Assembly: GCA_002723385.1 (NCBI GenBank) | Contig: PBNY01000016.1 | Location: 1 to 61,704, forward strand | Direction of reading: 5' to 3' | DNA length: 61,704 bases | Source of the DNA: Oceanospirillaceae bacterium | Lineage (GTDB): Bacteria > Pseudomonadota > Gammaproteobacteria > Pseudomonadales > Oceanobacteraceae | Shown: piece after piece, positions 1-61,704 of the stretch | Position numbering within the stretch: position 1 is the stretch's first letter | Layout: each line of letters begins with the position of its first letter | Notes under the pieces: model-generated | What the model saw: the letters and a program-made list of their open reading frames with translations, nothing else | Told to the model about the DNA's origin: nothing | Database searches by the model: none | Made by a program: the position numbers and the translations under genes

Positions 1-58
1 GGCAGTAATCGGTTTTGTTTGGGTTTTGGCGAATGCAAATTTAACCGGTTTTACTGCC
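1..58. other. Inverted repeat at left edge
   Basis: The first 58 bases can fold into a long hairpin. GGCAGTAA (1-8) pairs with TTACTGCC (51-58), and an inner CGGTT (10-14) pairs with AACCG (43-47). No T-run follows on the plus strand. It may be the tail of an upstream transcript, but the window starts here, so its role cannot be judged. The remaining bases up to 186 show no gene. Confidence 0.35.
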
Positions 59-186
59 GTTCTCATTTTCCACGCTTAAATGCGATGAACCTTTTTTTAT
101 GCCTTCCATAAAAACCACATTGGCCAAAGCGGACAAAAAGCCCCAGTATTTGGTCATCGACAACCAATCAGAACGAGAACAACAAC

Positions 187-1071
187 ATGACAAAGATGGC
201 ATTTATTGGTTTGGGCACGATGGGCTATCCCATGGCTGGTCACCTGGCGAACGCTGGCAACCAGGTGACGGTGTATAACCGTACAACTTCCAAGGCCGAA
301 GCCTGGGCAAGTGAATATCCGGGTACAGCGTCAGCCTCCATCCAAGATGCCGTCAAAGATGCCGAGGCTGTCATGATCTGTGCGGGCCGAGACGCTGATG
401 TGGAAAGCCTGATGACGCGCGAAGACGGCATATTGTCGAACATCCAACCCGGCACCCAGATCATTGATCACACCACCACTTCAGCCCTGCTGGCTGAAAA
501 CATGGCCGCGGCGACCTCAGAGGCCGGATCGGTATTCATTGATGCTCCGGTATCCGGTGGAGAACAAGGTGCCATCAATGGCCAGTTAAGTGTGATGGTT
601 GGCTGCAACGAGGCCGATTTCGATACCATGAAGGCCTTCACTGCGCCTTACACCAGGTCAATTGCCCGCATGGGTGACGTTGGTTGTGGCCAGAAAGCCA
701 AGATGGTGAACCAGATTTGTATTGCCGGGCTGGTGCAGGGCCTGTCAGAGGGTCTGAACTTCGCCATGAACAATGGCCTTGATCCTCATCAGGTCATCGA
801 CGTGATTCAAAACGGTGCTGCCGGAAGCTGGCAAATGGTCAATCGACACAAAACCATGGTTGCGGATGAATACGATCATGGCTTCGCCATCGACTGGATG
901 AGAAAAGATCTGGGCATTTGTCTGGATCAGGCAAACCGTTCCGGTGTTGCCCTGCCTGTCACAGCGCTGGTTGACCAGTTTTATGCTGAAACCCAACAAA
1001 TGGGTGGCGGACGCTGGGACACCTCGGCACTGCTGAAGCGCCTGCAACGTTTTAATTCCGACGCCAAATAA
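187..1071 (+). CDS. NAD(P)-dependent 3-hydroxyisobutyrate dehydrogenase-family oxidoreductase
   Basis: 294 residues, the usual length for beta-hydroxyacid dehydrogenases. The N-terminal Rossmann motif GLGTMG starts at residue 8. A substrate-loop motif APVSGGEQGA lies near residue 120. The family catalytic Lys sits in GQKAKMVNQ near residue 170. The C-terminal all-helical domain follows. These enzymes oxidise or reduce small beta-hydroxy acids such as 3-hydroxyisobutyrate, tartronate semialdehyde or succinic semialdehyde in the cytoplasm; the substrate cannot be named from sequence alone. The ATG is preceded only by a weak purine-rich stretch. The gene is followed tail-to-tail by the MOSC gene with a 9-base gap and looks monocistronic. 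Confidence 0.85.
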   Translation: MTKMAFIGLGTMGYPMAGHLANAGNQVTVYNRTTSKAEAWASEYPGTASASIQDAVKDAEAVMICAGRDADVESLMTREDGILSNIQPGTQIIDHTTTSALLAENMAAATSEAGSVFIDAPVSGGEQGAINGQLSVMVGCNEADFDTMKAFTAPYTRSIARMGDVGCGQKAKMVNQICIAGLVQGLSEGLNFAMNNGLDPHQVIDVIQNGAAGSWQMVNRHKTMVADEYDHGFAIDWMRKDLGICLDQANRSGVALPVTALVDQFYAETQQMGGGRWDTSALLKRLQRFNSDAK

Positions 1072-1080
1072 GCGGGTCAA

Positions 1081-1914
1081 TCAGGGGAGTGCAGTCCAGC
1101 GACTCCCCAGTTGTATCGATTCCAGTTGTCGTGGCAAGGCATTTTGACCGAAGATAATTTCCTTTCCGGTACGGCAGTGCTCCTTCAGGACTTCCGTCAC
1201 ATCCGCTTCTCGCTCCAGCGTTTCCAGATCTCTCAAGGGAATCACACAACGCGTACAGGGCTTGACCAACTGCAGTGATGAAATGCTTCCGGTTGCGTTC
1301 TCGGCACATTGCAGAACTTGCCAATTCAACTCATCAAACGCTTCTCCCCCGCTCACGACAACATTGGGACGAAAGCGCAGCATGTTGAGGGGGCGTCCAA
1401 GTTTCCCGGAAAGAAAATCAGCGGACGCCTGATGGGTAACCAGAAGCGGAAATCCGTCAGCAAAACCCACTCGATCACCCGGGTCGGCATAATCAGGATC
1501 GACAGAGCGAATGACATCATTCGGCAGATACAGCAAACGGGCTGAACGCCCCAAAACCTGTTCCAGCCATTGCGCTACTTCCTCACCGCAATCCAGTCCT
1601 TGCACAGAGTCTTTCCAGACCTGCGCCTCGCTCCAGCTGCCGTGTTCGGGCTGCTGCACGGCACAGGCAGGAAGCGCAGTCTGGCCAGAGAGCGTCAGCG
1701 TTATTCCAGTTTCAGTCAGTTCGGGGATAATTCTGGCCATCACCGGCAATTGGCGCTGTGTCAAAAAGCGTCCGTCGGGATTCACCACCATATAACGGCG
1801 ATCATGCAGAGGTCCGACTTCATCAAATTCCAGTCGTTCAACTTCAATACCTGCGCATGATTTGATGGGATAGACCACCAGTTGGCTCACGGTGAGCTGG
1901 GTTTCTGACGACAT
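1081..1914 (-). CDS. MOSC domain protein with N-terminal beta-barrel domain (YcbX-like)
   Basis: 277 residues from the chosen ATG at 1914, which has AAGGAG six bases upstream. Another in-frame ATG at 1920 abuts the same Shine-Dalgarno and is less likely. The N-terminal third has the MOSC_N pattern (YPIKSCAGIEV, then a DRRYMVV motif), and the C-terminal part has the MOSC core with a conserved Cys in PCTRCVIP. MOSC proteins bind molybdenum cofactor sulfur or act in N-hydroxylated base reduction (YcbX, mARC family). No iron-sulfur ferredoxin domain follows, so it would need a separate electron donor. Convergent with the upstream dehydrogenase. Confidence 0.85.
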   Translation of the reverse strand: MSSETQLTVSQLVVYPIKSCAGIEVERLEFDEVGPLHDRRYMVVNPDGRFLTQRQLPVMARIIPELTETGITLTLSGQTALPACAVQQPEHGSWSEAQVWKDSVQGLDCGEEVAQWLEQVLGRSARLLYLPNDVIRSVDPDYADPGDRVGFADGFPLLVTHQASADFLSGKLGRPLNMLRFRPNVVVSGGEAFDELNWQVLQCAENATGSISSLQLVKPCTRCVIPLRDLETLEREADVTEVLKEHCRTGKEIIFGQNALPRQLESIQLGSRWTALP

Positions 1915-2031
1915 GAGCATCTCCTTGTATCAGCGCTGAGGGCAGTTTGGGCGCGTGTCGCCGCCTGTTGAAGAACAAAGAAAGCGACTGACTGGCACTG
2001 CCATTTTGCTTGTAGGCATTTGAAGGTTGTA

Positions 2032-3060
2032 TCAAGCACCTGACTGTTTGTCGATCAGGTTGCTGACCACCGTAAACACGCGCTCCGGGTCGATGGACCG
2101 ATAACAAGGCGGTTGAATCTCACCCGGCTCGTTTTTCAAACAGCTTCTGGACAGGCAGGGAGCGCAGTCCATCGAACTGCTCAACACCGTCATCGCCGGC
2201 CCCAATGCTCCGGTCAAACGGGCATCAGTTGAGCCATAAATCGCAACGGCAGGCACTTCCAGCGCCGCAGCAACATGGCTCAAACCGGTATCGACCCCTA
2301 CAATGGCGTCCGAGTAGGCCAGCCATGCGGTCAGATCGTTCAGGGACATTTTGGGCAAGACAACTGCGCCATTCAGGTTATCAGCAATGCGCTGCGCACG
2401 AGCATGCTCTTCTTCATTGCCCCAGGGCAAAACCACCTGACGACCAGACTCGACCACCTGCCCGGCCAGCTGACGCCAATAGCGTTCTGGCCATAATTTG
2501 GTATCCCATGTTGTGCCGTGCAAGAACAACCAATACGAAGACTCTTGCGGGCGCGTCCAGCGCGAGCGACTCACGCCGTATGAGAAGTTTTCCGGAATGT
2601 CATAGCCAAGAGCCAATGAGAACAAACGGCGCAGGCGGTGGATCGCATGCTCGCCTTTCGGAACTGTCAGGTGTCGATCATAAAAACGCGCGGCAACCGG
2701 CTCTCTGCAGCTTTCACGGCACAGACCCGTTTTAGGCCCGACAGCCATGCGGGTCATCAGAGCACTTTTCACCAACCCCTGTGCATCCAGCACCAGATCA
2801 TAACGCTCAGCTTTCAAGCGACGACGGAACGCGGCCATTTCCTGACGATTCTGGCGGTTGAACAGATTTTTGCGCCACCGACGCCAGGCAACCGGAATCA
2901 CATCATTGACCGCTGGGTGCCACGCCGGAATATCCTTGAAGCCTTCTTCCACCACCCAATCCACTTGCAGATTCGGGATACAACGCCAGGCATCTTCCAG
3001 TGCCGGTAAAGTATGAAACACATCCCCAAGGGACGAGGTTTTGACCAACAGAATCTTCAC
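2032..3060 (-). CDS. waaC: Lipopolysaccharide heptosyltransferase I (GT9)
   Basis: 342 residues starting at a GTG (3060) preceded by a GGAG. Longer upstream in-frame starts would add about 50 residues with no family match. The N-terminus KILLVKTSSLGDVFHTLPAL is the typical ADP-heptose transferase start, and DWVVEEGF and IPVAWRRWRKNLF match the WaaC subgroup closely. The C-terminal half has the GT9 motif around GVDTGLSHVAAAL (nucleotide-sugar site). WaaC adds the first heptose to Kdo2-lipid A on the cytoplasmic face of the inner membrane. It is head-to-head with the flippase-like gene that starts the envelope block, supporting a shared envelope-glycan theme. Confidence 0.9.
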   Translation of the reverse strand: MKILLVKTSSLGDVFHTLPALEDAWRCIPNLQVDWVVEEGFKDIPAWHPAVNDVIPVAWRRWRKNLFNRQNRQEMAAFRRRLKAERYDLVLDAQGLVKSALMTRMAVGPKTGLCRESCREPVAARFYDRHLTVPKGEHAIHRLRRLFSLALGYDIPENFSYGVSRSRWTRPQESSYWLFLHGTTWDTKLWPERYWRQLAGQVVESGRQVVLPWGNEEEHARAQRIADNLNGAVVLPKMSLNDLTAWLAYSDAIVGVDTGLSHVAAALEVPAVAIYGSTDARLTGALGPAMTVLSSSMDCAPCLSRSCLKNEPGEIQPPCYRSIDPERVFTVVSNLIDKQSGA

Positions 3061-3243
3061 GACCACTCCGAAACACTGATAAATCAGACAGTTCTCAGGC
3101 TTAAGCCACGCTTTCCAGGTGAAAAGCACGTCATTGCCGCGACGGTAAACCCAGACGTTGCCAGATGCAACTTGACAAGCAAAAGCCCCACGTGAAATAA
3201 CGCGCCGCACTTGTTCTGATATTTGAATTCCGAGGTCTGCCCA

Positions 3244-4194
3244 ATGCTGAAACAGTGGAAATTCTGGTTAGGGCTGATCTTGCTGTGCGCGCTGGTGTGG
3301 CTGGTTGAATCCGAGTATGGCTGGGCTTCCGTCTTGTCGGCATGGAAAGCCATTCCGCTCTCTTCCATTGCGCTGGCTTTGACGCTGATGCTAGGCAGTT
3401 ATCTGCTGAGAGCGGTACGCTTCTACGATTTTTTTCTCAACCAATGCCGCGGACAATTCTGGCTGCTACTGCGCATCACCGTGTTGCACAACTTCTTTAA
3501 TAACCTGCTGCCCATGCGCAGTGGTGAAGCCGCGTTTCCGATGCTGATGAAACGGCATTTCGAATTACGCATCACGCACAGCGCCCCGGCATTACTCTGG
3601 TTACGCTTACTGGATTTGTACGCACTGGTCATTCTCGCGGGTATCAGTCTGCAAGGACAGCTTGGTATTCCTGATACGCTTCAGGGGTTGCTGGCCATCG
3701 GCCTGCTGACCGCGCCGCTGATTCTCTTGCCCCTGCAAAATCGTATTCATCAATATTTACAAGAGCATCCCAGGGCTGCTCTGCAAAAGGTGGCGGATTT
3801 GATGGAAGCCCTGCCCAAATCACCCGCCACATTTGCACGCGCCTTGCTGTGGACCTTCACCAATTGGGCGCTCAAGCTCGCTGTGTACGCCTGGTTGTTA
3901 AGCCAGTTTATACAACTGAGCTGGCCACAGGCCTGGACAGGCGTTAGTGGCGGCGAACTCAGCAGCGTGTTACCGATCCACGGCTTTGCGGGCGCTGGTA
4001 CTTATGAGGCTGGCGTTGTCGCCGGATTATTACCCTGGTCAATTGATGCAACGGTGATACTCGCAGGTGCCGTCAATCTGCACCTGTTTATATTGGGCAG
4101 TACGTTACTATTAACCGCTCTGATTGCGGTATTGACGCACTCTTTTTCAACCCCAAAAGCACACCCTGAATCCGGTTCCAATTACCGAAGCTGA
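3244..4194 (+). CDS. Flippase-like integral membrane protein (UPF0104/LPG-synthase TM family)
   Basis: 316 residues from the ATG at 3244, with GAGG upstream; a TTG 21 bases earlier is a poorer start. About eight hydrophobic segments are visible, beginning with FWLGLILLCALVWLV. The pattern of a conserved Arg after the second segment (YLLRAVRFYDFF), a N-N-LLPMRSGE motif near residue 90 and a late GAGTYEAG motif is typical of the lysylphosphatidylglycerol synthase TM region / UPF0104 proteins. These are often next to polyprenyl-phosphate glycosyltransferases and are thought to move lipid-linked substrates. The downstream GT2 fits that role. The substrate is unknown. Confidence 0.75.
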   Translation: MLKQWKFWLGLILLCALVWLVESEYGWASVLSAWKAIPLSSIALALTLMLGSYLLRAVRFYDFFLNQCRGQFWLLLRITVLHNFFNNLLPMRSGEAAFPMLMKRHFELRITHSAPALLWLRLLDLYALVILAGISLQGQLGIPDTLQGLLAIGLLTAPLILLPLQNRIHQYLQEHPRAALQKVADLMEALPKSPATFARALLWTFTNWALKLAVYAWLLSQFIQLSWPQAWTGVSGGELSSVLPIHGFAGAGTYEAGVVAGLLPWSIDATVILAGAVNLHLFILGSTLLLTALIAVLTHSFSTPKAHPESGSNYRS

Positions 4195-4299
4195 CTGGCA
4201 TGGCCATGGGCTTGACAAGCTAGCCGGGCATCCGGTTTGAACAGTGTGTGGATTTGGGTATGATCCCCTCAATTTTTCGCATCCAAGTGGTATACCTCC

Positions 4300-5382
4300 G
4301 TGTCCGAGCGCAAGCCATCCCTGTCTGTCGTTATCCCGATGTTTAATGAGATTGAAAATGTCTCGCCAATGATCGCCCGAGTCCATGAAGGACTGGCCAA
4401 CTACGACGGTCGCTGGGAACTGCTGGTAGTGGATGACGGCAGTACCGACGGTACGCCGCAGGCTCTGAACAAGGAATCGGGAAAATACGGCCCTCACGTT
4501 CGCATCGTCGAGTTACGTCGCAACTTTGGTCAAACCGCTGCCATGCAGGCCGGTATTGATGAAGCCCGTGGTGAACTGATTGCGACACTGGACGGCGACC
4601 TGCAGAACGACCCGGCTGACATTCCACGCATGGTTGAACACCTGTTGGAAAAAGATCTGGATCTTCTGACCGGCTGGCGTAAAAACCGTAAAGACGATCT
4701 GGTGATGCGCAAGATCCCGTCTCGTATTGCCAACCGCCTGATTGGCAAGATCACCGGCGTGCGTATCAACGACTATGGCTGCTCGCTGAAAATTTACCGT
4801 TCGTCTGTGATCAAGCAGGTTCGCTTGTACGGTGAGATGCACCGCTTTATTCCAGCCTGGGTGGCAGCTGTGGTGCCGCCAAGCCGCATCGGTGAAATCG
4901 AGGTTCATCACAATGCCCGTCTGGCGGGTGAATCCAAGTACGGCATTTCGCGCACTTTCCGGGTGATTCTGGATCTGCTGTCGGTGTACTTCTTCATGCG
5001 CTACAAGGCACGTCCTGGGCATTTCTTCGGCATGATTGGCCTCGGCATGGGATCGCTGGGCGGCCTGATGCTGGCGTATCTTGCCATCATCAAGTTTGGT
5101 CTTGGGGAAGACATCGGCAACCGCCCGCTGTTCATGATCGCGATTGTGTTTGTGATCGCCGCATTGCAGTTCCTGACCACAGGCGTGATGTCGGAGCTGA
5201 TATCCCGCACCTACTTCGAAAGCTCGCCGAACATGCGCAATTACGTGATTTACGATCGTGACGAGCAGCATACAGAACACGAACATCATGAAGATGAGTG
5301 GGCGATTGGCGACCAGCTGCCAACAACACCCAGGGATCTGGCTGACACCAACGACTCAATCACCACCACACCATCGGCCTGA
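4300..5382 (+). CDS. Polyprenyl-phosphate GT2 glycosyltransferase (DPM1/ArnC-like)
   Basis: 360 residues from a GTG start. The GT-A fold motifs are clear: VVIPMFNE at the N-terminus, DDGSTDGT near residue 47, DGDLQNDP near residue 96 (metal-binding DxD-like), and two C-terminal transmembrane segments (residues about 235-310), as in bacterial dolichol-phosphate-mannose-synthase-like enzymes. These load a sugar onto undecaprenyl phosphate at the cytoplasmic face. The stop overlaps the ATG of the GT39 gene by one base, so the two are very likely co-translated. The C-terminal 45 residues are acidic and low complexity (HTEHEHHEDEW), a lineage-specific tail. Confidence 0.85.
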   Translation: MSERKPSLSVVIPMFNEIENVSPMIARVHEGLANYDGRWELLVVDDGSTDGTPQALNKESGKYGPHVRIVELRRNFGQTAAMQAGIDEARGELIATLDGDLQNDPADIPRMVEHLLEKDLDLLTGWRKNRKDDLVMRKIPSRIANRLIGKITGVRINDYGCSLKIYRSSVIKQVRLYGEMHRFIPAWVAAVVPPSRIGEIEVHHNARLAGESKYGISRTFRVILDLLSVYFFMRYKARPGHFFGMIGLGMGSLGGLMLAYLAIIKFGLGEDIGNRPLFMIAIVFVIAALQFLTTGVMSELISRTYFESSPNMRNYVIYDRDEQHTEHEHHEDEWAIGDQLPTTPRDLADTNDSITTTPSA

Positions 5383-7055
5383 TGAACTCACTGCTGAAAA
5401 ACATGCCACTGTGGCTGGTGGCATTTGTTGTTGCACTGCTGGGTCTGAACCTGGGCGGTTTCCTGCTTTTTGACCATGACGAGGGCGCTTTCAGTGAAGC
5501 CACTCGTGGCATGTTCGAACGCGGCGACTTTATTACCACCTGGCTAAATGACCGGGTACGTTTCGACAAACCCATTCTGATCTATTGGCTGCAAGCCGTT
5601 TCCATTTCCCTGTTTGGCACCGAAGTCTGGGCATTCCGCTTGCCATCGGTGCTGGCAGGTCTTGGCTGGGTTCTTGGTATTTTTGTTTTTACCCGTCGCC
5701 ACCTCAGTCACGACAGCGCCATTGCGGCTGCACTGATTGCAGCAGGTGCGTTGGGTATCAATATGATTTCCCACGTTGCCACCGCCGATGCACTGCTGAA
5801 TTGCCTGCTTTCAGGCACGCTCCTGGCGATTTACCACTACAGTCAGGAACCGTCCAACCGCACCTTGTATTTGATCTATCTGTTGATGGGACTGGGAGTT
5901 CTGACCAAGGGCCCGGTTGCCGTCGCCATTCCGTTGCTTGCGGCAGTGCCTTATTACCTCTCTGTTGGCATGACGCAGCTGCTGCTGAAAGCGTTGTTTT
6001 TTATTCCGGGCTGGGCCTTGCTTCTGGCGGTGGCCGCCCCCTGGTACATCGCTGAATACATTGCTCAGGGACAAGCCTTTATTGACGGTTTCTTTCTGAA
6101 GCACAACGTCAACCGCTTCAACAACGCGATGGAAGGTCACGACGGCGGCTTCTTGTTCTACCCTCTGGTGCTGCCTTTCCTGCTGGCGCCTTTCGGTGCC
6201 CTGCTGTTACGCAGTCTGGGCAGCGCCAAAAGTGCCATCGCCGGAGATTCGCTGAACCGATTCCTTTGGATCTGGTTCCTGGTTGTGCTGGTGCTGTTTT
6301 CGATCGCCAGTACCAAACTGCCACATTACATCCTGTATGGCTGCACGCCGTTGGTGATTCTGATGGCTCGCTATCGCTACTTGCTGAAAAATCGCTGGTT
6401 TGCCGTCTTGTTCCCGGTGCTGTTCTTTGGCCTGTTCACAGCCTTCCCGCTGTTGATTCCGACCATCAAGGCCGGACTGACCAACCCGATTGAGATTGCG
6501 ACAGCCGAACGCGCGGCCTTCTACATCAACCATGACTTCGCCATTCTCTCAGGATTGGCCGGGCTGGTTTCCATCGCACTGATTTTGTGGAAGCGGCTAC
6601 CCGTGTGGCATGGCCTGGTGGCGACGTCCGTAGTGCAGGCCCTGTTTGTCTGGTGTGTGTTTGCTCCGGCATTCAGTGAAGCGCAGCAGCGTCCGGTCTG
6701 GCAAGCAGCGCAGTTTGTCCGCCAGCTCGGTCAACCGGTGGTGACGCAATCGATTGATATGCCTTCCTTTAACGTCTATCTCGACAAGGTCACACCTCGA
6801 CGAGGTCTGGAACCCGGAGAAATCGGCTTTGGTAGGATCGATCGAATCGAGAACCTGGAAAGCTATCAGCTGCTGTTCCAAAGCGGGCCGATTGTGATTA
6901 TCCGTCGCCCTGATGCCGATGATGTTCCAGCGCCAGCTTCCCAACCTGTTGAAGCAGACAACCGGAAATCACCATCGGTGCCCACTGAGGCAAGCGGGGC
7001 TGACAGCAACGTCATGGGGGAAAAAACGGTCAATGACAACGAGGCGAAACCATGA
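5382..7055 (+). CDS. GT39 (ArnT/PMT-like) membrane glycosyltransferase
   Basis: 557 residues, with about eleven hydrophobic segments in the N-terminal two thirds. The first periplasmic loop has FDHDEGAFSEATRGM and RFDKPILIYW, the signature of ArnT-type transferases (acidic catalytic pair plus the R-x-x-K-P motif). The family transfers a sugar from undecaprenyl phosphate to lipid A, a protein or a glycan on the periplasmic side. The C-terminal 50 residues are Pro/Ala/Glu rich and probably unstructured. It overlaps GT2 by one base and PAP2 by four bases (ATGA). The acceptor cannot be inferred; I see no arnA, arnB or arnD nearby, so aminoarabinose is not assured. Confidence 0.85.
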   Translation: MNSLLKNMPLWLVAFVVALLGLNLGGFLLFDHDEGAFSEATRGMFERGDFITTWLNDRVRFDKPILIYWLQAVSISLFGTEVWAFRLPSVLAGLGWVLGIFVFTRRHLSHDSAIAAALIAAGALGINMISHVATADALLNCLLSGTLLAIYHYSQEPSNRTLYLIYLLMGLGVLTKGPVAVAIPLLAAVPYYLSVGMTQLLLKALFFIPGWALLLAVAAPWYIAEYIAQGQAFIDGFFLKHNVNRFNNAMEGHDGGFLFYPLVLPFLLAPFGALLLRSLGSAKSAIAGDSLNRFLWIWFLVVLVLFSIASTKLPHYILYGCTPLVILMARYRYLLKNRWFAVLFPVLFFGLFTAFPLLIPTIKAGLTNPIEIATAERAAFYINHDFAILSGLAGLVSIALILWKRLPVWHGLVATSVVQALFVWCVFAPAFSEAQQRPVWQAAQFVRQLGQPVVTQSIDMPSFNVYLDKVTPRRGLEPGEIGFGRIDRIENLESYQLLFQSGPIVIIRRPDADDVPAPASQPVEADNRKSPSVPTEASGADSNVMGEKTVNDNEAKP

Positions 7056-7825
7056 ACCCTTCCGTTTCCTTCCGTTCCTTGTTACCACTGTATTACATTG
7101 CCTTTCTGTTGCTTGCGACCGCCATTGTGGTGGCCGCCAGCGGCGCCAATGCGATTCTGTTTGTACGCCTGAATGAAATGGCCAGTGAGTTGCCCAACGC
7201 TCTCTGGGCCAACCTGACATTCACCGCAGATACCCTGTTCGTCATGGCCTTGCTGGGCGCTGTCGCGGCTCGCAAGCATGAGCTGTTTGCCTCCAGCCTG
7301 CTGTTGCTGCTGGTCGGTACCCTGTTTGTGCATGGCGGCAAGAATCTGTTCGATGCCGCGCGCCCCGCTGCTCTGCTGGCGGCAGATACGTTCAATCTGA
7401 TTGGCCCTAAACTCAAGAATCACAGTTTCCCGTCGGGTCACTCCTTCACCATTTTTGCCGGTCTGACCCTGGTCAGCTTCTATCTGCCGCGTATCTGGCT
7501 CATTCCCCTGCTGGTCTGGGCCTTGCTGGGCGCTTTCAGCCGGGTTGCCGTTGGTGCTCACTGGCCTCTGGACACACTGGTTGGTTCTGCCGGTGGCATT
7601 TTGATCGCCGTACTGTGTGTGTGGCTGAATCAGAAGTTTGCTGCGTTGCGAAGCAGTGGCTGGAAAATGACCAGCGCAGTACTGCTGAGTATCGCCGCGC
7701 TGTATCTGCCTTTCTTCGACAGCCGCTACCCGGATACCACACTGCTGGCCGTCGTTACGGCCCTGATTGCAGTCGTTATGCTGACGCGTGAATTCTGGTT
7801 GCCTGTGTGGCGTACCCGCAGCTGA
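7052..7825 (+). CDS. PAP2-family membrane phosphatase
   Basis: 257 residues with six hydrophobic segments. The three phosphatidic-acid-phosphatase motifs are visible in order: KNLFDAARP (K-x6-RP, near residue 95), FPSGHS (near residue 129) and SRVAVGAHWPLD (SR-x5-H-x3-D, near residue 166). Such enzymes dephosphorylate lipid pyrophosphates or lipid A in the periplasm. The ATG overlaps the GT39 stop by four bases. In this operon it could recycle undecaprenyl pyrophosphate released from glycan assembly, or trim a lipid A phosphate to allow sugar addition; this is inference. Confidence 0.88.
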   Translation: MNPSVSFRSLLPLYYIAFLLLATAIVVAASGANAILFVRLNEMASELPNALWANLTFTADTLFVMALLGAVAARKHELFASSLLLLLVGTLFVHGGKNLFDAARPAALLAADTFNLIGPKLKNHSFPSGHSFTIFAGLTLVSFYLPRIWLIPLLVWALLGAFSRVAVGAHWPLDTLVGSAGGILIAVLCVWLNQKFAALRSSGWKMTSAVLLSIAALYLPFFDSRYPDTTLLAVVTALIAVVMLTREFWLPVWRTRS

Positions 7826-7885
7826 TTTGGCTCATTACCAATTCTGGTTCAAGAATATTTTTCTTTATCCATTTTTGCCCTGTGC

Positions 7886-7977
7886 TATATAGTGAGGCTC
7901 ATATTCGCCGCTTCGGGCCTGTTTTCCGCCTGATTAGTGCGATTTGAAACAATAATTCAACGTGTCTGCTCTAACCT
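7886..7977 (+). promoter_or_regulatory. Putative fabB upstream control region
   Basis: The 196-base gap before fabB contains an AT-rich TATATAGT (7886-7893) that could serve as a -10 element, and a short inverted repeat TTGAA-N7-TTCAA (7944-7960). I could not find a well-matched -35 box or a FadR/FabR-type operator, so this is only a likely location for the fabB promoter. Confidence 0.25.
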
Positions 7978-8021
7978 GAGCGGTTCACGAACTAATAAAG
8001 AAACGATTCAGAGATAAAACT

Positions 8022-9233
8022 ATGCGTCGAGTGGTGGTTACAGGTATTGGTATCGTCGGTTGCCTCGGTAATAACAAAGAGGAAGTACTGACGTCTTTGC
8101 GCGAGCAGCGTTCCGGCATCAGCCATATCCCGGAATACGAAGAGCTGGGCATGCGTAGCCACGTTGCCGGTCGTCCAAATATCGACCTGGACGAGCACAT
8201 TGATCGCAAGCTGAAGCGTTTCATGGGCGATTCCGCAGCCTACTCTTACCTGTCCATGAAAGAAGCCATCGAAGACGCTGGCCTGCCTGAAGAAATGGTA
8301 AGCAACACGCGCACCGGTCTGGTTGCGGGTTCTGGTGGCGCGTCTACCAGCGATATCGTTGAGTCCGTGGACATCGTTCGTTCCAAGGGTATTCGCCGTG
8401 TTGGCCCTTACCGTGTAACCCGTACCATGGGTTCAACGGTTTCTGCCAACCTGGCAACGCCGTTCAGTATCAAGGGCGTTAACTACTCAATGACCTCTGC
8501 CTGTGCCACCAGCGCTCACTGCATCGGCCACGCCATGGAGCTGATCCAGTGGGGCAAGCAGGACATCGTTTTCGCCGGTGGTGGTGAAGAAGAGCACTGG
8601 TCACTGTCTCTGCAGTTCGACGCCATGGGCGCACTGTCCTCAAAATACAACGACACTCCGGAAACAGCTTCCCGTGCCTACGATGCAAACCGTGACGGTT
8701 TCGTCATCGCTGGCGGTGGCGGCATGGTGGTTCTGGAAGAATATGAGCACGCTGTAGCGCGTGGTGCCAAGATCTACGCTGAAGTGGTTGGCTACTCCGC
8801 GACTTCAGATGGTGCAGACATGGTTGCTCCGTCTGGTGAAGGCGCAATCCGCTGCATGCGCGACGCACTGGAGATGGCTGGTAACCCAACCATCGACTAC
8901 CTGAACACCCATGGCACCAGCACCCCGGCCGGTGACATCACCGAACTGAAAGCCGTTGGCGAAGCCTTCGGTGACAACGTGCCACCGATCAGTTCGACCA
9001 AATCACTGTCTGGCCACTCTCTGGGCGCCGCTGGCGTGCAGGAAGCCATTTACTGCCTGTTGATGCAACAGGACGGATTCATGATTGGCAGCGCCAACAT
9101 TTCCGATCTGGATGAAGGTGCTGAAGGCTACCCGATCCTGCGTGAAAACCGCGATGCCGAACTGAAAACTGTAATGTCCAACAGCTTTGGATTCGGTGGC
9201 ACCAACGCCACGCTGATTTTCAAAGCCCTTTAA
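8022..9233 (+). CDS. fabB: 3-oxoacyl-ACP synthase I (KAS I)
   Basis: 403 residues, full family length. The catalytic triad of condensing enzymes is intact: Cys161 in [11 protein letters not shown], His in [12 protein letters not shown] (near residue 296) and His in SGHSLGAAG (near residue 331). The start [11 protein letters not shown] and the [12 protein letters not shown] end are typical of FabB rather than FabF. It condenses malonyl-ACP with acyl-ACP, including the cis-unsaturated branch. The usual partner fabA is not adjacent. Instead, the next gene is a giant acyl-CoA carboxylase that could supply malonyl-CoA, a suggestive pairing. Confidence 0.93.
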
Positions 9234-9242
9234 TGGACACCC

Positions 9243-9320
9243 GTGTCAGATGGCCAATAGCCATCTGACACACAGCCATGGCCCTGCTTCGTTGTCATCT
9301 GATGGCAACGAAGCGGGGCC
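9243..9320 (+). other. Two consecutive strong hairpins between fabB and the carboxylase
   Basis: Hairpin 1: GTGTCAGATGGC (9243-9254), 5-base loop, GCCATCTGACAC (9260-9271), 12 perfect pairs. Hairpin 2: GGCCCTGCTTCGTTG (9280-9294), 11-base loop, CAACGAAGCGGGGCC (9306-9320), 15 pairs including one G-U. Neither is followed by a T-run, so they are not canonical intrinsic terminators. They could protect the fabB mRNA 3' end, attenuate read-through, or terminate weakly. The loop of hairpin 2 (TCATCTGATGG) echoes the stem of hairpin 1. Confidence 0.6.
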
Positions 9321-9386
9321 TTGGCGCATTTGAATACCGAGCTTCAGGCTACTACGACTATCGACAGATTACGGAATCCACCAATC

Positions 9387-12300
9387 ATGTCAGAACAAGC
9401 ACCCAAGCAAGTCGATCAGCTCTTTCAGGTTGCTGAACAACTTTCTGCAGATTTTTCCCTGTTCCCCGATTACGAAGAAAACGCCATTGATCAAACCGTC
9501 AAGGGTTTGATTTCGCCTGAAATGTGCGGCACCGAACTGGCCCGTTTGAGCGAGCTGAACATTGACGAATACATTCAGCAAGTCGTCGCTCCCAGTGAAA
9601 GCAATACCCGCCCAGGCGCAAAAACCATCGTTCAACATCTGATTCTGCGTGTCATCACAGAAGTTGACGACGGCCCACTGTACTGTGCAGAAGCCGATAT
9701 GGACTTTAATGGCCGTATCCGTCGCGTTGGTTTTGTGTGTCAAAACCGCGAACACGCCAACGGCGTATGGGGGCCAACCCATCACAACCGTGCAGCCCAG
9801 CTGGTGCGTGAATACGCCCGTCGCTCTATGCCGATCGTGACCTTCATCGATACTCCGGGGGCAGACGCTGGCGAAGACGCCAACGCCAATAACCAGGCCC
9901 ACTCCATTTCTCACCTGATCACCGAGATGGCGAACAACGACGTACCATCTCTGGGGATTATCTGGGGTGCTGGCTACTCCGGCGGTGCGATTCCACTGGC
10001 AGCCACCAACATCCTGCTGAGCGTTCGTGACGGTATTTTCAATACCATCCAGCCACAGGGTCTGGCCAGCATTGCCCGCAAGTACAACCTGTCCTGGCAG
10101 GAATGCGCCAAGTACGTCGGTGTTTCCGGCTACGAACTGCGCAAAGCCGGCATTATCGATGGCATCATCGATTACGCACCGACCGACGCTGACGAAAAAC
10201 GCATCAACCTGCATGAGGCCATCGTTTCCGGTCTGCAATCCATCGAAACCAACGCCGGTGAGTTCGCACGCAGCACCCCGTACCTGATGGAACACTATCA
10301 GCGTGGTATCGAACGCTTCCTGTCGCCATCCGACAAGCTGGAAAAGCTGGAAAAAGAATCCAACTTCTTCCTGGCGGAAAACCCGACCGAACACAACAAC
10401 CTGTTCGGCCTGACCTACCGCTACCTGCGTTACCTGACCATGCGTCGCCGGATTCACTCCAGCAGCATCGAGAACTACGGTCGTCTGGCAGAAAAAGAGG
10501 TACCGGAAGGTCAGCTGCAGCAACGCATGCAGCGTGAAGCCAAACGCAAGTTCCAGGGCTGGTTGCAGGCGCCGGAAAAGATCGTTTACGACGACACTCT
10601 GCACCGCAGCTGGAAGAACTTCTGGGCCAAGTACGAAGATCGTGACGAAAGCCGCTCCAGCATCGCCAAGCTGTTCTTCGGTGAGCCGAAAGACAACTAC
10701 GTCAAGTCCAAGCAGGAACTGTGTTTTGACCTCGGTCTGTACCTGTTCAACCGCTGGAAATCCGATGCAGCGATGAACTTCCACGGTCTGCTGGATTATC
10801 TGGACGACTACAAGCAGACCCGTTTCCTGCTGCGTGCCAACGATATTCTGGACACTGCGGCGGTTGCTGATTTCATCGAGAACAACGAGCATCCTCTGGC
10901 ATCTTTCATCCGTGAGCACCTGCCGTACGACGTGCGTCAGCAGCTGACTGAAAACATGGAAAAAGAACAGTCTCGTGGTTCTCTGAAACAGACGCTGGCG
11001 TCGGCTCTGAACGCCATCATGAAAGACAACACCATCCCGGACGATGTATTGTCCGAGCTGAAACTGTCGAGTCGCACCGAATCCCTGATCAACAGCGTTG
11101 CCAGTGCCAAGGTTGAGGCCAACCGTCGCGTGCTGGAAGAGTCTCTGGCGCCTTACATCCAGTTCCGTCAGGAAAACATTCAGGATCCGGCACACCCGGA
11201 CATCACCATTCTGGATGCTATCCTGCACGACGAATTGCGCGTCGAGTTCACCCAGGTGTGTCACAACATGCTGGTGTTTGGTCAGCTGTACGACAACTTC
11301 ATTGCCAACCTGGCCAACGTTGCGAAAGAAGCCAACGAATCCCGCAGCCTGTCTGAAACGGCGCTGAAGTCGCTGCTGGAAAAATCCCTGTCAGAAGCCA
11401 CCGATGGCGACAGCTACACCGAGCAAGAACGCGAATCCTTCAACCACTGGCTGAGCTACTTCATCAAGAGCAGCCAGCGTGGTGACTTCCTGAAGTCGGT
11501 TGAAGAATGGAAGAAGCTGGCATTCCCGCGTCTGTCCGACACGCTGTTCGTGGTCATAACCTTCATCTTCGAAAAACTGCTGCCGGAATTCCATGCCGCC
11601 GAACAGGATGGCAAAGCCTATAACGGTCGCATCAACCCGGTATCCATCGGTCGTCGTAAAGACTTCTGGAACCGTCTGACCATGGCCTACCACGATCTGC
11701 AGATTCAGCAGGTTCTGGATGACACCAAGCGTCAGAAGAAAACCTCAGCGTCTGCCGTGATCGAACGCTTCTTCAGCGACTTTGAAGAGCTGAACAGCAG
11801 CCTGATGTCTGCCGACCCGGTTGGCTTCCCCGGCTTCCGTGGCTCCATCGAAGGTGCCCTGAAGAAAGAAATCAAGCCATGCGGTGTGATCACCGGTATC
11901 GGTACCATCCGTATCGGTGAGCGCGAACAGCAGGTTGGTGCACTGGTTTCCAACCTGGATTTCCAGGCCGGTGCCTTCGATATGGCTTCAGCCGAGAAAT
12001 TCGCCAAGCTGATGGTGGAATGTGCGCGCCAGCAATTGCCGATTGTGTGCTTCGTATCTTCCGGTGGGATGCAGACCAAGGAAGGCGCAGCTGCCCTGTT
12101 CTCCATGGCAGTGACCAACGACCGTATCACCCGTTTTGTGCGTGATAACGATCTGCCGATGGTGATCTTCGGCTTCGGTGACTGTACCGGTGGTGCGCAG
12201 GCGAGCTTCGTGACTCATCCGCTGGCACAGACCTACTACTTCTCTGGCACCAACATGCCATTTGCCGGACAGATCGTTGTTCCGTCGTACCTGCCAAGCA

Positions 12301-14273
12301 CCTGCACCCTGTCCAACTATCTGTCGGTATCTCCGAAATCAATGGACGGTCTGGTTGAACATCCGTTCTTCCCGGATCTGGACGATCGCCTGCGTGCCAT
12401 TGACCCGGATATGCCAGTTGCCCGTCACACCGTTGACGATGTACTGGATCGCGTTCTTCAGGGTTACGTCAACGCTGAACGTCTGGTGCCTGATACAGGC
12501 AAAGGCGCGACTGCAGCGAAGAAATTCGGCTCCATCGACAAGGTACTGGTTCACGCCCGTGGCTGTACCGCCGTGAAGCTGATCCGCAAGGCACAGGAAA
12601 ACGACATCAAGGTGGTTCTGGTGCAATCCGACCCGGATATGGATTCCGTACCGGTGGATATGCTGGGACCTGAAGATCGCGTGGTGTGTATCGGTGGTAA
12701 TACCCCGGACGAATCCTACCTGAACGCCAAGTCGGTTCTGCGTGTTGCACACCACGAGCAAGTGGATGCCCTGCACCCGGGCATTGGCTTCCTGTCCGAG
12801 AGCAGCCAGTTCGCCGCTCTGTGTGGCAACCACGACATCAACTTTGTTGGCCCGGCGGTTTCTTCCATGGAAACCATGGGGAACAAGTCCAACGCCATTA
12901 ACACCGCCATGCGTGTTGAAGTGCCGGTTGTACCAGGTTCTCACGGTATTCTGACCAGCTCGGCCAATGCCGCTGCCGTTGCCGATGAAATCGGCTATCC
13001 GGTGCTGTTGAAAGCCGTACACGGCGGTGGTGGTAAAGGCATTCAGGTTGTTCACAGCTCCGACAAGATGCACACCCTGTTCCACCAGATCTCCACCGAA
13101 GCCAAGGCCGCGTTTGGCAACGGCGACGTGTATCTGGAGAAATTTGTGACCTCTCTGCGTCACATCGAGATTCAGGTGCTGCGTGATAGCCACAGCAACA
13201 CCAAGATTCTGGGTCTGCGTGATTGCTCGGTACAGCGTAACAACCAGAAGATCTTCGAAGAATCCGGTTCCACCATGCTGCCACGCGAGCTGGAGCAATC
13301 CGCCTACGACTACGCAGCCAAGCTGGCGGATGCGGTCGACTACGTCGGTGCCGGTACGGTGGAATTCATCTTCGACCTGGCTTCCAACGCCATCTACTTC
13401 ATGGAGATGAACACCCGCCTGCAGGTAGAGCACCCGGTAACCGAACTGGTATCTGGCATCGATATCGTCAGCAACCAGTTCCGTATCTCGGCTGGCGACT
13501 CCATTGCCGACCTGAAGCCACATTCCAAAGGCTACGCCATTGAAGTGCGCGTTAACGCTGAAAAAGCGGTCATCAAGGGTGATGAGCTGTCATTTGTACC
13601 GACACCAGGCAACATTCGCGAATGCGTACTGCCGGAAGAGAACTACATTGAGCTGATCTCCATGGCGGCGGCTGGCAAGCAGGTGTCACCGTTCTACGAC
13701 AGCATGGTCACGCAGATCATCTGTTACGGTAAGGATCGTAACGACACCATTGCCAAGCTGCGTGATTACCTGGATCGCGTCAAGATCACTGGCGTGTGCA
13801 CCAACATTCCGTTGCTGAAGCGCGTACTGGATGATGAAGTCTTCCAGAATGGTGTGTACGACACAGGTTACCTGCCAGCCTTCCTGGATCGCATTGATCT
13901 GGATGAGCTGATCAAGGACATCGAAGAAGCGGCCGACCTGGCCTCCAACGCCGTTGATGCAGAAGCTCTGAAGATTGAAGGCTCTGACGAACTGAAAGTT
14001 CTGTCTCCGTCCACCAGCATCTTCTACGGCTCCTCTTCACCGTCCGAGCCAGCCTTTGTCAAGGAAGGCGATGTCATCGACGTCGAGCACACCCTGTGTC
14101 TGATGGAAGCCATGAAGATGTTCACGCCTCTGAGCCTGAAGCAGTTCAACCGCACCGGTGCCGAGCTGTATCCGGCGGATCAGAAGTTCAAGGTGACCCG
14201 AATCATGAACACGGACGGTCAGCAAGTGAACCAGGGCGACCTGCTGTTTGTGGTCAAGCCGATTGCTGAATAA
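9387..14273 (+). CDS. Single-chain acyl-CoA (acetyl-CoA-type) carboxylase with AccA-AccD-BC-BCCP parts
   Basis: 1628 residues from the ATG at 9387; a TTG 66 bases upstream overlaps the hairpin zone and is unlikely. Residues about 70-285 are AccA-like (FIDTPGADAG, GAGYSGGAI, then a P-x-G-x-ASI pattern). Residues about 290-810 are helical and match no domain I know. Residues about 815-1010 are AccD-like (GAFDMASAEKF, SSGGMQTKEGA, GDCTGGAQASF) but lack the AccD zinc finger. Residues about 1045-1495 are biotin carboxylase, with the ATP-grasp loop GGGGKGIQ and catalytic EMNTRLQVEHPVTE intact. Residues about 1535-1628 are a biotin carrier with MEAMKM, biotinyl Lys1577. All catalytic modules of acetyl-CoA carboxylase are therefore in one chain, with alpha preceding beta, the reverse of eukaryotic ACC and PccB. 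It probably makes malonyl-CoA or a longer carboxylated acyl-CoA. No stop or frameshift is seen. Confidence 0.85.
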   Translation: MSEQAPKQVDQLFQVAEQLSADFSLFPDYEENAIDQTVKGLISPEMCGTELARLSELNIDEYIQQVVAPSESNTRPGAKTIVQHLILRVITEVDDGPLYCAEADMDFNGRIRRVGFVCQNREHANGVWGPTHHNRAAQLVREYARRSMPIVTFIDTPGADAGEDANANNQAHSISHLITEMANNDVPSLGIIWGAGYSGGAIPLAATNILLSVRDGIFNTIQPQGLASIARKYNLSWQECAKYVGVSGYELRKAGIIDGIIDYAPTDADEKRINLHEAIVSGLQSIETNAGEFARSTPYLMEHYQRGIERFLSPSDKLEKLEKESNFFLAENPTEHNNLFGLTYRYLRYLTMRRRIHSSSIENYGRLAEKEVPEGQLQQRMQREAKRKFQGWLQAPEKIVYDDTLHRSWKNFWAKYEDRDESRSSIAKLFFGEPKDNYVKSKQELCFDLGLYLFNRWKSDAAMNFHGLLDYLDDYKQTRFLLRANDILDTAAVADFIENNEHPLASFIREHLPYDVRQQLTENMEKEQSRGSLKQTLASALNAIMKDNTIPDDVLSELKLSSRTESLINSVASAKVEANRRVLEESLAPYIQFRQENIQDPAHPDITILDAILHDELRVEFTQVCHNMLVFGQLYDNFIANLANVAKEANESRSLSETALKSLLEKSLSEATDGDSYTEQERESFNHWLSYFIKSSQRGDFLKSVEEWKKLAFPRLSDTLFVVITFIFEKLLPEFHAAEQDGKAYNGRINPVSIGRRKDFWNRLTMAYHDLQIQQVLDDTKRQKKTSASAVIERFFSDFEELNSSLMSADPVGFPGFRGSIEGALKKEIKPCGVITGIGTIRIGEREQQVGALVSNLDFQAGAFDMASAEKFAKLMVECARQQLPIVCFVSSGGMQTKEGAAALFSMAVTNDRITRFVRDNDLPMVIFGFGDCTGGAQASFVTHPLAQTYYFSGTNMPFAGQIVVPSYLPSTCTLSNYLSVSPKSMDGLVEHPFFPDLDDRLRAIDPDMPVARHTVDDVLDRVLQGYVNAERLVPDTGKGATAAKKFGSIDKVLVHARGCTAVKLIRKAQENDIKVVLVQSDPDMDSVPVDMLGPEDRVVCIGGNTPDESYLNAKSVLRVAHHEQVDALHPGIGFLSESSQFAALCGNHDINFVGPAVSSMETMGNKSNAINTAMRVEVPVVPGSHGILTSSANAAAVADEIGYPVLLKAVHGGGGKGIQVVHSSDKMHTLFHQISTEAKAAFGNGDVYLEKFVTSLRHIEIQVLRDSHSNTKILGLRDCSVQRNNQKIFEESGSTMLPRELEQSAYDYAAKLADAVDYVGAGTVEFIFDLASNAIYFMEMNTRLQVEHPVTELVSGIDIVSNQFRISAGDSIADLKPHSKGYAIEVRVNAEKAVIKGDELSFVPTPGNIRECVLPEENYIELISMAAAGKQVSPFYDSMVTQIICYGKDRNDTIAKLRDYLDRVKITGVCTNIPLLKRVLDDEVFQNGVYDTGYLPAFLDRIDLDELIKDIEEAADLASNAVDAEALKIEGSDELKVLSPSTSIFYGSSSPSEPAFVKEGDVIDVEHTLCLMEAMKMFTPLSLKQFNRTGAELYPADQKFKVTRIMNTDGQQVNQGDLLFVVKPIAE

Positions 14274-14313
14274 TTGGCTGATCACTCTCCAGTGATTCTG
14301 ATATCTGGATCAT

Positions 14314-14345
14314 GAAAAAAACCGGCACTTGCCGGTTTTTTTTGT
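14314..14345 (+). terminator. Intrinsic terminator of the carboxylase gene
   Basis: An A-run is followed by ACCGGCA-CT-TGCCGGT and a run of eight T (14336-14343), 41 bases after the carboxylase stop. The symmetric A/T flanks would let it work in both directions. Confidence 0.9.
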
Positions 14346-14380
14346 CATACCAAAGTCAATGCTTTTGGCGACCAGAATCG

Positions 14381-14409
14381 TTGACCTGTTTACAGCGCCA
14401 CCGTAAGGT
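14381..14409 (+). promoter_or_regulatory. Sigma-70-type promoter candidate
   Basis: TTGACC (14381-14386), a 17-base spacer, then TAAGGT (14404-14409). It lies between the terminator of the carboxylase gene and the start at 14495, so it is well placed to drive the unknown membrane-anchored protein as its own unit. Confidence 0.5.
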
Positions 14410-14494
14410 TAGGCGCATACAGAGGTACCGCACAGACCTCTCCCGGATTAATAACGATGGCCTTAGACAGGCCCTGATAAAAAGGAAGAAGCAA

Positions 14495-15166
14495 ATGATG
14501 AAATTCATCGCTGACGTTTTCTCGATGGACGACGCACAATTCAAACGCACTGAATTCGTCGTCAAGTACTCAGTACTGGCTGTAGTGGGTCTGTGGACCC
14601 TGCTGATTGCCACTGGTTGGGTCAGCAACAAGAGCGAAGAGCTGGAACTGGCTCAGAAAGAATACGAACTGGAAACGACCCGTCTGGGTAGCGAAGGTCT
14701 GTATCCAAAAGCTCTGACTGATCTGAGCGTCAAGACTGACAACGCTCTGTGGGGCGAAAGCAAGGATCTGTGTACCATCACTGGTCAGTACACCATTGAA
14801 AACATCGGTGGCTTCCCAATCTACGTCAGCGACGTAGAGTTCACTGTTTACGAACTGGAACCTCTGACTGAAGGCGATCTGCAGGGTAAAGAAGTGGCTT
14901 CTTTCTCTCTGGCGTCCCGTCTGGAAAGCGCTGCTCCTCTGTTCTCTGAAGAAATGGAAGTTAAAGAAAACATCACCACCAGCAATCGTCTGGAGCGCTC
15001 TTTCGGCTACGTAGTTAAAGTCAAGGAAGGCGCACTGTACACCATCAAGGCCAGTGCCAACGGTGGTATCCCAAGCGGCAAGAAAGAAATGTCTGCACTG
15101 TCTGTGTTCTCCAAGAACGACCTGACTCACATCTCCGGTTCTCACCGTATTTGTACTGGCAGCTGA
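14495..15166 (+). CDS. Unknown single-pass membrane-anchored protein
   Basis: 223 residues from an ATG-ATG start with a strong AAGGAAG upstream. An apparent longer reading frame begins inside the preceding terminator and is rejected. One transmembrane helix (YSVLAVVGLWTLLIATGWV, about residues 28-46) is followed by a short Glu-rich helix and a beta-rich domain of about 150 residues that probably lies in the periplasm. A Cys pair (KDLCTITG and HRICTGS) could form a disulfide. Codon use is strongly biased to common codons, suggesting high expression. It is bracketed by its own promoter candidate and terminator, so it is monocistronic. I do not recognise the family. Confidence 0.7.
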   Translation: MMKFIADVFSMDDAQFKRTEFVVKYSVLAVVGLWTLLIATGWVSNKSEELELAQKEYELETTRLGSEGLYPKALTDLSVKTDNALWGESKDLCTITGQYTIENIGGFPIYVSDVEFTVYELEPLTEGDLQGKEVASFSLASRLESAAPLFSEEMEVKENITTSNRLERSFGYVVKVKEGALYTIKASANGGIPSGKKEMSALSVFSKNDLTHISGSHRICTGS

Positions 15167-15209
15167 TTCCAGACTGCCTGCAAGCAGCCGTCCAGCTGCT
15201 GAGTCGAGT

Positions 15210-15236
15210 AAAAAAGCGCCTACATGGCGCTTTTTT
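15210..15236. terminator. Bidirectional intrinsic terminator
   Basis: AAAAAAGCGCC, loop TACAT, GGCGCTTTTTT. It lies between the convergent unknown gene and ung and has A- and T-runs on both sides, so it can stop both transcripts. Confidence 0.9.
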
Positions 15237-15307
15237 ATTGCCGGTCATTTCATTCTGTCGCGAATCCACCTTATGCCTGCCATGAATGAAAACCGGCGAT
15301 CAAACAC

Positions 15308-15985
15308 TCACAATCCCCAGTTAACCGGGGTTTGTCCTCGCTCGATCAAAAACTGGTTAATGGTCGAAAATTGACGCTGACCAAAGAAACCACGATGGGC
15401 AGACAAAGGTGATGGATGCGGCGAACGCAAGACCAGATGACGGTTCTGATCAATCACTGCACCTTTCTTCTGGGCGTAGCTTCCCCATAAAACAAACACC
15501 AGACCTTCCCGGTTCGCGTTGAGAGCCTGAATCGCTGCATCGGTGAACTCTTCCCACCCCTTCTTCTGGTGTGAGCCTGCTTTGGCCTGCTCAACGGTCA
15601 GGGTTGCATTCAGGAGCAATACTCCCTGATCGGCCCAGGGCGTGAGGTCACCACTGCCGCTCATTTGAACGCCCAGATCACTCTCAACCTCCTTGAAGAT
15701 GTTAACCAGCGATGGAGGGACACGAACCCCTTGCTGCACCGAAAAACTCAGTCCATGAGCTTGTCCGGGGCCGTGATACGGATCCTGACCGATGATCACC
15801 ACACGAACCTGATCGAATGGCGTGTGGTTAAAGGCATTAAAAATCTGATGACCCGGAGGGAAGATCACCTTGCCTGCTGCTTTTTCCGTCTGCAGAAATT
15901 CCTTCAACTGCAACATGTAAGGTTTTTCCAACTCCTGGCCAATCATCTGAAGCCAGGAAGGATGAAGAGATCCGGGTTTTGACAT
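15308..15985 (-). CDS. ung: Uracil-DNA glycosylase, family 1
   Basis: 225 residues, the normal bacterial Ung length. The water-activating loop [18 protein letters not shown] (catalytic Asp) is near residue 68. The uracil-binding [10 protein letters not shown] motif follows near residue 124, and the minor-groove intercalation loop [13 protein letters not shown] near residue 190 carries the second catalytic His. It excises uracil from DNA in base excision repair. It is convergent with the upstream unknown gene and shares a bidirectional terminator with it. Confidence 0.95.
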
Positions 15986-16637
15986 AGTCAGTGCTTCTGT
16001 TCCGTAACGGTATTGGGCAGCTGCATACTAGCCCAGTGGCGTTGGGAACCACAAATGACGGAACCACCGCAGCATACTGAATCGCCACCAGCTCCCCGAT
16101 GTAAAAAGCTATCAGGTCAATACATATTATTTATTGGATATAGGTTCCAATAAGCACGCTCAGCAACTGCCATTTCAAATCACAATTAATTCTATTTAAA
16201 AGAACGATATCCATTCCGAATAATCACAGCCTTGAACAAATCAAACACCGGACCAACTCCAATAACAACGGCATATTCGGGAAATATTCCCGACATATCC
16301 AACACAGTTTAATCACGTCGTTCTCTTTTTATATAAAGGCAGCAAAGTGCTGGCAAAGTCGTTCTTCTTATCGGAACCCATGGATTGTTCCGACGGATCC
16401 CTCAAAGCAGTGCCCAGACTGGATACCCAAGACTGGGCATGGCTACAAGCCCCGATAAACGGGGGCTTGGTGTCGTATTTCCGACAATTCTCTATCCATG
16501 GATTTCAGCATAGAGGCTCGTCTTGTCATCAATCCGACATTCCAAACCGGTTATACAAGAAATCAAAAAGCAAAGAAACTGCGAATAATTCGCATAAAAA
16601 ATAACAATATCAGCAAGCAATTTTTATGACCAACAAC
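15986..16637. other. AT-rich non-coding stretch with several inverted repeats; possible structured RNA
   Basis: About 650 bases with no convincing gene; the one open frame (16347-16604) has no ribosome site and a non-protein-like composition. Structures seen: TTATTGG-N9-CCAATAA (16131-16153); CGGGAA-ATA-TTCCCG (16278-16292); a TATATAAA (16330-16337) that could be a -10. Downstream come hairpins with exposed GGA: TCGGAA/TTCCGA, loop CCCATGGATTG (about 16370-16392), and CCCAG/CTGGG enclosing ACTGGATACC (about 16412-16436). An AAGCCCC/GGGGCTT hairpin follows near 16450. Several N-GGA-U sequences resemble CsrA/RsmA contacts. No T-tailed terminator is present, so a small-RNA assignment is only a suggestion. 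Confidence 0.3.
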
Positions 16638-16666
16638 TTGCAGTTATATCAACACGGGCATAGACT
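16638..16666 (+). promoter_or_regulatory. Sigma-70-type promoter candidate for the bacterioferritin operon
   Basis: TTGCAG (16638-16643), a 17-base spacer and TAGACT (16661-16666), 86 bases before the first bacterioferritin start. Sequence just downstream (16678-16697, GATCGAAATCATTAATTGG) is weakly Fur-box-like but does not meet the 19-base consensus well. Confidence 0.4.
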
Positions 16667-16751
16667 ATTTGCCATGATCGAAATCATTAATTGGTAATCC
16701 GGTTGAATTCGGACATTAATGCAGGTCAATTGTTTTTACAGGAGACACCCA

Positions 16752-17216
16752 ATGAAAGGCGATGCAATCGTTATTGAGTACCTGAACAAGGTGCTCACGC
16801 TGGAACTCACGTCCATCAACCAGTACTTCCTGCATGCACGCATGTACAAGAACTGGGGCTTTGGTGAGTTGAACAGCAAGAGTTACAAAAAATCCATCAA
16901 GGACATGAAGCAAGCCGACGAACTGATCGAACGCGTGCTGTTTCTGGAAGGTCTGCCAAACCTGCAGAAGCTGAACATGTTGCGCATCGGTGAAACGCCG
17001 GAAGAAATGCTGCAGTGCGACATGGATCAGATCAATGAACAACTCGAGCTGTTGAGAGAAGCCATCGCCGCCTGTGAAACCCAGAAAGACTTCGTCACCC
17101 GTGACATGCTGGAAGAAATTCTGGAGTACGAAGAAGAATATCTCGACTGGATCGAAACCCAGCAGCACCTGATTGCCTCAACCGGCATCGAAAACTACCT
17201 GCAATCCATGATGTGA
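16752..17216 (+). CDS. Bacterioferritin, haem-binding subunit lacking the ferroxidase centre
   Basis: 154 residues from the ATG at 16752 with GGAG upstream. It is clearly a bacterioferritin four-helix bundle ([34 protein letters not shown]). Compared with E. coli Bfr, the haem ligand Met52 is kept, but ferroxidase ligands are replaced: Glu51 to Asp, His54 to Gln, Glu94 to Ile, His130 to Tyr. Only Glu18 and Glu127 remain. This is the pattern of the haem-type subunit in two-subunit bacterioferritins (for example Neisseria and Pseudomonas putida). It is followed after ten bases by a ferroxidase-competent paralogue, with which it should co-assemble into a 24-mer iron store. Confidence 0.9.
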
Positions 17217-17226
17217 GGAGCCAGAC

Positions 17227-17694
17227 ATGAAAGGCAATCAACAAGTTATCGAAAAACTGAATGAACTGCTGGCGGGCGAACTGAGCGCCATGGACCAGTA
17301 CTTCGTCCACTCACGCATGTATCAGGACTGGGGACTGGAAAAGCTGTATGAGCGCATCGACCACGAATTCGACGATGAAAAACAGCACGCAGCGGCTCTG
17401 ATCGAACGCATCCTGTTCCTGGAAGGCACTCCGGACATGGTGACCCGTATCCCGATCAAGGTTGGTAACGACGTACCATCCATGCTGCAGAACGATCTGG
17501 ATCTGGAATACAAGGTGGTTGACGACCTGCGTGAGGTCATGGCGCTGTGTGAGTCTGTCAAAGACTTTGTGACCCGCGACATCCTGCTGAAGATGCTGGA
17601 CGACACCGAAGAAGATCACGCTTACTGGCTGGAACAGCAACTGGGCCTGATCAAACGCATCGGTCTGCAAAACTACCTGCAATCACAGATGTAA
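17227..17694 (+). CDS. bfr: Bacterioferritin, ferroxidase-type subunit
   Basis: 155 residues, with GAGG seven bases before the ATG. The di-iron ligands are present: Glu18, Glu51, His54, Glu94, and the E-x-x-H pair (Glu128/His131, shifted by a one-residue insertion relative to E. coli). The haem Met52 is replaced by Lys, so this chain should oxidise Fe(II) but not provide the haem axial ligand. It complements the preceding subunit exactly. The two genes are ten bases apart and certainly form one operon, ended by a long palindromic terminator. Confidence 0.92.
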
Positions 17695-17777
17695 GTTTCC
17701 GCTTTGAACAAGGCGCTCTAGAGATCAGGAAGTGGATTTCCATCTCCCCAGAGAACAACGCCACAGCACCCGCCCTC

Positions 17778-17817
17778 AAACAACAACGCCCTGCAATTGC
17801 AGGGCGTTGTTGTTTTT
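17778..17817. terminator. 38-base perfect palindrome, bidirectional terminator
   Basis: Arms of 19 bases meet at a central AATT (CAACGCCCTGCAA / TTGCAGGGCGTTG, extended outward), followed by a T-run (17813-17817). It separates the bacterioferritin operon from the convergent ETF-QO gene. The palindrome has no unpaired loop in DNA; in RNA the central bases would open. Confidence 0.85.
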
Positions 17818-17835
17818 GTCAGTGCATCACAGCGA

Positions 17836-19521
17836 TTACATATTCGGATAGTTCGGGCCACCGCCCCCTTCCGGGGTCACCCAGTTGATGTTCTGGGCCG
17901 GGTCCTTGATGTCACAGGTCTTGCAGTGCAAACAGTTCTGACCGTTGATCTGCAGTTTCTGCTCGCCCTCGGCTTCCACCACTTCGTACACGCCCGCCGG
18001 GCAGTAACGCTGCGCGGGCTCTGCGAACTTTGGCATGTTCAGAGTCATCGGAATCGACTCATCCGCCAGTTTCAGGTGACATGGCTGATCTTCTTCGTGG
18101 TAGGTGTTGGACAGAAACACCGAAGTCAGCTTGTCGAAGCTCAGTACACCGTCCGGTTTCGGATAAGTGATTTCCTTGCTCTCACTCACCGGCTTCATCT
18201 GCTGGTAATCCACCTTGGTATCGCGCAGTGTCACCGGCAGCTTGCCACCAAATAGGTTCTGATCGACAAAGTTGAATGCACCACCCACAAATGGGCCGAA
18301 CTTGTGCAGGGCCGGGCCGAAGTTGCGGCTGCTGTACAGTTCTTCGTAAACCCAGGAATGCTTGAAACGATCAGCAAAACCCGTCAGATCCTTGCCCGCT
18401 TCGTCGCCTTCCGCGACCGCCAGAGCCGCAAAGATCTCTTCCGCCGCCATCATCCCGGTCTTCATCGCGGTGTGCGTACCCTTGATCTTGGAGAAGTTCA
18501 GGGTGCCGGCGTTACAACCGCTGATCAGACCGCCGGGGAAATGCATCTTCGGCAGAGCGTTATAGCCGCCCTTGGTGATCGCACGAGCGCCGTAGGAGAC
18601 ACGTTTGCCGTCTTTCAGGTGTTTGGCCAGTACCGGATGATGCTTCAGTTGCTGGAACTCGTCGTACGGACTCAGATGCGGGTTCTGATAGTTCAGATCC
18701 ACAATCAGACCAACCACCACCTGATTGTTTTCAGCGTGATACAGGAAGAAACCACCGCCCGTGTGTTCCTTGCCCGGCAGGTTCAGCGGCCAACCGGCAC
18801 CGTGTACCACCAGACCAGGCTGATGCTGTTCCGCCGGAATGTCCCACAGTTCCTTGATGCCAATCGCGTAGTGCTGGGGATCGGAGTCTTTATCCAGCTC
18901 AAACTTCTGGTACAGCTGCTTGCCCAGATGGCCACGACAGCCTTCCGCGAAGATGGTGTACTTGGCCATCAGGTTCATGCCCGGCGTGTACATGCCGTCT
19001 TTCGGCTGGCCATTCATATCAACGCCCATGTCACCGGTCGCCACGCCGATCACGGCGCCGTTTTCGTCCTGCAGAACCTCACTGGCCGGGAAGCCTGGAT
19101 AAATCTCTACGCCCAGTGCTTCGGCCTGTTCGGCCAGCCAGCGGCAGAGATTACCGACGCTGACAATGTAATTGTCCAGACCATGACCGGTATTGTGCAT
19201 GGTCTTGGGGATCGCCATATCCGGCAACAGGGTTGCTTTCTCAGCGTCCTTTAACAAGTACAACTCGTCTTTCACCACCGGGGTATTGAGCGGCGCACCG
19301 CGCTCTTTCCAGTCCGGGAACAACTCGTCCAGCGCACGACTTTCAATCACCGCTCCGGACAGAATGTGAGCACCAACTTCTGAGCCTTTTTCGACCACAC
19401 AAATGGTCAATTCCTGCTCATTTTCCTGTGCCAGCTGAGCCAGACGACAAGCCGCGGACAAGCCAGATGGCCCGGCACCGACGATAACGACGTCAAACGC
19501 CATGGATTCACGTTCTGTCAT
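17836..19521 (-). CDS. etfD: Electron-transfer flavoprotein-ubiquinone oxidoreductase
   Basis: 561 residues, matching ETF-QO length. The N-terminal FAD motif VVIVGAGPSGLSAACRL (residues about 11-27) is followed by EKGSEVGAHILSG, a family hallmark. The C-terminus has the 4Fe-4S ferredoxin-type domain with CPAGVYEV and CLHCKTCDIKDPAQNINW. The enzyme is a monotopic inner-membrane protein that passes electrons from ETF, reduced by acyl-CoA dehydrogenases, to ubiquinone. Its location beside an acyl-CoA dehydrogenase/FadB/thiolase cluster fits. A terminator upstream (19592-19640) indicates it has its own promoter. The start ATG has GAGG five bases upstream. Confidence 0.95.
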   Translation of the reverse strand: MTERESMAFDVVIVGAGPSGLSAACRLAQLAQENEQELTICVVEKGSEVGAHILSGAVIESRALDELFPDWKERGAPLNTPVVKDELYLLKDAEKATLLPDMAIPKTMHNTGHGLDNYIVSVGNLCRWLAEQAEALGVEIYPGFPASEVLQDENGAVIGVATGDMGVDMNGQPKDGMYTPGMNLMAKYTIFAEGCRGHLGKQLYQKFELDKDSDPQHYAIGIKELWDIPAEQHQPGLVVHGAGWPLNLPGKEHTGGGFFLYHAENNQVVVGLIVDLNYQNPHLSPYDEFQQLKHHPVLAKHLKDGKRVSYGARAITKGGYNALPKMHFPGGLISGCNAGTLNFSKIKGTHTAMKTGMMAAEEIFAALAVAEGDEAGKDLTGFADRFKHSWVYEELYSSRNFGPALHKFGPFVGGAFNFVDQNLFGGKLPVTLRDTKVDYQQMKPVSESKEITYPKPDGVLSFDKLTSVFLSNTYHEEDQPCHLKLADESIPMTLNMPKFAEPAQRYCPAGVYEVVEAEGEQKLQINGQNCLHCKTCDIKDPAQNINWVTPEGGGGPNYPNM

Positions 19522-19591
19522 GATTACCTCATCACGTGTTGCCCCGGGCTGCTCTCACTCCAGCGACCCGAAGTTTGTACTTATTAGAATG

Positions 19592-19640
19592 AAAAAACCC
19601 CGCGCCGGGCAAAGCCCGACAGGCAGTCTACGCGGGGAAA
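19592..19640 (-). terminator. Intrinsic terminator of the thiolase/FadB/acyl-CoA dehydrogenase operon
   Basis: On the minus strand CCCCGCG (19631-19637) pairs with CGCGGGG (19598-19604), enclosing an inner CGGGC/GCCCG hairpin, and is followed by a T-run (plus-strand A-run at 19592-19597). It lies about 110 bases after the acyl-CoA dehydrogenase stop and before the ETF-QO start. Confidence 0.85.
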
Positions 19641-19745
19641 AACCAGGACCGCCAGTCCCGGCAGGTGATCCGGACAGGGTAAGAACCGGCCACCAAAACG
19701 AATCGGCAACTGCGGCAGGAAACCACCGCAGCGCCTGGAGCTTGA

Positions 19746-21515
19746 TCAGAACTGGTCGTTATCAAGCGCCATCACACTGTCGCTTCCGGCTTCAACCGCA
19801 GTCGCGTGAGCCTGGGAGCGTGGCAGCATGTGTTCACAGAAGAAGCGAGCCGTTGCCAGCTTGCCATTCAGGAAAGATGGATCACCTTCACCAGCATCCA
19901 GCTTGGCCTTGGCTGCCAGTGCAGAACGCACCATCAACCAGCCACCGGTCAGGTAACCGAACTGCATCAGGAAGTTAACGCAAGCAGCACCGGCGAGATT
20001 TCTGTCTTCTGCCGCACCGGCCAGAACGGCGTCACGCGTGCTGTTGCCCAGAGCCAACGCAAGATCGAACTGCTTCAGAGCCAGCTCAGACAGTACACCG
20101 GCTGCTTTTGCAGCGGCTGCGGTCTCAGCCATTTCAGCCAGCAGGCCAGCCAGCACTTCGCCCTTGTTCACCAACATTTTACGGCCAATGAAATCCAGTG
20201 CCTGAATACCGGTGGTGCCTTCGTAGATTGGCAGGATGCGCGCATCACGATAGTGCTGGGCCGCACCGGTTTCTTCGATAAAGCCCATGCCGCCGTGAAC
20301 CTGAACCCCCAGCGAGGTCAGCTCAACGGACATTTCAGTACACCAGCCTTTGACAATCGGGGTCAGCAGTTCAGCACGAGCCATGTTGGTCGCAGCTTCG
20401 TCACCACCCGCATGAGCCAGATCCAGCGCAGCAGAACCGACCAGAGCCACAGCACGCATGGCCTCCGTGGTGCTCTTCATCGCCATCAGCATGCGGCGCA
20501 CGTCCGGGTGCTCGATGATCGCCAGACGGCTGCCATCCCGCAGAGTGCCCTGGATACGATCCTTGGAGTACTGAACGGCCAGTTGGTAGGCACGCTCGGA
20601 AATGGATACACCTTGCAGACCAACGCCCTGACGCGCGTCGTTCATCATGGTGAACATGTAAGACAGGCCTTTGTGAGGCTCGCCGACCAGGTAGCCTTCA
20701 GCGTTGTCGAACTCCATTACACAGGTCGGGCTGCCGTGAATACCCAACTTGTGCTCAAGAGACAGCGCCTTGACACTGTTCTGGTTGGTCGTGGCTTCGC
20801 CCTGCTCATCCAGCAGGAACTTTGGCACGATAAACAGGGAAATACCTTTCACACCCGCTGGTGCATCTGGCAGACGCGCCAGTACCAGATGAACGATGTT
20901 GTCGGTCATCTGATGGTCACCCCAGGTGATGAAGATCTTGGTACCGCTGATGCGGTAGGCGTCGCCGTCCGGAATCGCCTTGGACTTGATCGCCGCCAGA
21001 TCAGAACCGGCATCCGGCTCGGTCAGGTTCATGGTGCCAGTCCACTCACCCGAGATCATTTTGGGCAGGTAAGCATTTTTCAGCTCATCGCTGCCGTGGA
21101 AGGTCAAAGCTTCGATCGCACCTTGACCCAGCAGAGGGCACAGGGCGAAACCCATGTTGGTGGAGTGCCAGATTTCGTTAACGGCCGTGCTCAGTACTTT
21201 TGGCAGGCCCTGACCGCCAAACTCTTCGGCGGCACTCAGCGACAACCAGCCGCCTTCAGCCAGCTGGTGGTAGGCTTCCTTGAAGCCCGGAGTTTGCTGA
21301 ACACCTTGTTCATTCAGTGTGGCGCCCTTTTGATCACCTTCCCAGTTCAGCGGAGCCAGAACACCAGAACCCAGCTTGCCCGCTTCTTCAACAACGGTGT
21401 TCGCCAGTTCCATGTTCACGCCTTCAAGGCTCATGGACTCGCACAAGGCATCGAAGTTAACCAGGTTTTCCAGAACAAACTCAGTATCTTTATAGGGATG
21501 CGTGTATTCGCTCAT
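19746..21515 (-). CDS. Acyl-CoA dehydrogenase, 590-residue DmdC/AcdB-like type
   Basis: 589 residues from the ATG at 21515; a TTG two codons earlier is less likely. The N-terminal extension, central FAD-binding motif MNLTEPDAGSDLAAIKSKA, middle beta domain (ISGTKIFITWGDH) and catalytic Glu in IYEGTTGIQALDFIGRKM are all present. An extra C-terminal helical domain of about 120 residues marks the long form used for medium or long acyl-CoA or methylmercaptopropionyl-CoA. Acyl specificity cannot be told. It is the last gene of the thiolase-FadB-dehydrogenase operon, 30 bases after the FadB-like gene, and would hand electrons through ETF to the neighbouring ETF-QO. Confidence 0.92.
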   Translation of the reverse strand: MSEYTHPYKDTEFVLENLVNFDALCESMSLEGVNMELANTVVEEAGKLGSGVLAPLNWEGDQKGATLNEQGVQQTPGFKEAYHQLAEGGWLSLSAAEEFGGQGLPKVLSTAVNEIWHSTNMGFALCPLLGQGAIEALTFHGSDELKNAYLPKMISGEWTGTMNLTEPDAGSDLAAIKSKAIPDGDAYRISGTKIFITWGDHQMTDNIVHLVLARLPDAPAGVKGISLFIVPKFLLDEQGEATTNQNSVKALSLEHKLGIHGSPTCVMEFDNAEGYLVGEPHKGLSYMFTMMNDARQGVGLQGVSISERAYQLAVQYSKDRIQGTLRDGSRLAIIEHPDVRRMLMAMKSTTEAMRAVALVGSAALDLAHAGGDEAATNMARAELLTPIVKGWCTEMSVELTSLGVQVHGGMGFIEETGAAQHYRDARILPIYEGTTGIQALDFIGRKMLVNKGEVLAGLLAEMAETAAAAKAAGVLSELALKQFDLALALGNSTRDAVLAGAAEDRNLAGAACVNFLMQFGYLTGGWLMVRSALAAKAKLDAGEGDPSFLNGKLATARFFCEHMLPRSQAHATAVEAGSDSVMALDNDQF

Positions 21516-21551
21516 GATCAATCTCTCTTGGTGGTATTCGGTTAACTAAAC

Positions 21552-23690
21552 TCAGAAAAAACGTTTGCCGTTTTCGGCCATTTCACGGACGCCATCAGTC
21601 ACCTGATACAGCGGTCCCTGGTCTGCGTGGGCTTCAACCTGCGCCGCGAACGTTGCCGCGCCTACGGTATCGATGTGACGCAGAGCGCCACCGCGGAAAC
21701 GCGGGAAGCCCAGACCCAGAATCAGGCCCATGTCCGCTTCGGCAGCGGTATCGACAATGCCTTCTTCCAGACAGCGAGCGGTTTCCAGACACATTGGAAT
21801 CATCATGCGTTCGATGATTTCAGCGTCGGTCACTTCCACGTTGCGGCTCACGCGCTGTTCCAGAATCGCGGAGACTTTCTCGGAGCGACGCTTGAAGCGC
21901 TTGCCGTTCTCGTCCTTGCCGTATTCATAGAAACCAACCCCGTTCTTCTGACCCAGCGCGCCTTGCTCCAGCAGGGTTTCAATCACAGGGCGGTCGGTGT
22001 GGCCCATACGCTCAGGGAAGCCTTCTTCCAGTACGCGGTCAGCGTGAACCATGGTGTCGAGACCGATCACGTCAGCCAGATAAGCCGGGCCCATCGGCCA
22101 GCCGAATTGCTCCATCACCGCGTCGATGCGCTCAAAATCCACACCGTCCATCAACAAGCGGTTGAAGCCGTTGAAGTATGGGAACAGCACGCGATTCACC
22201 AGGAATCCAGGACAGTCGCGCACAACAATCGGGGTTTTGCCCAGCGTGGCCGCGTAGGCCACTGTGGTGCCAATGGTTTCATCGCTGGTCTTCTCACCGC
22301 GGATGATTTCCACCAGCTGCATGGCGTGAACCGGGTTGAAGAAGTGCATGCCACAGAACTGCTCTGGACGCGCCAGACTTTCTGCCAGCAGGTCGATAGA
22401 AATCGTCGAGGTGTTGGACGCCACGATGCTGGACGAAGGAACCTTCTGCTCAACTTCAGACAGCACAGCACGTTTTACATCAACACGCTCAACCACCGCT
22501 TCAACCACGTAATCAACACTGTCGAAACCTTCGTAGGTCAGCTCAGGCTGAATACCCGCCAGGATTTTCTCCTTGCCTTCTTCGGTCATGCGGCCCTTGC
22601 TGATGGAGCGATCCAGAATGCTGCCCGCCGTGCTCATGCCCAGATCCAGCGCTTCCTGGGTAATGTCTTTCATGCGAATGCCAACACCGCTCAGGGACGA
22701 CTGGTAGGCAATGCCGCCACCCATGATGCCAGCCCCCAACACGGCGGCTTGCTTGACCTCGGCCCCCTGCTTGGCCCAGCCACGGGTTTTCTTCTTCACG
22801 ACCTGATCGCTCAGGAACAGACCCACCAGATTTCTGGCCTCAAAACCGATGGCCAGTTCGCTGAAGCAACGGGCTTCAATCGCAATGGCCTCAGCGAATG
22901 GCTTGTCCATCGCTTCGGTGACACTGTTCAGAATCGATGGTGCTGCCGGGTAACGAGGGTCCAGACGCTTGCCAAACTGGGCACGCGCAGCGGCCATCGC
23001 AGCCGCCGTTTCTTCACCGGATGCCATCGCAGCCTGCTTGGCAGCGCGACGCGCCATGTAATCGCGTTCGCCATCAATGGCTTGCTGCAATACAGCGCGG
23101 GCTTCTTCCATCAGATTCTCAGGCTCCGCAACCGCATCTACAGCGCCTTGTTCCAGCGCCACAGCGGCTTTGACCGGCTTGCCGGTCAGCATCCAGCTCA
23201 GACCGGCTTCAGCACCAATCAGACGCGCCAGGCGCACCGTGCCACCCCAGCCTGGACAAATACCCAGGTTCACTTCAGGCAGACCCAGTTTCGCCTTGCT
23301 GTCAGTCACACGCAGGTCGGTTGACAGCGCCAGCTCCATACCGCCACCCAGCGCCATGCTGTTCACAGCAGCAACCGTTGGGTAAGGCAGGTTTTCGATG
23401 GTATCCAGCAGCGTGTGCACGCGACCGGCCCATTCGACGATGGCGTCAGCGTCCAGATCAAACAGGGCCGTAAATTCAGTAATGTCCGCACCCAGTACGA
23501 ACGCAGGTTTGGCGCTGCTCAGCAACAAGCCTTTCACACCGTCAGCAGCCGTCAGGGCCGCCAGAGCCTGACCCAGTTCATCCTGCAAGTGGGTGTTCAT
23601 AACGTTGACAGACGCTTCAGCAGCGTCCAGAACCAATTCAGCAATACCGTTTTCAGCAAGCGTCAGCGTGACGGATTTTCCTGCGTACAT
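21552..23690 (-). CDS. Bifunctional enoyl-CoA hydratase / 3-hydroxyacyl-CoA dehydrogenase (second FadB paralogue)
   Basis: 712 residues. The N-terminal crotonase domain has GADITEF and the two catalytic Glu regions ALGGGMELAL and GLPEVNLGICPGWGG. The C-terminal dehydrogenase has the NAD motif [15 protein letters not shown] near residue 320, the [11 protein letters not shown] loop and catalytic His in [17 protein letters not shown]. It catalyses steps two and three of beta-oxidation. It is shorter and clearly different from the canonical FadB at 47158-49317, so the genome carries at least two sets. It lies between thiolase and acyl-CoA dehydrogenase on the same strand. Confidence 0.93.
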   Translation of the reverse strand: MYAGKSVTLTLAENGIAELVLDAAEASVNVMNTHLQDELGQALAALTAADGVKGLLLSSAKPAFVLGADITEFTALFDLDADAIVEWAGRVHTLLDTIENLPYPTVAAVNSMALGGGMELALSTDLRVTDSKAKLGLPEVNLGICPGWGGTVRLARLIGAEAGLSWMLTGKPVKAAVALEQGAVDAVAEPENLMEEARAVLQQAIDGERDYMARRAAKQAAMASGEETAAAMAAARAQFGKRLDPRYPAAPSILNSVTEAMDKPFAEAIAIEARCFSELAIGFEARNLVGLFLSDQVVKKKTRGWAKQGAEVKQAAVLGAGIMGGGIAYQSSLSGVGIRMKDITQEALDLGMSTAGSILDRSISKGRMTEEGKEKILAGIQPELTYEGFDSVDYVVEAVVERVDVKRAVLSEVEQKVPSSSIVASNTSTISIDLLAESLARPEQFCGMHFFNPVHAMQLVEIIRGEKTSDETIGTTVAYAATLGKTPIVVRDCPGFLVNRVLFPYFNGFNRLLMDGVDFERIDAVMEQFGWPMGPAYLADVIGLDTMVHADRVLEEGFPERMGHTDRPVIETLLEQGALGQKNGVGFYEYGKDENGKRFKRRSEKVSAILEQRVSRNVEVTDAEIIERMMIPMCLETARCLEEGIVDTAAEADMGLILGLGFPRFRGGALRHIDTVGAATFAAQVEAHADQGPLYQVTDGVREMAENGKRFF

Positions 23691-23765
23691 ATGGACTTTC
23701 CTTCCAATTCTTTGTGTAGGGCTGATGAAGCGCTAGCATCCACCAGCCTTGGGTTTGGGCGGTTG

Positions 23766-23807
23766 CGTCAGGTCAAATACGGGCCTTAAAAACCCACTGA
23801 CCTGACG
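23766..23807 (-). other. Intra-operon hairpin between thiolase and FadB-like genes
   Basis: CGTCAGGTCA (23766-23775) and TGACCTGACG (23798-23807) form ten perfect pairs around 22 bases that include an inner GGG/CCC. There is no T-run. It sits in the 136-base gap between the thiolase stop and the FadB-like start and could be an mRNA stability or processing element that sets relative expression. Confidence 0.5.
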
Positions 23808-23826
23808 ACAATGTGAACAAGGTTGA

Positions 23827-25005
23827 TCAGGCGCGCTCGAACAACGCGGCAACACCCTGACCACCACCGATGCACAGGCTGACCATGGCGTAACGACCGC
23901 CAACACGAGCCAGTTCATACAGCGCTTTCACGGTGATCACAGCGCCAGTTGCACCGATTGGGTGACCCAATGCGATGCCACTGCCGTTCGGGTTCAGGCG
24001 CTCGGTAGGCAGCTCCAGCTGACGGGCCACAGCCAGAGCCTGAGCAGCAAAGGCTTCGTTCACTTCGTACACATCAATGTCGTTCACACCCAGACCCTGA
24101 CGCTCCAGAATCTGCTGGATAACCGGCACCGGGCCAATACCCATGATCTTTGGATCCACACCGTGTACGGCGTAATCCACCAGACGACCCAACACTGGCA
24201 GGCCCTTGGCTTCAGCCGCCGAGCGCTCCATCATCACCAGCGCCGCAGCACCGTCGTTCAGGCCAGACGCGTTACCGGCAGTTACCGTGCCGTCTTTCTT
24301 GAAGACAGGACGCAGTTTGGTCATGTCTTCAACCTTGCAATCGAAGCGCACGTGTTCGTCTTGCTTGAATTCCACCGTGCCCTTGCGAGACTTCAGTTCA
24401 ATCGGAAGGATCTGGCCTTCGAAACGACCGCTTTCAATCGCTTCCTGGGCGCGCTGATGGCCTTCGGCAGCATAAGCATCCTGATCTTCACGGGAAACGC
24501 CGTACTTCTCAGCCACGTTTTCAGCCGTCACACCCATGTGGATGTGGTTGAACGGACAAGTCAGGGCAGAAACCATCGGGTCGATCATGGCACCATCGCC
24601 CATGCGCTGGCCGAAGCGGGCCGTTGGCAAATGGTAAGGCGCACGGCTCATGCTTTCAGCACCACCGGCAACCACGGTGTCACACAGACCCAGCTGAATC
24701 TGCTGGGCAGCCGTAATCACAGCCTGCAGACCACTGCCGCACAAACGGTTCAGGGTCAGAGCGGGCGTCTTTTCAGCGATACCACCGTTCAGGGCCGCAA
24801 CACGCGCCAGATACATATCCTGTGGTTCAGAGTGAATCACGTTACCAAACACAACCTGGCCGACCTCTTCACCGGTCAGCTGAGCACGGCTCAAAGCTTC
24901 TGCGGTGACTTTTGCAGCCATATCCGTTACAGCAACGTCCTTCAGACTGCCGCCGTATGTACCAACAGCAGTACGTACACCGCTGACAACTACCACTTCT
25001 TTCAT
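23827..25005 (-). CDS. Acetyl-CoA C-acyltransferase (thiolase)
   Basis: 392 residues from the ATG at 25005, which has GGAGG seven bases upstream; an earlier in-frame ATG lacks this. Catalytic residues are in NRLCGSGLQA (nucleophile Cys), ALGHPIGATGA (His) and CIGGGQG (Cys). The NEAFAAQALA motif is also present. The sequence is of the AtoB/PhaA-like group, so it may act on short chains, in either direction, as the final beta-oxidation step. It is the first gene of the operon (thiolase, FadB-like, acyl-CoA dehydrogenase) and is divergent from an AraC regulator. Confidence 0.92.
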   Translation of the reverse strand: MKEVVVVSGVRTAVGTYGGSLKDVAVTDMAAKVTAEALSRAQLTGEEVGQVVFGNVIHSEPQDMYLARVAALNGGIAEKTPALTLNRLCGSGLQAVITAAQQIQLGLCDTVVAGGAESMSRAPYHLPTARFGQRMGDGAMIDPMVSALTCPFNHIHMGVTAENVAEKYGVSREDQDAYAAEGHQRAQEAIESGRFEGQILPIELKSRKGTVEFKQDEHVRFDCKVEDMTKLRPVFKKDGTVTAGNASGLNDGAAALVMMERSAAEAKGLPVLGRLVDYAVHGVDPKIMGIGPVPVIQQILERQGLGVNDIDVYEVNEAFAAQALAVARQLELPTERLNPNGSGIALGHPIGATGAVITVKALYELARVGGRYAMVSLCIGGGQGVAALFERA

Positions 25006-25366
25006 GTCGAACCTCCGTTTATTCATTGTTATGCATCGCCATACTGACGCGTCATTTCAGGTGGTGCGAGCCTCCATTTCAGCCAAACTGCAAGACTTTT
25101 CGGAGTAGCCACCGCGACGCTGGCAACAAGTTCGTTCGATGAGAACTATTTACGCTTATTCCACCCGTATTCGCCCATTGCTGATACAGTCGATTGCTTA
25201 ACATTTTCGGACAACGCCCTTATCATTTGTGCCCGAATGACGGTCAAGCCAACGACCGAATACCGGTGAATTTCCAGACTACGCCCCGTCTAATTGCAGT
25301 TTCGTGGCGAAATTATGTCGGAACACCCACCGACTTATGATTAACCGACCGTTCAGAGAAAAGGCC
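25006..25366. promoter_or_regulatory. Divergent control region between the beta-oxidation operon and the AraC regulator
   Basis: About 360 bases with no gene. TTTTCGGA occurs twice in direct orientation (25097-25104 and 25204-25211), in similar context (A-C-x-TTTTCGGA followed by GCC), which could be half-sites for the AraC protein. No clear -35/-10 pair stands out. Confidence 0.3.
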
Positions 25367-26398
25367 ATGTTCCGAGAGCGCTCGTCCATTTCCATGCACT
25401 ACGCCTGCACCATTGCCGAATCGGCCAGACGCAACGGACTGGACGCGGACGCCTTGCTGCAGCAAGCCGGTATCGACCCAAGCCTGTGTCGACGCGAGCT
25501 GTGTTACGCCAACGAACCGGAACAGCGGATGCGGATCTCATCCGAGCAATTTGCAGCCCTGCTATTGGGCTATTGGGTCATGGCTGACGACGAATTTCTG
25601 GGAATGACAGCTTCCGGCAGCAAGCACGGCACCTTCGCGCTGATGGCTCGACAGGCAGTGATGCTCAAAGACCTCGGCGCGGTCTATCGACACCTGAGCC
25701 GGTTTTATCGACTCTTTACCGACGCCTTCTCGCTGAGGCTGGAGGAAAACGGCGCAGAAGCCCGTTTCGTGATGGACATGCACCAGCAGGAGCTGGACCC
25801 CGACCACACCTTCGCCGACTTCTTTCTGCTGCTCTGGCACCGCTTTCCCGGCTGGCTGATTGGCCGCTTCACCCCCCTGCGCGCGGTACACCTGACCATC
25901 CCCAAACCGCCTCATGCACGAGAATACGCCCTGATATTCCCCGGCCCGGTACTGTATGAGCAGAAAGAGCTGGCGCTGGTCTTTGATGCCGAGTTGCTGC
26001 AAGAACCGATCGTGCAAACCCAGGAAACCCTCGGAGTGCATCTAGATAACGCCCCCCATGTGTGGGTCAGCAAACCCAACATCTTCCCGCACTACACCCG
26101 GCGGGTGAAAAACTACCTCGACAACTGCAGCGACTTCGGCGCCGCCGACATGGAAAGTGCTGCCGCACAACTGCACGTCACCAGCCGCACACTCAGACGC
26201 AAGCTGACGCAAGAGAAAACCTCATTTCAGGCATTGAAAGACAAGGCTCGACAGGATCTGGCGATCAAATACCTGAACCAGCCAGAACTGACACTGGCGC
26301 AAATATCCCAGCAGCTGGGATTTTCAGACCCGGCAGCCTTTTCGCGGGCGTTCAAACAATGGATGGGCGTTGCACCCAGCCACTACCGGCGAGGCTGA
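25367..26398 (+). CDS. AraC-family transcriptional regulator (OruR-like N-terminal domain)
   Basis: 343 residues from the ATG at 25367 (purine-rich GAGAAAAGG upstream); GTG at 25304 and ATG at 25337 are alternatives without a good ribosome site. The N-terminal about 190 residues fit the arabinose-binding-domain-of-AraC type used by OruR/ArgR-like regulators. The C-terminal double helix-turn-helix spans about residues 245-340, with SRTLRRKLTQEKTSFQALK and the signature GFSDPAAFSRAFKQWMGVAPSHYR. Divergent orientation suggests control of the thiolase-FadB-dehydrogenase operon, with a fatty acid or CoA ester as possible effector. The last 70 bases are duplicated downstream in degenerate form. Confidence 0.85.
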   Translation: MFRERSSISMHYACTIAESARRNGLDADALLQQAGIDPSLCRRELCYANEPEQRMRISSEQFAALLLGYWVMADDEFLGMTASGSKHGTFALMARQAVMLKDLGAVYRHLSRFYRLFTDAFSLRLEENGAEARFVMDMHQQELDPDHTFADFFLLLWHRFPGWLIGRFTPLRAVHLTIPKPPHAREYALIFPGPVLYEQKELALVFDAELLQEPIVQTQETLGVHLDNAPHVWVSKPNIFPHYTRRVKNYLDNCSDFGAADMESAAAQLHVTSRTLRRKLTQEKTSFQALKDKARQDLAIKYLNQPELTLAQISQQLGFSDPAAFSRAFKQWMGVAPSHYRRG

Positions 26399-26735
26399 AC
26401 GGGCCGGGACAGGGCCCGGCCCCTACACATCTGGAGACGATCCGCCCATTTGAAAACAGTAAACATACACGTAGGGGCGACCTCCCATGGTCGCCCGCAT
26501 TTCAAATCAGGCAGCGTTTTCGAGGGCGTTTAAACAGTGGATGGGACTGCACCCAGCCACTACCGACGAGGCTGAACGGGCAGGGACAGGGCCCGGCCCC
26601 TACACATATGGAGCAGATTAGACAGTGACAGGTTTCAACGACTGGAACGCCGCCTGCCCTCTACGGACCTGGAGACGATCCGCCCGTTTGAAAACAGTAA
26701 ACAACACGTAGCGGCGACCTCCCATGGTCGCCCGC
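26332..26735 (+). repeat. Imperfect tandem duplication of the AraC gene 3' end and its downstream DNA
   Basis: Unit 1 (26332-26498) covers the last codons of the AraC gene plus about 100 bases beyond. It recurs as 26510-26607 (first part) and 26669-26735 (second part), with a 60-base divergent insert at 26608-26668 that starts and ends like unit 1 and may be a third, decayed copy. The second copy still reads like the regulator tail but is out of frame or altered. The region contains GGGCCGGGACAGGGCCCGGC and GTAGGGGCGACC..GGTCGCCC, both strong inverted repeats of the type found in dispersed intergenic elements. No gene lies between 26399 and 26783. Confidence 0.8.
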
Positions 26736-26783
26736 GTTACTCGTTCAGGACGTGACAAGGCCAGCCCGAACATCCCCTGTTTC

Positions 26784-27065
26784 TTATTTACTCGACTCGA
26801 CCTGGACCTTGCCGGGATTCTGGTAACTCATACCGGTTTTGGCTTTGGACTTGAAGTTCTTCGACTCAGTCACCGTACCAACTTCTTTTCCACTGATAAA
26901 AACCTTGCTACCGACATTCACGCCGAAGGCAGAGCCGCGATTGAGTACCAGCACCAGACCATCTTTTTCATCAATTAATTGAACGACCTTTGCGTCAATC
27001 AATTTTGCGGCATGCGCCAACGAACCAAAGCAGATCAACAAACCCAGCAGCAGAGACTTTTTCAT
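26784..27065 (-). CDS. Small exported protein of unknown function
   Basis: 93 residues from the ATG at 27065 (GAGGA eight bases upstream). A clear signal peptide MKKSLLLGLLICFGSLAHA is followed by a compact, Gly/Val/Lys-rich domain of about 70 residues (LIDEKDGLVLVLNRGSAFG, VGSKVFISGKEVGTVTE) that looks like a small beta-barrel of SH3 type. The family is not recognised. It stands alone and is convergent with the AraC repeat region. Confidence 0.7.
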   Translation of the reverse strand: MKKSLLLGLLICFGSLAHAAKLIDAKVVQLIDEKDGLVLVLNRGSAFGVNVGSKVFISGKEVGTVTESKNFKSKAKTGMSYQNPGKVQVESSK

Positions 27066-27243
27066 TTCAGCAGTCCTCATGGATAAGACGGAGTAAACAA
27101 GCAAGTAACAGTATGAGTTAAGCACTCGAACACTACACGGAGGCTAAAGTTCGAGCAACGCAGTCAAATCAAGAAACCCCATCACCGAAATACGGTCTCT
27201 ATTCGCCATCGTGAACATTGTGTGAACCCAAAGAGGCTGGAAC

Positions 27244-27495
27244 GTGACCCGTTCAGAAGAAGAGATATCCCGGATTATCGAGATGGCGTGGGAAGATCGA
27301 ACGCCGTTTGAAGCCATTGAACAACAGTTCAACCTCAATGAAAGTCAGGTAATCACGCTGATGCGCAGCCATATGAAGCCCTCCAGCTTCAGAATGTGGC
27401 GGCAGCGCGTCAGTGGCCGAACGACCAAGCATCTGAAGTTGCGCGATCCTGCAATCAGCCGAGCTTACTGCCCAAGCCAATACAAACCGCGCTAA
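27244..27495 (+). CDS. TIGR03643/DUF2805-family protein
   Basis: 83 residues, GTG start with AGAGG upstream. The sequence EEEISRIIEMAWEDRTPFEA followed by a helix-turn-helix-like QFNLNESQVITLMR and SSFRMWRQRVSGRTTKH is the hallmark of this short conserved family. Its function is unknown; the helix-turn-helix-like middle and basic tail suggest nucleic-acid binding. It is often found beside small oxidoreductases in marine Gammaproteobacteria. Here it stands alone between an exported protein and a LysR regulator. Confidence 0.8.
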   Translation: MTRSEEEISRIIEMAWEDRTPFEAIEQQFNLNESQVITLMRSHMKPSSFRMWRQRVSGRTTKHLKLRDPAISRAYCPSQYKPR

Positions 27496-27520
27496 CAGGG
27501 GCTTCCTTGCACCCCAGGGA

Positions 27521-27625
27521 GCGTTCTCAATTAATTAACGCTACCTGTTATCGGTTAAACATTCATCAGGCAAGGCGTTGAATCCAACTGGCTCTCAGCA
27601 GGATCGGTTTACTCATTGAGAACGC
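27521..27625. repeat. Inverted GCGTTCTCAAT pair downstream of the LysR gene
   Basis: GCGTTCTCAAT (27521-27531) and ATTGAGAACGC (27615-27625) are perfect 11-base inverted copies 83 bases apart, just after the LysR stop. The same core occurs upstream of the LysR gene (28511-28520 and, inverted, 28553-28561). The rest of this 133-base gap holds nothing recognisable. Confidence 0.6.
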
Positions 27626-27628
27626 CCT

Positions 27629-28507
27629 CTAGGTCTGATCATCAAACCAGTTTTCCATATATTGAATGCACTGCACGGTTTTCGGAGGTACGAAGTGCCG
27701 GGCCGGGTACAGGGCATAGAGCGTCAGTTGGGGTTTGTGTGAGTTAGGCAGCACTTCCACAACACTGCCGCTGTCCAAGGCCTCCCGGCAGATAAAGTCT
27801 GGTATCAGTCCGATGCCCAGCCCATTTTTGATCACTTCCAGCATGAACACGACGCTGTTGACCTTGAGGGTACCTTGCACAGTGACACCTTCATCCACCG
27901 GCCAGATGTTTTTGCCTTGAAAATAGCTGTAAACAAAGCAGTTATGCTGCCGCAAGTCGGCAGCGCGCGTAACGTCGGGATGTTGTGCCAGGTATTGGGG
28001 TGACGCGCAGACATGGTAGGTGAATTCTGTCACGGGCTTTCCGACGTAGCTGGAATCGAAAGGGCGGCTTGATGCCCGGAATCCGAGATCAAAGCCGCCC
28101 TCAACCAGGTCCACCGATTCATCGCCAAGATGAATATCCAGTTCGATGTCTGGATAGGTTTGCATGAAGTCGGAAAACATACCGGACAGCTCGATAATTC
28201 CTAACGCCATCGGGGCGTTAACCCGGAGTTTGCCTTTGGGCTGGCGCTGCAATTGCTCGGCAAAATTCTCGGCTTCTTCCATTTGTAGCAGGATTTCCCT
28301 GGCTCGCTGGAGATACCCCTCTCCGGCATGGGTGAGCTGGACTCCCCGCGTGGTGCGGTGCAACAGCCGGACTCCAAGGCCATCTTCCAAACGCCGTACT
28401 TCCTTGCTGATCATGGATTTGGAGACGCTCATCTGATCAGCAACTCGTGTGAAGCTTCCCACATCGGCCAGCCGCACAAACAACTGCATGGCTCTGAATT
28501 TATCCAT
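27629..28507 (-). CDS. LysR-family transcriptional regulator
   Basis: 292 residues. The N-terminal winged helix-turn-helix (residues 1-60, FVRLADVGSFTRVADQMSVS and RRLEDGLGVRLLHRTTR) and the LysR substrate-binding domain with QTYPDIELDIHLGD are typical. It belongs to the large AaeR/DsdC-like subgroup that acts on neighbours. It is divergent from a three-gene operon (glutathione-transferase-like, NTF2-like, tautomerase) with 118 bases between starts, and is the likely regulator of that operon. The effector cannot be predicted. Confidence 0.92.
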   Translation of the reverse strand: MDKFRAMQLFVRLADVGSFTRVADQMSVSKSMISKEVRRLEDGLGVRLLHRTTRGVQLTHAGEGYLQRAREILLQMEEAENFAEQLQRQPKGKLRVNAPMALGIIELSGMFSDFMQTYPDIELDIHLGDESVDLVEGGFDLGFRASSRPFDSSYVGKPVTEFTYHVCASPQYLAQHPDVTRAADLRQHNCFVYSYFQGKNIWPVDEGVTVQGTLKVNSVVFMLEVIKNGLGIGLIPDFICREALDSGSVVEVLPNSHKPQLTLYALYPARHFVPPKTVQCIQYMENWFDDQT

Positions 28508-28510
28508 TAT

Positions 28511-28561
28511 GCGTTCTCAAATTGGAAACATGGGGTTTGCATTTTAACGGTTTTTGAGAAC
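28511..28561. promoter_or_regulatory. Candidate LysR operator: GTTCTCAAA / TTTGAGAAC
   Basis: GTTCTCAAA (28513-28521) and TTTGAGAAC (28553-28561) are perfect nine-base inverted copies, 31 bases between arms (about four helical turns centre to centre), in the divergent gap between the LysR gene and the glutathione-transferase-like operon. The same core flanks the 3' side of the LysR gene. Confidence 0.55.
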
Positions 28562-28625
28562 AGCTTAAGCGGTGACACTGCAACGGTCAGTACTGATTCA
28601 TCCCATTTATCAGGAGCACCGAACC

Positions 28626-29234
28626 ATGTACCAACTGTATTCACTCCCCGGCACCTGCGCCAAAGCCACACAAGTGGTTCTGCGAGAACTGCAGCAGGAA
28701 TTCGAGGTCATTCCACGGGACAGCGTGGCGGATTTTCAGGCCATTAACCCGGTCGGAGCGGTCCCTGCGCTGGAAACACCGGACTCTGTGCTTACCGAAG
28801 GCGCCGCGATCTTGCTGCATCTGCTCAAGCGGCATCCAAACCAGCTGATGCCTGCGGAGAACTCCCCGGCATTCTCCAGGGCTGTTGAGAACATGATGTT
28901 TGCCAACGCCACCATGCATCCGGCTTACGGACGCTTGTTCTTTCTCAACGCCCAGGATCTGACGCCGGAGATAAAACAGCAATTGCTCGAATCCGCCGCT
29001 CGCGAGATCAGTCGACTGTGGCACGTGGTGGAACAGAAACTGGAGCGCCAATCCGGTAACGCGATATTCCTCGGCGGCGAACGCTACTCTCCCGCCGATA
29101 TTCTGCTGACGGTCTATTCCGCCTGGGGCGCGTTCTTTCCGGTGGATATTCAAATTGGCCCCAAAGCCCAGCGCATGATCGCGGCCATCACCGAGCTGCC
29201 GACTTTCTTTGATCAACTGGAAACACAGGAGTAA
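28626..29234 (+). CDS. Glutathione S-transferase-family protein
   Basis: 202 residues from the ATG at 28626 (AGGAG upstream). The N-terminal thioredoxin fold begins YQLYSLPGTCAKATQVV, with the cis-Pro motif NPVGAVPALE near residue 43 and the E-G-A-AI motif near residue 60. An all-helical C-terminal domain follows with a FLGGERYSPADILL motif. It likely conjugates or reduces an electrophile using glutathione. First gene of an operon with an NTF2-like protein (gap of four bases) and a 4-oxalocrotonate-tautomerase-like protein, divergent from a LysR regulator. Confidence 0.88.
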   Translation: MYQLYSLPGTCAKATQVVLRELQQEFEVIPRDSVADFQAINPVGAVPALETPDSVLTEGAAILLHLLKRHPNQLMPAENSPAFSRAVENMMFANATMHPAYGRLFFLNAQDLTPEIKQQLLESAAREISRLWHVVEQKLERQSGNAIFLGGERYSPADILLTVYSAWGAFFPVDIQIGPKAQRMIAAITELPTFFDQLETQE

Positions 29235-29238
29235 ACCG

Positions 29239-29619
29239 ATGGAAACGTCTGAAACCGGTGATTTCGACGCCGTGATCCGTTGCCTGAATCAATATTTCGA
29301 AGGCTTGCACACGGCCAATATCGAGCTGCTGGATGCCATTTTCCACGACGACGCGATGCTCAAGGCCCCGGACATGCGACGCAGCAAGCAAGTCTGGCTA
29401 GAGGCCGTGGCATCCCGCGATGTACCGGCGCAACTCGGTCATGGTTTCAATTACCGCATATTGTCTGTGGAGGTGCTTGGCGATCAGGCGATGGCGAAAG
29501 TCTATTGTCCGCTGCTGGGACGCCATTACATCGACTTCCTTGGGCTGCTGAAAGAAAACACCCACTGGAAAATCGTTAACAAAATGTACGCCGACAGCCC
29601 AGATCACGCGGCGCGCTAA
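29239..29619 (+). CDS. NTF2-like (SnoaL/lumazine-binding-type) protein
   Basis: 126 residues from the ATG at 29239, only four bases after the preceding stop. The fold signature of cone-shaped NTF2-like proteins is visible: an N-terminal helix pair (VIRCLNQYFEGLHTANIELLDAIFHDDAML), then four beta strands ending GLLKENTHWKIVNKMY. Such proteins bind small hydrophobic ligands and include isomerases and dehydratases. The substrate is unknown; it is probably part of the same detoxification or degradation step as its operon partners. Confidence 0.75.
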   Translation: METSETGDFDAVIRCLNQYFEGLHTANIELLDAIFHDDAMLKAPDMRRSKQVWLEAVASRDVPAQLGHGFNYRILSVEVLGDQAMAKVYCPLLGRHYIDFLGLLKENTHWKIVNKMYADSPDHAAR

Positions 29620-29656
29620 CCCCCATAAACCGTTCATATATCAGAGAGGAATCAAC

Positions 29657-29863
29657 ATGCCTTACGTCAATATCAGGGTGACTGACGACGATGTCACCGC
29701 AGAACAGAAAGCCGCGCTGATCAAGGGCACCACCCAGCTACTCGTTGATGTGCTGGACAAGGACCCCGCAGCCACCATGGTGGTGATTGATGAAGTCAAT
29801 CCAGACAACTGGGGACTGGGGTTTGATCAGGTCAGCGAGTTACGAGCCAGACGTCAGGGGTGA
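29657..29863 (+). CDS. 4-oxalocrotonate tautomerase-family protein
   Basis: 68 residues. Removal of the initiator Met exposes Pro1 (MPYVNIRVTDD), the catalytic base of the family. TMVVIDEVNPDNWGLG is the conserved middle segment seen in the YwhB/4-OT-like branch. It would interconvert keto and enol forms of a small acid. AGAGG lies ten bases before the ATG. It ends the operon with GST-like and NTF2-like genes. A strong hairpin follows its stop. Confidence 0.85.
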   Translation: MPYVNIRVTDDDVTAEQKAALIKGTTQLLVDVLDKDPAATMVVIDEVNPDNWGLGFDQVSELRARRQG

Positions 29864-29895
29864 TTTCTGACGGTCAAAGCTCGAGATCACAATCT

Positions 29896-29927
29896 CTCCC
29901 ACAGCTGCACTTTCCTGGCTGTGGGAG
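29896..29927. terminator. Hairpin between convergent tautomerase and creA genes
   Basis: CTCCCACAGC (29896-29905), 12-base loop, GCTGTGGGAG (29918-29927). Ten perfect pairs but no T-run, so a terminator role is inferred from position between convergent genes. Confidence 0.5.
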
Positions 29928-29952
29928 GGAATTGGTTCCCGAGTCAATCCTG

Positions 29953-30450
29953 TTATTTAACGGTGTTACCCAGCGGTGATTGCCACGCCTGAATCGGCAC
30001 AGTGGAAATGCTGTTTTTCGGGGAACCGTCGACCAGCTTGTCGGAGTACACCAGATAAATCAGGGTGTTACGTTTCTGATCCATAAAACGCACCACCTGC
30101 ATGCTCTTGAACAGCAGCGACGTACGTTTGTTGAAGACTTTTTCGCCATCCTTGAACTGTTCCTTGATACGGATCGGGCCAATCTGACGACAGGCGATGG
30201 AGGCGTCCGAAGTATCTTCGGCCAGTCCCAGCGAACCACTCAGGCCACCGGTTTTGGCACGGCTGAGATGACAGGTCACACCTTCTATTTTTGGATCATC
30301 GAACGCTTCGATGACGATCTTGTGGTTGGCACCAATCAGTTTGAACGCGGTGTCCACTTCAGCAATTTTTTCGGCAGAGACAGGCGCAGCCAGCATCAGT
30401 GCACTGACGCCCGCGACGCAAACAGCAGACAGTTTTTTCAGGATTTTCAC
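29953..30450 (-). CDS. creA: CreA family periplasmic protein
   Basis: 165 residues from a GTG with GGAG seven bases upstream. A signal peptide ([20 protein letters not shown]) is followed by the CreA domain, with the hallmark [20 protein letters not shown] and two Cys that could pair ([15 protein letters not shown]). CreA is a conserved but functionally unknown exported protein of proteobacteria. It lies immediately downstream of the response regulator on the same strand (gap 72 bases), but likely has its own start; any link with the two-component system is inference. Confidence 0.9.
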
Positions 30451-30522
30451 TTCAACACTCCGGTTAATCCATTGAGAAACGAGCCGAGCATAGCCCAGTA
30501 TGATGACGATTGCTCAGAGGAG

Positions 30523-31224
30523 TCAGTACCATTCCACCGCCGTGGCCAGGATGTATCCAGCGCCGTATACGGTTTTGATGATACGCGGCTCTCTGGGGTC
30601 GGATTCAAGTTTCTTGCGCAGCCGTGACATACGCGAATCAATGCTGCGGTCATAGGGAATGGTTTGATCACCCAGCAGTCGATCACGCGAAAGAATCTGT
30701 TGCGGTGTGCGCAACAGCGTCCCCAGCAAGTCGCCTTCGGCAGCGCTGAGTGTCAGCTCATCGCCGTTATCACGCAACAATGTCAGTGTTGCCGGATTAA
30801 AGCGCCAGTCAGCAAACCGAGCTTGCTTTGGCGTCTCCGTCAATGGCTGGTCTTGTCCGAGGCGACGCAGCAAGCTGTGCACACGAGCAATCAATTCACG
30901 GGGTTCAAAGGGCTTGGTGATGTAGTCGTCGGCGCCCAATTCCAGCCCCATCACCCGATCCGGCAGACTGCCGCGCCCAGACAAGATCAACACGCCAATG
31001 CCCTTGTGGCTGGCCAGCTCACGAACCAGCGCCATGCCGTCCATATCAGGCAGCCCCAGATCGATGATGCACACCTTCGGTGCCTCACGCCGGATCGCCT
31101 GCAATGCGTGTGCTCCGGTACAGAAGGAGCGCAGGTTAAAACCAAAATCACCCAGTTTCCGGCTGATCAGATCACACACATCCTGATCATCATCGATCAC
31201 GTATATCAGATCATTACTACTCAT
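30523..31224 (-). CDS. OmpR-family response regulator
   Basis: 233 residues. The receiver domain has the acidic pair in IDDDQD, the phosphoacceptor Asp55 in CIIDLGLPDMDG, and Lys in YITKPFEPREL. The C-terminal winged helix (LTLSAAEGDLLGTLL ... SRMSRLRKKLE ... IKTVYGAGYIL) binds DNA. Its start overlaps the stop of the hybrid kinase by eight bases, so the two are co-translated. It probably controls the divergently transcribed binding-protein/acyl-CoA-ligase pair. Confidence 0.93.
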   Translation of the reverse strand: MSSNDLIYVIDDDQDVCDLISRKLGDFGFNLRSFCTGAHALQAIRREAPKVCIIDLGLPDMDGMALVRELASHKGIGVLILSGRGSLPDRVMGLELGADDYITKPFEPRELIARVHSLLRRLGQDQPLTETPKQARFADWRFNPATLTLLRDNGDELTLSAAEGDLLGTLLRTPQQILSRDRLLGDQTIPYDRSIDSRMSRLRKKLESDPREPRIIKTVYGAGYILATAVEWY

Positions 31225-34036
31225 GGTGGTGATCCTGCTGCTTGTCGTTGATGTTGCTATCCTGGTGGCAAGCCTTGATCAGTTGCTGTGCCAGCGCCTC
31301 TTTCTCGAATGGCTTGTGCAAGATAACCCAGCCCGCATTTTGCTCCTGTTGCTGATACAGCGGATTGCCACTGATCACCACCACAGGCGCTTGCGGTTTG
31401 CGGCTGCGCATCAGTCGCGCCAGGCCAAAGCCATTCAGCGCACCGGGCATATCAATGTCGGTAACCAGGCCGTCGATGTCTGGCAGAGAACGAATCAGCT
31501 GCTCGGCTTCATCAGCATCCGATGCTTCCAGCAGTGAATAACCCAGGCTGATCAGTTGATCCCGAATCACCGAGCGCACATCGCGGTCATCTTCCACCAG
31601 CAACAACAGCCGGTTCTGATCCGTAACGACAGCCGCCGTATTCAATGAGGATGCAGAATCCATCACCACGTCGTGCGTTACTGCTGGCAACAACAGAGCG
31701 ACCGAAGCGCCGCCCTCTGGCCGGTTTACAATCCGTATATAACCTTTGGACTGCTTGATAAAGCCATACACCATACTCAACCCCAGCCCGGAGCCTTTAC
31801 CCACCCGTTTGGTGGTGAAGAAGGGTTCGAACGCCTGTCCAAGCGCTTCATCGCTGAATCCTTCACCGGTGTCATTGACCTGAATTTCAATGTAATCGCC
31901 GTCCGCTACCGGCTCATCAAAACCCTCGGCCTGATCGGCATGAACCCGGCGTAAATGAAACTCGATCTGCCCTCCGGCAGGCATGGCATCTCGGGCATTA
32001 AAGGCCAGATTCACCAGGGCGTTTTCGAGTTGCCCCGGATCAACAAACAGACATTCATCAGCGTCAACCTGCTGGCGCACGCGGATATCACAAGGCAAGG
32101 AGCTGGACAGCAATTCCACCGTGTCGTGCAACAGTGATGGCAACGCCACACACGATGGCACCAATGCCTGACGACGGGAGAATGCCAGCAACCGCGAGGT
32201 AATATCCGCTCCTCGCCGTGATGCCCGAATCGCCGGAGCCAGATAACGCCCCAGCCCGTCGGTATCGGCAAAACGCTCCTCCGCTGCCACCAGATTGCCG
32301 AGAATCACCGCCAGCAGATTGTTGAAGTCATGCGCCAACCCACCCGCCAGTTGACCGGCGGCGCTGATGCGCTGGGCTTCGGTCAGACGGCGCTCGGATT
32401 CCTTCTCGGCGGTGATGTCCAGCGACAGGTTCAGTACGCCAATCAGCTCGCCATCGGCGTTGATGTCTGGCAACAAGGTGCGTTTGGTGATCAGCTCCTT
32501 GCCATCGCGCTCGAAGCGGTATTCAAAACTGACTTCTTCACCGGCCAGACAACGCGTGATCCACGGCTGAATAATATCGAGCATATCCGGTTCAATCACC
32601 GTGTGAATGTGCTGGCCAATCAAGCGTTCCTTGTCGCTGCCAAACAAATCGGCGTAGCCCTGATTCACAAACAGGTAGTGCAATGAGTCATCCAGATAGG
32701 CGATCTGCGCGGGCAAGGCATCGAGAATCAGGCGTTGGCGCTCCTCCAGCCGCGCCAGCTCATGGGTACGCTCCTGTACCTTGGTGTCGAGGTGTTCGAT
32801 GTTGCTGCGCAGCCTTTGCACCATGGTGTCGAAGGTGTGGGCCAGAATGCCCAGTTCGTCGTCACGCCGAATGCCACTGCGAGCGGTCAGATCGCCACCG
32901 CGCACACGCTCGGCGGTGCTCGCCAACTGTTTGACCGGCTCGATGATGCGATGGATAAACACCATCGCCAGCACCAGCGCCAGCACAATCGAGATCACGG
33001 CAATGGTCAGAATGCGCTGGCTCAGCACCAGCGAGCTGTGCCGCAACTCATCCACGTACACCGACGAGCAGATGTACCAGCCGAAGCCTTCCATCGAGCG
33101 CACCAGCGAGATCTTGTCATAGACGTAGTTGCCCGGATCAGCCGGGCTGTCCCATTTGTAGTGCAGCTCCTGACCGGTATCGGCAATCTCGATCAGCTCT
33201 TCGATTATCGGGCGCCCCGACGACGGATTGATCAGCACCAGTGCATTGGTCTGGTCAATATTCGGATTGGGATGCGCCAACAAATGGCCGTCGGAATCAA
33301 AAATATAGAGATAACCCGTCTTGGCGACCCGGATTTCGCTCAGCGCCTGACGCACTTCCTGAATCGCGGTTTGCTTGCGGCTCTGAACCTCTGCTTCCAG
33401 ATCATCCAGATACAAACCGCTGCCAATCACAAAGCCCCACTGCGGAAAGTTTTTCACGTAGGACAACTTGTCGACCGCCTCACCCTGACGCAGCCGTTGC
33501 CATTGATACTGATAGAAGCCCTCGCCGTCCCGAATCGCCGAATCAATCACTTCTCGCACGATCGTGCTCTGGTCACGGTTGTCCGTCTGGGAGATGTCAA
33601 ATCCCTGAAAACGCGGATCAGGATGCGACAGCAAGGTGGCGTGGTGGTCGGCAATCCAGACGTAGCCATCGTCGTCGTACTGGAAGTGTCGCAACTGGCG
33701 GAACAGTTTGGCTAACGCCTGATCGGCAGGCATACCGTCGGCCTCAGCCTGCTCCAGCGACGTGTGAATGTGCGATTCGGTCAGCGCCACCACCGCTTCC
33801 AAACGGCGTTTGTGCGCTTCCAGCGCCTGGGTGCGATAGCTCTCCAGATTGGAATACATCTTGTTGGCAAGCTGAAACACGTTGTGCAGCGCCAACCGGG
33901 CGGAATTGCGCTCGATTTCGTAGACGTGACTCTGGATCAGCGGCACAGAATAGAGATACACGGCCACAAACATCACCGCGATGGTCATCAGAATCACCCA
34001 GAAAAAGCGACTCACCAGGCGGGTACCGGACATCAT
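31217..34036 (-). CDS. Hybrid sensor histidine kinase with double Cache, HAMP, PAS, kinase and receiver domains
   Basis: 939 residues. One transmembrane helix at residues about 8-32; two consecutive Cache_2-type periplasmic domains (about 70-220 and 225-340, with FQYDDDGYVWIADHH, FPQWGFVIGSGLY, TGYLYIFDSDGHLLAHPNP); a second helix near 345-365; HAMP (about 365-415); PAS (about 435-555); HisKA with phospho-His near residue 569 in LAGGLAHDFNNLLAVI; HATPase with GKGSGLGLSMVYGF; and a C-terminal receiver (Asp near residue 859). Cache sensors usually bind small acids or amines. Double-receiver wiring (its own receiver plus the OmpR protein) permits a phosphorelay or competition. It is divergent from the binding-protein gene at 34224. 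Confidence 0.92.
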   Translation of the reverse strand: MMSGTRLVSRFFWVILMTIAVMFVAVYLYSVPLIQSHVYEIERNSARLALHNVFQLANKMYSNLESYRTQALEAHKRRLEAVVALTESHIHTSLEQAEADGMPADQALAKLFRQLRHFQYDDDGYVWIADHHATLLSHPDPRFQGFDISQTDNRDQSTIVREVIDSAIRDGEGFYQYQWQRLRQGEAVDKLSYVKNFPQWGFVIGSGLYLDDLEAEVQSRKQTAIQEVRQALSEIRVAKTGYLYIFDSDGHLLAHPNPNIDQTNALVLINPSSGRPIIEELIEIADTGQELHYKWDSPADPGNYVYDKISLVRSMEGFGWYICSSVYVDELRHSSLVLSQRILTIAVISIVLALVLAMVFIHRIIEPVKQLASTAERVRGGDLTARSGIRRDDELGILAHTFDTMVQRLRSNIEHLDTKVQERTHELARLEERQRLILDALPAQIAYLDDSLHYLFVNQGYADLFGSDKERLIGQHIHTVIEPDMLDIIQPWITRCLAGEEVSFEYRFERDGKELITKRTLLPDINADGELIGVLNLSLDITAEKESERRLTEAQRISAAGQLAGGLAHDFNNLLAVILGNLVAAEERFADTDGLGRYLAPAIRASRRGADITSRLLAFSRRQALVPSCVALPSLLHDTVELLSSSLPCDIRVRQQVDADECLFVDPGQLENALVNLAFNARDAMPAGGQIEFHLRRVHADQAEGFDEPVADGDYIEIQVNDTGEGFSDEALGQAFEPFFTTKRVGKGSGLGLSMVYGFIKQSKGYIRIVNRPEGGASVALLLPAVTHDVVMDSASSLNTAAVVTDQNRLLLLVEDDRDVRSVIRDQLISLGYSLLEASDADEAEQLIRSLPDIDGLVTDIDMPGALNGFGLARLMRSRKPQAPVVVISGNPLYQQQEQNAGWVILHKPFEKEALAQQLIKACHQDSNINDKQQDHHHE

Positions 34037-34223
34037 TCAACAACAACTCCCAGAAGCTTTGTCGCAGTCTAAAGCCTGCGCAGCGGGAAATCTGCCAACA
34101 CACACATTTCGGTGCATTTGTGGCAAACACTGGCGAGATTTGTGCGCTTGACTGATGAACACAACAGCGGCCATCGAGCTGCGGCAATAACAATAACAAC
34201 GTTACTTCTGGAGAATGATTCTC

Positions 34224-35426
34224 ATGACCAAACCTTCCCTGCTTCTGACCGCTGCAGTTTCCATGGCAATGACAGCGTCGTTTGCCCAGGCCAAAGGCAT
34301 TTCTGACAACAAGGTCAAAATTGGCGTACTGGGCGATATGGGCGGTGTTTACGCCGATGTCTGCGGCCCTGGCTGTGTCACCGCTGCCAAAATGGCGATT
34401 GAGGATTTTGGCGGCAAGGTGCTGGGCAAGCCGATTGAACTGGTCAGCGCCGACGATCAGAACAAGCCGGATGTCGGTTCTGCCAAGGTGCGTGAATGGG
34501 TTGAGAATCAGGAAGTCGACGCTGTAACCGGTCTGGTGGCTTCGTCAGTCACAGGTGCGGTCACCAAGGTACTGGGCGATGCCAAAAAGCTGGCTTTAAT
34601 CAGTGGTTCTGCTTCCCACGCATTCACCACCAAAGCCTGCAGCCCGTACAACGCCCACTGGACATATAACGTGGTGGCTCTGGCTCAGGGCACCGTGTTG
34701 CCGATGGTGAAATCTGGCAAAAAGAACTGGTTCTTCATCACTGCTGATTACGCCTTTGGCCACGCACTGGAAAAAGTCGCCACCGGCGTGATCAACAAGA
34801 ACGGCGGCAAGGTCGTCGGTTCCGTGCGCGTACCGCTGGGCACCACAGACTTCTCTTCCTACGTGTTACAGGCCCAGTCCTCCGGTGCGGATGTGGTGGC
34901 ACTGGCCAACGCGGGTGGCGACTTCGTCAACTCGCTGAAAACCGCGTCCGAGTTTGGTCTCACCGAGATGGTGGACGTGGCCGGTTTGCTGGTGTTTATC
35001 CAGAACGCCAAGGCACTCGACCCGGCCATTGCCGCCGGTATGAAGCTGACCACCGGCTTCTACTGGAACTACGACGACGCCACTCGTCAGTGGTCAGCTC
35101 GCTTCAAGGAACGTCATGGCAGCGTGCCTTCCATGGCCCACGCCGGTGTCTACTCGGTCACCATGCATTATCTGAACGCCATCAAGAGCACCGGCACCGA
35201 CGATGCCGACACGGTGATGGCAGCCATGAAACAAACCCGCCCGGATGATTTCTTCGCCCGCAACGCCACCCTGCGTGCCGATGGCCGTATGGTTCACGAC
35301 ATGTATCAGGTACGCATCAAGGCAGCCGACGAGCGCAAGAACGACGACGATGTGTTTGCCGTCGAGCAGGTGATTCCGGGCGATCAGGCATTCAACCCGA
35401 TGATGCCGCAGTGTGAATTCAAGTAA
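34224..35426 (+). CDS. ABC-type branched-chain-amino-acid-like substrate-binding protein
   Basis: 400 residues from the ATG at 34224, with GGAG ten bases upstream; the ATG at 34215 is too close to it. A signal peptide ends in SFAQA. The mature chain begins VKIGVLGDMGGVYADVCGPG, the type-1 periplasmic-binding fold start, and runs through the whole Peripla_BP_6 length. No permease or ATPase gene is nearby. Next on the strand, 12 bases away, is an acyl-CoA ligase. A binding protein plus acyl-CoA ligase pair beside a Cache two-component system suggests detection and uptake of an organic acid. It may serve as a receptor partner of the kinase rather than a transporter part. Confidence 0.85.
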   Translation: MTKPSLLLTAAVSMAMTASFAQAKGISDNKVKIGVLGDMGGVYADVCGPGCVTAAKMAIEDFGGKVLGKPIELVSADDQNKPDVGSAKVREWVENQEVDAVTGLVASSVTGAVTKVLGDAKKLALISGSASHAFTTKACSPYNAHWTYNVVALAQGTVLPMVKSGKKNWFFITADYAFGHALEKVATGVINKNGGKVVGSVRVPLGTTDFSSYVLQAQSSGADVVALANAGGDFVNSLKTASEFGLTEMVDVAGLLVFIQNAKALDPAIAAGMKLTTGFYWNYDDATRQWSARFKERHGSVPSMAHAGVYSVTMHYLNAIKSTGTDDADTVMAAMKQTRPDDFFARNATLRADGRMVHDMYQVRIKAADERKNDDDVFAVEQVIPGDQAFNPMMPQCEFK

Positions 35427-35438
35427 GGGAACATTGAT

Positions 35439-37094
35439 ATGAAAACCAAGATTCTTCCATCCGCCAACAACGCCTATCAGTATCCCTTGCTGATCAAGAG
35501 CCTGTTGCTGTCCGGTGCCCGTTACGAGCCAAACCGCGAAATTGTCTACGGCGACCACATGCGCTACGACTACCTGACGCTGAACCAGCGCATTCGCAAG
35601 CTCGCCAACGTACTGACCGAAGCCGGTATTGGCGCGGGCGATACCGTTGCCGTGATGGACTGGGACAGCCACCGCTATCTCGAAGCCTACTTTGCTGTGC
35701 CCATGATTGGCGCAGTGCTGCACCACGTGAATATCCGCCTCAGCCCGGATCAGATCGCCTACACCATGCAGCACGCCGAAGACAATCTGGTGCTGGTACA
35801 CAGCGACTTCCAGGCACTGGCCGAGTCACTCGCTGACAAGGTGCCCAGTTGCAAGAACTATATCCAGCTGGTGGATGAAGGCGATGCCAGCGACACCACA
35901 CTGCCATGTCTGGGTGAATACGAGAGCCTGCTGGCCAACGCCAGCGATGAATACGACTTCCCGGATTTTGACGAGAATTCCATCGCTACCACCTTCTACA
36001 CCACCGGCACCACCGGCAATCCCAAGGGCGTGTACTTCAGCCATCGTCAACTGGTGTTGCATACCCTGAACATGGCATCGACGCTGGGGGCTTACGAAGG
36101 TCTGCCGCTGCTGCGCTCGGATGATGTCTATATGCCGATGACGCCGATGTTCCACGTACACGCCTGGGGCGTGCCGTACGTGGCCACCATGATGGGCGTG
36201 AAACAGGTGTATCCGGGCCGTTACGAGCCGAACAAGCTGGTGCGTCTGTTCCACGAAGAAAAAGTCACTTTCTCACACGGTGTGCCCACCGTGCTGCAGA
36301 TGATCCTGCTGTGCGAAGAAGCCCATACCACCGATCTGACTGGCTGGAAGCTGCTCACCGGTGGCAGCGCCCCCACATTGGGACTGGCGAAAGAAATGGC
36401 CAATCGTGGCATCCAGTTCCACACCGCTTACGGCATGTCGGAAACCTGTCCGCTGCTGACCGCCACTTATCTGCACACTGATGAGCGTGAGCTGTCGATG
36501 GACGATCAAATGCCATTACGCATCAAGACTGGCGTTCCGTGCGGCATGGTCGACCTGCGTATCATCGATCCAAACGGTAACGACGTGCCTCACGACGGCG
36601 AGGCCATGGGCGAAGTCGTGGTGCGCGCACCGTGGCTGACTCAGGGCTACAACAAGGAACCGGAAAAAGGCGAAGAACTGTGGGCCGATGGCTGGCTGCA
36701 CACTGGTGACGTCGGCTCCATCGACGACAAGGGCGTGCTGCAAATCAAGGATCGTATCAAGGACGTGATCAAGACCGGCGGCGAGTGGATTTCCTCACTC
36801 GAACTGGAAAGCCTGATCAGCCAGTATCCAAGCATCAGCGAAGTGGCGGTGATTGGTGTACCTGACGACAAATGGGACGAGCGCCCGATGGCCATGGTCG
36901 TACCAGTGAAAGGTGAGAACCCCGAGGTGGCAGACATTCAGGAACACCTGAAACAGTTTGTGGAATCTGGCCGCATCAACAAATGGGCCATCCCCCAGGA
37001 TATTCGCATCGTGGCTGAAATTCCGAAAACCAGCGTTGGCAAGATCAACAAGAAGTGGATTCGGGAGCAGGATCAGCAAACCCGTCAGGCCTGA
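35439..37094 (+). CDS. Fatty-acid-type acyl-CoA ligase (AMP-forming)
   Basis: 551 residues. The AMP-binding signature YTTGTTGNPKGVYFSHRQ is at about residues 188-205. GMSETCPLL, GWLHTGDVG and the hinge DRIKDVIKTGGEWIS follow in order, and the C-terminal catalytic Lys is in KTSVGKINKKW. It is closest in style to medium/long-chain or methylmercaptopropionate-type ligases; the exact acid is not predictable. It forms acyl-CoA for beta-oxidation, fitting the two fad modules in this window. Located 12 bases after the binding-protein gene, so co-transcribed, and followed by an intrinsic terminator. Confidence 0.9.
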   Translation: MKTKILPSANNAYQYPLLIKSLLLSGARYEPNREIVYGDHMRYDYLTLNQRIRKLANVLTEAGIGAGDTVAVMDWDSHRYLEAYFAVPMIGAVLHHVNIRLSPDQIAYTMQHAEDNLVLVHSDFQALAESLADKVPSCKNYIQLVDEGDASDTTLPCLGEYESLLANASDEYDFPDFDENSIATTFYTTGTTGNPKGVYFSHRQLVLHTLNMASTLGAYEGLPLLRSDDVYMPMTPMFHVHAWGVPYVATMMGVKQVYPGRYEPNKLVRLFHEEKVTFSHGVPTVLQMILLCEEAHTTDLTGWKLLTGGSAPTLGLAKEMANRGIQFHTAYGMSETCPLLTATYLHTDERELSMDDQMPLRIKTGVPCGMVDLRIIDPNGNDVPHDGEAMGEVVVRAPWLTQGYNKEPEKGEELWADGWLHTGDVGSIDDKGVLQIKDRIKDVIKTGGEWISSLELESLISQYPSISEVAVIGVPDDKWDERPMAMVVPVKGENPEVADIQEHLKQFVESGRINKWAIPQDIRIVAEIPKTSVGKINKKWIREQDQQTRQA

Positions 37095-37181
37095 CGTCGC
37101 AGCCAGTTCGTCACCTGTACTTTTTACTCTCTCCTCTGGGGTTGTCACCCCGACTCCAGAGGTTTTGCACAGTCTGTGCAC

Positions 37182-37210
37182 GCCAGCTGGAGGAACCGGC
37201 TGGCTTTTTT
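37182..37210 (+). terminator. Intrinsic terminator after the acyl-CoA ligase
   Basis: GCCAGC (37182-37187), an 11-base loop, GCTGGC (37199-37204), then six T. It sits between the convergent ligase and NADAR genes. Confidence 0.85.
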
Positions 37211-37244
37211 CGTTTTGACGGCCCATTGGATATGGCTGCGTACT

Positions 37245-37709
37245 CTAAGCTGATTCTTCCCTCAGCTTGTCACGAATATCCATCAGCATTTGGCCATACG
37301 CATTCTTGCCTCTGAGATCCCGACCAACACCCCAGAAGTAGTCGTACTGGCTCACTTCGGAAATGGCTATATCGCCAGAATCCAACAGCAGTTGCGCAAT
37401 TTCCGGGTAAGTGCGGCACTTGATGTAAGTCGCACGTGTCATCATCGTTACCTTGACCTGATCCCAGTCTTTCCGCTTCTTCTGCCACCAGCTCTTACCC
37501 AGTTTGGCGGCGTCTTGCGGGCTAGCCGATTGACGGATTTTCTCAACGTAAGCCGGGTCAACGTAGCGCATGGCATTGAAATAGTGCTCAACCGAAGGCC
37601 ATGTGAATCCATCCAGTTCAAACGCGTGCGGGGAGTAAGAAGCTAACGGGTCATCGACATCCGTTCGACACACCGTCAGTAATTCTTTCTCTTTGTGACC
37701 AAATAACAT
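37245..37709 (-). CDS. NADAR-family (YbiA/RibX-like) protein
   Basis: 154 residues. The motifs SYSPHAFELDGFTWPSVEHYFNAMRY near residue 24, KRKDWDQVKVTMM, and the terminal YFWGVGRDLRGKNAYGQ are the NADAR (DUF1768) signature. Members hydrolyse N-glycosidic bonds, as with riboflavin pathway intermediates in YbiA, or are predicted in ADP-ribose and phage-defence pathways. Here the gene stands alone with no rib or defence genes nearby, so a housekeeping metabolite-repair role is more likely. The ATG has only a weak AGGG upstream. Confidence 0.88.
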   Translation of the reverse strand: MLFGHKEKELLTVCRTDVDDPLASYSPHAFELDGFTWPSVEHYFNAMRYVDPAYVEKIRQSASPQDAAKLGKSWWQKKRKDWDQVKVTMMTRATYIKCRTYPEIAQLLLDSGDIAISEVSQYDYFWGVGRDLRGKNAYGQMLMDIRDKLREESA

Positions 37710-37864
37710 AGCGATGACCCTGATTGCGCGCCCAATTGCGAAGATTCATTCAGAATTATATCGACGATTGATGAAAGCAACACAGCAATGATCATCTCTT
37801 CGTCCATACCGAACATATCAGCACCAACCAAAGACGTCGCTATCGCGGTAAAGTGCGCAAACAA

Positions 37865-37884
37865 ACTGGCCGCTACTGCGGCCA
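37865..37884 (-). terminator. Hairpin after the choline/betaine binding-protein gene
   Basis: CTGGCCGC-TACT-GCGGCCAG, eight perfect pairs with a four-base loop, 26 bases after the binding-protein stop on the minus strand. Only a short TTTG follows, so termination would be modest. Confidence 0.5.
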
Positions 37885-37909
37885 GCTCGAATTCCAAAAA
37901 GAAAACGCC

Positions 37910-38866
37910 TCAGCGACCCCAGGTGACTTCCAGACTGGATACCAGCGACTGGTGATTCACCGGCTTGCCATCCAGACCGGTGACGCCATTCAACCAGCGC
38001 ACAACATGATCCGGGTTGTCATGCATCCACATCCGCACAGCCCGATCCACCGGCACAAACTCGTTGCTGATCTTGTCCATGATGGCCTCTTCGATGGGGG
38101 CTTCAAACACCAGGTTGTTCAGGAAGCGCGCCAGATTTGGACAGTTCTGATCCAGCCCCTTGCGGATACTGGTGTTGACGGTAGCCTTGCCGTATTCCGG
38201 CCCAAAGAACTCGTCACCGCCACTCAGGTACTTCAGGGAGAAATGCTGGTTCATTGGATGCGGTGCCCAACCGAGGAAGACGATCCACTCGCCTTTTCGA
38301 ACCCGGCCTTTTACCTGCGCCAGCATCAGTCGTTCAGAGGTTTCGATCAGCTCAAATTTGCTCAGACCGAAGGCATTGGTTTTGATCATTTCCAGCACGG
38401 CGGCATTACCACTGCTGCCTTTTTCCAGCCCGTAGATTCGGCCATCGAACTTGTCGTGGAATTTTGCGATATCAGCGAAGTCTCGTACGCCCTGTTCGTA
38501 GACATAATCCGGTACCGCCAACGTCCAGCGCGCATCATCCAGGTTGGCAGCCAGGGTTTTGACGCTGCCGCTGCCGTAAAATGGACCAGCAACATCAATC
38601 ATGGCCGGCGTCCAGTACCCCAAAAACGCATCGATATTGCCGCCTTGCATTTGCTCAAAGACCTGAGGCGTGGCTGGCTGATTACTCAGTTCCACCCGAT
38701 AGCCAAGTCGATCAAGCAACTCCTTGGCAATGCCATTGGCAACGTGCAGGTCAGTCCAATCCACCACTCCCAATCGCACATCCCGGCAGTGTTGCTCCGG
38801 TTGCCCTGTGGCCCAGACGGGCTGAGCCAGTATCAGCAGCAGCAAACCTCGTATAACTGCGTTCAT
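37910..38866 (-). CDS. Glycine-betaine/choline-type ABC substrate-binding protein
   Basis: 318 residues with a signal peptide (LLLLILAQPVWA) and GAGGT before the ATG. The mature protein fits the OpuAC/ProX/ChoX fold: VRLGVVDWTDLHVANGIAKELL, IDAFLGYWTPAM and IVFLGWAPHPMN. The Trp/Tyr residues in these motifs usually form the aromatic cage for quaternary amines. No ATPase or permease gene is next to it, so it works with a transporter encoded elsewhere. The nearest upstream gene on the strand is an outer-membrane protein 183 bases away. Confidence 0.88.
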   Translation of the reverse strand: MNAVIRGLLLLILAQPVWATGQPEQHCRDVRLGVVDWTDLHVANGIAKELLDRLGYRVELSNQPATPQVFEQMQGGNIDAFLGYWTPAMIDVAGPFYGSGSVKTLAANLDDARWTLAVPDYVYEQGVRDFADIAKFHDKFDGRIYGLEKGSSGNAAVLEMIKTNAFGLSKFELIETSERLMLAQVKGRVRKGEWIVFLGWAPHPMNQHFSLKYLSGGDEFFGPEYGKATVNTSIRKGLDQNCPNLARFLNNLVFEAPIEEAIMDKISNEFVPVDRAVRMWMHDNPDHVVRWLNGVTGLDGKPVNHQSLVSSLEVTWGR

Positions 38867-39048
38867 AAAGTACCTCGCATAAGAATATTAGTTATGCAAT
38901 GAGCTTATGAACATCAATGAGTTGATTCATTACCTCAATGGAGAGACCGCTACCGGGTTAATCCCAAAGAGGTAAGGATTCTAAAAAGAGTGGTTGCTGT
39001 AACTATCTGAAATAACTGGCTCAGGAAAAGCCGTCAGTGAGCAGGCCA

Positions 39049-40566
39049 TCAGAACTTCCAGGTAGCCTGAAGATAGCTGTACAACGCGCTTTCCGGCACC
39101 GGTTCTGCACGTGGAGTTCCGCCCGCCAGTTCGGCTTTACTGGCCGCCTTGCTGGCGTAAGTCCCCAGTTTCAGCCACGCAGCGCCGGTCTCGACATCCA
39201 CCGAGCGGGTGGCTTTCCAGCGCCAGCGGAATTCCGGCTGCTGGCCCACGAAGTCGCCGGACTCCCCCGAGGCATCGCGGTAACCGGAACCAACCCAGGC
39301 ATCGCGATCTGACGCCAGCTGATACCAGCGCCATGCCAGCATGATTTCTGAAGATGGCGAAGGTTTGAACACCGCCCGAACAGCAGGCGAGGCTATATTC
39401 GAGCGGGCAAAGCTGCCAAAGATACCGGTCGGCCCGAAGTCAAAACGACGCGCCCCGTAGAGCGTGTCGAAACGATTGTTGCGTTCGTCATCGGGTTTGA
39501 GATCTCCGCTGGCATGATCATATTGCAATTTCAGCTGCCATTGCCAACGAGTCCGAAACTGGTAACCCAACTCCAGATGATAGAACCAGGCATCGTGATC
39601 CAGATCGGTCCGATCCGCTTCATCGGCGGTCAATCGAGACGTACCCGACTGCCGCGCCAGTTCCAGATCGAAGTCCACCTGGCCCGGTTGGCTCGTCAGG
39701 TATAACCGGCCTGCCAGCGTGGTGATGTTGCGATTGCGGGTTTCCAGACGCGACGTGTCGGCTTCCCGGAGCTTGAACCATTGTGCGCTGCCACGAATCC
39801 GCCCCTTCAACACATAGCCATCCGCACTCAGCCCCAGCAGCTGCACATGCAATGACGACTTGTCCGCCTCGTGCTGGTTGTTCTCCAGATCCACCCGTGT
39901 GTCGGGGTAACGACTGACCGGGTAAAAAACCAGCCCTTCCACTCTTGCCTTGCTGTACCTGAGGTTCGAGACCAGATGCAGGCCATCGAAGGTATTAAAC
40001 GTATTGCGATAGCGATTGCGAGCCATCAGGCGACGGGAGCCGATATCGAGCGTCTGGCGACCGAAGTTGATCTCATGATCGCTGATTTGCCAGGGCAGCA
40101 AATCGGAACGCACGCTCACACGCGCCTGTACCGCTTCCAGCGTGTTGACCGTGGCGGTGGTCAGTGTGGTGTCGTCATCAGAGGAAAAGTGACGGGAATC
40201 GGTCAGCTCCAGCACAAAATTGCTGCTGTTCTGAAAACGGGTAAAGGGGATGGAAAAAGTGAAATCCGTACGTGTGGCGAGAATCTGGTCAGTGCCGTGA
40301 CCCGCAGCGCGATACTGGTCATCCAGGCTTTCGATGCGCCCGCGCAGGTTTCCATCCAGATGGATCGTGCCCGGCATCAGCAAGGGCCGGTTGGTCAGGC
40401 CATCCGCATGGATAGACGACGAACCGGCAAGCACCATCAGACCAGCCAAACGAATGCCACGCCGCAACGACCGTCGAACAGGGATATTGGTATTCGATGC
40501 TGCTGTTGCACTGGCAAGCGTCAAATGACTGCTTGGGTTTCCGCGATACCGCGCCACGGTAAACAT
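39049..40566 (-). CDS. AlgE-type (alginate-export family) outer-membrane protein
   Basis: 505 residues with GGAG seven bases before the ATG. A long N-terminal region (about 30 polar residues) precedes a signal-like segment RRGIRLAGLMVLAGSSSIHA. The mature part alternates strands rich in Arg, Tyr and Trp (LRGRIESLDDQYRAAG, INFGRQTLDIGSRRLMARNR, FDGLHLVSNL) and ends in a C-terminal Phe (YLQATWKF), as expected for a beta-barrel. The pattern matches the alginate_exp family, though no other alginate genes are present, so the substrate is uncertain; many marine relatives serve as generic porins. Confidence 0.8.
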   Translation of the reverse strand: MFTVARYRGNPSSHLTLASATAASNTNIPVRRSLRRGIRLAGLMVLAGSSSIHADGLTNRPLLMPGTIHLDGNLRGRIESLDDQYRAAGHGTDQILATRTDFTFSIPFTRFQNSSNFVLELTDSRHFSSDDDTTLTTATVNTLEAVQARVSVRSDLLPWQISDHEINFGRQTLDIGSRRLMARNRYRNTFNTFDGLHLVSNLRYSKARVEGLVFYPVSRYPDTRVDLENNQHEADKSSLHVQLLGLSADGYVLKGRIRGSAQWFKLREADTSRLETRNRNITTLAGRLYLTSQPGQVDFDLELARQSGTSRLTADEADRTDLDHDAWFYHLELGYQFRTRWQWQLKLQYDHASGDLKPDDERNNRFDTLYGARRFDFGPTGIFGSFARSNIASPAVRAVFKPSPSSEIMLAWRWYQLASDRDAWVGSGYRDASGESGDFVGQQPEFRWRWKATRSVDVETGAAWLKLGTYASKAASKAELAGGTPRAEPVPESALYSYLQATWKF

Positions 40567-40651
40567 TGGCCACTCCCATTCCTGTTAGCTGTCCCTGGAG
40601 AGTGTAACCAATGTTAACCATTGTGGTGCACTGTTTTAGCGAACCGAGTGC

Positions 40652-40981
40652 TTACTCCGCTGCAATCGCCTGATTCTTGAGCATCATGGCTTTTTCATAG
40701 GTCTGCAGGTTGCTGACATTGGAATAGCCCAGGTAATTCAGCGCTTTCACGGCCAGAGATGCACGACGGCCAGAGCGGCCATAAAGGTAGATGGTCGCAT
40801 CCTTGTCGACATCCAGTTGTGCCATATAACCTTCGACGTCGGTGTAAGGCACGTGCTTGGCGCCTTCAACGTGTCCGTCGCGGTATTCCGACTGGGTACG
40901 CACATCAATCCAGACCGGTTCGGCCATGGCGCCTGCGGCAAAGACAAGAGCCAGAGAGCTCAGCAGATATTTGATTTTCAT
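40652..40981 (-). CDS. Exported rhodanese-fold protein lacking the catalytic Cys
   Basis: 109 residues from the ATG at 40981 (AAGGAG upstream; an earlier GTG is too close). Signal peptide MKIKYLLSSLALVFAAGAMA, then a single rhodanese domain: WIDVRTQSEYRDGHVEGAKHVP is the CH2A-type start. The active-site loop reads YLYGRSGRR, where the family has Cys at the first position of C-x-x-G-x-R; here Gly68 (codon GGC) takes its place. It is therefore probably not a sulfurtransferase, unless the base is a sequencing error (TGC would restore Cys). PspE-like proteins act in the periplasm. Monocistronic. Confidence 0.88.
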   Translation of the reverse strand: MKIKYLLSSLALVFAAGAMAEPVWIDVRTQSEYRDGHVEGAKHVPYTDVEGYMAQLDVDKDATIYLYGRSGRRASLAVKALNYLGYSNVSNLQTYEKAMMLKNQAIAAE

Positions 40982-41411
40982 GATCGACACTCCTTCGAAG
41001 GAACAAACTTGATTAACTTACGACCACACAGTCGGCACTGTGCGATGAAAAATTACTCAATCCTGTGGAACAGCCTGATTCAGCGGCAATACAGGCCAAT
41101 CAGGACATTTAGGTCAATAAATTGCTTGTCGAGAGGGTTATTGTTGACATGCAGGAACAGTACACAAATCAACCATGAATGTTTATTGATATGTGCCTTA
41201 AAAACCGACAGAAGGTAGCAAAAAAGGACAAATAGCCGACCAAAGTGACGGATTGCACGTCCCGTCCCTGAGTGAGCACGATGTGTGCTATGGGCTTCCT
41301 ATTTGGTCTACATCAAGGCAAAGGGCTTCCTGTGTTAACATCTGAATATCTTTGCCGTGATCACGGCCATCAACAACGCCAATAACGACTCCAACAGCAG
41401 GGCTCTACCGC
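40982..41411. promoter_or_regulatory. Non-coding divergent region with direct repeats
   Basis: About 430 bases between the rhodanese-fold gene and a small Cys-rich gene contain no plausible gene. GGGCTTCCT occurs twice in the same direction (41292-41300 and 41323-41331), 31 bases apart, or three helical turns, which would place two regulator molecules on one face. No unambiguous promoter boxes were found. Confidence 0.3.
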
Positions 41412-41567
41412 ATGAAAGAGAAACCACTTCCACCCGGCGACTACGAATGTTGTGAAAGCGGTTGCGACCGCTGTGTCTGGGATATCTACCGAGAAGATTT
41501 GCAGGAATGGGAGCAACAACAGAAAGCCCAGGACAGCAAGGCCGAAAGCCAGCCGGTTGCTCAATAA
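41412..41567 (+). CDS. Small oxidoreductase-like Cys-rich protein
   Basis: 51 residues. The sequence has PPGDYECCESGCDRCVWDIY, with four Cys in C-C-x3-C-x2-C spacing followed by W-D-Y. This is the hallmark of the short oxidoreductase-like (PF09791-type) family, usually a 50-70-residue protein of unknown function that may bind a metal or iron-sulfur cluster. The last third is Gln/Glu/Lys rich. Start ATG at 41412; the ribosome site is not strong. It is convergent with the LysR gene at 41585. Confidence 0.75.
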   Translation: MKEKPLPPGDYECCESGCDRCVWDIYREDLQEWEQQQKAQDSKAESQPVAQ

Positions 41568-41584
41568 ATTTCTGGACGGTTCGG

Positions 41585-42547
41585 TCAGCCCGAACCCTTT
41601 GTCATGGCCATCAGGTCATCACGCAGACGCTGCGCCAGCACGTCGATGAAGGCGCGTGTCTTTCCCGGTTGACCCAACTGTCCCAACCACTGTCCTTGCT
41701 CTCGCATCTCGCGATGGAGAATCTGCACCGGGCGTGACGGCGGCTCAAATTCTGTCAGCAGCACCGTCAGCGCACCTTCCATCAAGTGTCTGTGAATCTG
41801 ATAGGAATTGATTCGGGTGATCCCCAGCCCCGCAACCGCCGCTTCGATGGCCGAGTCATTGGTGGTGACCGTCAGACGGGGTTCAATCATCACTCGTTGT
41901 TCTACCGCAGCATAGTCTCCCACCCGACGACGATAAAAACGCCAATATCCTCCACGACCGGCACCCGCCGTTGACGCAATCAGATTGTGATCAGCCAGTT
42001 GATCCGGATTGTCAGGAACGCCGTTCCGCGCCAAATAGCCGGGTGATGCCACCAGCAACGAACGAATGTCACCGACTTTCAACGCTCGGTCACTGGAGTC
42101 CGGTAGATGTCCGATTCGGACAGCAACATCAATCCCCTCTTCAACCAGCCCCACCACCCGATCCAGAAACAGGGCGTTCACCGTCACGTCGGGATAACGA
42201 TTCAGATATTCGGTAATCACAGGCAGCACATGTATGCGCCCAAACAACACCGGCGCAGTGACCGTCAGGGTTCCACGAGGCTCGGCATTCTGACCCATGG
42301 CCGATGCGTCTGCCGCCTCAATCTCCGCCAGAATCCGGCGCACATCATCCAGATAACGCTGGCCGGTGTCGGTAAGCCGCACCCGTCGCGTGGTTCGGTG
42401 CAACAGGGTGACTCCCAGTTCCAGTTCGAGCGCAGCGATGGCTCGTGTTACTGCGGGTGGCGACAAGCCCAGTTTTCGAGCCGCTGGCGCAAACCCCTGA
42501 GCATCGGCAACCGCTACAAAGACCTGCATTTGATGCAGTCGATCCAT
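41585..42547 (-). CDS. LysR-family transcriptional regulator
   Basis: 320 residues from the ATG at 42547 (an upstream alternative start has no ribosome site). The N-terminal helix-turn-helix MDRLHQMQVFVAVADAQGFA through LGLSPPAVTRAIAALELELG is typical, and a LysR effector domain follows. It is divergent, with 104 bases between starts, from a pyridoxamine-oxidase-like gene and a DUF1348 gene that it probably controls. The start-proximal region carries an ATTCTT-N9-AAGAAT candidate operator. Confidence 0.92.
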   Translation of the reverse strand: MDRLHQMQVFVAVADAQGFAPAARKLGLSPPAVTRAIAALELELGVTLLHRTTRRVRLTDTGQRYLDDVRRILAEIEAADASAMGQNAEPRGTLTVTAPVLFGRIHVLPVITEYLNRYPDVTVNALFLDRVVGLVEEGIDVAVRIGHLPDSSDRALKVGDIRSLLVASPGYLARNGVPDNPDQLADHNLIASTAGAGRGGYWRFYRRRVGDYAAVEQRVMIEPRLTVTTNDSAIEAAVAGLGITRINSYQIHRHLMEGALTVLLTEFEPPSRPVQILHREMREQGQWLGQLGQPGKTRAFIDVLAQRLRDDLMAMTKGSG

Positions 42548-42589
42548 CACTATTCCTCCCCACGTAACAATCAATTAATTACAACAAGG

Positions 42590-42610
42590 ATTCTTATCGC
42601 TGAAAAGAAT
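42590..42610. promoter_or_regulatory. Candidate LysR operator ATTCTT-N9-AAGAAT
   Basis: A 21-base dyad (arms six bases, perfect) that fits the T-N11-A idea for LysR sites, lying between the LysR gene and the pyridoxamine-oxidase-like gene. A second dyad TCACTAT / ATAGTGA (42547-42553 and 42615-42621) brackets it. Confidence 0.4.
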
Positions 42611-42651
42611 GCACATAGTGAAAACAGGAAGCCGGACAACAGGAGCCAGCC

Positions 42652-43251
42652 ATGCCACATCGCTATGCCGAACTCGCCTTTACCCCCACCATCCGGGCAC
42701 TGCAGCAACAGCTGGGCAGTCGTGACATGTACGCACGCTTCGACGATGGCCCGGACAAGCACCACGAATTCCGCGCACGAGAGACCAGGTTTATTGAGCA
42801 ACGCGACAGCGTTTACATGGCCACAGTCAACGAAGAAGGCTGGCCTTACCTGCAACATCGCGGTGGGCCTGCAGGTTTCGTGAAAATACTGGACGCTCAC
42901 ACGTTGGGCTTTGCTGATTATTCCGGCAATCGTCAGTACATCACCACAGGCAACCTGGCCAACAACACCAGGGTATCGCTGTTTTTTATGGACTACCCCA
43001 ACCGTCGGCGACTCAAACTGATGGGACGTGCGGAAGTACTCCAGCCCGATGATCCCAAACTGCGCCAGCTGGTGGACCCGACCTACCCGGTCAGTATCGA
43101 ACGCGGATTTCTGATTCATCTGGTCGCGTTCGACTGGAATTGTCCGCAGCACATCACACGCCGCTACACCGAATCCGATGTTCAACAACTCATCGACGAA
43201 GCCGTTCGCCAGGCACTCAAACACGCACAAGGAGATATCCCGCATGACTGA
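42652..43251 (+). CDS. Pyridoxamine 5'-phosphate oxidase-family FMN/F420-type protein
   Basis: 199 residues. The split-barrel flavin-binding pattern is visible: [30 protein letters not shown] near residue 50, then [41 protein letters not shown]. This is the PNPOx-like branch common in marine bacteria, thought to act on small electrophiles rather than make PLP. It overlaps the next gene by eight bases (ATGACTGA), so they are co-translated. Divergent from the LysR gene. Confidence 0.88.
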
Positions 43252-43756
43252 CACACCGCAATCAGGATCAACCCTATCCAGACCACCCCAGGAGCCACGA
43301 CCACCTCTGCCCCCGTTTACCGAGGACACGGCGAAGCAAAAAGTTCGCATGGCTGAAAATGCCTGGAATACACGTAACCCGGAGACCATCAGCCTCGCCT
43401 ACACACCCGATAGCCGATGGCGGAACCGCGACCAGTTCCCAACCGGGCGTGCCGAGATCGTTGAATTCCTGAGCGCCAAATGGCAACGCGAACAGCAATA
43501 CCGTCTGATCAAGGAACTGTGGGCCTACACAGACAACCGCATTGCGGTTCGATTTGCCTACGAGTGGCACGATACCAACGGCCAGTGGTTCCGCAGCTAC
43601 GGCAACGAAAACTGGGAATTTGACAGCAGCGGCCTGATGCAAACACGTCATGCCAGCATCAACGACCTTGCTATCGACGAGTCCGAGCGCCTGTTTCACT
43701 GGCCTCAGGGCGTTCGCCCGGAAGATCACCCGGAGCTGTCAGACCTCGGGCTATAG
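43244..43756 (+). CDS. DUF1348 (NTF2-like) protein
   Basis: 170 residues from the ATG at 43244, overlapping the previous stop. After a Pro-rich N-terminus of about 30 residues, the DUF1348 pattern [40 protein letters not shown], and [20 protein letters not shown] is clear. The fold is a SnoaL-type cone. Function unknown; often paired with PNPOx-like or alkylhydroperoxidase genes, which fits a stress or detoxification role. Confidence 0.88.
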
Positions 43757-43809
43757 CCAGTTTCACAAGGCAGCGCTACCATCAGGCCTTCTGACCAGGA
43801 GGGCCGCTT

Positions 43810-44472
43810 ATGTCCAAGACACAGCCAGAAGACTTGCCACTGATACGGAGCCTGACCGACCGGGGGCGCAAGGCCCTGTTACAGGGTGCTGCATATGCCG
43901 ACTGTCTGCCAACCGACGTGATTTTGCGTCAGGGGCAGCAAGCTTCCGGGGCTTACATCGTGTTGCAGGGACGTCTGCGGGTGTATTCCGTCTGCCCCAA
44001 TGGCAATGAGGCCACGCTCTACACCATCGAACCCGGTGAAACCTGTGTATTGGCGCTGAACTGTCTGTTTAACGATTTGCTCTACCCGGCCTGGGTCGAA
44101 TCTGAAGCGGATACCAGAGTGATGGTCATTCCCGGCCCGCTATACCGCTCCCTGTTTCACACCGAACCGGAAATTCAGGACATGACGGTTCGCACGCTCT
44201 CAACCCTGGTATTCCGTTTGATGGGCGAGCTGAACAATGTTCACGGACTCACCGTGCGCCAGCGGTTGGCGCGCTTTCTGTTGACCCGTTCCAACCAGCA
44301 AAGCATCCTGCAAATGACTCAACAACAGATGGCCCAACACCTCAGTACCAGCCGCGAAGTGGTAGCACGCCAGCTGCTGGAACTGGCGGCGCAAAACCTG
44401 ATTGAAACCGGGCGCGGCCAGCTCAAACTGCTGGATACCGACGGCTTGCGCGCCATCGCTACCGGACAGTAA
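43810..44472 (+). CDS. Crp/Fnr-family transcriptional regulator
   Basis: 220 residues with AGGAGG seven bases before the ATG. An N-terminal cyclic-nucleotide-type beta roll (VILRQGQQASGAYIVLQGRLRVY) is followed by a long dimer helix and a winged helix-turn-helix (MTQQQMAQHLSTSREVVARQLLELAAQNLIE). The segment GETCVLALNCLF has two Cys at a position that, in related regulators, can be a redox or sulfur sensor, and residues needed for cAMP binding are not obvious. It likely controls the adjacent DUF2892 gene through the palindrome at 44496-44511. Confidence 0.88.
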   Translation: MSKTQPEDLPLIRSLTDRGRKALLQGAAYADCLPTDVILRQGQQASGAYIVLQGRLRVYSVCPNGNEATLYTIEPGETCVLALNCLFNDLLYPAWVESEADTRVMVIPGPLYRSLFHTEPEIQDMTVRTLSTLVFRLMGELNNVHGLTVRQRLARFLLTRSNQQSILQMTQQQMAQHLSTSREVVARQLLELAAQNLIETGRGQLKLLDTDGLRAIATGQ

Positions 44473-44495
44473 TCAGGCAAAAAAATCCCGTCTTG

Positions 44496-44511
44496 TGTAA
44501 CCAAAGTTACA
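44496..44511 (+). promoter_or_regulatory. Crp/Fnr-type operator palindrome
   Basis: TGTAAC-CAAA-GTTACA: a perfect 6-4-6 dyad between the Crp/Fnr gene and the DUF2892 gene, 61 bases before the latter's ATG. The spacing and half-site form suit a Crp/Fnr dimer, most simply the neighbouring regulator. It could serve as an activator site near a -41 promoter. Confidence 0.6.
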
Positions 44512-44572
44512 GAACTCCGTGTCTGCGCTACGTAGCCTGACCCCAGACATCCAACAACACGGAGTATCTGTT

Positions 44573-44800
44573 ATGAAAGGTTTTGTTCAATTTATGGCGT
44601 CAGCCGCAGGTCGCGGTGCACGTATTGTTGCAGGACTGGCGATCATCGCCTGGGGATTTTTGGGGCTGGGCGGCAGTGAAGCCTACGTCGTTGCCGCGAT
44701 TGGCGCCATTCCTCTGCTGGCTGGCATTCTGGATATCTGCCTGTTTGGGCCGCTGTTTGGCTGTCCGCTGGAGGGCAGCAAGAACCGCAAGCAGGCCTGA
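44573..44800 (+). CDS. DUF2892 (YgaP-like) two-helix membrane protein
   Basis: 75 residues from an ATG with GGAG upstream. Two hydrophobic helices (ARIVAGLAIIAWGFLGLGG and AAIGAIPLLAGILDICLFGPLFG) match the transmembrane domain that follows rhodanese in E. coli YgaP. The Cys in LFGCPLEGS is conserved in the family. The gene is linked to its Crp/Fnr regulator by a palindromic operator. A sulfur-handling role is inferred. Confidence 0.85.
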   Translation: MKGFVQFMASAAGRGARIVAGLAIIAWGFLGLGGSEAYVVAAIGAIPLLAGILDICLFGPLFGCPLEGSKNRKQA

Positions 44801-44826
44801 GCGCGGTATTTCAACGGGGTTTTGTA

Positions 44827-44860
44827 GTAATGAGTGCGGCAAGGTGACCGCACTCATTAC
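44827..44860. terminator. 13-bp hairpin between convergent genes
   Basis: GTAATGAGTGCGG (44827-44839), eight-base loop, CCGCACTCATTAC (44848-44860): 13 perfect pairs but no T-run. Positioned between the DUF2892 and methyltransferase genes, which converge here. Confidence 0.5.
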
Positions 44861-44870
44861 AAGCCAGCCT

Positions 44871-45485
44871 TCAGGCTTCCATCAGCGCCGGTTCCGGCTT
44901 TCGAGCGATCACGTAAACGTGCTTTTCAGGATACTGATCCAGTTCCAGATGCAACACAGACAAACCGTTTGCCATCAGCAATTTCAGGTTCTCGTTGATA
45001 CCGATGGAACTGTAATAAAAAGTGTCTTCCAGCCAGGTGTCGGTATGTTCACCTTCGGCATCGCCGAATGAATACATCAGCACGCCACCCGGATTGAGCA
45101 TGTCACACATTTTTGAAACCACTGGCTTATGCATCTCGTACGGCAGATGAAAGATGCTGTCCCAGGCAAAGATAAAATCAAACCGCTCGCGGGTATCCCA
45201 GCAGCAAATGTCGGCCTGGAAAAACCGGTGTTCAGGATGATGAACCTCCGCCAGAGTGATCATTTCATCCGAGATATCCAGTCCCGTGATGGTGAACCCC
45301 CACTTCTCCAGCACCCGCACGAATCGACCACCGGTACCACACCCCACATCCAGCGCAGTGCCTGTGTTGGTGACGAACCCCAATGCCTTGCCAAACTGAG
45401 CCACACCATAATCCGAATCACCGTGTTGCTCATGCCACCAGTGCGCAATCCTGTCGTATTTCTGGCCAAGCTCGATTGGGTTCAT
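44871..45485 (-). CDS. SAM-dependent methyltransferase
   Basis: 204 residues from the ATG at 45485; an upstream start is without support. Motif I is TALDVGCGTGGRFVR near residue 42, motif II near GLDISDEMI, and the acidic post-II region DFIFAWDSIFHLPYE. A classic class I Rossmann methyltransferase of about 200 residues. The acceptor is unknown. It is convergent with the DUF2892 gene. Confidence 0.85.
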   Translation of the reverse strand: MNPIELGQKYDRIAHWWHEQHGDSDYGVAQFGKALGFVTNTGTALDVGCGTGGRFVRVLEKWGFTITGLDISDEMITLAEVHHPEHRFFQADICCWDTRERFDFIFAWDSIFHLPYEMHKPVVSKMCDMLNPGGVLMYSFGDAEGEHTDTWLEDTFYYSSIGINENLKLLMANGLSVLHLELDQYPEKHVYVIARKPEPALMEA

Positions 45486-45539
45486 TGAATGCCTCAGAAA
45501 GATCGTTAAGCGGGTAAAACAAGGGTTCACTGTCTGACA

Positions 45540-45824
45540 CTAGTCTCCAACAAAAATCAGCGCAAAACCCTCCTGAACAGAGCGTTTCAAAATATTGGAC
45601 AGCGATGTATGAGCAGCCGTCTGTGTCGATGCAGATTCCAGAATATCGATTAAATCGCCGATATTCGAACGCAGTTTCAGGTCACCGTACTGGTCAATGA
45701 TCATTCCCGTTTTCAACCTGAAAGCCTCGATTTCCGGCTCTAGCTGATCAAGCTCGGCATCTGAAATCGACATTAGCCGCTCTGCTGGGCGATTACCTTC
45801 AAGCTTGTGCAGATCCAGACTCAC
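45540..45824 (-). CDS. Hypothetical small cytoplasmic protein
   Basis: 94 residues from a GTG at 45824 with GGAGG six bases upstream. A longer in-frame ATG at 45881 lies within the terminator of the fadA operon and is rejected. The product begins SLDLHKLEGNRPAERLMSIS and is mostly helical with many charged residues (LEPEIEAFRLKTGMIIDQYG). No family recognised. It sits between the methyltransferase and fadA. Confidence 0.55.
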   Translation of the reverse strand: MSLDLHKLEGNRPAERLMSISDAELDQLEPEIEAFRLKTGMIIDQYGDLKLRSNIGDLIDILESASTQTAAHTSLSNILKRSVQEGFALIFVGD

Positions 45825-45854
45825 TGCGAACCTCCATATTTCCCCCCATAAAAC

Positions 45855-45877
45855 GAAAAAACCCCGCCGAAGCGGGG
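45855..45877 (-). terminator. Intrinsic terminator of fadBA
   Basis: On the minus strand CCCCGC-TTCG-GCGGGG is followed by a run of T (plus-strand A-run 45855-45860). It lies 79 bases after the fadA stop. Confidence 0.92.
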
Positions 45878-45955
45878 TCACACAATCCGGGCCTGAATTG
45901 TGTGGAGAGTGTGCCGGGCGAACCCGGCGAGCATGAAAGAGAGTCTAGCGTCTGA

Positions 45956-49317
<3,362 letters not shown>

Positions 49318-49483
49318 CAACAGATCTCCCAGTGGATGTTGGCTGGTTAACGACTTTCAGACCTGGAAAGTCACTGATTAATCATGGACGGGTTAGCAAC
49401 AGAAAAACGGCTGACAGGCTCGACGCCAGTGGAGTTGGCGTGTTCTGCGTTCTGATTACCGATTTTTTATTGTTATCTCGTCT

Positions 49484-49527
49484 TTCAAACGACTGATTCA
49501 TACAACCGTTTGAATTTGTGTTTAAAC
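49484..49527. promoter_or_regulatory. Candidate fad operator region upstream of fadBA
   Basis: TTCAAACG (49484-49491) and CGTTTGAA (49507-49514) are perfect inverted copies; the eight-base palindrome GTTTAAAC (49520-49527) follows. CAAAC and GTTTG half-sites are characteristic of PsrA-type fatty-acid regulators, though the 15-base spacing is wider than the usual PsrA box. The surrounding gap (49318-49826) contains no gene. Confidence 0.4.
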
Positions 49528-49826
49528 AATCGTTGAAAAAACACGAGATGTCAACCATCAATCGTTCAGAAACGACATTATTCACACAAGCGTCATCGAA
49601 GAACCCTTGTTCGGCCATTTCGTCGACCTCGACCGAAAATAGTCAGGAGTTCTACCCGCTGTTACGGAATCACAGTAGATACACTAATGGTATTTCTGGT
49701 AAAACAATCAGGCAGGCAGACAAACGGGTACCTAACTAACACCCGACAGAGAAAATGCAAAACGTTCGATCAGTCAATACTGGCAACGTTGCCATAACTA
49801 CAACAATAAAAAGACAAGAGACAACG

Positions 49827-50609
49827 ATGAAGTATATTCAGACCATTGCGCTTGGCCTTTCGCTGATGCTGGCCTCTCTGGCCTCTCATGCATCTCCTGA
49901 CAAACTTCTCAGCCATTTACAGCACATGCGGCTAACTTCCATCAGCAGCATGTCAAACTTCTTTATGTTCAGCGGCCTGAATGCCGATCAGAAATACGAA
50001 CGCCGAATGATGAAAGATCTGGCCGCCTTCACCGAAGCACTGGAAGCAGCGAAAGGACTGGTAGCCGGTGGTACACCCAGCGAACACATGGGCAAAATCG
50101 AATCCGACTGGAATGCCTACATGACCAAACTGGCCGCTCATCAGAAGGTGGTGGCCGACATGGGCAAAATTGATATCACGGAATCCATGGCTCTCGGATT
50201 ACTGGGTAACAACCTGTCGGCATCCATCACCAAGGCGTACGCCGATGTAGCCGCTGTCAACAGCCCCAACCCCACCGTTCAGCAAGCCAGAGATCTGGCT
50301 GTTCTGCTGCAGGAAATCACCACCCAATACGCCGCGCTGGGTACTGCTGGCAAGACGGAATTCCACACGGGCGAATACAAGCGTTCACTGGCCGAGATGG
50401 CCGACAGTTTTTCAAAGGATCTGAGTTCACTGTCCAACACCGCGCGCAACGCCAGCACCAACTTGCTACTGGACGACATTTCCAGCAAATGGAGCATGCT
50501 CAGCAAGTCAATGAATACCCAGAATGGCAATGGCGTTCCGTTCCTGATCATCAGCTACAACGACCGCATTATTCATCACCTGGAAGAGCTGGAAGGGATG
50601 ATTCGCTGA
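49827..50609 (+). CDS. Exported helical protein of unknown function
   Basis: 260 residues from the ATG at 49827, an upstream in-frame ATG being unlikely as it would put 24 polar residues ahead of the signal. Signal peptide MKYIQTIALGLSLMLASLASHA. The mature region is predicted to be nearly all helical, with Met/Ala/Ser-rich heptads (MRLTSISSMSNFFMFSGL, AEMADSFSKDLSSLSNTARN) reminiscent of a periplasmic four-helix sensor or PilJ-N-like bundle. No catalytic motif. Not part of an evident operon. Confidence 0.7.
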   Translation: MKYIQTIALGLSLMLASLASHASPDKLLSHLQHMRLTSISSMSNFFMFSGLNADQKYERRMMKDLAAFTEALEAAKGLVAGGTPSEHMGKIESDWNAYMTKLAAHQKVVADMGKIDITESMALGLLGNNLSASITKAYADVAAVNSPNPTVQQARDLAVLLQEITTQYAALGTAGKTEFHTGEYKRSLAEMADSFSKDLSSLSNTARNASTNLLLDDISSKWSMLSKSMNTQNGNGVPFLIISYNDRIIHHLEELEGMIR

Positions 50610-50693
50610 TTCTGCTATAGAGATCATTCGGGAATGGATTCCCGCCACACACCATAGCCATGGACCTCAACTACACCGTCGATGAATCTGACT

Positions 50694-51581
50694 TCACATC
50701 CTGTCTGGCAGTTTCTCAGCCAGATAGTCCACCAGCACTCTGACCTTGGCAGGCAAACTTTCCCGGTCGGGATACACCGCCCAGGCTCCCAGCTCCAGCA
50801 GCTCTGAATCTTCAAACAACGCCACCAGCCGCCCCGCTTGTATATCATCCTGAACCACAAACAGTGGCATACGGGCAATCCCGGAACCGGCCAACACCGC
50901 TTCTCGAATCGCCAGACTGTTGTTGATGCGCAACGTGCCCGACACAGAAACCGATACCCGACGTCCATCAGCCTGGTCAAATGCCCATTCACTGGCGGAT
51001 TCCTGATAGCGATACAGCAACACATTGTGATTGATCAGTTCTTCGGGCAACCGAGGCTCGCCTTCCCGCCGCAGATACCCGGGTGCGGCCACAACCGCAT
51101 GTTTCACCACAGCCAGCTTGCGTGCTACCAGCGATGAATCCGCCAGACTTGCGACCCGAATCGACAGGTCGTACCCGGCATCGACCATATCCACAATGCG
51201 ATCATCCAGATGCATATCCACCTGCACCTGGGGGTAGCGCTCCATAAACTCAGCCAGCAGCGGAGCGATATGCAGCACGCCAAACGACATCGGCACATTC
51301 AGCCGAATCGTACCGGTGGGTTGCTCCGACAACCCCGATACCAGTTCCATCGCTTGATCCAGCTGGGCCAGACCCGCCTTTGAATGCTGATAAAACAACT
51401 GACCGGCCTCTGTAAGACTCAGGCGCCGCGTTGTGCGATGCAGCAGACGCACTCCCAGTCGTTGCTCCAGACGACTGACGTATTTGCTGATCACCGAGCG
51501 AGAGAGCTCCAGCTGTTCCGCAGCATCGGTAAAACTGCCACTGTCCACGACTTTCACGAATACAGAAACATCATCCAGCAT
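50694..51581 (-). CDS. LysR-family transcriptional regulator
   Basis: 295 residues; N-terminal helix-turn-helix (VFVKVVDSGSFTDAAEQLELS, SKYVSRLEQRLGVRLLHRTT) and effector domain. Divergent from an EamA transporter with 131 bases between starts, which it probably controls. It resembles the LysR at 27629-28507 in subgroup. Confidence 0.92.
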   Translation of the reverse strand: MLDDVSVFVKVVDSGSFTDAAEQLELSRSVISKYVSRLEQRLGVRLLHRTTRRLSLTEAGQLFYQHSKAGLAQLDQAMELVSGLSEQPTGTIRLNVPMSFGVLHIAPLLAEFMERYPQVQVDMHLDDRIVDMVDAGYDLSIRVASLADSSLVARKLAVVKHAVVAAPGYLRREGEPRLPEELINHNVLLYRYQESASEWAFDQADGRRVSVSVSGTLRINNSLAIREAVLAGSGIARMPLFVVQDDIQAGRLVALFEDSELLELGAWAVYPDRESLPAKVRVLVDYLAEKLPDRM

Positions 51582-51600
51582 CGTCCACCGCTGATCCTAT

Positions 51601-51620
51601 TTGTCGATATTTGAAGACAA
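51601..51620. promoter_or_regulatory. Candidate LysR operator TTGTC-N10-GACAA
   Basis: A dyad located 20 bases from the LysR start, between it and the EamA transporter gene. Five-base perfect arms; the total length of 20 bases suits a LysR dimer. Confidence 0.4.
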
Positions 51621-51712
51621 TAAGATTCCATCAAGCCCAATTATTCAATCAATATAGGCAGGTAGAGTTTACGGAAGATTCCATTTATCTCTGTCGATAC
51701 AACGAGGTCGCC

Positions 51713-52750
51713 ATGTCATCCGTGAGCCTGTCACCGGACAAAAACGCATTATCTGCTCTGTCTGCCAGGCAGCAGCCAACCCCGTGGTATTCCCGTTCCT
51801 GGGTACTGCTGCTGATCTGTGGCACGCTGATCGGCGTGAATTTTCCTCTGGCCAAGGTGGCCACGGCTGAAGGCGTATCACCTGTGGCCTGGGTGTTTCT
51901 GGTCTCACTGGGCTCGGCATTGGGCGCTGGGCTGGTGTTACTGGCTGCACAGTTCAGGCAACCAGCAAAACAAGCAGCCACCCCGGCCAACACAGAAACG
52001 ACTGCCAAACCGGACATCTGGCCCAATATTTGGCCCAAAATCGGTTTGAACGGCCAAACACTGCGCTACGCCCTGATAGCCGGGCCACTGACGTTTGCAG
52101 CTCCTAACCTGCTGGGGTTCAGTGTGCTGCCCTACACAGGCGCAGGCTACGCCGGACTGATGTTCGCCCTTTCTCCCGTGACGACTCTGGCACTGTCCAC
52201 CCTGTTCGGGATGAAAACCACCAGCCGTCTGGGCATGGTGGGCATTGCTGTGGGCATGTTCGGCGCCATGTTAATCAGCTATGCCAGAACCCAGGATCAG
52301 GCCGCACCGGCAATTTTGTGGCTGTTACTGGCGTTCGCCATACCGGTCGTTTTGGCCATGGGGAATGTCTATCGCACACTGGACTGGCCGGAAGGAGCCA
52401 GACCGGACTCCCTTGCCTTCTGGAGTTACCTGTTTGCCAGTCTGGTGTATCTGATGGTGTTGCTTGTCACCGAAGGGACAGCAATGCTCGAACCGTTGGC
52501 GGCTGTTCCCCTGCTGTCGGCCTTGCAGATTCTGGCAGCGTTGGCACTGGCTCCATTCCTGTTTCGTCTGCAACAACTGGGCGGGCCGGTGATGCTGAGC
52601 CAGATCGGTTACGTCGCCGCTGCGGTCAGTTTGGGCGTATCCACACTGTTTCTAGGCGAGCACTACAATCTGGCCACCTGGACCGGGGCAGCAGTGATTG
52701 CCGCAGGCATTACCGTCACCATCCTTGCCAATGTTCGATCCGGGTCTTGA
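51713..52750 (+). CDS. EamA/DMT-superfamily exporter
   Basis: 345 residues from the ATG at 51713 (GAGG upstream). Ten hydrophobic segments in two EamA repeats (for instance VLLLICGTLIGVNFPLAKVA and WLLLAFAIPVVLAMGNVYRT). A long hydrophilic insert of about 30 residues lies between segments 2 and 3. It would export amino acids or other small metabolites. Paired with the divergent LysR gene, a common arrangement. Confidence 0.85.
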   Translation: MSSVSLSPDKNALSALSARQQPTPWYSRSWVLLLICGTLIGVNFPLAKVATAEGVSPVAWVFLVSLGSALGAGLVLLAAQFRQPAKQAATPANTETTAKPDIWPNIWPKIGLNGQTLRYALIAGPLTFAAPNLLGFSVLPYTGAGYAGLMFALSPVTTLALSTLFGMKTTSRLGMVGIAVGMFGAMLISYARTQDQAAPAILWLLLAFAIPVVLAMGNVYRTLDWPEGARPDSLAFWSYLFASLVYLMVLLVTEGTAMLEPLAAVPLLSALQILAALALAPFLFRLQQLGGPVMLSQIGYVAAAVSLGVSTLFLGEHYNLATWTGAAVIAAGITVTILANVRSGS

Positions 52751-52817
52751 TGCACTCCTGCCCTTCAACAACGGCGCCTGTCTCGCTGATATCCAAATGC
52801 ACCATTCTTAAGCCTGT

Positions 52818-52846
52818 CTGCTTTATCACGCCCTGTGATAAGGCAG
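52818..52846. terminator. Hairpin after the EamA transporter gene
   Basis: CTGCTTTATCAC, loop GCCCT, GTGATAAGGCAG: twelve pairs including one G-U, 67 bases after the stop. No T-run follows, so it is a weak or Rho-assisted terminator. Confidence 0.45.
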
Positions 52847-52939
52847 GCAACGGCCAATCGCCCCGATACCAACGCCGCGATAAAAGCTGATTGACCCTTC
52901 GTTCTGCAGTCGATATTCGGCAAACACCACAGCAATCAT
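52826..52939 (-). pseudogene. Very short open frame, possible gene remnant
   Basis: 37 codons from an ATG at 52939 with GGAGG five bases upstream. The product begins MIAVVFAEYRLQ, similar in style to the start of antibiotic-biosynthesis-monooxygenase-type proteins, but ends after 37 residues inside the hairpin at 52818-52846. It may be a truncated copy of such a gene or chance. Low confidence. Confidence 0.2.
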
Positions 52940-52977
52940 GGGGCCTCCAAAGCTCTTTTTAACAGTGAACCAATCTC

Positions 52978-52993
52978 TGGCACAGCGGTTGCT
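52978..52993 (+). promoter_or_regulatory. Sigma-54 (RpoN)-type promoter upstream of the guanidine riboswitch
   Basis: TGGCAC (52978-52983), five bases, TTGCT (52989-52993). The GG and GC dinucleotides are exactly ten bases apart, matching the sigma-54 -24/-12 consensus. The expected start is near 53004, about 45 bases before the riboswitch. A sigma-54 promoter fits nitrogen-limited expression via NtrC; a clear paired NtrC site was not found, although a TGCACC half-site lies at 52798. Confidence 0.65.
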
Positions 52994-53046
52994 TTAACCC
53001 CAGTGACCGTACTTCTGACATGACGGCTACACAATTTGACCAATAG

Positions 53047-53160
53047 AGCGCTAGGGTTCCGATCACAATGCTGTGATGACTGGTCCGAGAGCACTCGACC
53101 TCCTGAATCGTTTCACGACCAGTGGGGTTACACGGCGGGACAAAAGCCCGGGAGACTGAC
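53047..53160 (+). ncRNA. Guanidine-I (ykkC) riboswitch
   Basis: The conserved core of the ykkC class appears in order. CTAGGGTTCCG (53051-53061) is followed by a variable ATCACA/TGTGAT hairpin. ACTGGTCCGAGAG (53079-53091) pairs through ACTGGTC with GACCAGT (53117-53123). ACACGGCGGGACAAAAGCCC (53130-53149) then leads into GGGAGA. These bases include the guanidine-binding pocket residues of the family. It precedes a guanidine-degradation operon and is followed by an intrinsic terminator, so ligand binding should favour anti-termination and turn the operon on. Family assignment is by motif, not by a covariance-model search. Confidence 0.95.
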
Positions 53161-53193
53161 TTGGCGTTATGCCAGAAGTACTCCGTTTTTTTA
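53149..53193 (+). terminator. Riboswitch-controlled intrinsic terminator
   Basis: GGGAG at the 3' edge of the riboswitch can pair with CTCC (53181-53184), with an inner TTGGC-GTTAT-GCCAG hairpin between, and a run of seven T follows (53186-53192). The 5' arm overlaps the aptamer 3' end, so ligand-bound aptamer would block this stem. Confidence 0.75.
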
Positions 53194-53231
53194 CCCGACA
53201 GTAACCATAAAAACCACACAAGAGGTTTACG

Positions 53232-54272
53232 ATGAAACGAGCAACTACCCTGCTGTTAGCCCTGCTACTTTCCACGCCTGCCCTTGCTAAAGACGATTTC
53301 AAAATCTGCTGGTCGATTTATGTTGGCTGGATGCCCTGGGCCTATGGTGCAGAGCAAGGCATCGTCAAGAAATGGGCAGACAAGTACGACATCAATATCG
53401 AAGTGGTGCAGATCAACGACTACATCGAGTCCATCAACCAGTACACCGCTGGCGGATTCGATGCCTGCACCATGACCAACATGGACGCGCTGACCATTCC
53501 TGCCGCCGGTGGCGTTGACAGCACCGCTCTGGTGGTTGGCGACTTCTCCAACGGTAACGATGGCGTTGTACTGAAGGGCAAAAAGTCGCTGAAAGACGTC
53601 AAGGGCCAAACGGTTAATCTGGTTGAGCTGAGTGTTTCTCACTACCTGCTGGCCCGTGGTCTGGACAGCGTGGGTCTGAAAGAAGCCGACATCAAGGTCG
53701 TCAACACTTCCGACGCCGATATGGTTGCCGTGTATGGCACCGACGACGTGACCGCCGTTGCCACCTGGAACCCGCTGTTGAGCGAAATCACCTCCATGCC
53801 GAACAGCTACAAGGTGTTCGACTCCTCGCAAATCCCGGGTGAAATCATCGACCTGTTGGTCGTCAACACCGACACCCTGGCGGCCAATCCCAAACTGGGT
53901 AAAGCCCTGGTCGGCGCCTGGTATGAAATCATGGCCACCATGAGCAAGAACGACAAAATGGGAACCGCAGCCCGTGACTACATGGCGGTTGCTTCCGGCA
54001 CGGATCTGGCCGGCTACGACGCTCAGTTGGCCAGTACCGAAATGTTCTACGCCCCGGCTGATGCCCTGAAACTGACCAACAGTCAGGATCTGGTGACCAC
54101 CATGAAGAACGTGGCGGAATTCTCCTTCGACCACGGTCTGCTGGGTGACGGCGCTCCTGATGCTGGCTTCATCGGTATCGAAATGCCTGCCGGTGTCTAC
54201 GGCGACAAGGGCAACATCAAGTTCCGCTTCAATCCTGAATACATGCAGATGGCCGCCGACGGCAAGCTGTAA
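53232..54272 (+). CDS. Guanidine-operon ABC substrate-binding protein
   Basis: 346 residues with AGAGG upstream. Signal peptide (TLLLALLLSTPALA), then a NrtA/SsuA-like fold: FKICWSIYVGWMPWAYGAEQGIVKKWADKY. Trp residues at VGWMPW probably shape a cationic pocket. The protein is the first gene after the guanidine-I riboswitch and is followed by a cognate permease and ATPase. Databases commonly call it a urea-carboxylase-linked transporter, but the riboswitch makes guanidine the more likely ligand. Confidence 0.88.
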   Translation: MKRATTLLLALLLSTPALAKDDFKICWSIYVGWMPWAYGAEQGIVKKWADKYDINIEVVQINDYIESINQYTAGGFDACTMTNMDALTIPAAGGVDSTALVVGDFSNGNDGVVLKGKKSLKDVKGQTVNLVELSVSHYLLARGLDSVGLKEADIKVVNTSDADMVAVYGTDDVTAVATWNPLLSEITSMPNSYKVFDSSQIPGEIIDLLVVNTDTLAANPKLGKALVGAWYEIMATMSKNDKMGTAARDYMAVASGTDLAGYDAQLASTEMFYAPADALKLTNSQDLVTTMKNVAEFSFDHGLLGDGAPDAGFIGIEMPAGVYGDKGNIKFRFNPEYMQMAADGKL

Positions 54273-54296
54273 GGCTGCGTCTTTTTCAGCTAACTG

Positions 54297-54423
54297 TTCA
54301 CTGAACCTTTCACTGAGCGGTTCACGGAATGATTTGCTGAATGATTCGCTGATTCTCAGGAGGCCTTCCTGGCCTCCCAACAAGTATCCAATGTATTCAT
54401 TGACCGGAGGCTCGCCGAGCCTC
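54297..54423 (+). other. Hairpins and short direct repeats between binding protein and permease
   Basis: In the 167-base gap: repeated GTTCAC/TTCACTGA and ATGATTTGCTGA/ATGATTCGCTGA units (54297-54356), then a hairpin GGAGGCC-TTCCT-GGCCTCC (54359-54377), then GAGGCTC-GCC-GAGCCTC (54407-54423), just before the permease ribosome site. Such structures commonly lower expression of permease relative to binding protein by protecting the upstream mRNA. Confidence 0.55.
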
Positions 54424-54439
54424 TACGGGAGCGTGAGTT

Positions 54440-55258
54440 ATGACCCGTGTTATCAATGCAACACCCGCCCGACCGCTCCGGATTGCACTCGGACTGCTGC
54501 CATTCGCCTTGCTGATCCTGCTCTATCTGATCGGTTCAGACGCGCGGCTGGAAGCCAATCCGAACGACAAGCTGTTACCGGCGTTCAGCCAGATTGGCGA
54601 TGCCATCGAACGCATGGCCTTTGAGCCAAGCAAGCGCAGCGGCGAATACCTGTTCTGGGTTGATACCGCCAGCAGCCTGTCACGTCTGGGCATGGGCATC
54701 GCCATTGCCGCCGTGCTGGGTCTGTCACTGGGGCTTCTGACGGGCACCTTGCCGATGGTATCGGCCAATCTGTCCCCCCTGCTGACGGTGGTTTCTCTGG
54801 TGCCACCACTGGCGCTGCTGCCGATTCTGTTCATAGTGTTTGGCCTCGGCGAAGTCTCCAAGGTGGCGCTGATCGCCATCGGCATCACGCCTTTTATCGC
54901 CCGTGATATTCAACGCCGGGCACAGGAATTACCCGCCGAGCAACTGGTCAAGGCCCAGACCCTGGGAGCCAACACCAGCCAGATTCTGATTCGCATCGTG
55001 TTGCCGCAGCTGATGCCAAAACTGTTTGACGCCGTGCGGCTGTCGCTGGGTGCAGGCTGGTTATTCCTGATTGCGGCTGAAGCCGTGGCCGCCACCGATG
55101 GCCTCGGCTATCGCATCTTCCTGGTACGTCGTTATATGGCCATGGACGTGATTTTGCCCTATGTCGCCTGGATCTCCCTGCTCGCCTTCCTGATCGACTA
55201 TCTGCTGGCTCAACTCAGTCGCTGGCTCTACCCATGGCATGTGAAGGAGGCAAACTGA
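54440..55258 (+). CDS. ABC transporter permease (guanidine operon)
   Basis: 272 residues, GGAG eight bases before the ATG. Six hydrophobic segments, and the EAA loop around residues 165-185 (AQELPAEQLVKAQTLGAN) in the BPD_transp_1 domain. It is of the NrtB/SsuC type. The stop overlaps the ATPase ATG by one base, so both are co-translated. Confidence 0.9.
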   Translation: MTRVINATPARPLRIALGLLPFALLILLYLIGSDARLEANPNDKLLPAFSQIGDAIERMAFEPSKRSGEYLFWVDTASSLSRLGMGIAIAAVLGLSLGLLTGTLPMVSANLSPLLTVVSLVPPLALLPILFIVFGLGEVSKVALIAIGITPFIARDIQRRAQELPAEQLVKAQTLGANTSQILIRIVLPQLMPKLFDAVRLSLGAGWLFLIAAEAVAATDGLGYRIFLVRRYMAMDVILPYVAWISLLAFLIDYLLAQLSRWLYPWHVKEAN

Positions 55259-56067
55259 TGAGCACATCTGAATCAAACGACACAGCTTTTATTGAAGCGC
55301 GCAACGTATGGAAATCCTACGGTGACACCACCGTACTGGAGCGCCTCAACCTGACCGTCAACAAGGGTGAATTTGTCACTCTGGTGGGCACTTCCGGCTG
55401 TGGCAAAAGCACCTTTCTGAAACTGCTGCTGGGCACGGAATCCGTCAGCAAGGGCGAACTGCTGCTCAACGGCGAGCCGATTCCGGCGGAACCAGGCCCG
55501 GATCGCGGCATCGTGTTCCAGCAGTATTCCGTCTTCCCCCATATAACGGTGCTGGAAAACGTCATGGCGGCTCATGCGCTCAAGCGTTCCGGCATCACGG
55601 GTTATCTGTTTGGCACGCACAAAAAGAACGCGGCCAAGGCCGCCAGCGAAATTCTCGATCAGGTCGGGCTCAGCCACGCCTTGAACAAGTACCCGCATCA
55701 GCTGTCCGGCGGCATGAAACAGCGTCTTGCCATCGCCCAGGCCTTGCTCGGCAAACCTGAAATCCTGCTGCTGGACGAACCCTTCGGCGCACTCGACCCC
55801 GGCATTCGCTCGGACATGCACAAACTGGTGCTGGACCTGTGGCGAGAACATCAACTGACCGTGTTTATGGTCACCCACGACCTCAAGGAAGGTTTCTATC
55901 TCGGCACCCGTTTGTGGGTCTTCGACAAAACCCGGCACGACCCCCAGGCCCCCGGAGCCTACGGCGCTCGTATCACCTACGACTTGCCAGTAGGTGAAGT
56001 GTGCGACCAGAAATTTCAGGTCATTGACGACCAGATCAACCCCAAACCGGATATTCAGGTCGCCTGA
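55258..56067 (+). CDS. ABC transporter ATP-binding protein (guanidine operon)
   Basis: 269 residues from the ATG at 55258 (GGAGG upstream). Walker A GTSGCGKST near residue 44, Q-loop VFQQYSVFPH, signature LSGGMKQRLAIAQAL, Walker B ILLLDEPFGALD and H-loop THD. NrtD/SsuB type. It powers import of the operon's substrate with the adjacent permease and binding protein. Confidence 0.93.
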   Translation: MSTSESNDTAFIEARNVWKSYGDTTVLERLNLTVNKGEFVTLVGTSGCGKSTFLKLLLGTESVSKGELLLNGEPIPAEPGPDRGIVFQQYSVFPHITVLENVMAAHALKRSGITGYLFGTHKKNAAKAASEILDQVGLSHALNKYPHQLSGGMKQRLAIAQALLGKPEILLLDEPFGALDPGIRSDMHKLVLDLWREHQLTVFMVTHDLKEGFYLGTRLWVFDKTRHDPQAPGAYGARITYDLPVGEVCDQKFQVIDDQINPKPDIQVA

Positions 56068-56139
56068 ACTGCGACAGGCAGGACCAAAACAGCAGTCGAA
56101 ACAACCGCCTGAGTGCGGATTACGTAACAGGAAAAAAGC

Positions 56140-56856
56140 ATGAAAGACATTCAATACACCACTCAACTGCCCAGCGGCGGCCACTGGTCGCTGCGGATGC
56201 GACGCGGCACCGCCATGCGTCTGACCGACCTGAACGGCGGCGCTAACGTCGGCATGTTGTTTTACAACCCGGAAAACCTGCTGGAGCGCTACAACGCCCC
56301 GGACACCCTCAAGTGTCAGCACACCTTCAAGCTGACTGCAGGCCATTGCCTGTATTCCGATATGGGCCGAATTTTCGCCTCCATCGTTGAAGACAGCCTC
56401 GGCTGGCACGAAACCGTTTGCGGCAATTTACAACCGGAACACGTGGCTGAACGCTGGGGCAAACGCGACTACCAGAACCACCGCAATGCCTGGCACCAGA
56501 ATGGCCACGACGCCTTCCTTACCGAACTGGGCAAATACGGCCTGAGCACCGCCGACATGGCGTCTAACCTCAACCTGTTCAGCAAGGTCACCTGCGGCCC
56601 CCATGGGGAAATGGAACTGATCGCCGACCACAGCCAGCCCGGCAGCCATGTGGAACTGCGCTTCGAGATGGACACTTTGGTGGTGCTGCACAACTGCGCG
56701 CATCCGATGAATCGTGCGGCGGAATACCCGCAAGCCGAAGTGAAGATCGAGCTGGGTCTGGCCGAACCGGTCACCGACGACGACCTGTGCAAAAACCACT
56801 GCCCGGAAAACCAGCGCGGTTTTCAGAACAACGCCCTTTACTATTTGGGAGCCTGA
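56140..56856 (+). CDS. DUF1989 protein 1 (UAAP1 / carboxyguanidine deiminase subunit)
   Basis: 238 residues. DUF1989 hallmarks include [60 protein letters not shown] and a metal-type Cys/His pattern near [10 protein letters not shown]. These proteins are annotated urea-carboxylase-associated, but with the neighbouring DUF1989 protein they form the carboxyguanidine deiminase (CgdAB) that converts N-carboxyguanidine to allophanate. Immediately upstream of partner 2 (two-base gap). Confidence 0.9.
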
Positions 56857-56858
56857 TT

Positions 56859-57560
56859 ATGACTTCTCTTTCTTCCACCAGCCCGGATACAGCGACCGCT
56901 GAGATCAAAGACCCGTTTGCGCCGGTTGCCAGCCCACGAGAACCAGACTCCGCCGTTGAACGCATCATTGTGGACTCGGGTGACTACTACCTCGAACGCC
57001 TGTCCGCCGGGCAGACCATGCGCATCCTCGACCTCGAAGGCAACCAGGCCGCCGACACCATCTTCTATAAGGCCGACGACCCTTCCGAGCATTACAGCGC
57101 CAGCAATACTGTGCGTGAGCAAGGCAACCTGTACCTGAAACACGGTTCGGTACTGCGCAGCAACCACAACAACCCGATGCTGGAAATCGTCGCCGACACC
57201 TGCGGTCGCCACGACACCCTCGGCGGAGCCTGCGCCACCGAAAGCAACACCGTCCGTTACGACCTCGAAAAACGCTGCATGCACGCCTGCCGCGACAGCT
57301 GGATGCTGGCCATCGCAGAACGCCCGGAGCTGGGCATTCACAAGCGCGACATCGCCCACAACATCAACTTCTTTATGAACGTGCCCATTACCGAAGCAGG
57401 CGGCCTGACCTTTGAAGACGGCATCTCCGCACCGGGCAAATACGTCGAACTGACCGCCAAAATGGATCTGCTGGTGCTGATCTCCAACTGCCCGCAGCTC
57501 AACAACCCCTGCAATGGCTACAACCCGACACCAATCGAAGTGCTGATCTGGGATCAGTAA
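56859..57560 (+). CDS. DUF1989 protein 2 (UAAP2 / carboxyguanidine deiminase subunit)
   Basis: 233 residues from the ATG at 56859, two bases after the preceding stop. Features: [32 protein letters not shown], a Cys cluster ([27 protein letters not shown]), and a terminal [25 protein letters not shown]. Two Cys and His residues are probably metal ligands. Works as a heteromer with UAAP1. The N-terminal 30 residues are unstructured. Confidence 0.9.
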
Positions 57561-57596
57561 ATCCGGCTTACCACGCGGAACCAGCCAGCTCTGCAG

Positions 57597-57624
57597 GGTG
57601 TATTAGCCGCAGGCGCAATACACC
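57597..57624 (+). other. Inverted repeat before the carboxylase gene
   Basis: GGTGTATT (57597-57604) and AATACACC (57617-57624), eight pairs with a 12-base loop, in the 161-base gap before the carboxylase start. An A-rich run follows. It may tune downstream expression. The gap also has two GACGACC copies near 57660 and 57687. Confidence 0.4.
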
Positions 57625-57721
57625 AAAAACAAAAAACCATAAACAACCACAACGGGACGACCCGCTGTGTGACCGAATTCTCGCAGGACGACCTGCGTAC
57701 ATCAGGGAGCTTCGACCGCTC

Positions 57722-60700
57722 ATGTTTACCAAAGTCCTGATTGCGAACCGTGGTGCCATTGCAACCCGCATCATCCGCACTCTGAATACAATGAACATCG
57801 CCTCGGTGGCGGTGTACGCTGAATGTGACGCCGACAGCCTGCATGTCCGCCTGGCTGACGAAGCCTTCTCGTTGGGAGCAGGCGCTGCGGCAGACACCTA
57901 TCTGAACATGGACAAATTGCTCGACATCGCCAAACAAACCGGTGCCGAAGCGATTCATCCGGGGTATGGCTTCCTGAGCGAAAACGCCAGTTTTGTTGAG
58001 CATTGCCAGCAAGCAGGCATCCGCTTTATCGGCCCCACACCCGAACAAATGCGTGTATTTGGCCTCAAGCATCAGGCGCGTGAACTGGCCCAGAACGCCA
58101 AGGTTCCCCTGCTGCCCGGCACCGAATTATTGACCTCACTGGACGAAGCCCTCAGCGCCGCTGCCGGGATTGGTTACCCGGTGATGTTAAAAACCACCGC
58201 GGGTGGTGGTGGCATCGGCATGCAGCTGTGCCACAACAACGACGAACTGAGCGCCGCTTTCGACAGTGTCAAACGCCTCGGGGCCAACAACTTCTCCGAC
58301 GACGGCGTCTTTCTGGAAAAATTCATCGCCCGCGCCCGTCATATCGAAGTGCAAATGTTTGGTGACGGCCAGGGCGTGGCCGTCGCTCTGGGCGAACGCG
58401 ACTGCTCCAGCCAACGCCGCAACCAGAAAGTGGTTGAGGAATGCCCGGCTCCGAACCTCAGCGACGACATCCGCCAACAGCTCTACGCCACCGCCGAAGC
58501 CTTGCTCGCCAGCGTCCACTACGCCAATGCCGGTACGGTGGAATTTATCTACGACGCTGACACCAGCCAGTTCTATTTCCTCGAGGTGAACACCCGCTTG
58601 CAGGTCGAACACGGCGTCACCGAAATGGTGTACGGCGTTGATCTGGTCGAATGGATGTTGCGTCAGGCACACAGCGATCCAGCCATTGAGCCACTGCCAC
58701 TGCGTGAGATGGCCAATCAGCTGTCCGCCTTGGGACATGCGATTCAGGTGCGCTTGTACGCCGAAGATCCTTACCGCAACTTCCAGCCCTGTGCCGGTCT
58801 GCTCAGTGAAGTGGCCTTCCCCCAGGGGGGCGGTATTCGCATCGATCACTGGATTGAATCCGGCCTGGAGATTCCGCCCTATTTCGATCCTATGCTGGCC
58901 AAGGTGATTGTTCATGGACAAGGCCGTGAACAAGCGTTAGACAAACTATTCAACACGCTTTGTGAGACTCGTCTGTACGGCAGTGAAACCAATCTGGATT
59001 ACCTCAAGGCGCTGCTGCAAGACGAGGTGCTGCAACGTGGAGAAGTCACCACTCGATACCTGAACGAGTTTGTCTATCAGCCGTCCAGAATCGACGTATT
59101 GCAAGGCGGCACCCTCACCAGCATTCAGGATGCCTTTGGCCGTGGTGGCTACTGGCATGTGGGCGTACCGCCATCCGGGGCTTTTGACAGCGTGTCTCTG
59201 CGCTTGGCCAACCGCCTGCTGGGTAACGATGAAAACGCCGCCGGTCTGGAAATCACCTTGCAAGGGCCGCAGCTGAAGTTCAGCAGCGACACATTGATTG
59301 TATTAGGCGGAGCCGAGATCGACGCTCAGCTGATTGATGATCAAGTTCACTCTCAAACTCAGAAAACAGTTCCCATGTGGCAGGTTGTGAAAGTGACTGC
59401 CGGACAGACTCTGTCGCTGGGTCGTATCAAGGATCAAGGCGCACGGGCGTTTCTGTGTGTAGCGGGCGGTCTGGCCTCACCGGATTATCTCGGTTCTCAG
59501 GCGACCTTCACGCTGGGTCAGTTTGGTGGTCATAACGGTCGTGCGTTACGCACTGGCGACGTGTTGCGTCTGTCGGCCTCAGCCTTGGACCCACAAACCA
59601 CAAGCACAACCGCCGGACAAACCCTGCCTGATGAGCTGCAACCGGAGATCAGCAATAACTGGCAATTACGAGTGATCTACGGCCCTCATGGCGCGCCGGA
59701 TTTCTTCACCGATGGTGACATCGACACCTTCTTCGACCACGACTGGGAAGTGCATTACAACTCCAGCCGCACCGGCATTCGTCTGATTGGCCCCAAGCCC
59801 GACTGGGCACGTACCGACGGTGGTGAGGCGGGTTTACATCCGTCCAATATTCACGACAACGCCTACGCCTTTGGCGCGGTGGACTTCACTGGTGACATGC
59901 CGGTGATTCTCGGCCCGGACGGCCCGTCACTGGGCGGTTTTGTATGCCCGGCAACCGTGATCCAGGCGGACTTGTGGAAGCTTGGCCAGCTGCGTGCAGG
60001 AGACAAGATCCGCTTTGTTCCGATTTCCATTGAGGATGCAGTGGCGGCGGAAGCGGCCCGCGATCAGGCAATTCAAACGCTCACCAGCGTTCCTCACACA
60101 ACACCGTCTGTCGAACCTGAAACCCCGATCTTGAAAACATTTGCAGCGGACGAATTCGGCGTTGAGATCACCTGCCGGGCCGCGGGGGATCACTTCCTGC
60201 TGGTCGAATACGGCGAACAAACGCTGGATATTCGTCTGCGTTTCCGCGCCCATGCGCTGATGCAAGCGTTGGAAAAACGTATTGCCGTTAAAGAACTGGA
60301 CGCCAAGGACACAGCACTCTCCGGCATCCGCGAACTGACGCCGGGCATTCGCTCGCTGCAAATCCATTACAACAGCCAGCAGATCGCCGTTGCCGAATTG
60401 CTGCAACTGATTGAAACCACCGAACGCGAGCTGAGCACCCAACTCGACAGCCTCACCGTGCCATCGCGCATTGTGCATATTCCGCTGTCCTGGGATGACG
60501 ACGCCTGCCGTCTGGCGATTGAAAAATACGACCAGTCAGTGCGCAAAAACGCCCCCTGGTGCCCCAGCAATCTGGAGTTTATTCGTCGTATCAATGGCCT
60601 CGACAGCATCGACGACGTCAAACAGATTCTGTTCAGCGCCTCCTATCTGGTGATGGGATTGGGTGACGTGTACCTCGGCGCACCGGTGGCAACACCGGTT

Positions 60701-61417
60701 GATCCTCGCCATCGTCTGGTGACGACCAAATACAACCCGGCCCGCACCTGGACAGCGGAAAACTCCGTTGGCATCGGCGGCTCCTACCTCTGTGTGTACG
60801 GCATGGAAGGCCCCGGCGGCTATCAGTTTGTCGGGCGCACCCTGCAAATGTGGAACCGCTACCGCCAGACCGCCGAGTTTGAACAACCCTGGTTGTTGCG
60901 CTTCTTCGACCAGATCCGCTTTTACGAAGTCAGCCACGACGAACTGCAACAGATTCGCCGTGATTTCCCCCAAGGTCGCTACCCGCTGAAGATCGAACAG
61001 AGCCAGTTCAGCCTGTCGGAATACGAGGTATTCCTGAGTGAACAAGCGGCGGATATTCAGTCCTTCACCACCCAACGCACCGACGCCTTTGCCGCTGAAC
61101 TGGAGCGCTGGCACGCCGACGGTCAGTTCAACTTCACCGCCATCGAAGCCGAAGTCAGCGACACCGAACAAGACTGGCCAGAAGACAGCCTAGTGATGGA
61201 CTCGCCGGTGTCCGGCAGTGTCTGGCAACTGGAAGTGGAAGAAGGCCAAACCGTCGAGGCCGGGCAAACCTTGCTGATTCTGGAATCGATGAAGATGGAA
61301 GTGCCGGTGCAAGCCACCGAAGCAGGCACCGTCACTCATCTGCTCAGCAAAGCCGGACAAGGCGTCAGCGCTGGACAGGCGTTAGTGGTGATCAATCCAA
61401 CCTCAGCCGACACGTAA
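57722..61417 (+). CDS. Guanidine carboxylase (urea-carboxylase-type, biotin-dependent)
   Basis: 1231 residues. Biotin carboxylase spans residues 1-450: IANRGAIATRIIRT, ATP-grasp TAGGGGIGMQ, ERDCSSQRRNQKVVEE and EVNTRLQVEHGVTE are intact. The AHS2/KipA-like half of the carboxyltransferase is at about residues 460-770 (QGGTLTSIQDAFGRGGYWHVGVPPSG split over two motifs), and the AHS1/KipI-like half at about 800-1060. The biotin carrier is C-terminal, LESMKMEV with biotinyl Lys1191. The urea amidolyase family plan without a fused amidase. Riboswitch and CgdAB context favour guanidine over urea as substrate; the active-site residue that separates the two was not checked. Confidence 0.92.
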   Translation: MFTKVLIANRGAIATRIIRTLNTMNIASVAVYAECDADSLHVRLADEAFSLGAGAAADTYLNMDKLLDIAKQTGAEAIHPGYGFLSENASFVEHCQQAGIRFIGPTPEQMRVFGLKHQARELAQNAKVPLLPGTELLTSLDEALSAAAGIGYPVMLKTTAGGGGIGMQLCHNNDELSAAFDSVKRLGANNFSDDGVFLEKFIARARHIEVQMFGDGQGVAVALGERDCSSQRRNQKVVEECPAPNLSDDIRQQLYATAEALLASVHYANAGTVEFIYDADTSQFYFLEVNTRLQVEHGVTEMVYGVDLVEWMLRQAHSDPAIEPLPLREMANQLSALGHAIQVRLYAEDPYRNFQPCAGLLSEVAFPQGGGIRIDHWIESGLEIPPYFDPMLAKVIVHGQGREQALDKLFNTLCETRLYGSETNLDYLKALLQDEVLQRGEVTTRYLNEFVYQPSRIDVLQGGTLTSIQDAFGRGGYWHVGVPPSGAFDSVSLRLANRLLGNDENAAGLEITLQGPQLKFSSDTLIVLGGAEIDAQLIDDQVHSQTQKTVPMWQVVKVTAGQTLSLGRIKDQGARAFLCVAGGLASPDYLGSQATFTLGQFGGHNGRALRTGDVLRLSASALDPQTTSTTAGQTLPDELQPEISNNWQLRVIYGPHGAPDFFTDGDIDTFFDHDWEVHYNSSRTGIRLIGPKPDWARTDGGEAGLHPSNIHDNAYAFGAVDFTGDMPVILGPDGPSLGGFVCPATVIQADLWKLGQLRAGDKIRFVPISIEDAVAAEAARDQAIQTLTSVPHTTPSVEPETPILKTFAADEFGVEITCRAAGDHFLLVEYGEQTLDIRLRFRAHALMQALEKRIAVKELDAKDTALSGIRELTPGIRSLQIHYNSQQIAVAELLQLIETTERELSTQLDSLTVPSRIVHIPLSWDDDACRLAIEKYDQSVRKNAPWCPSNLEFIRRINGLDSIDDVKQILFSASYLVMGLGDVYLGAPVATPVDPRHRLVTTKYNPARTWTAENSVGIGGSYLCVYGMEGPGGYQFVGRTLQMWNRYRQTAEFEQPWLLRFFDQIRFYEVSHDELQQIRRDFPQGRYPLKIEQSQFSLSEYEVFLSEQAADIQSFTTQRTDAFAAELERWHADGQFNFTAIEAEVSDTEQDWPEDSLVMDSPVSGSVWQLEVEEGQTVEAGQTLLILESMKMEVPVQATEAGTVTHLLSKAGQGVSAGQALVVINPTSADT

Positions 61418-61431
61418 ACCACCTATTTGCA

Positions 61432-61453
61432 GACTCTCCCACAGTGGAGAGTC
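61432..61453 (+). other. Hairpin just before allophanate hydrolase start
   Basis: GACTCTCC-CACAGT-GGAGAGTC, eight perfect pairs. The 3' arm ends 21 bases before the ATG at 61475, so it could affect ribosome access or be a processing site between carboxylase and hydrolase. Confidence 0.5.
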
Positions 61454-61474
61454 AGGAACGATGAGACTGCTACC

Positions 61475-61704
61475 ATGAACATGACTTTTCAAAGCCTGAA
61501 AACGGCTTACGCCAATGGCGAACTGACACCCGCCGCCTTGATGGCCGACATCCGCCAGCGCAGCGCCGAATACACCGACCGCAATATCTGGATTCACCTG
61601 CTGAGCGAAGAAGAACAAGCGCCGTATCTGCAAGCGCTGGAAAGTAAAAGCCCGGACGACTGCCCACTGTGGGGCATTCCCTTTGCCATCAAGGACAACA
61701 TCGA
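61475..61704 (+). CDS. atzF: Allophanate hydrolase, N-terminal fragment (cut by window edge)
   Basis: 76 codons visible, running off the right edge. The start is the ATG at 61475. The N-terminus MNMTFQSLKTAYANGELTP and the amidase-signature catalytic Lys73 in WGIPFAIKDNI match AtzF/allophanate hydrolase. It would hydrolyse allophanate to ammonia and CO2, the last step of the pathway, after the carboxylase and CgdAB. The Ser residues of the Ser-Ser-Lys triad lie beyond the window. Confidence 0.85.
   Translation, partial: MNMTFQSLKTAYANGELTPAALMADIRQRSAEYTDRNIWIHLLSEEEQAPYLQALESKSPDDCPLWGIPFAIKDNI

Follow-up and report, generated by a model that had tools for sequence, protein, structure and literature searches.

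The forward-strand gene at 9387-14273 (stop codon included) of the window, a 61,704-nucleotide stretch of an Oceanospirillaceae genome, very probably encodes this bacterium's only acetyl-CoA carboxylase, an AccS-type enzyme in which all functional modules are carried by one chain of 1628 residues. The chain runs from an AccA-like carboxyltransferase domain (CT-alpha) through a helical middle domain and an AccD-like domain (CT-beta) to biotin carboxylase (BC) and biotin carrier (BCCP) domains. Acetyl-CoA carboxylase, an essential enzyme, is also a target for drugs.

The closest relative of known structure is the acetyl-CoA carboxylase multifunctional enzyme AccADCB (PDB 9kkm, with 9w4a; 1517 aa), which matches the window protein with 1899 bits; the next distinct PDB sequence scores 348.7 bits. 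The 9kkm entry, released on 2025-11-19, is titled as the cryo-EM holoenzyme dimer of Shewanella oneidensis, mutant E1238A. The S. oneidensis gene, accS (SO_0840, 1517 aa), had its name in print by 2016; the available text of a paper of that year attributes the gene to the 2002 genome paper, states that AccABCD homologues were not found in S. oneidensis and are replaced by AccS, and lists an additional AccB (PMC4793157). According to excerpts of a 2024 study, accS is activated by the LysR-type regulator AccR, whose loss slows growth; growth is restored by accS or by E. coli accA, accD and accBC together, and AccS shows up among biotinylated proteins as a band of about 170 kDa (PMC11602165). In the accessible part of a further paper, the string accADCB appears only in a gene list (PMC9803151). 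Judged by sequence similarity, the window protein is a homologue of S. oneidensis AccS and a member of a described family. The preliminary description knew of no characterised enzyme of this plan and named membership of a well-described family as a finding that would refute it. That refutation holds, as AccS has the same domain order (PMC4793157; PMC11602165) and its holoenzyme has been solved (9kkm).

The gene is one intact open frame of 1628 residues plus stop. The ORF list starts it at a TTG at 9321, 66 bases before the ATG at 9387; the ATG fits homologues of 1626-1629 aa (e.g. P0003, P0004 and P0006). Profile matches fall within residues 112-289 (AccA-like) and at 798-942 (AccD-like, TIGR00515), 1050-1498 (BC) and approximately 1520-1624 (BCCP). 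Both the uninterrupted frame and the alpha-beta-BC-BCCP order read in the preliminary description are confirmed. The same description raised the possibility that an assembly error had joined separate proteins. Nothing was found in favour of this; it is virtually impossible and is refuted by the homologues sought for the same order, by independent loci and by the cryo-EM structure, which has the same plan. Of the best 120 among 1587 proteins with E<=1e-3, 114 match 99-100% of the query's length with identities of 55-100%, a number that includes the window protein itself (P0002); the remaining six are 1502-1533 aa long. The chain is present in 40 of 42 loci from named, independent genome records, some on partial contigs. 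In one locus (L016:7884-12365) the accS frame is interrupted, the match reaching 13206 and the open frame stopping at 12365. Two accS-type genes (L032, L038) lie on contigs whose bins carry the titles Desulfuromonadales and Geopsychrobacter, which could reflect transfer or a binning error; L038 has no long frame.

Residue conservation was followed in a 56-row family alignment that omits L016, L025, L026 and L035 (broken, partial or wrong frame). CT-alpha (residues ~48-290; 9528-10256, this and all following domains on the forward strand) carries a GYSGG motif whose oxyanion-type glycines 199 and 200 are conserved in 56/56 rows. The all-helical middle domain (~291-795; 10257-11771) is followed by CT-beta (~798-1040; 11778-12506), in which one glycine is conserved in 56/56 rows and the other in 54/56 (Ala in L039 and L065). 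The AccD subunit of the heteromeric enzyme has a zinc ribbon. A cysteine scan of the window protein found no CxxC, and the AccD-type zinc ribbon is therefore not present; elsewhere in the alignment, four of the 56 rows each have one CxxC near residue 445, and two of the 56 have one in the stretch before the start. In the BC domain (1050-1498; 12534-13880), supported by profile matches and conserved residues, K1288, E1340, N1342, R1344, E1348 and R1388 are conserved in every row, and we take them, by motif and via E. coli numbering, to correspond to the catalytic set. The carrier domain (~1520-1628; 13944-14270) contains an EAMKM biotin site with Lys1577 (14115-14117), a lysine in 56/56 rows. 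Beyond this site (14109-14200) the carrier has residues that ordinary carriers presumably lack; they occur throughout the family, with a shorter stretch in L065 and L066. Relative to two-domain carboxyltransferases, the CT halves stand in reverse order, as proposed from the first inspection: the predicted model of the AccA-like half aligns to approximately residues 284-520 of these enzymes, which is their second half.

By homology, the BC domain would carboxylate biotin on Lys1577 with ATP and bicarbonate, and the C-terminal carrier would then swing to the carboxyltransferase site formed by CT-alpha and CT-beta, where the carboxyl group would pass to acetyl-CoA. The resulting malonyl-CoA would serve fatty-acid synthesis, and the adjoining gene encodes FabB. 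The helical middle domain would stand where two subunits would otherwise meet, and it likely keeps both CT halves and the BC domain together in a single frame. We infer the activity, the substrate and the sole-enzyme role of the window protein, and also its state as a dimer, which is probable by likeness to the Shewanella enzyme.

In the window's genome (3.59 Mb in 104 contigs; completeness 90.26%), where the preliminary description proposed looking for separate accA, accB/accC and accD, no accA, accD, accC or accB was found over the curated cut-offs; besides the chain itself, the acc models pick up segments of other biotin enzymes, among them one encoded on contig 43 and the urea carboxylase at 57722-61417. 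In an order-level sample of 244 genomes, the chain (best E <= 1e-200) is present in 31 and accA over cut-off in 209; accA is absent from 29 of the 31 chain genomes (G006 and G049 have both) and present in 207 of the 213 others. A class-level sample of 369 genomes (chain E <= 1e-150, accA E <= 1e-60) has the chain in six, five of them without accA (G408 has both), and accA in 347 of the 363 without the chain. Five genomes are common to both samples (G000, G020, G035, G036 and G073), and neither chain nor accA is matched in six order-sample genomes, as inferred from E-values, and 16 class-sample genomes. Fisher tests of chain against accA give 2e-29 and 2e-6, respectively, with kinship ignored; since the genomes are not independent, these values only describe the tables. 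Of the 36 distinct chain genomes, 33 lack accD (E <= 1e-30), and the three with accD are the same three with accA, so 33 lack both. AccC exceeds its cut-off of 626.5 bits in five of the 36, namely G006, G049, G408 and, barely, G075 (641.1 bits) and G038 (627.4 bits), where the matches may be other carboxylases. The absence of the standard subunits where the one-chain enzyme is present (33/36), in several branches of one class, points to a clean natural replacement in which a few genomes keep both.

With the window's genome at 90% completeness and split into 104 contigs, a gene could have been missed, and the chain might be a second, accessory carboxylase with the standard four genes in the missing part of the assembly. 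Coexistence of the chain with accA and accD in G006, G049 and G408 is in line with such a role. However, accA and accD are likewise absent from all eight other genomes sampled in this family, every one of them 99% complete and G239 a single contig, and an accessory role is extremely improbable. The best reading is that the chain replaces AccABCD as the cell's acetyl-CoA carboxylase, a role predicted from gene content. Also weighing against it are the two borderline accC matches, the genomes with neither chain nor accA, the separate AccB of S. oneidensis and the lack of an accR beside the window gene. Where accA and accD are absent, the standard acetyl-CoA step falls to the chain, barring some unknown substitute. 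The preliminary description had left the choice between malonyl-CoA supply and carboxylation of a longer acyl-CoA; the former is supported, and a longer acyl-CoA is unlikely as main substrate because 33 of 36 chain genomes are without accA and accD. A rival in which the chain acts on propionyl-CoA or a longer acyl-CoA, with another enzyme supplying malonyl-CoA, is very unlikely.

The adjoining fabB (3-oxoacyl-ACP synthase I; 8022-9233, forward strand), noted at first inspection, scores 691.6 bits against the NF005935 cut-off of 630 and ends 153 bases upstream of the accS ATG. In 24 of 58 related loci it immediately precedes accS in the same orientation (L005 and L084, both in this count, are the same contig), and most of these fabB-linked loci share one block further upstream, made up of waaC (heptosyltransferase), membrane and glycosyltransferase genes and PAP2. 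The link is lineage-specific: it is missing from short-form loci and from those of other families. Between fabB and accS, two hairpin-capable inverted repeats were read by eye (9243-9271 and 9281-9319), neither with a run of T and the second allowing one G-T pair; a single transcript for both genes is therefore not assured. Downstream of accS lies a 284-codon frame (14312-15166) with no Pfam, NCBIfam or plasmid match and no counterpart found near accS in the 58 loci. Elsewhere, the window encodes a urea carboxylase (1231 aa, 1824 bits; 57722-61417), a urea ABC transporter binding protein (53232-54272) and two FadB-type beta-oxidation proteins (21552-23690 and 47158-49320), both over the PRK11730 cut-off.

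The preliminary description stated that about 500 residues between the CT halves match nothing known. This stands as far as Pfam is concerned, with no family at E<=0.001 and weak matches only (E 0.014-0.18); it does not stand for structures, as the middle domain is present in 9kkm, with no other significant match. Within this domain, 9kkm lacks a helical, lineage-specific insert (residues ~479-600; 10821-11186, forward strand): its alignment to the window protein covers just 9-475 and 603-1627, the gap corresponding to an insert of ~115 residues. The insert region is 101-134 residues long in 38 of the 56 alignment rows and 4-18 residues in the other 18. A larger set of 176 rows, which combines the 120 best database matches with the window and 55 loci and includes duplicates, has 156 rows with the long form and 20 with the short one. 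Parsimony on the tree of this set, in which P0001 and P0002 are identical and loci and proteins overlap, gives four changes and a short ancestor when rooted at the most distant pair (L065/L066), which fits one gain and three losses; the node placing P0091 and P0092 has support of 0.63. The loss in these two is recent because P0091, without the insert, is 77% identical to L082, which carries it. No family, PDB sequence or free-standing protein matched the insert in the searches made.

Because relatives without the insert exist, it is not needed for catalysis in the AccS family, and a control or assembly role is our guess. Tentatively, the insert could be a removable control or assembly module, gained once and lost at least three times, that ties assembly or activity to a partner, for instance a further fatty-acid synthesis protein from a neighbouring gene, such as FabB; we regard this as possible, though doubtful. 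If true, a detachable regulator built into a bacterial acetyl-CoA carboxylase would be seen here for the first time. P0091 and L082 offer a natural before-and-after pair for the effect of an added module on a carboxylase.

A divergent accS, at 36-37% identity over the alignment, is the last gene in a row fabA-fabB-fabV-accS in both genomes of family f7 (L065:3695-11610 and L066:7017-14709), fabV being an enoyl reductase gene. An acyltransferase gene precedes this cassette and an AraC-type regulator gene follows accS. Both f7 genomes also carry accA and accD, and the cassette resembles a second set of fatty-acid synthesis genes, complete in itself. The accS-type gene of G408 (L087:5600-10162), whose genome likewise has accA and accD, has no fabB beside it in the stretch fetched. 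In the literature searched, with subscription journals and preprints outside the search, no paper was found behind 9kkm, on the fabB link or on the insert; the insert and the fabA-fabB-fabV-accS cassette are new details within that literature.

Compared with the heteromeric AccA/AccD/AccC/AccB enzyme, the window protein has the same four catalytic modules, but in one chain that scores far under the curated cut-off of each subunit model and shows no zinc-ribbon cysteines. Eukaryotic multidomain ACC also has all modules in one chain; there, however, the chain starts with BC and ends with CT, whose beta-like half precedes the alpha-like one, so that the order differs and the CT halves are reversed. 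The 4rcn enzyme, a single-chain long-chain acyl-CoA carboxylase, differs in having its CT at the C-terminus, with the match at residues 850-1073. In the PDB search with the middle domain, eukaryotic ACC was not among the matches listed, and the eukaryotic order is said to differ from that of AccS in the consulted portion of PMC11602165. S. oneidensis AccS (SO_0840; 9kkm, 9w4a) is alike in domain order, helical middle domain and whole-length similarity (1899 bits), and neither host shows the standard AccABCD set, as far as the available text of PMC4793157 describes S. oneidensis. The two differ in surroundings, with fabB upstream in the window and the divergent LysR gene accR instead in S. oneidensis; no LysR gene is found among the ten nearest ORFs of the window accS, and the divergent accR, which occurs in Shewanella and some genera, is not defining for the enzyme. 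A separate AccB is present in S. oneidensis, whereas none exceeds the cut-off in the window's genome. Finally, the window protein is longer (1628 aa vs 1517 aa) because of its ~115-residue helical insert at ~479-600.
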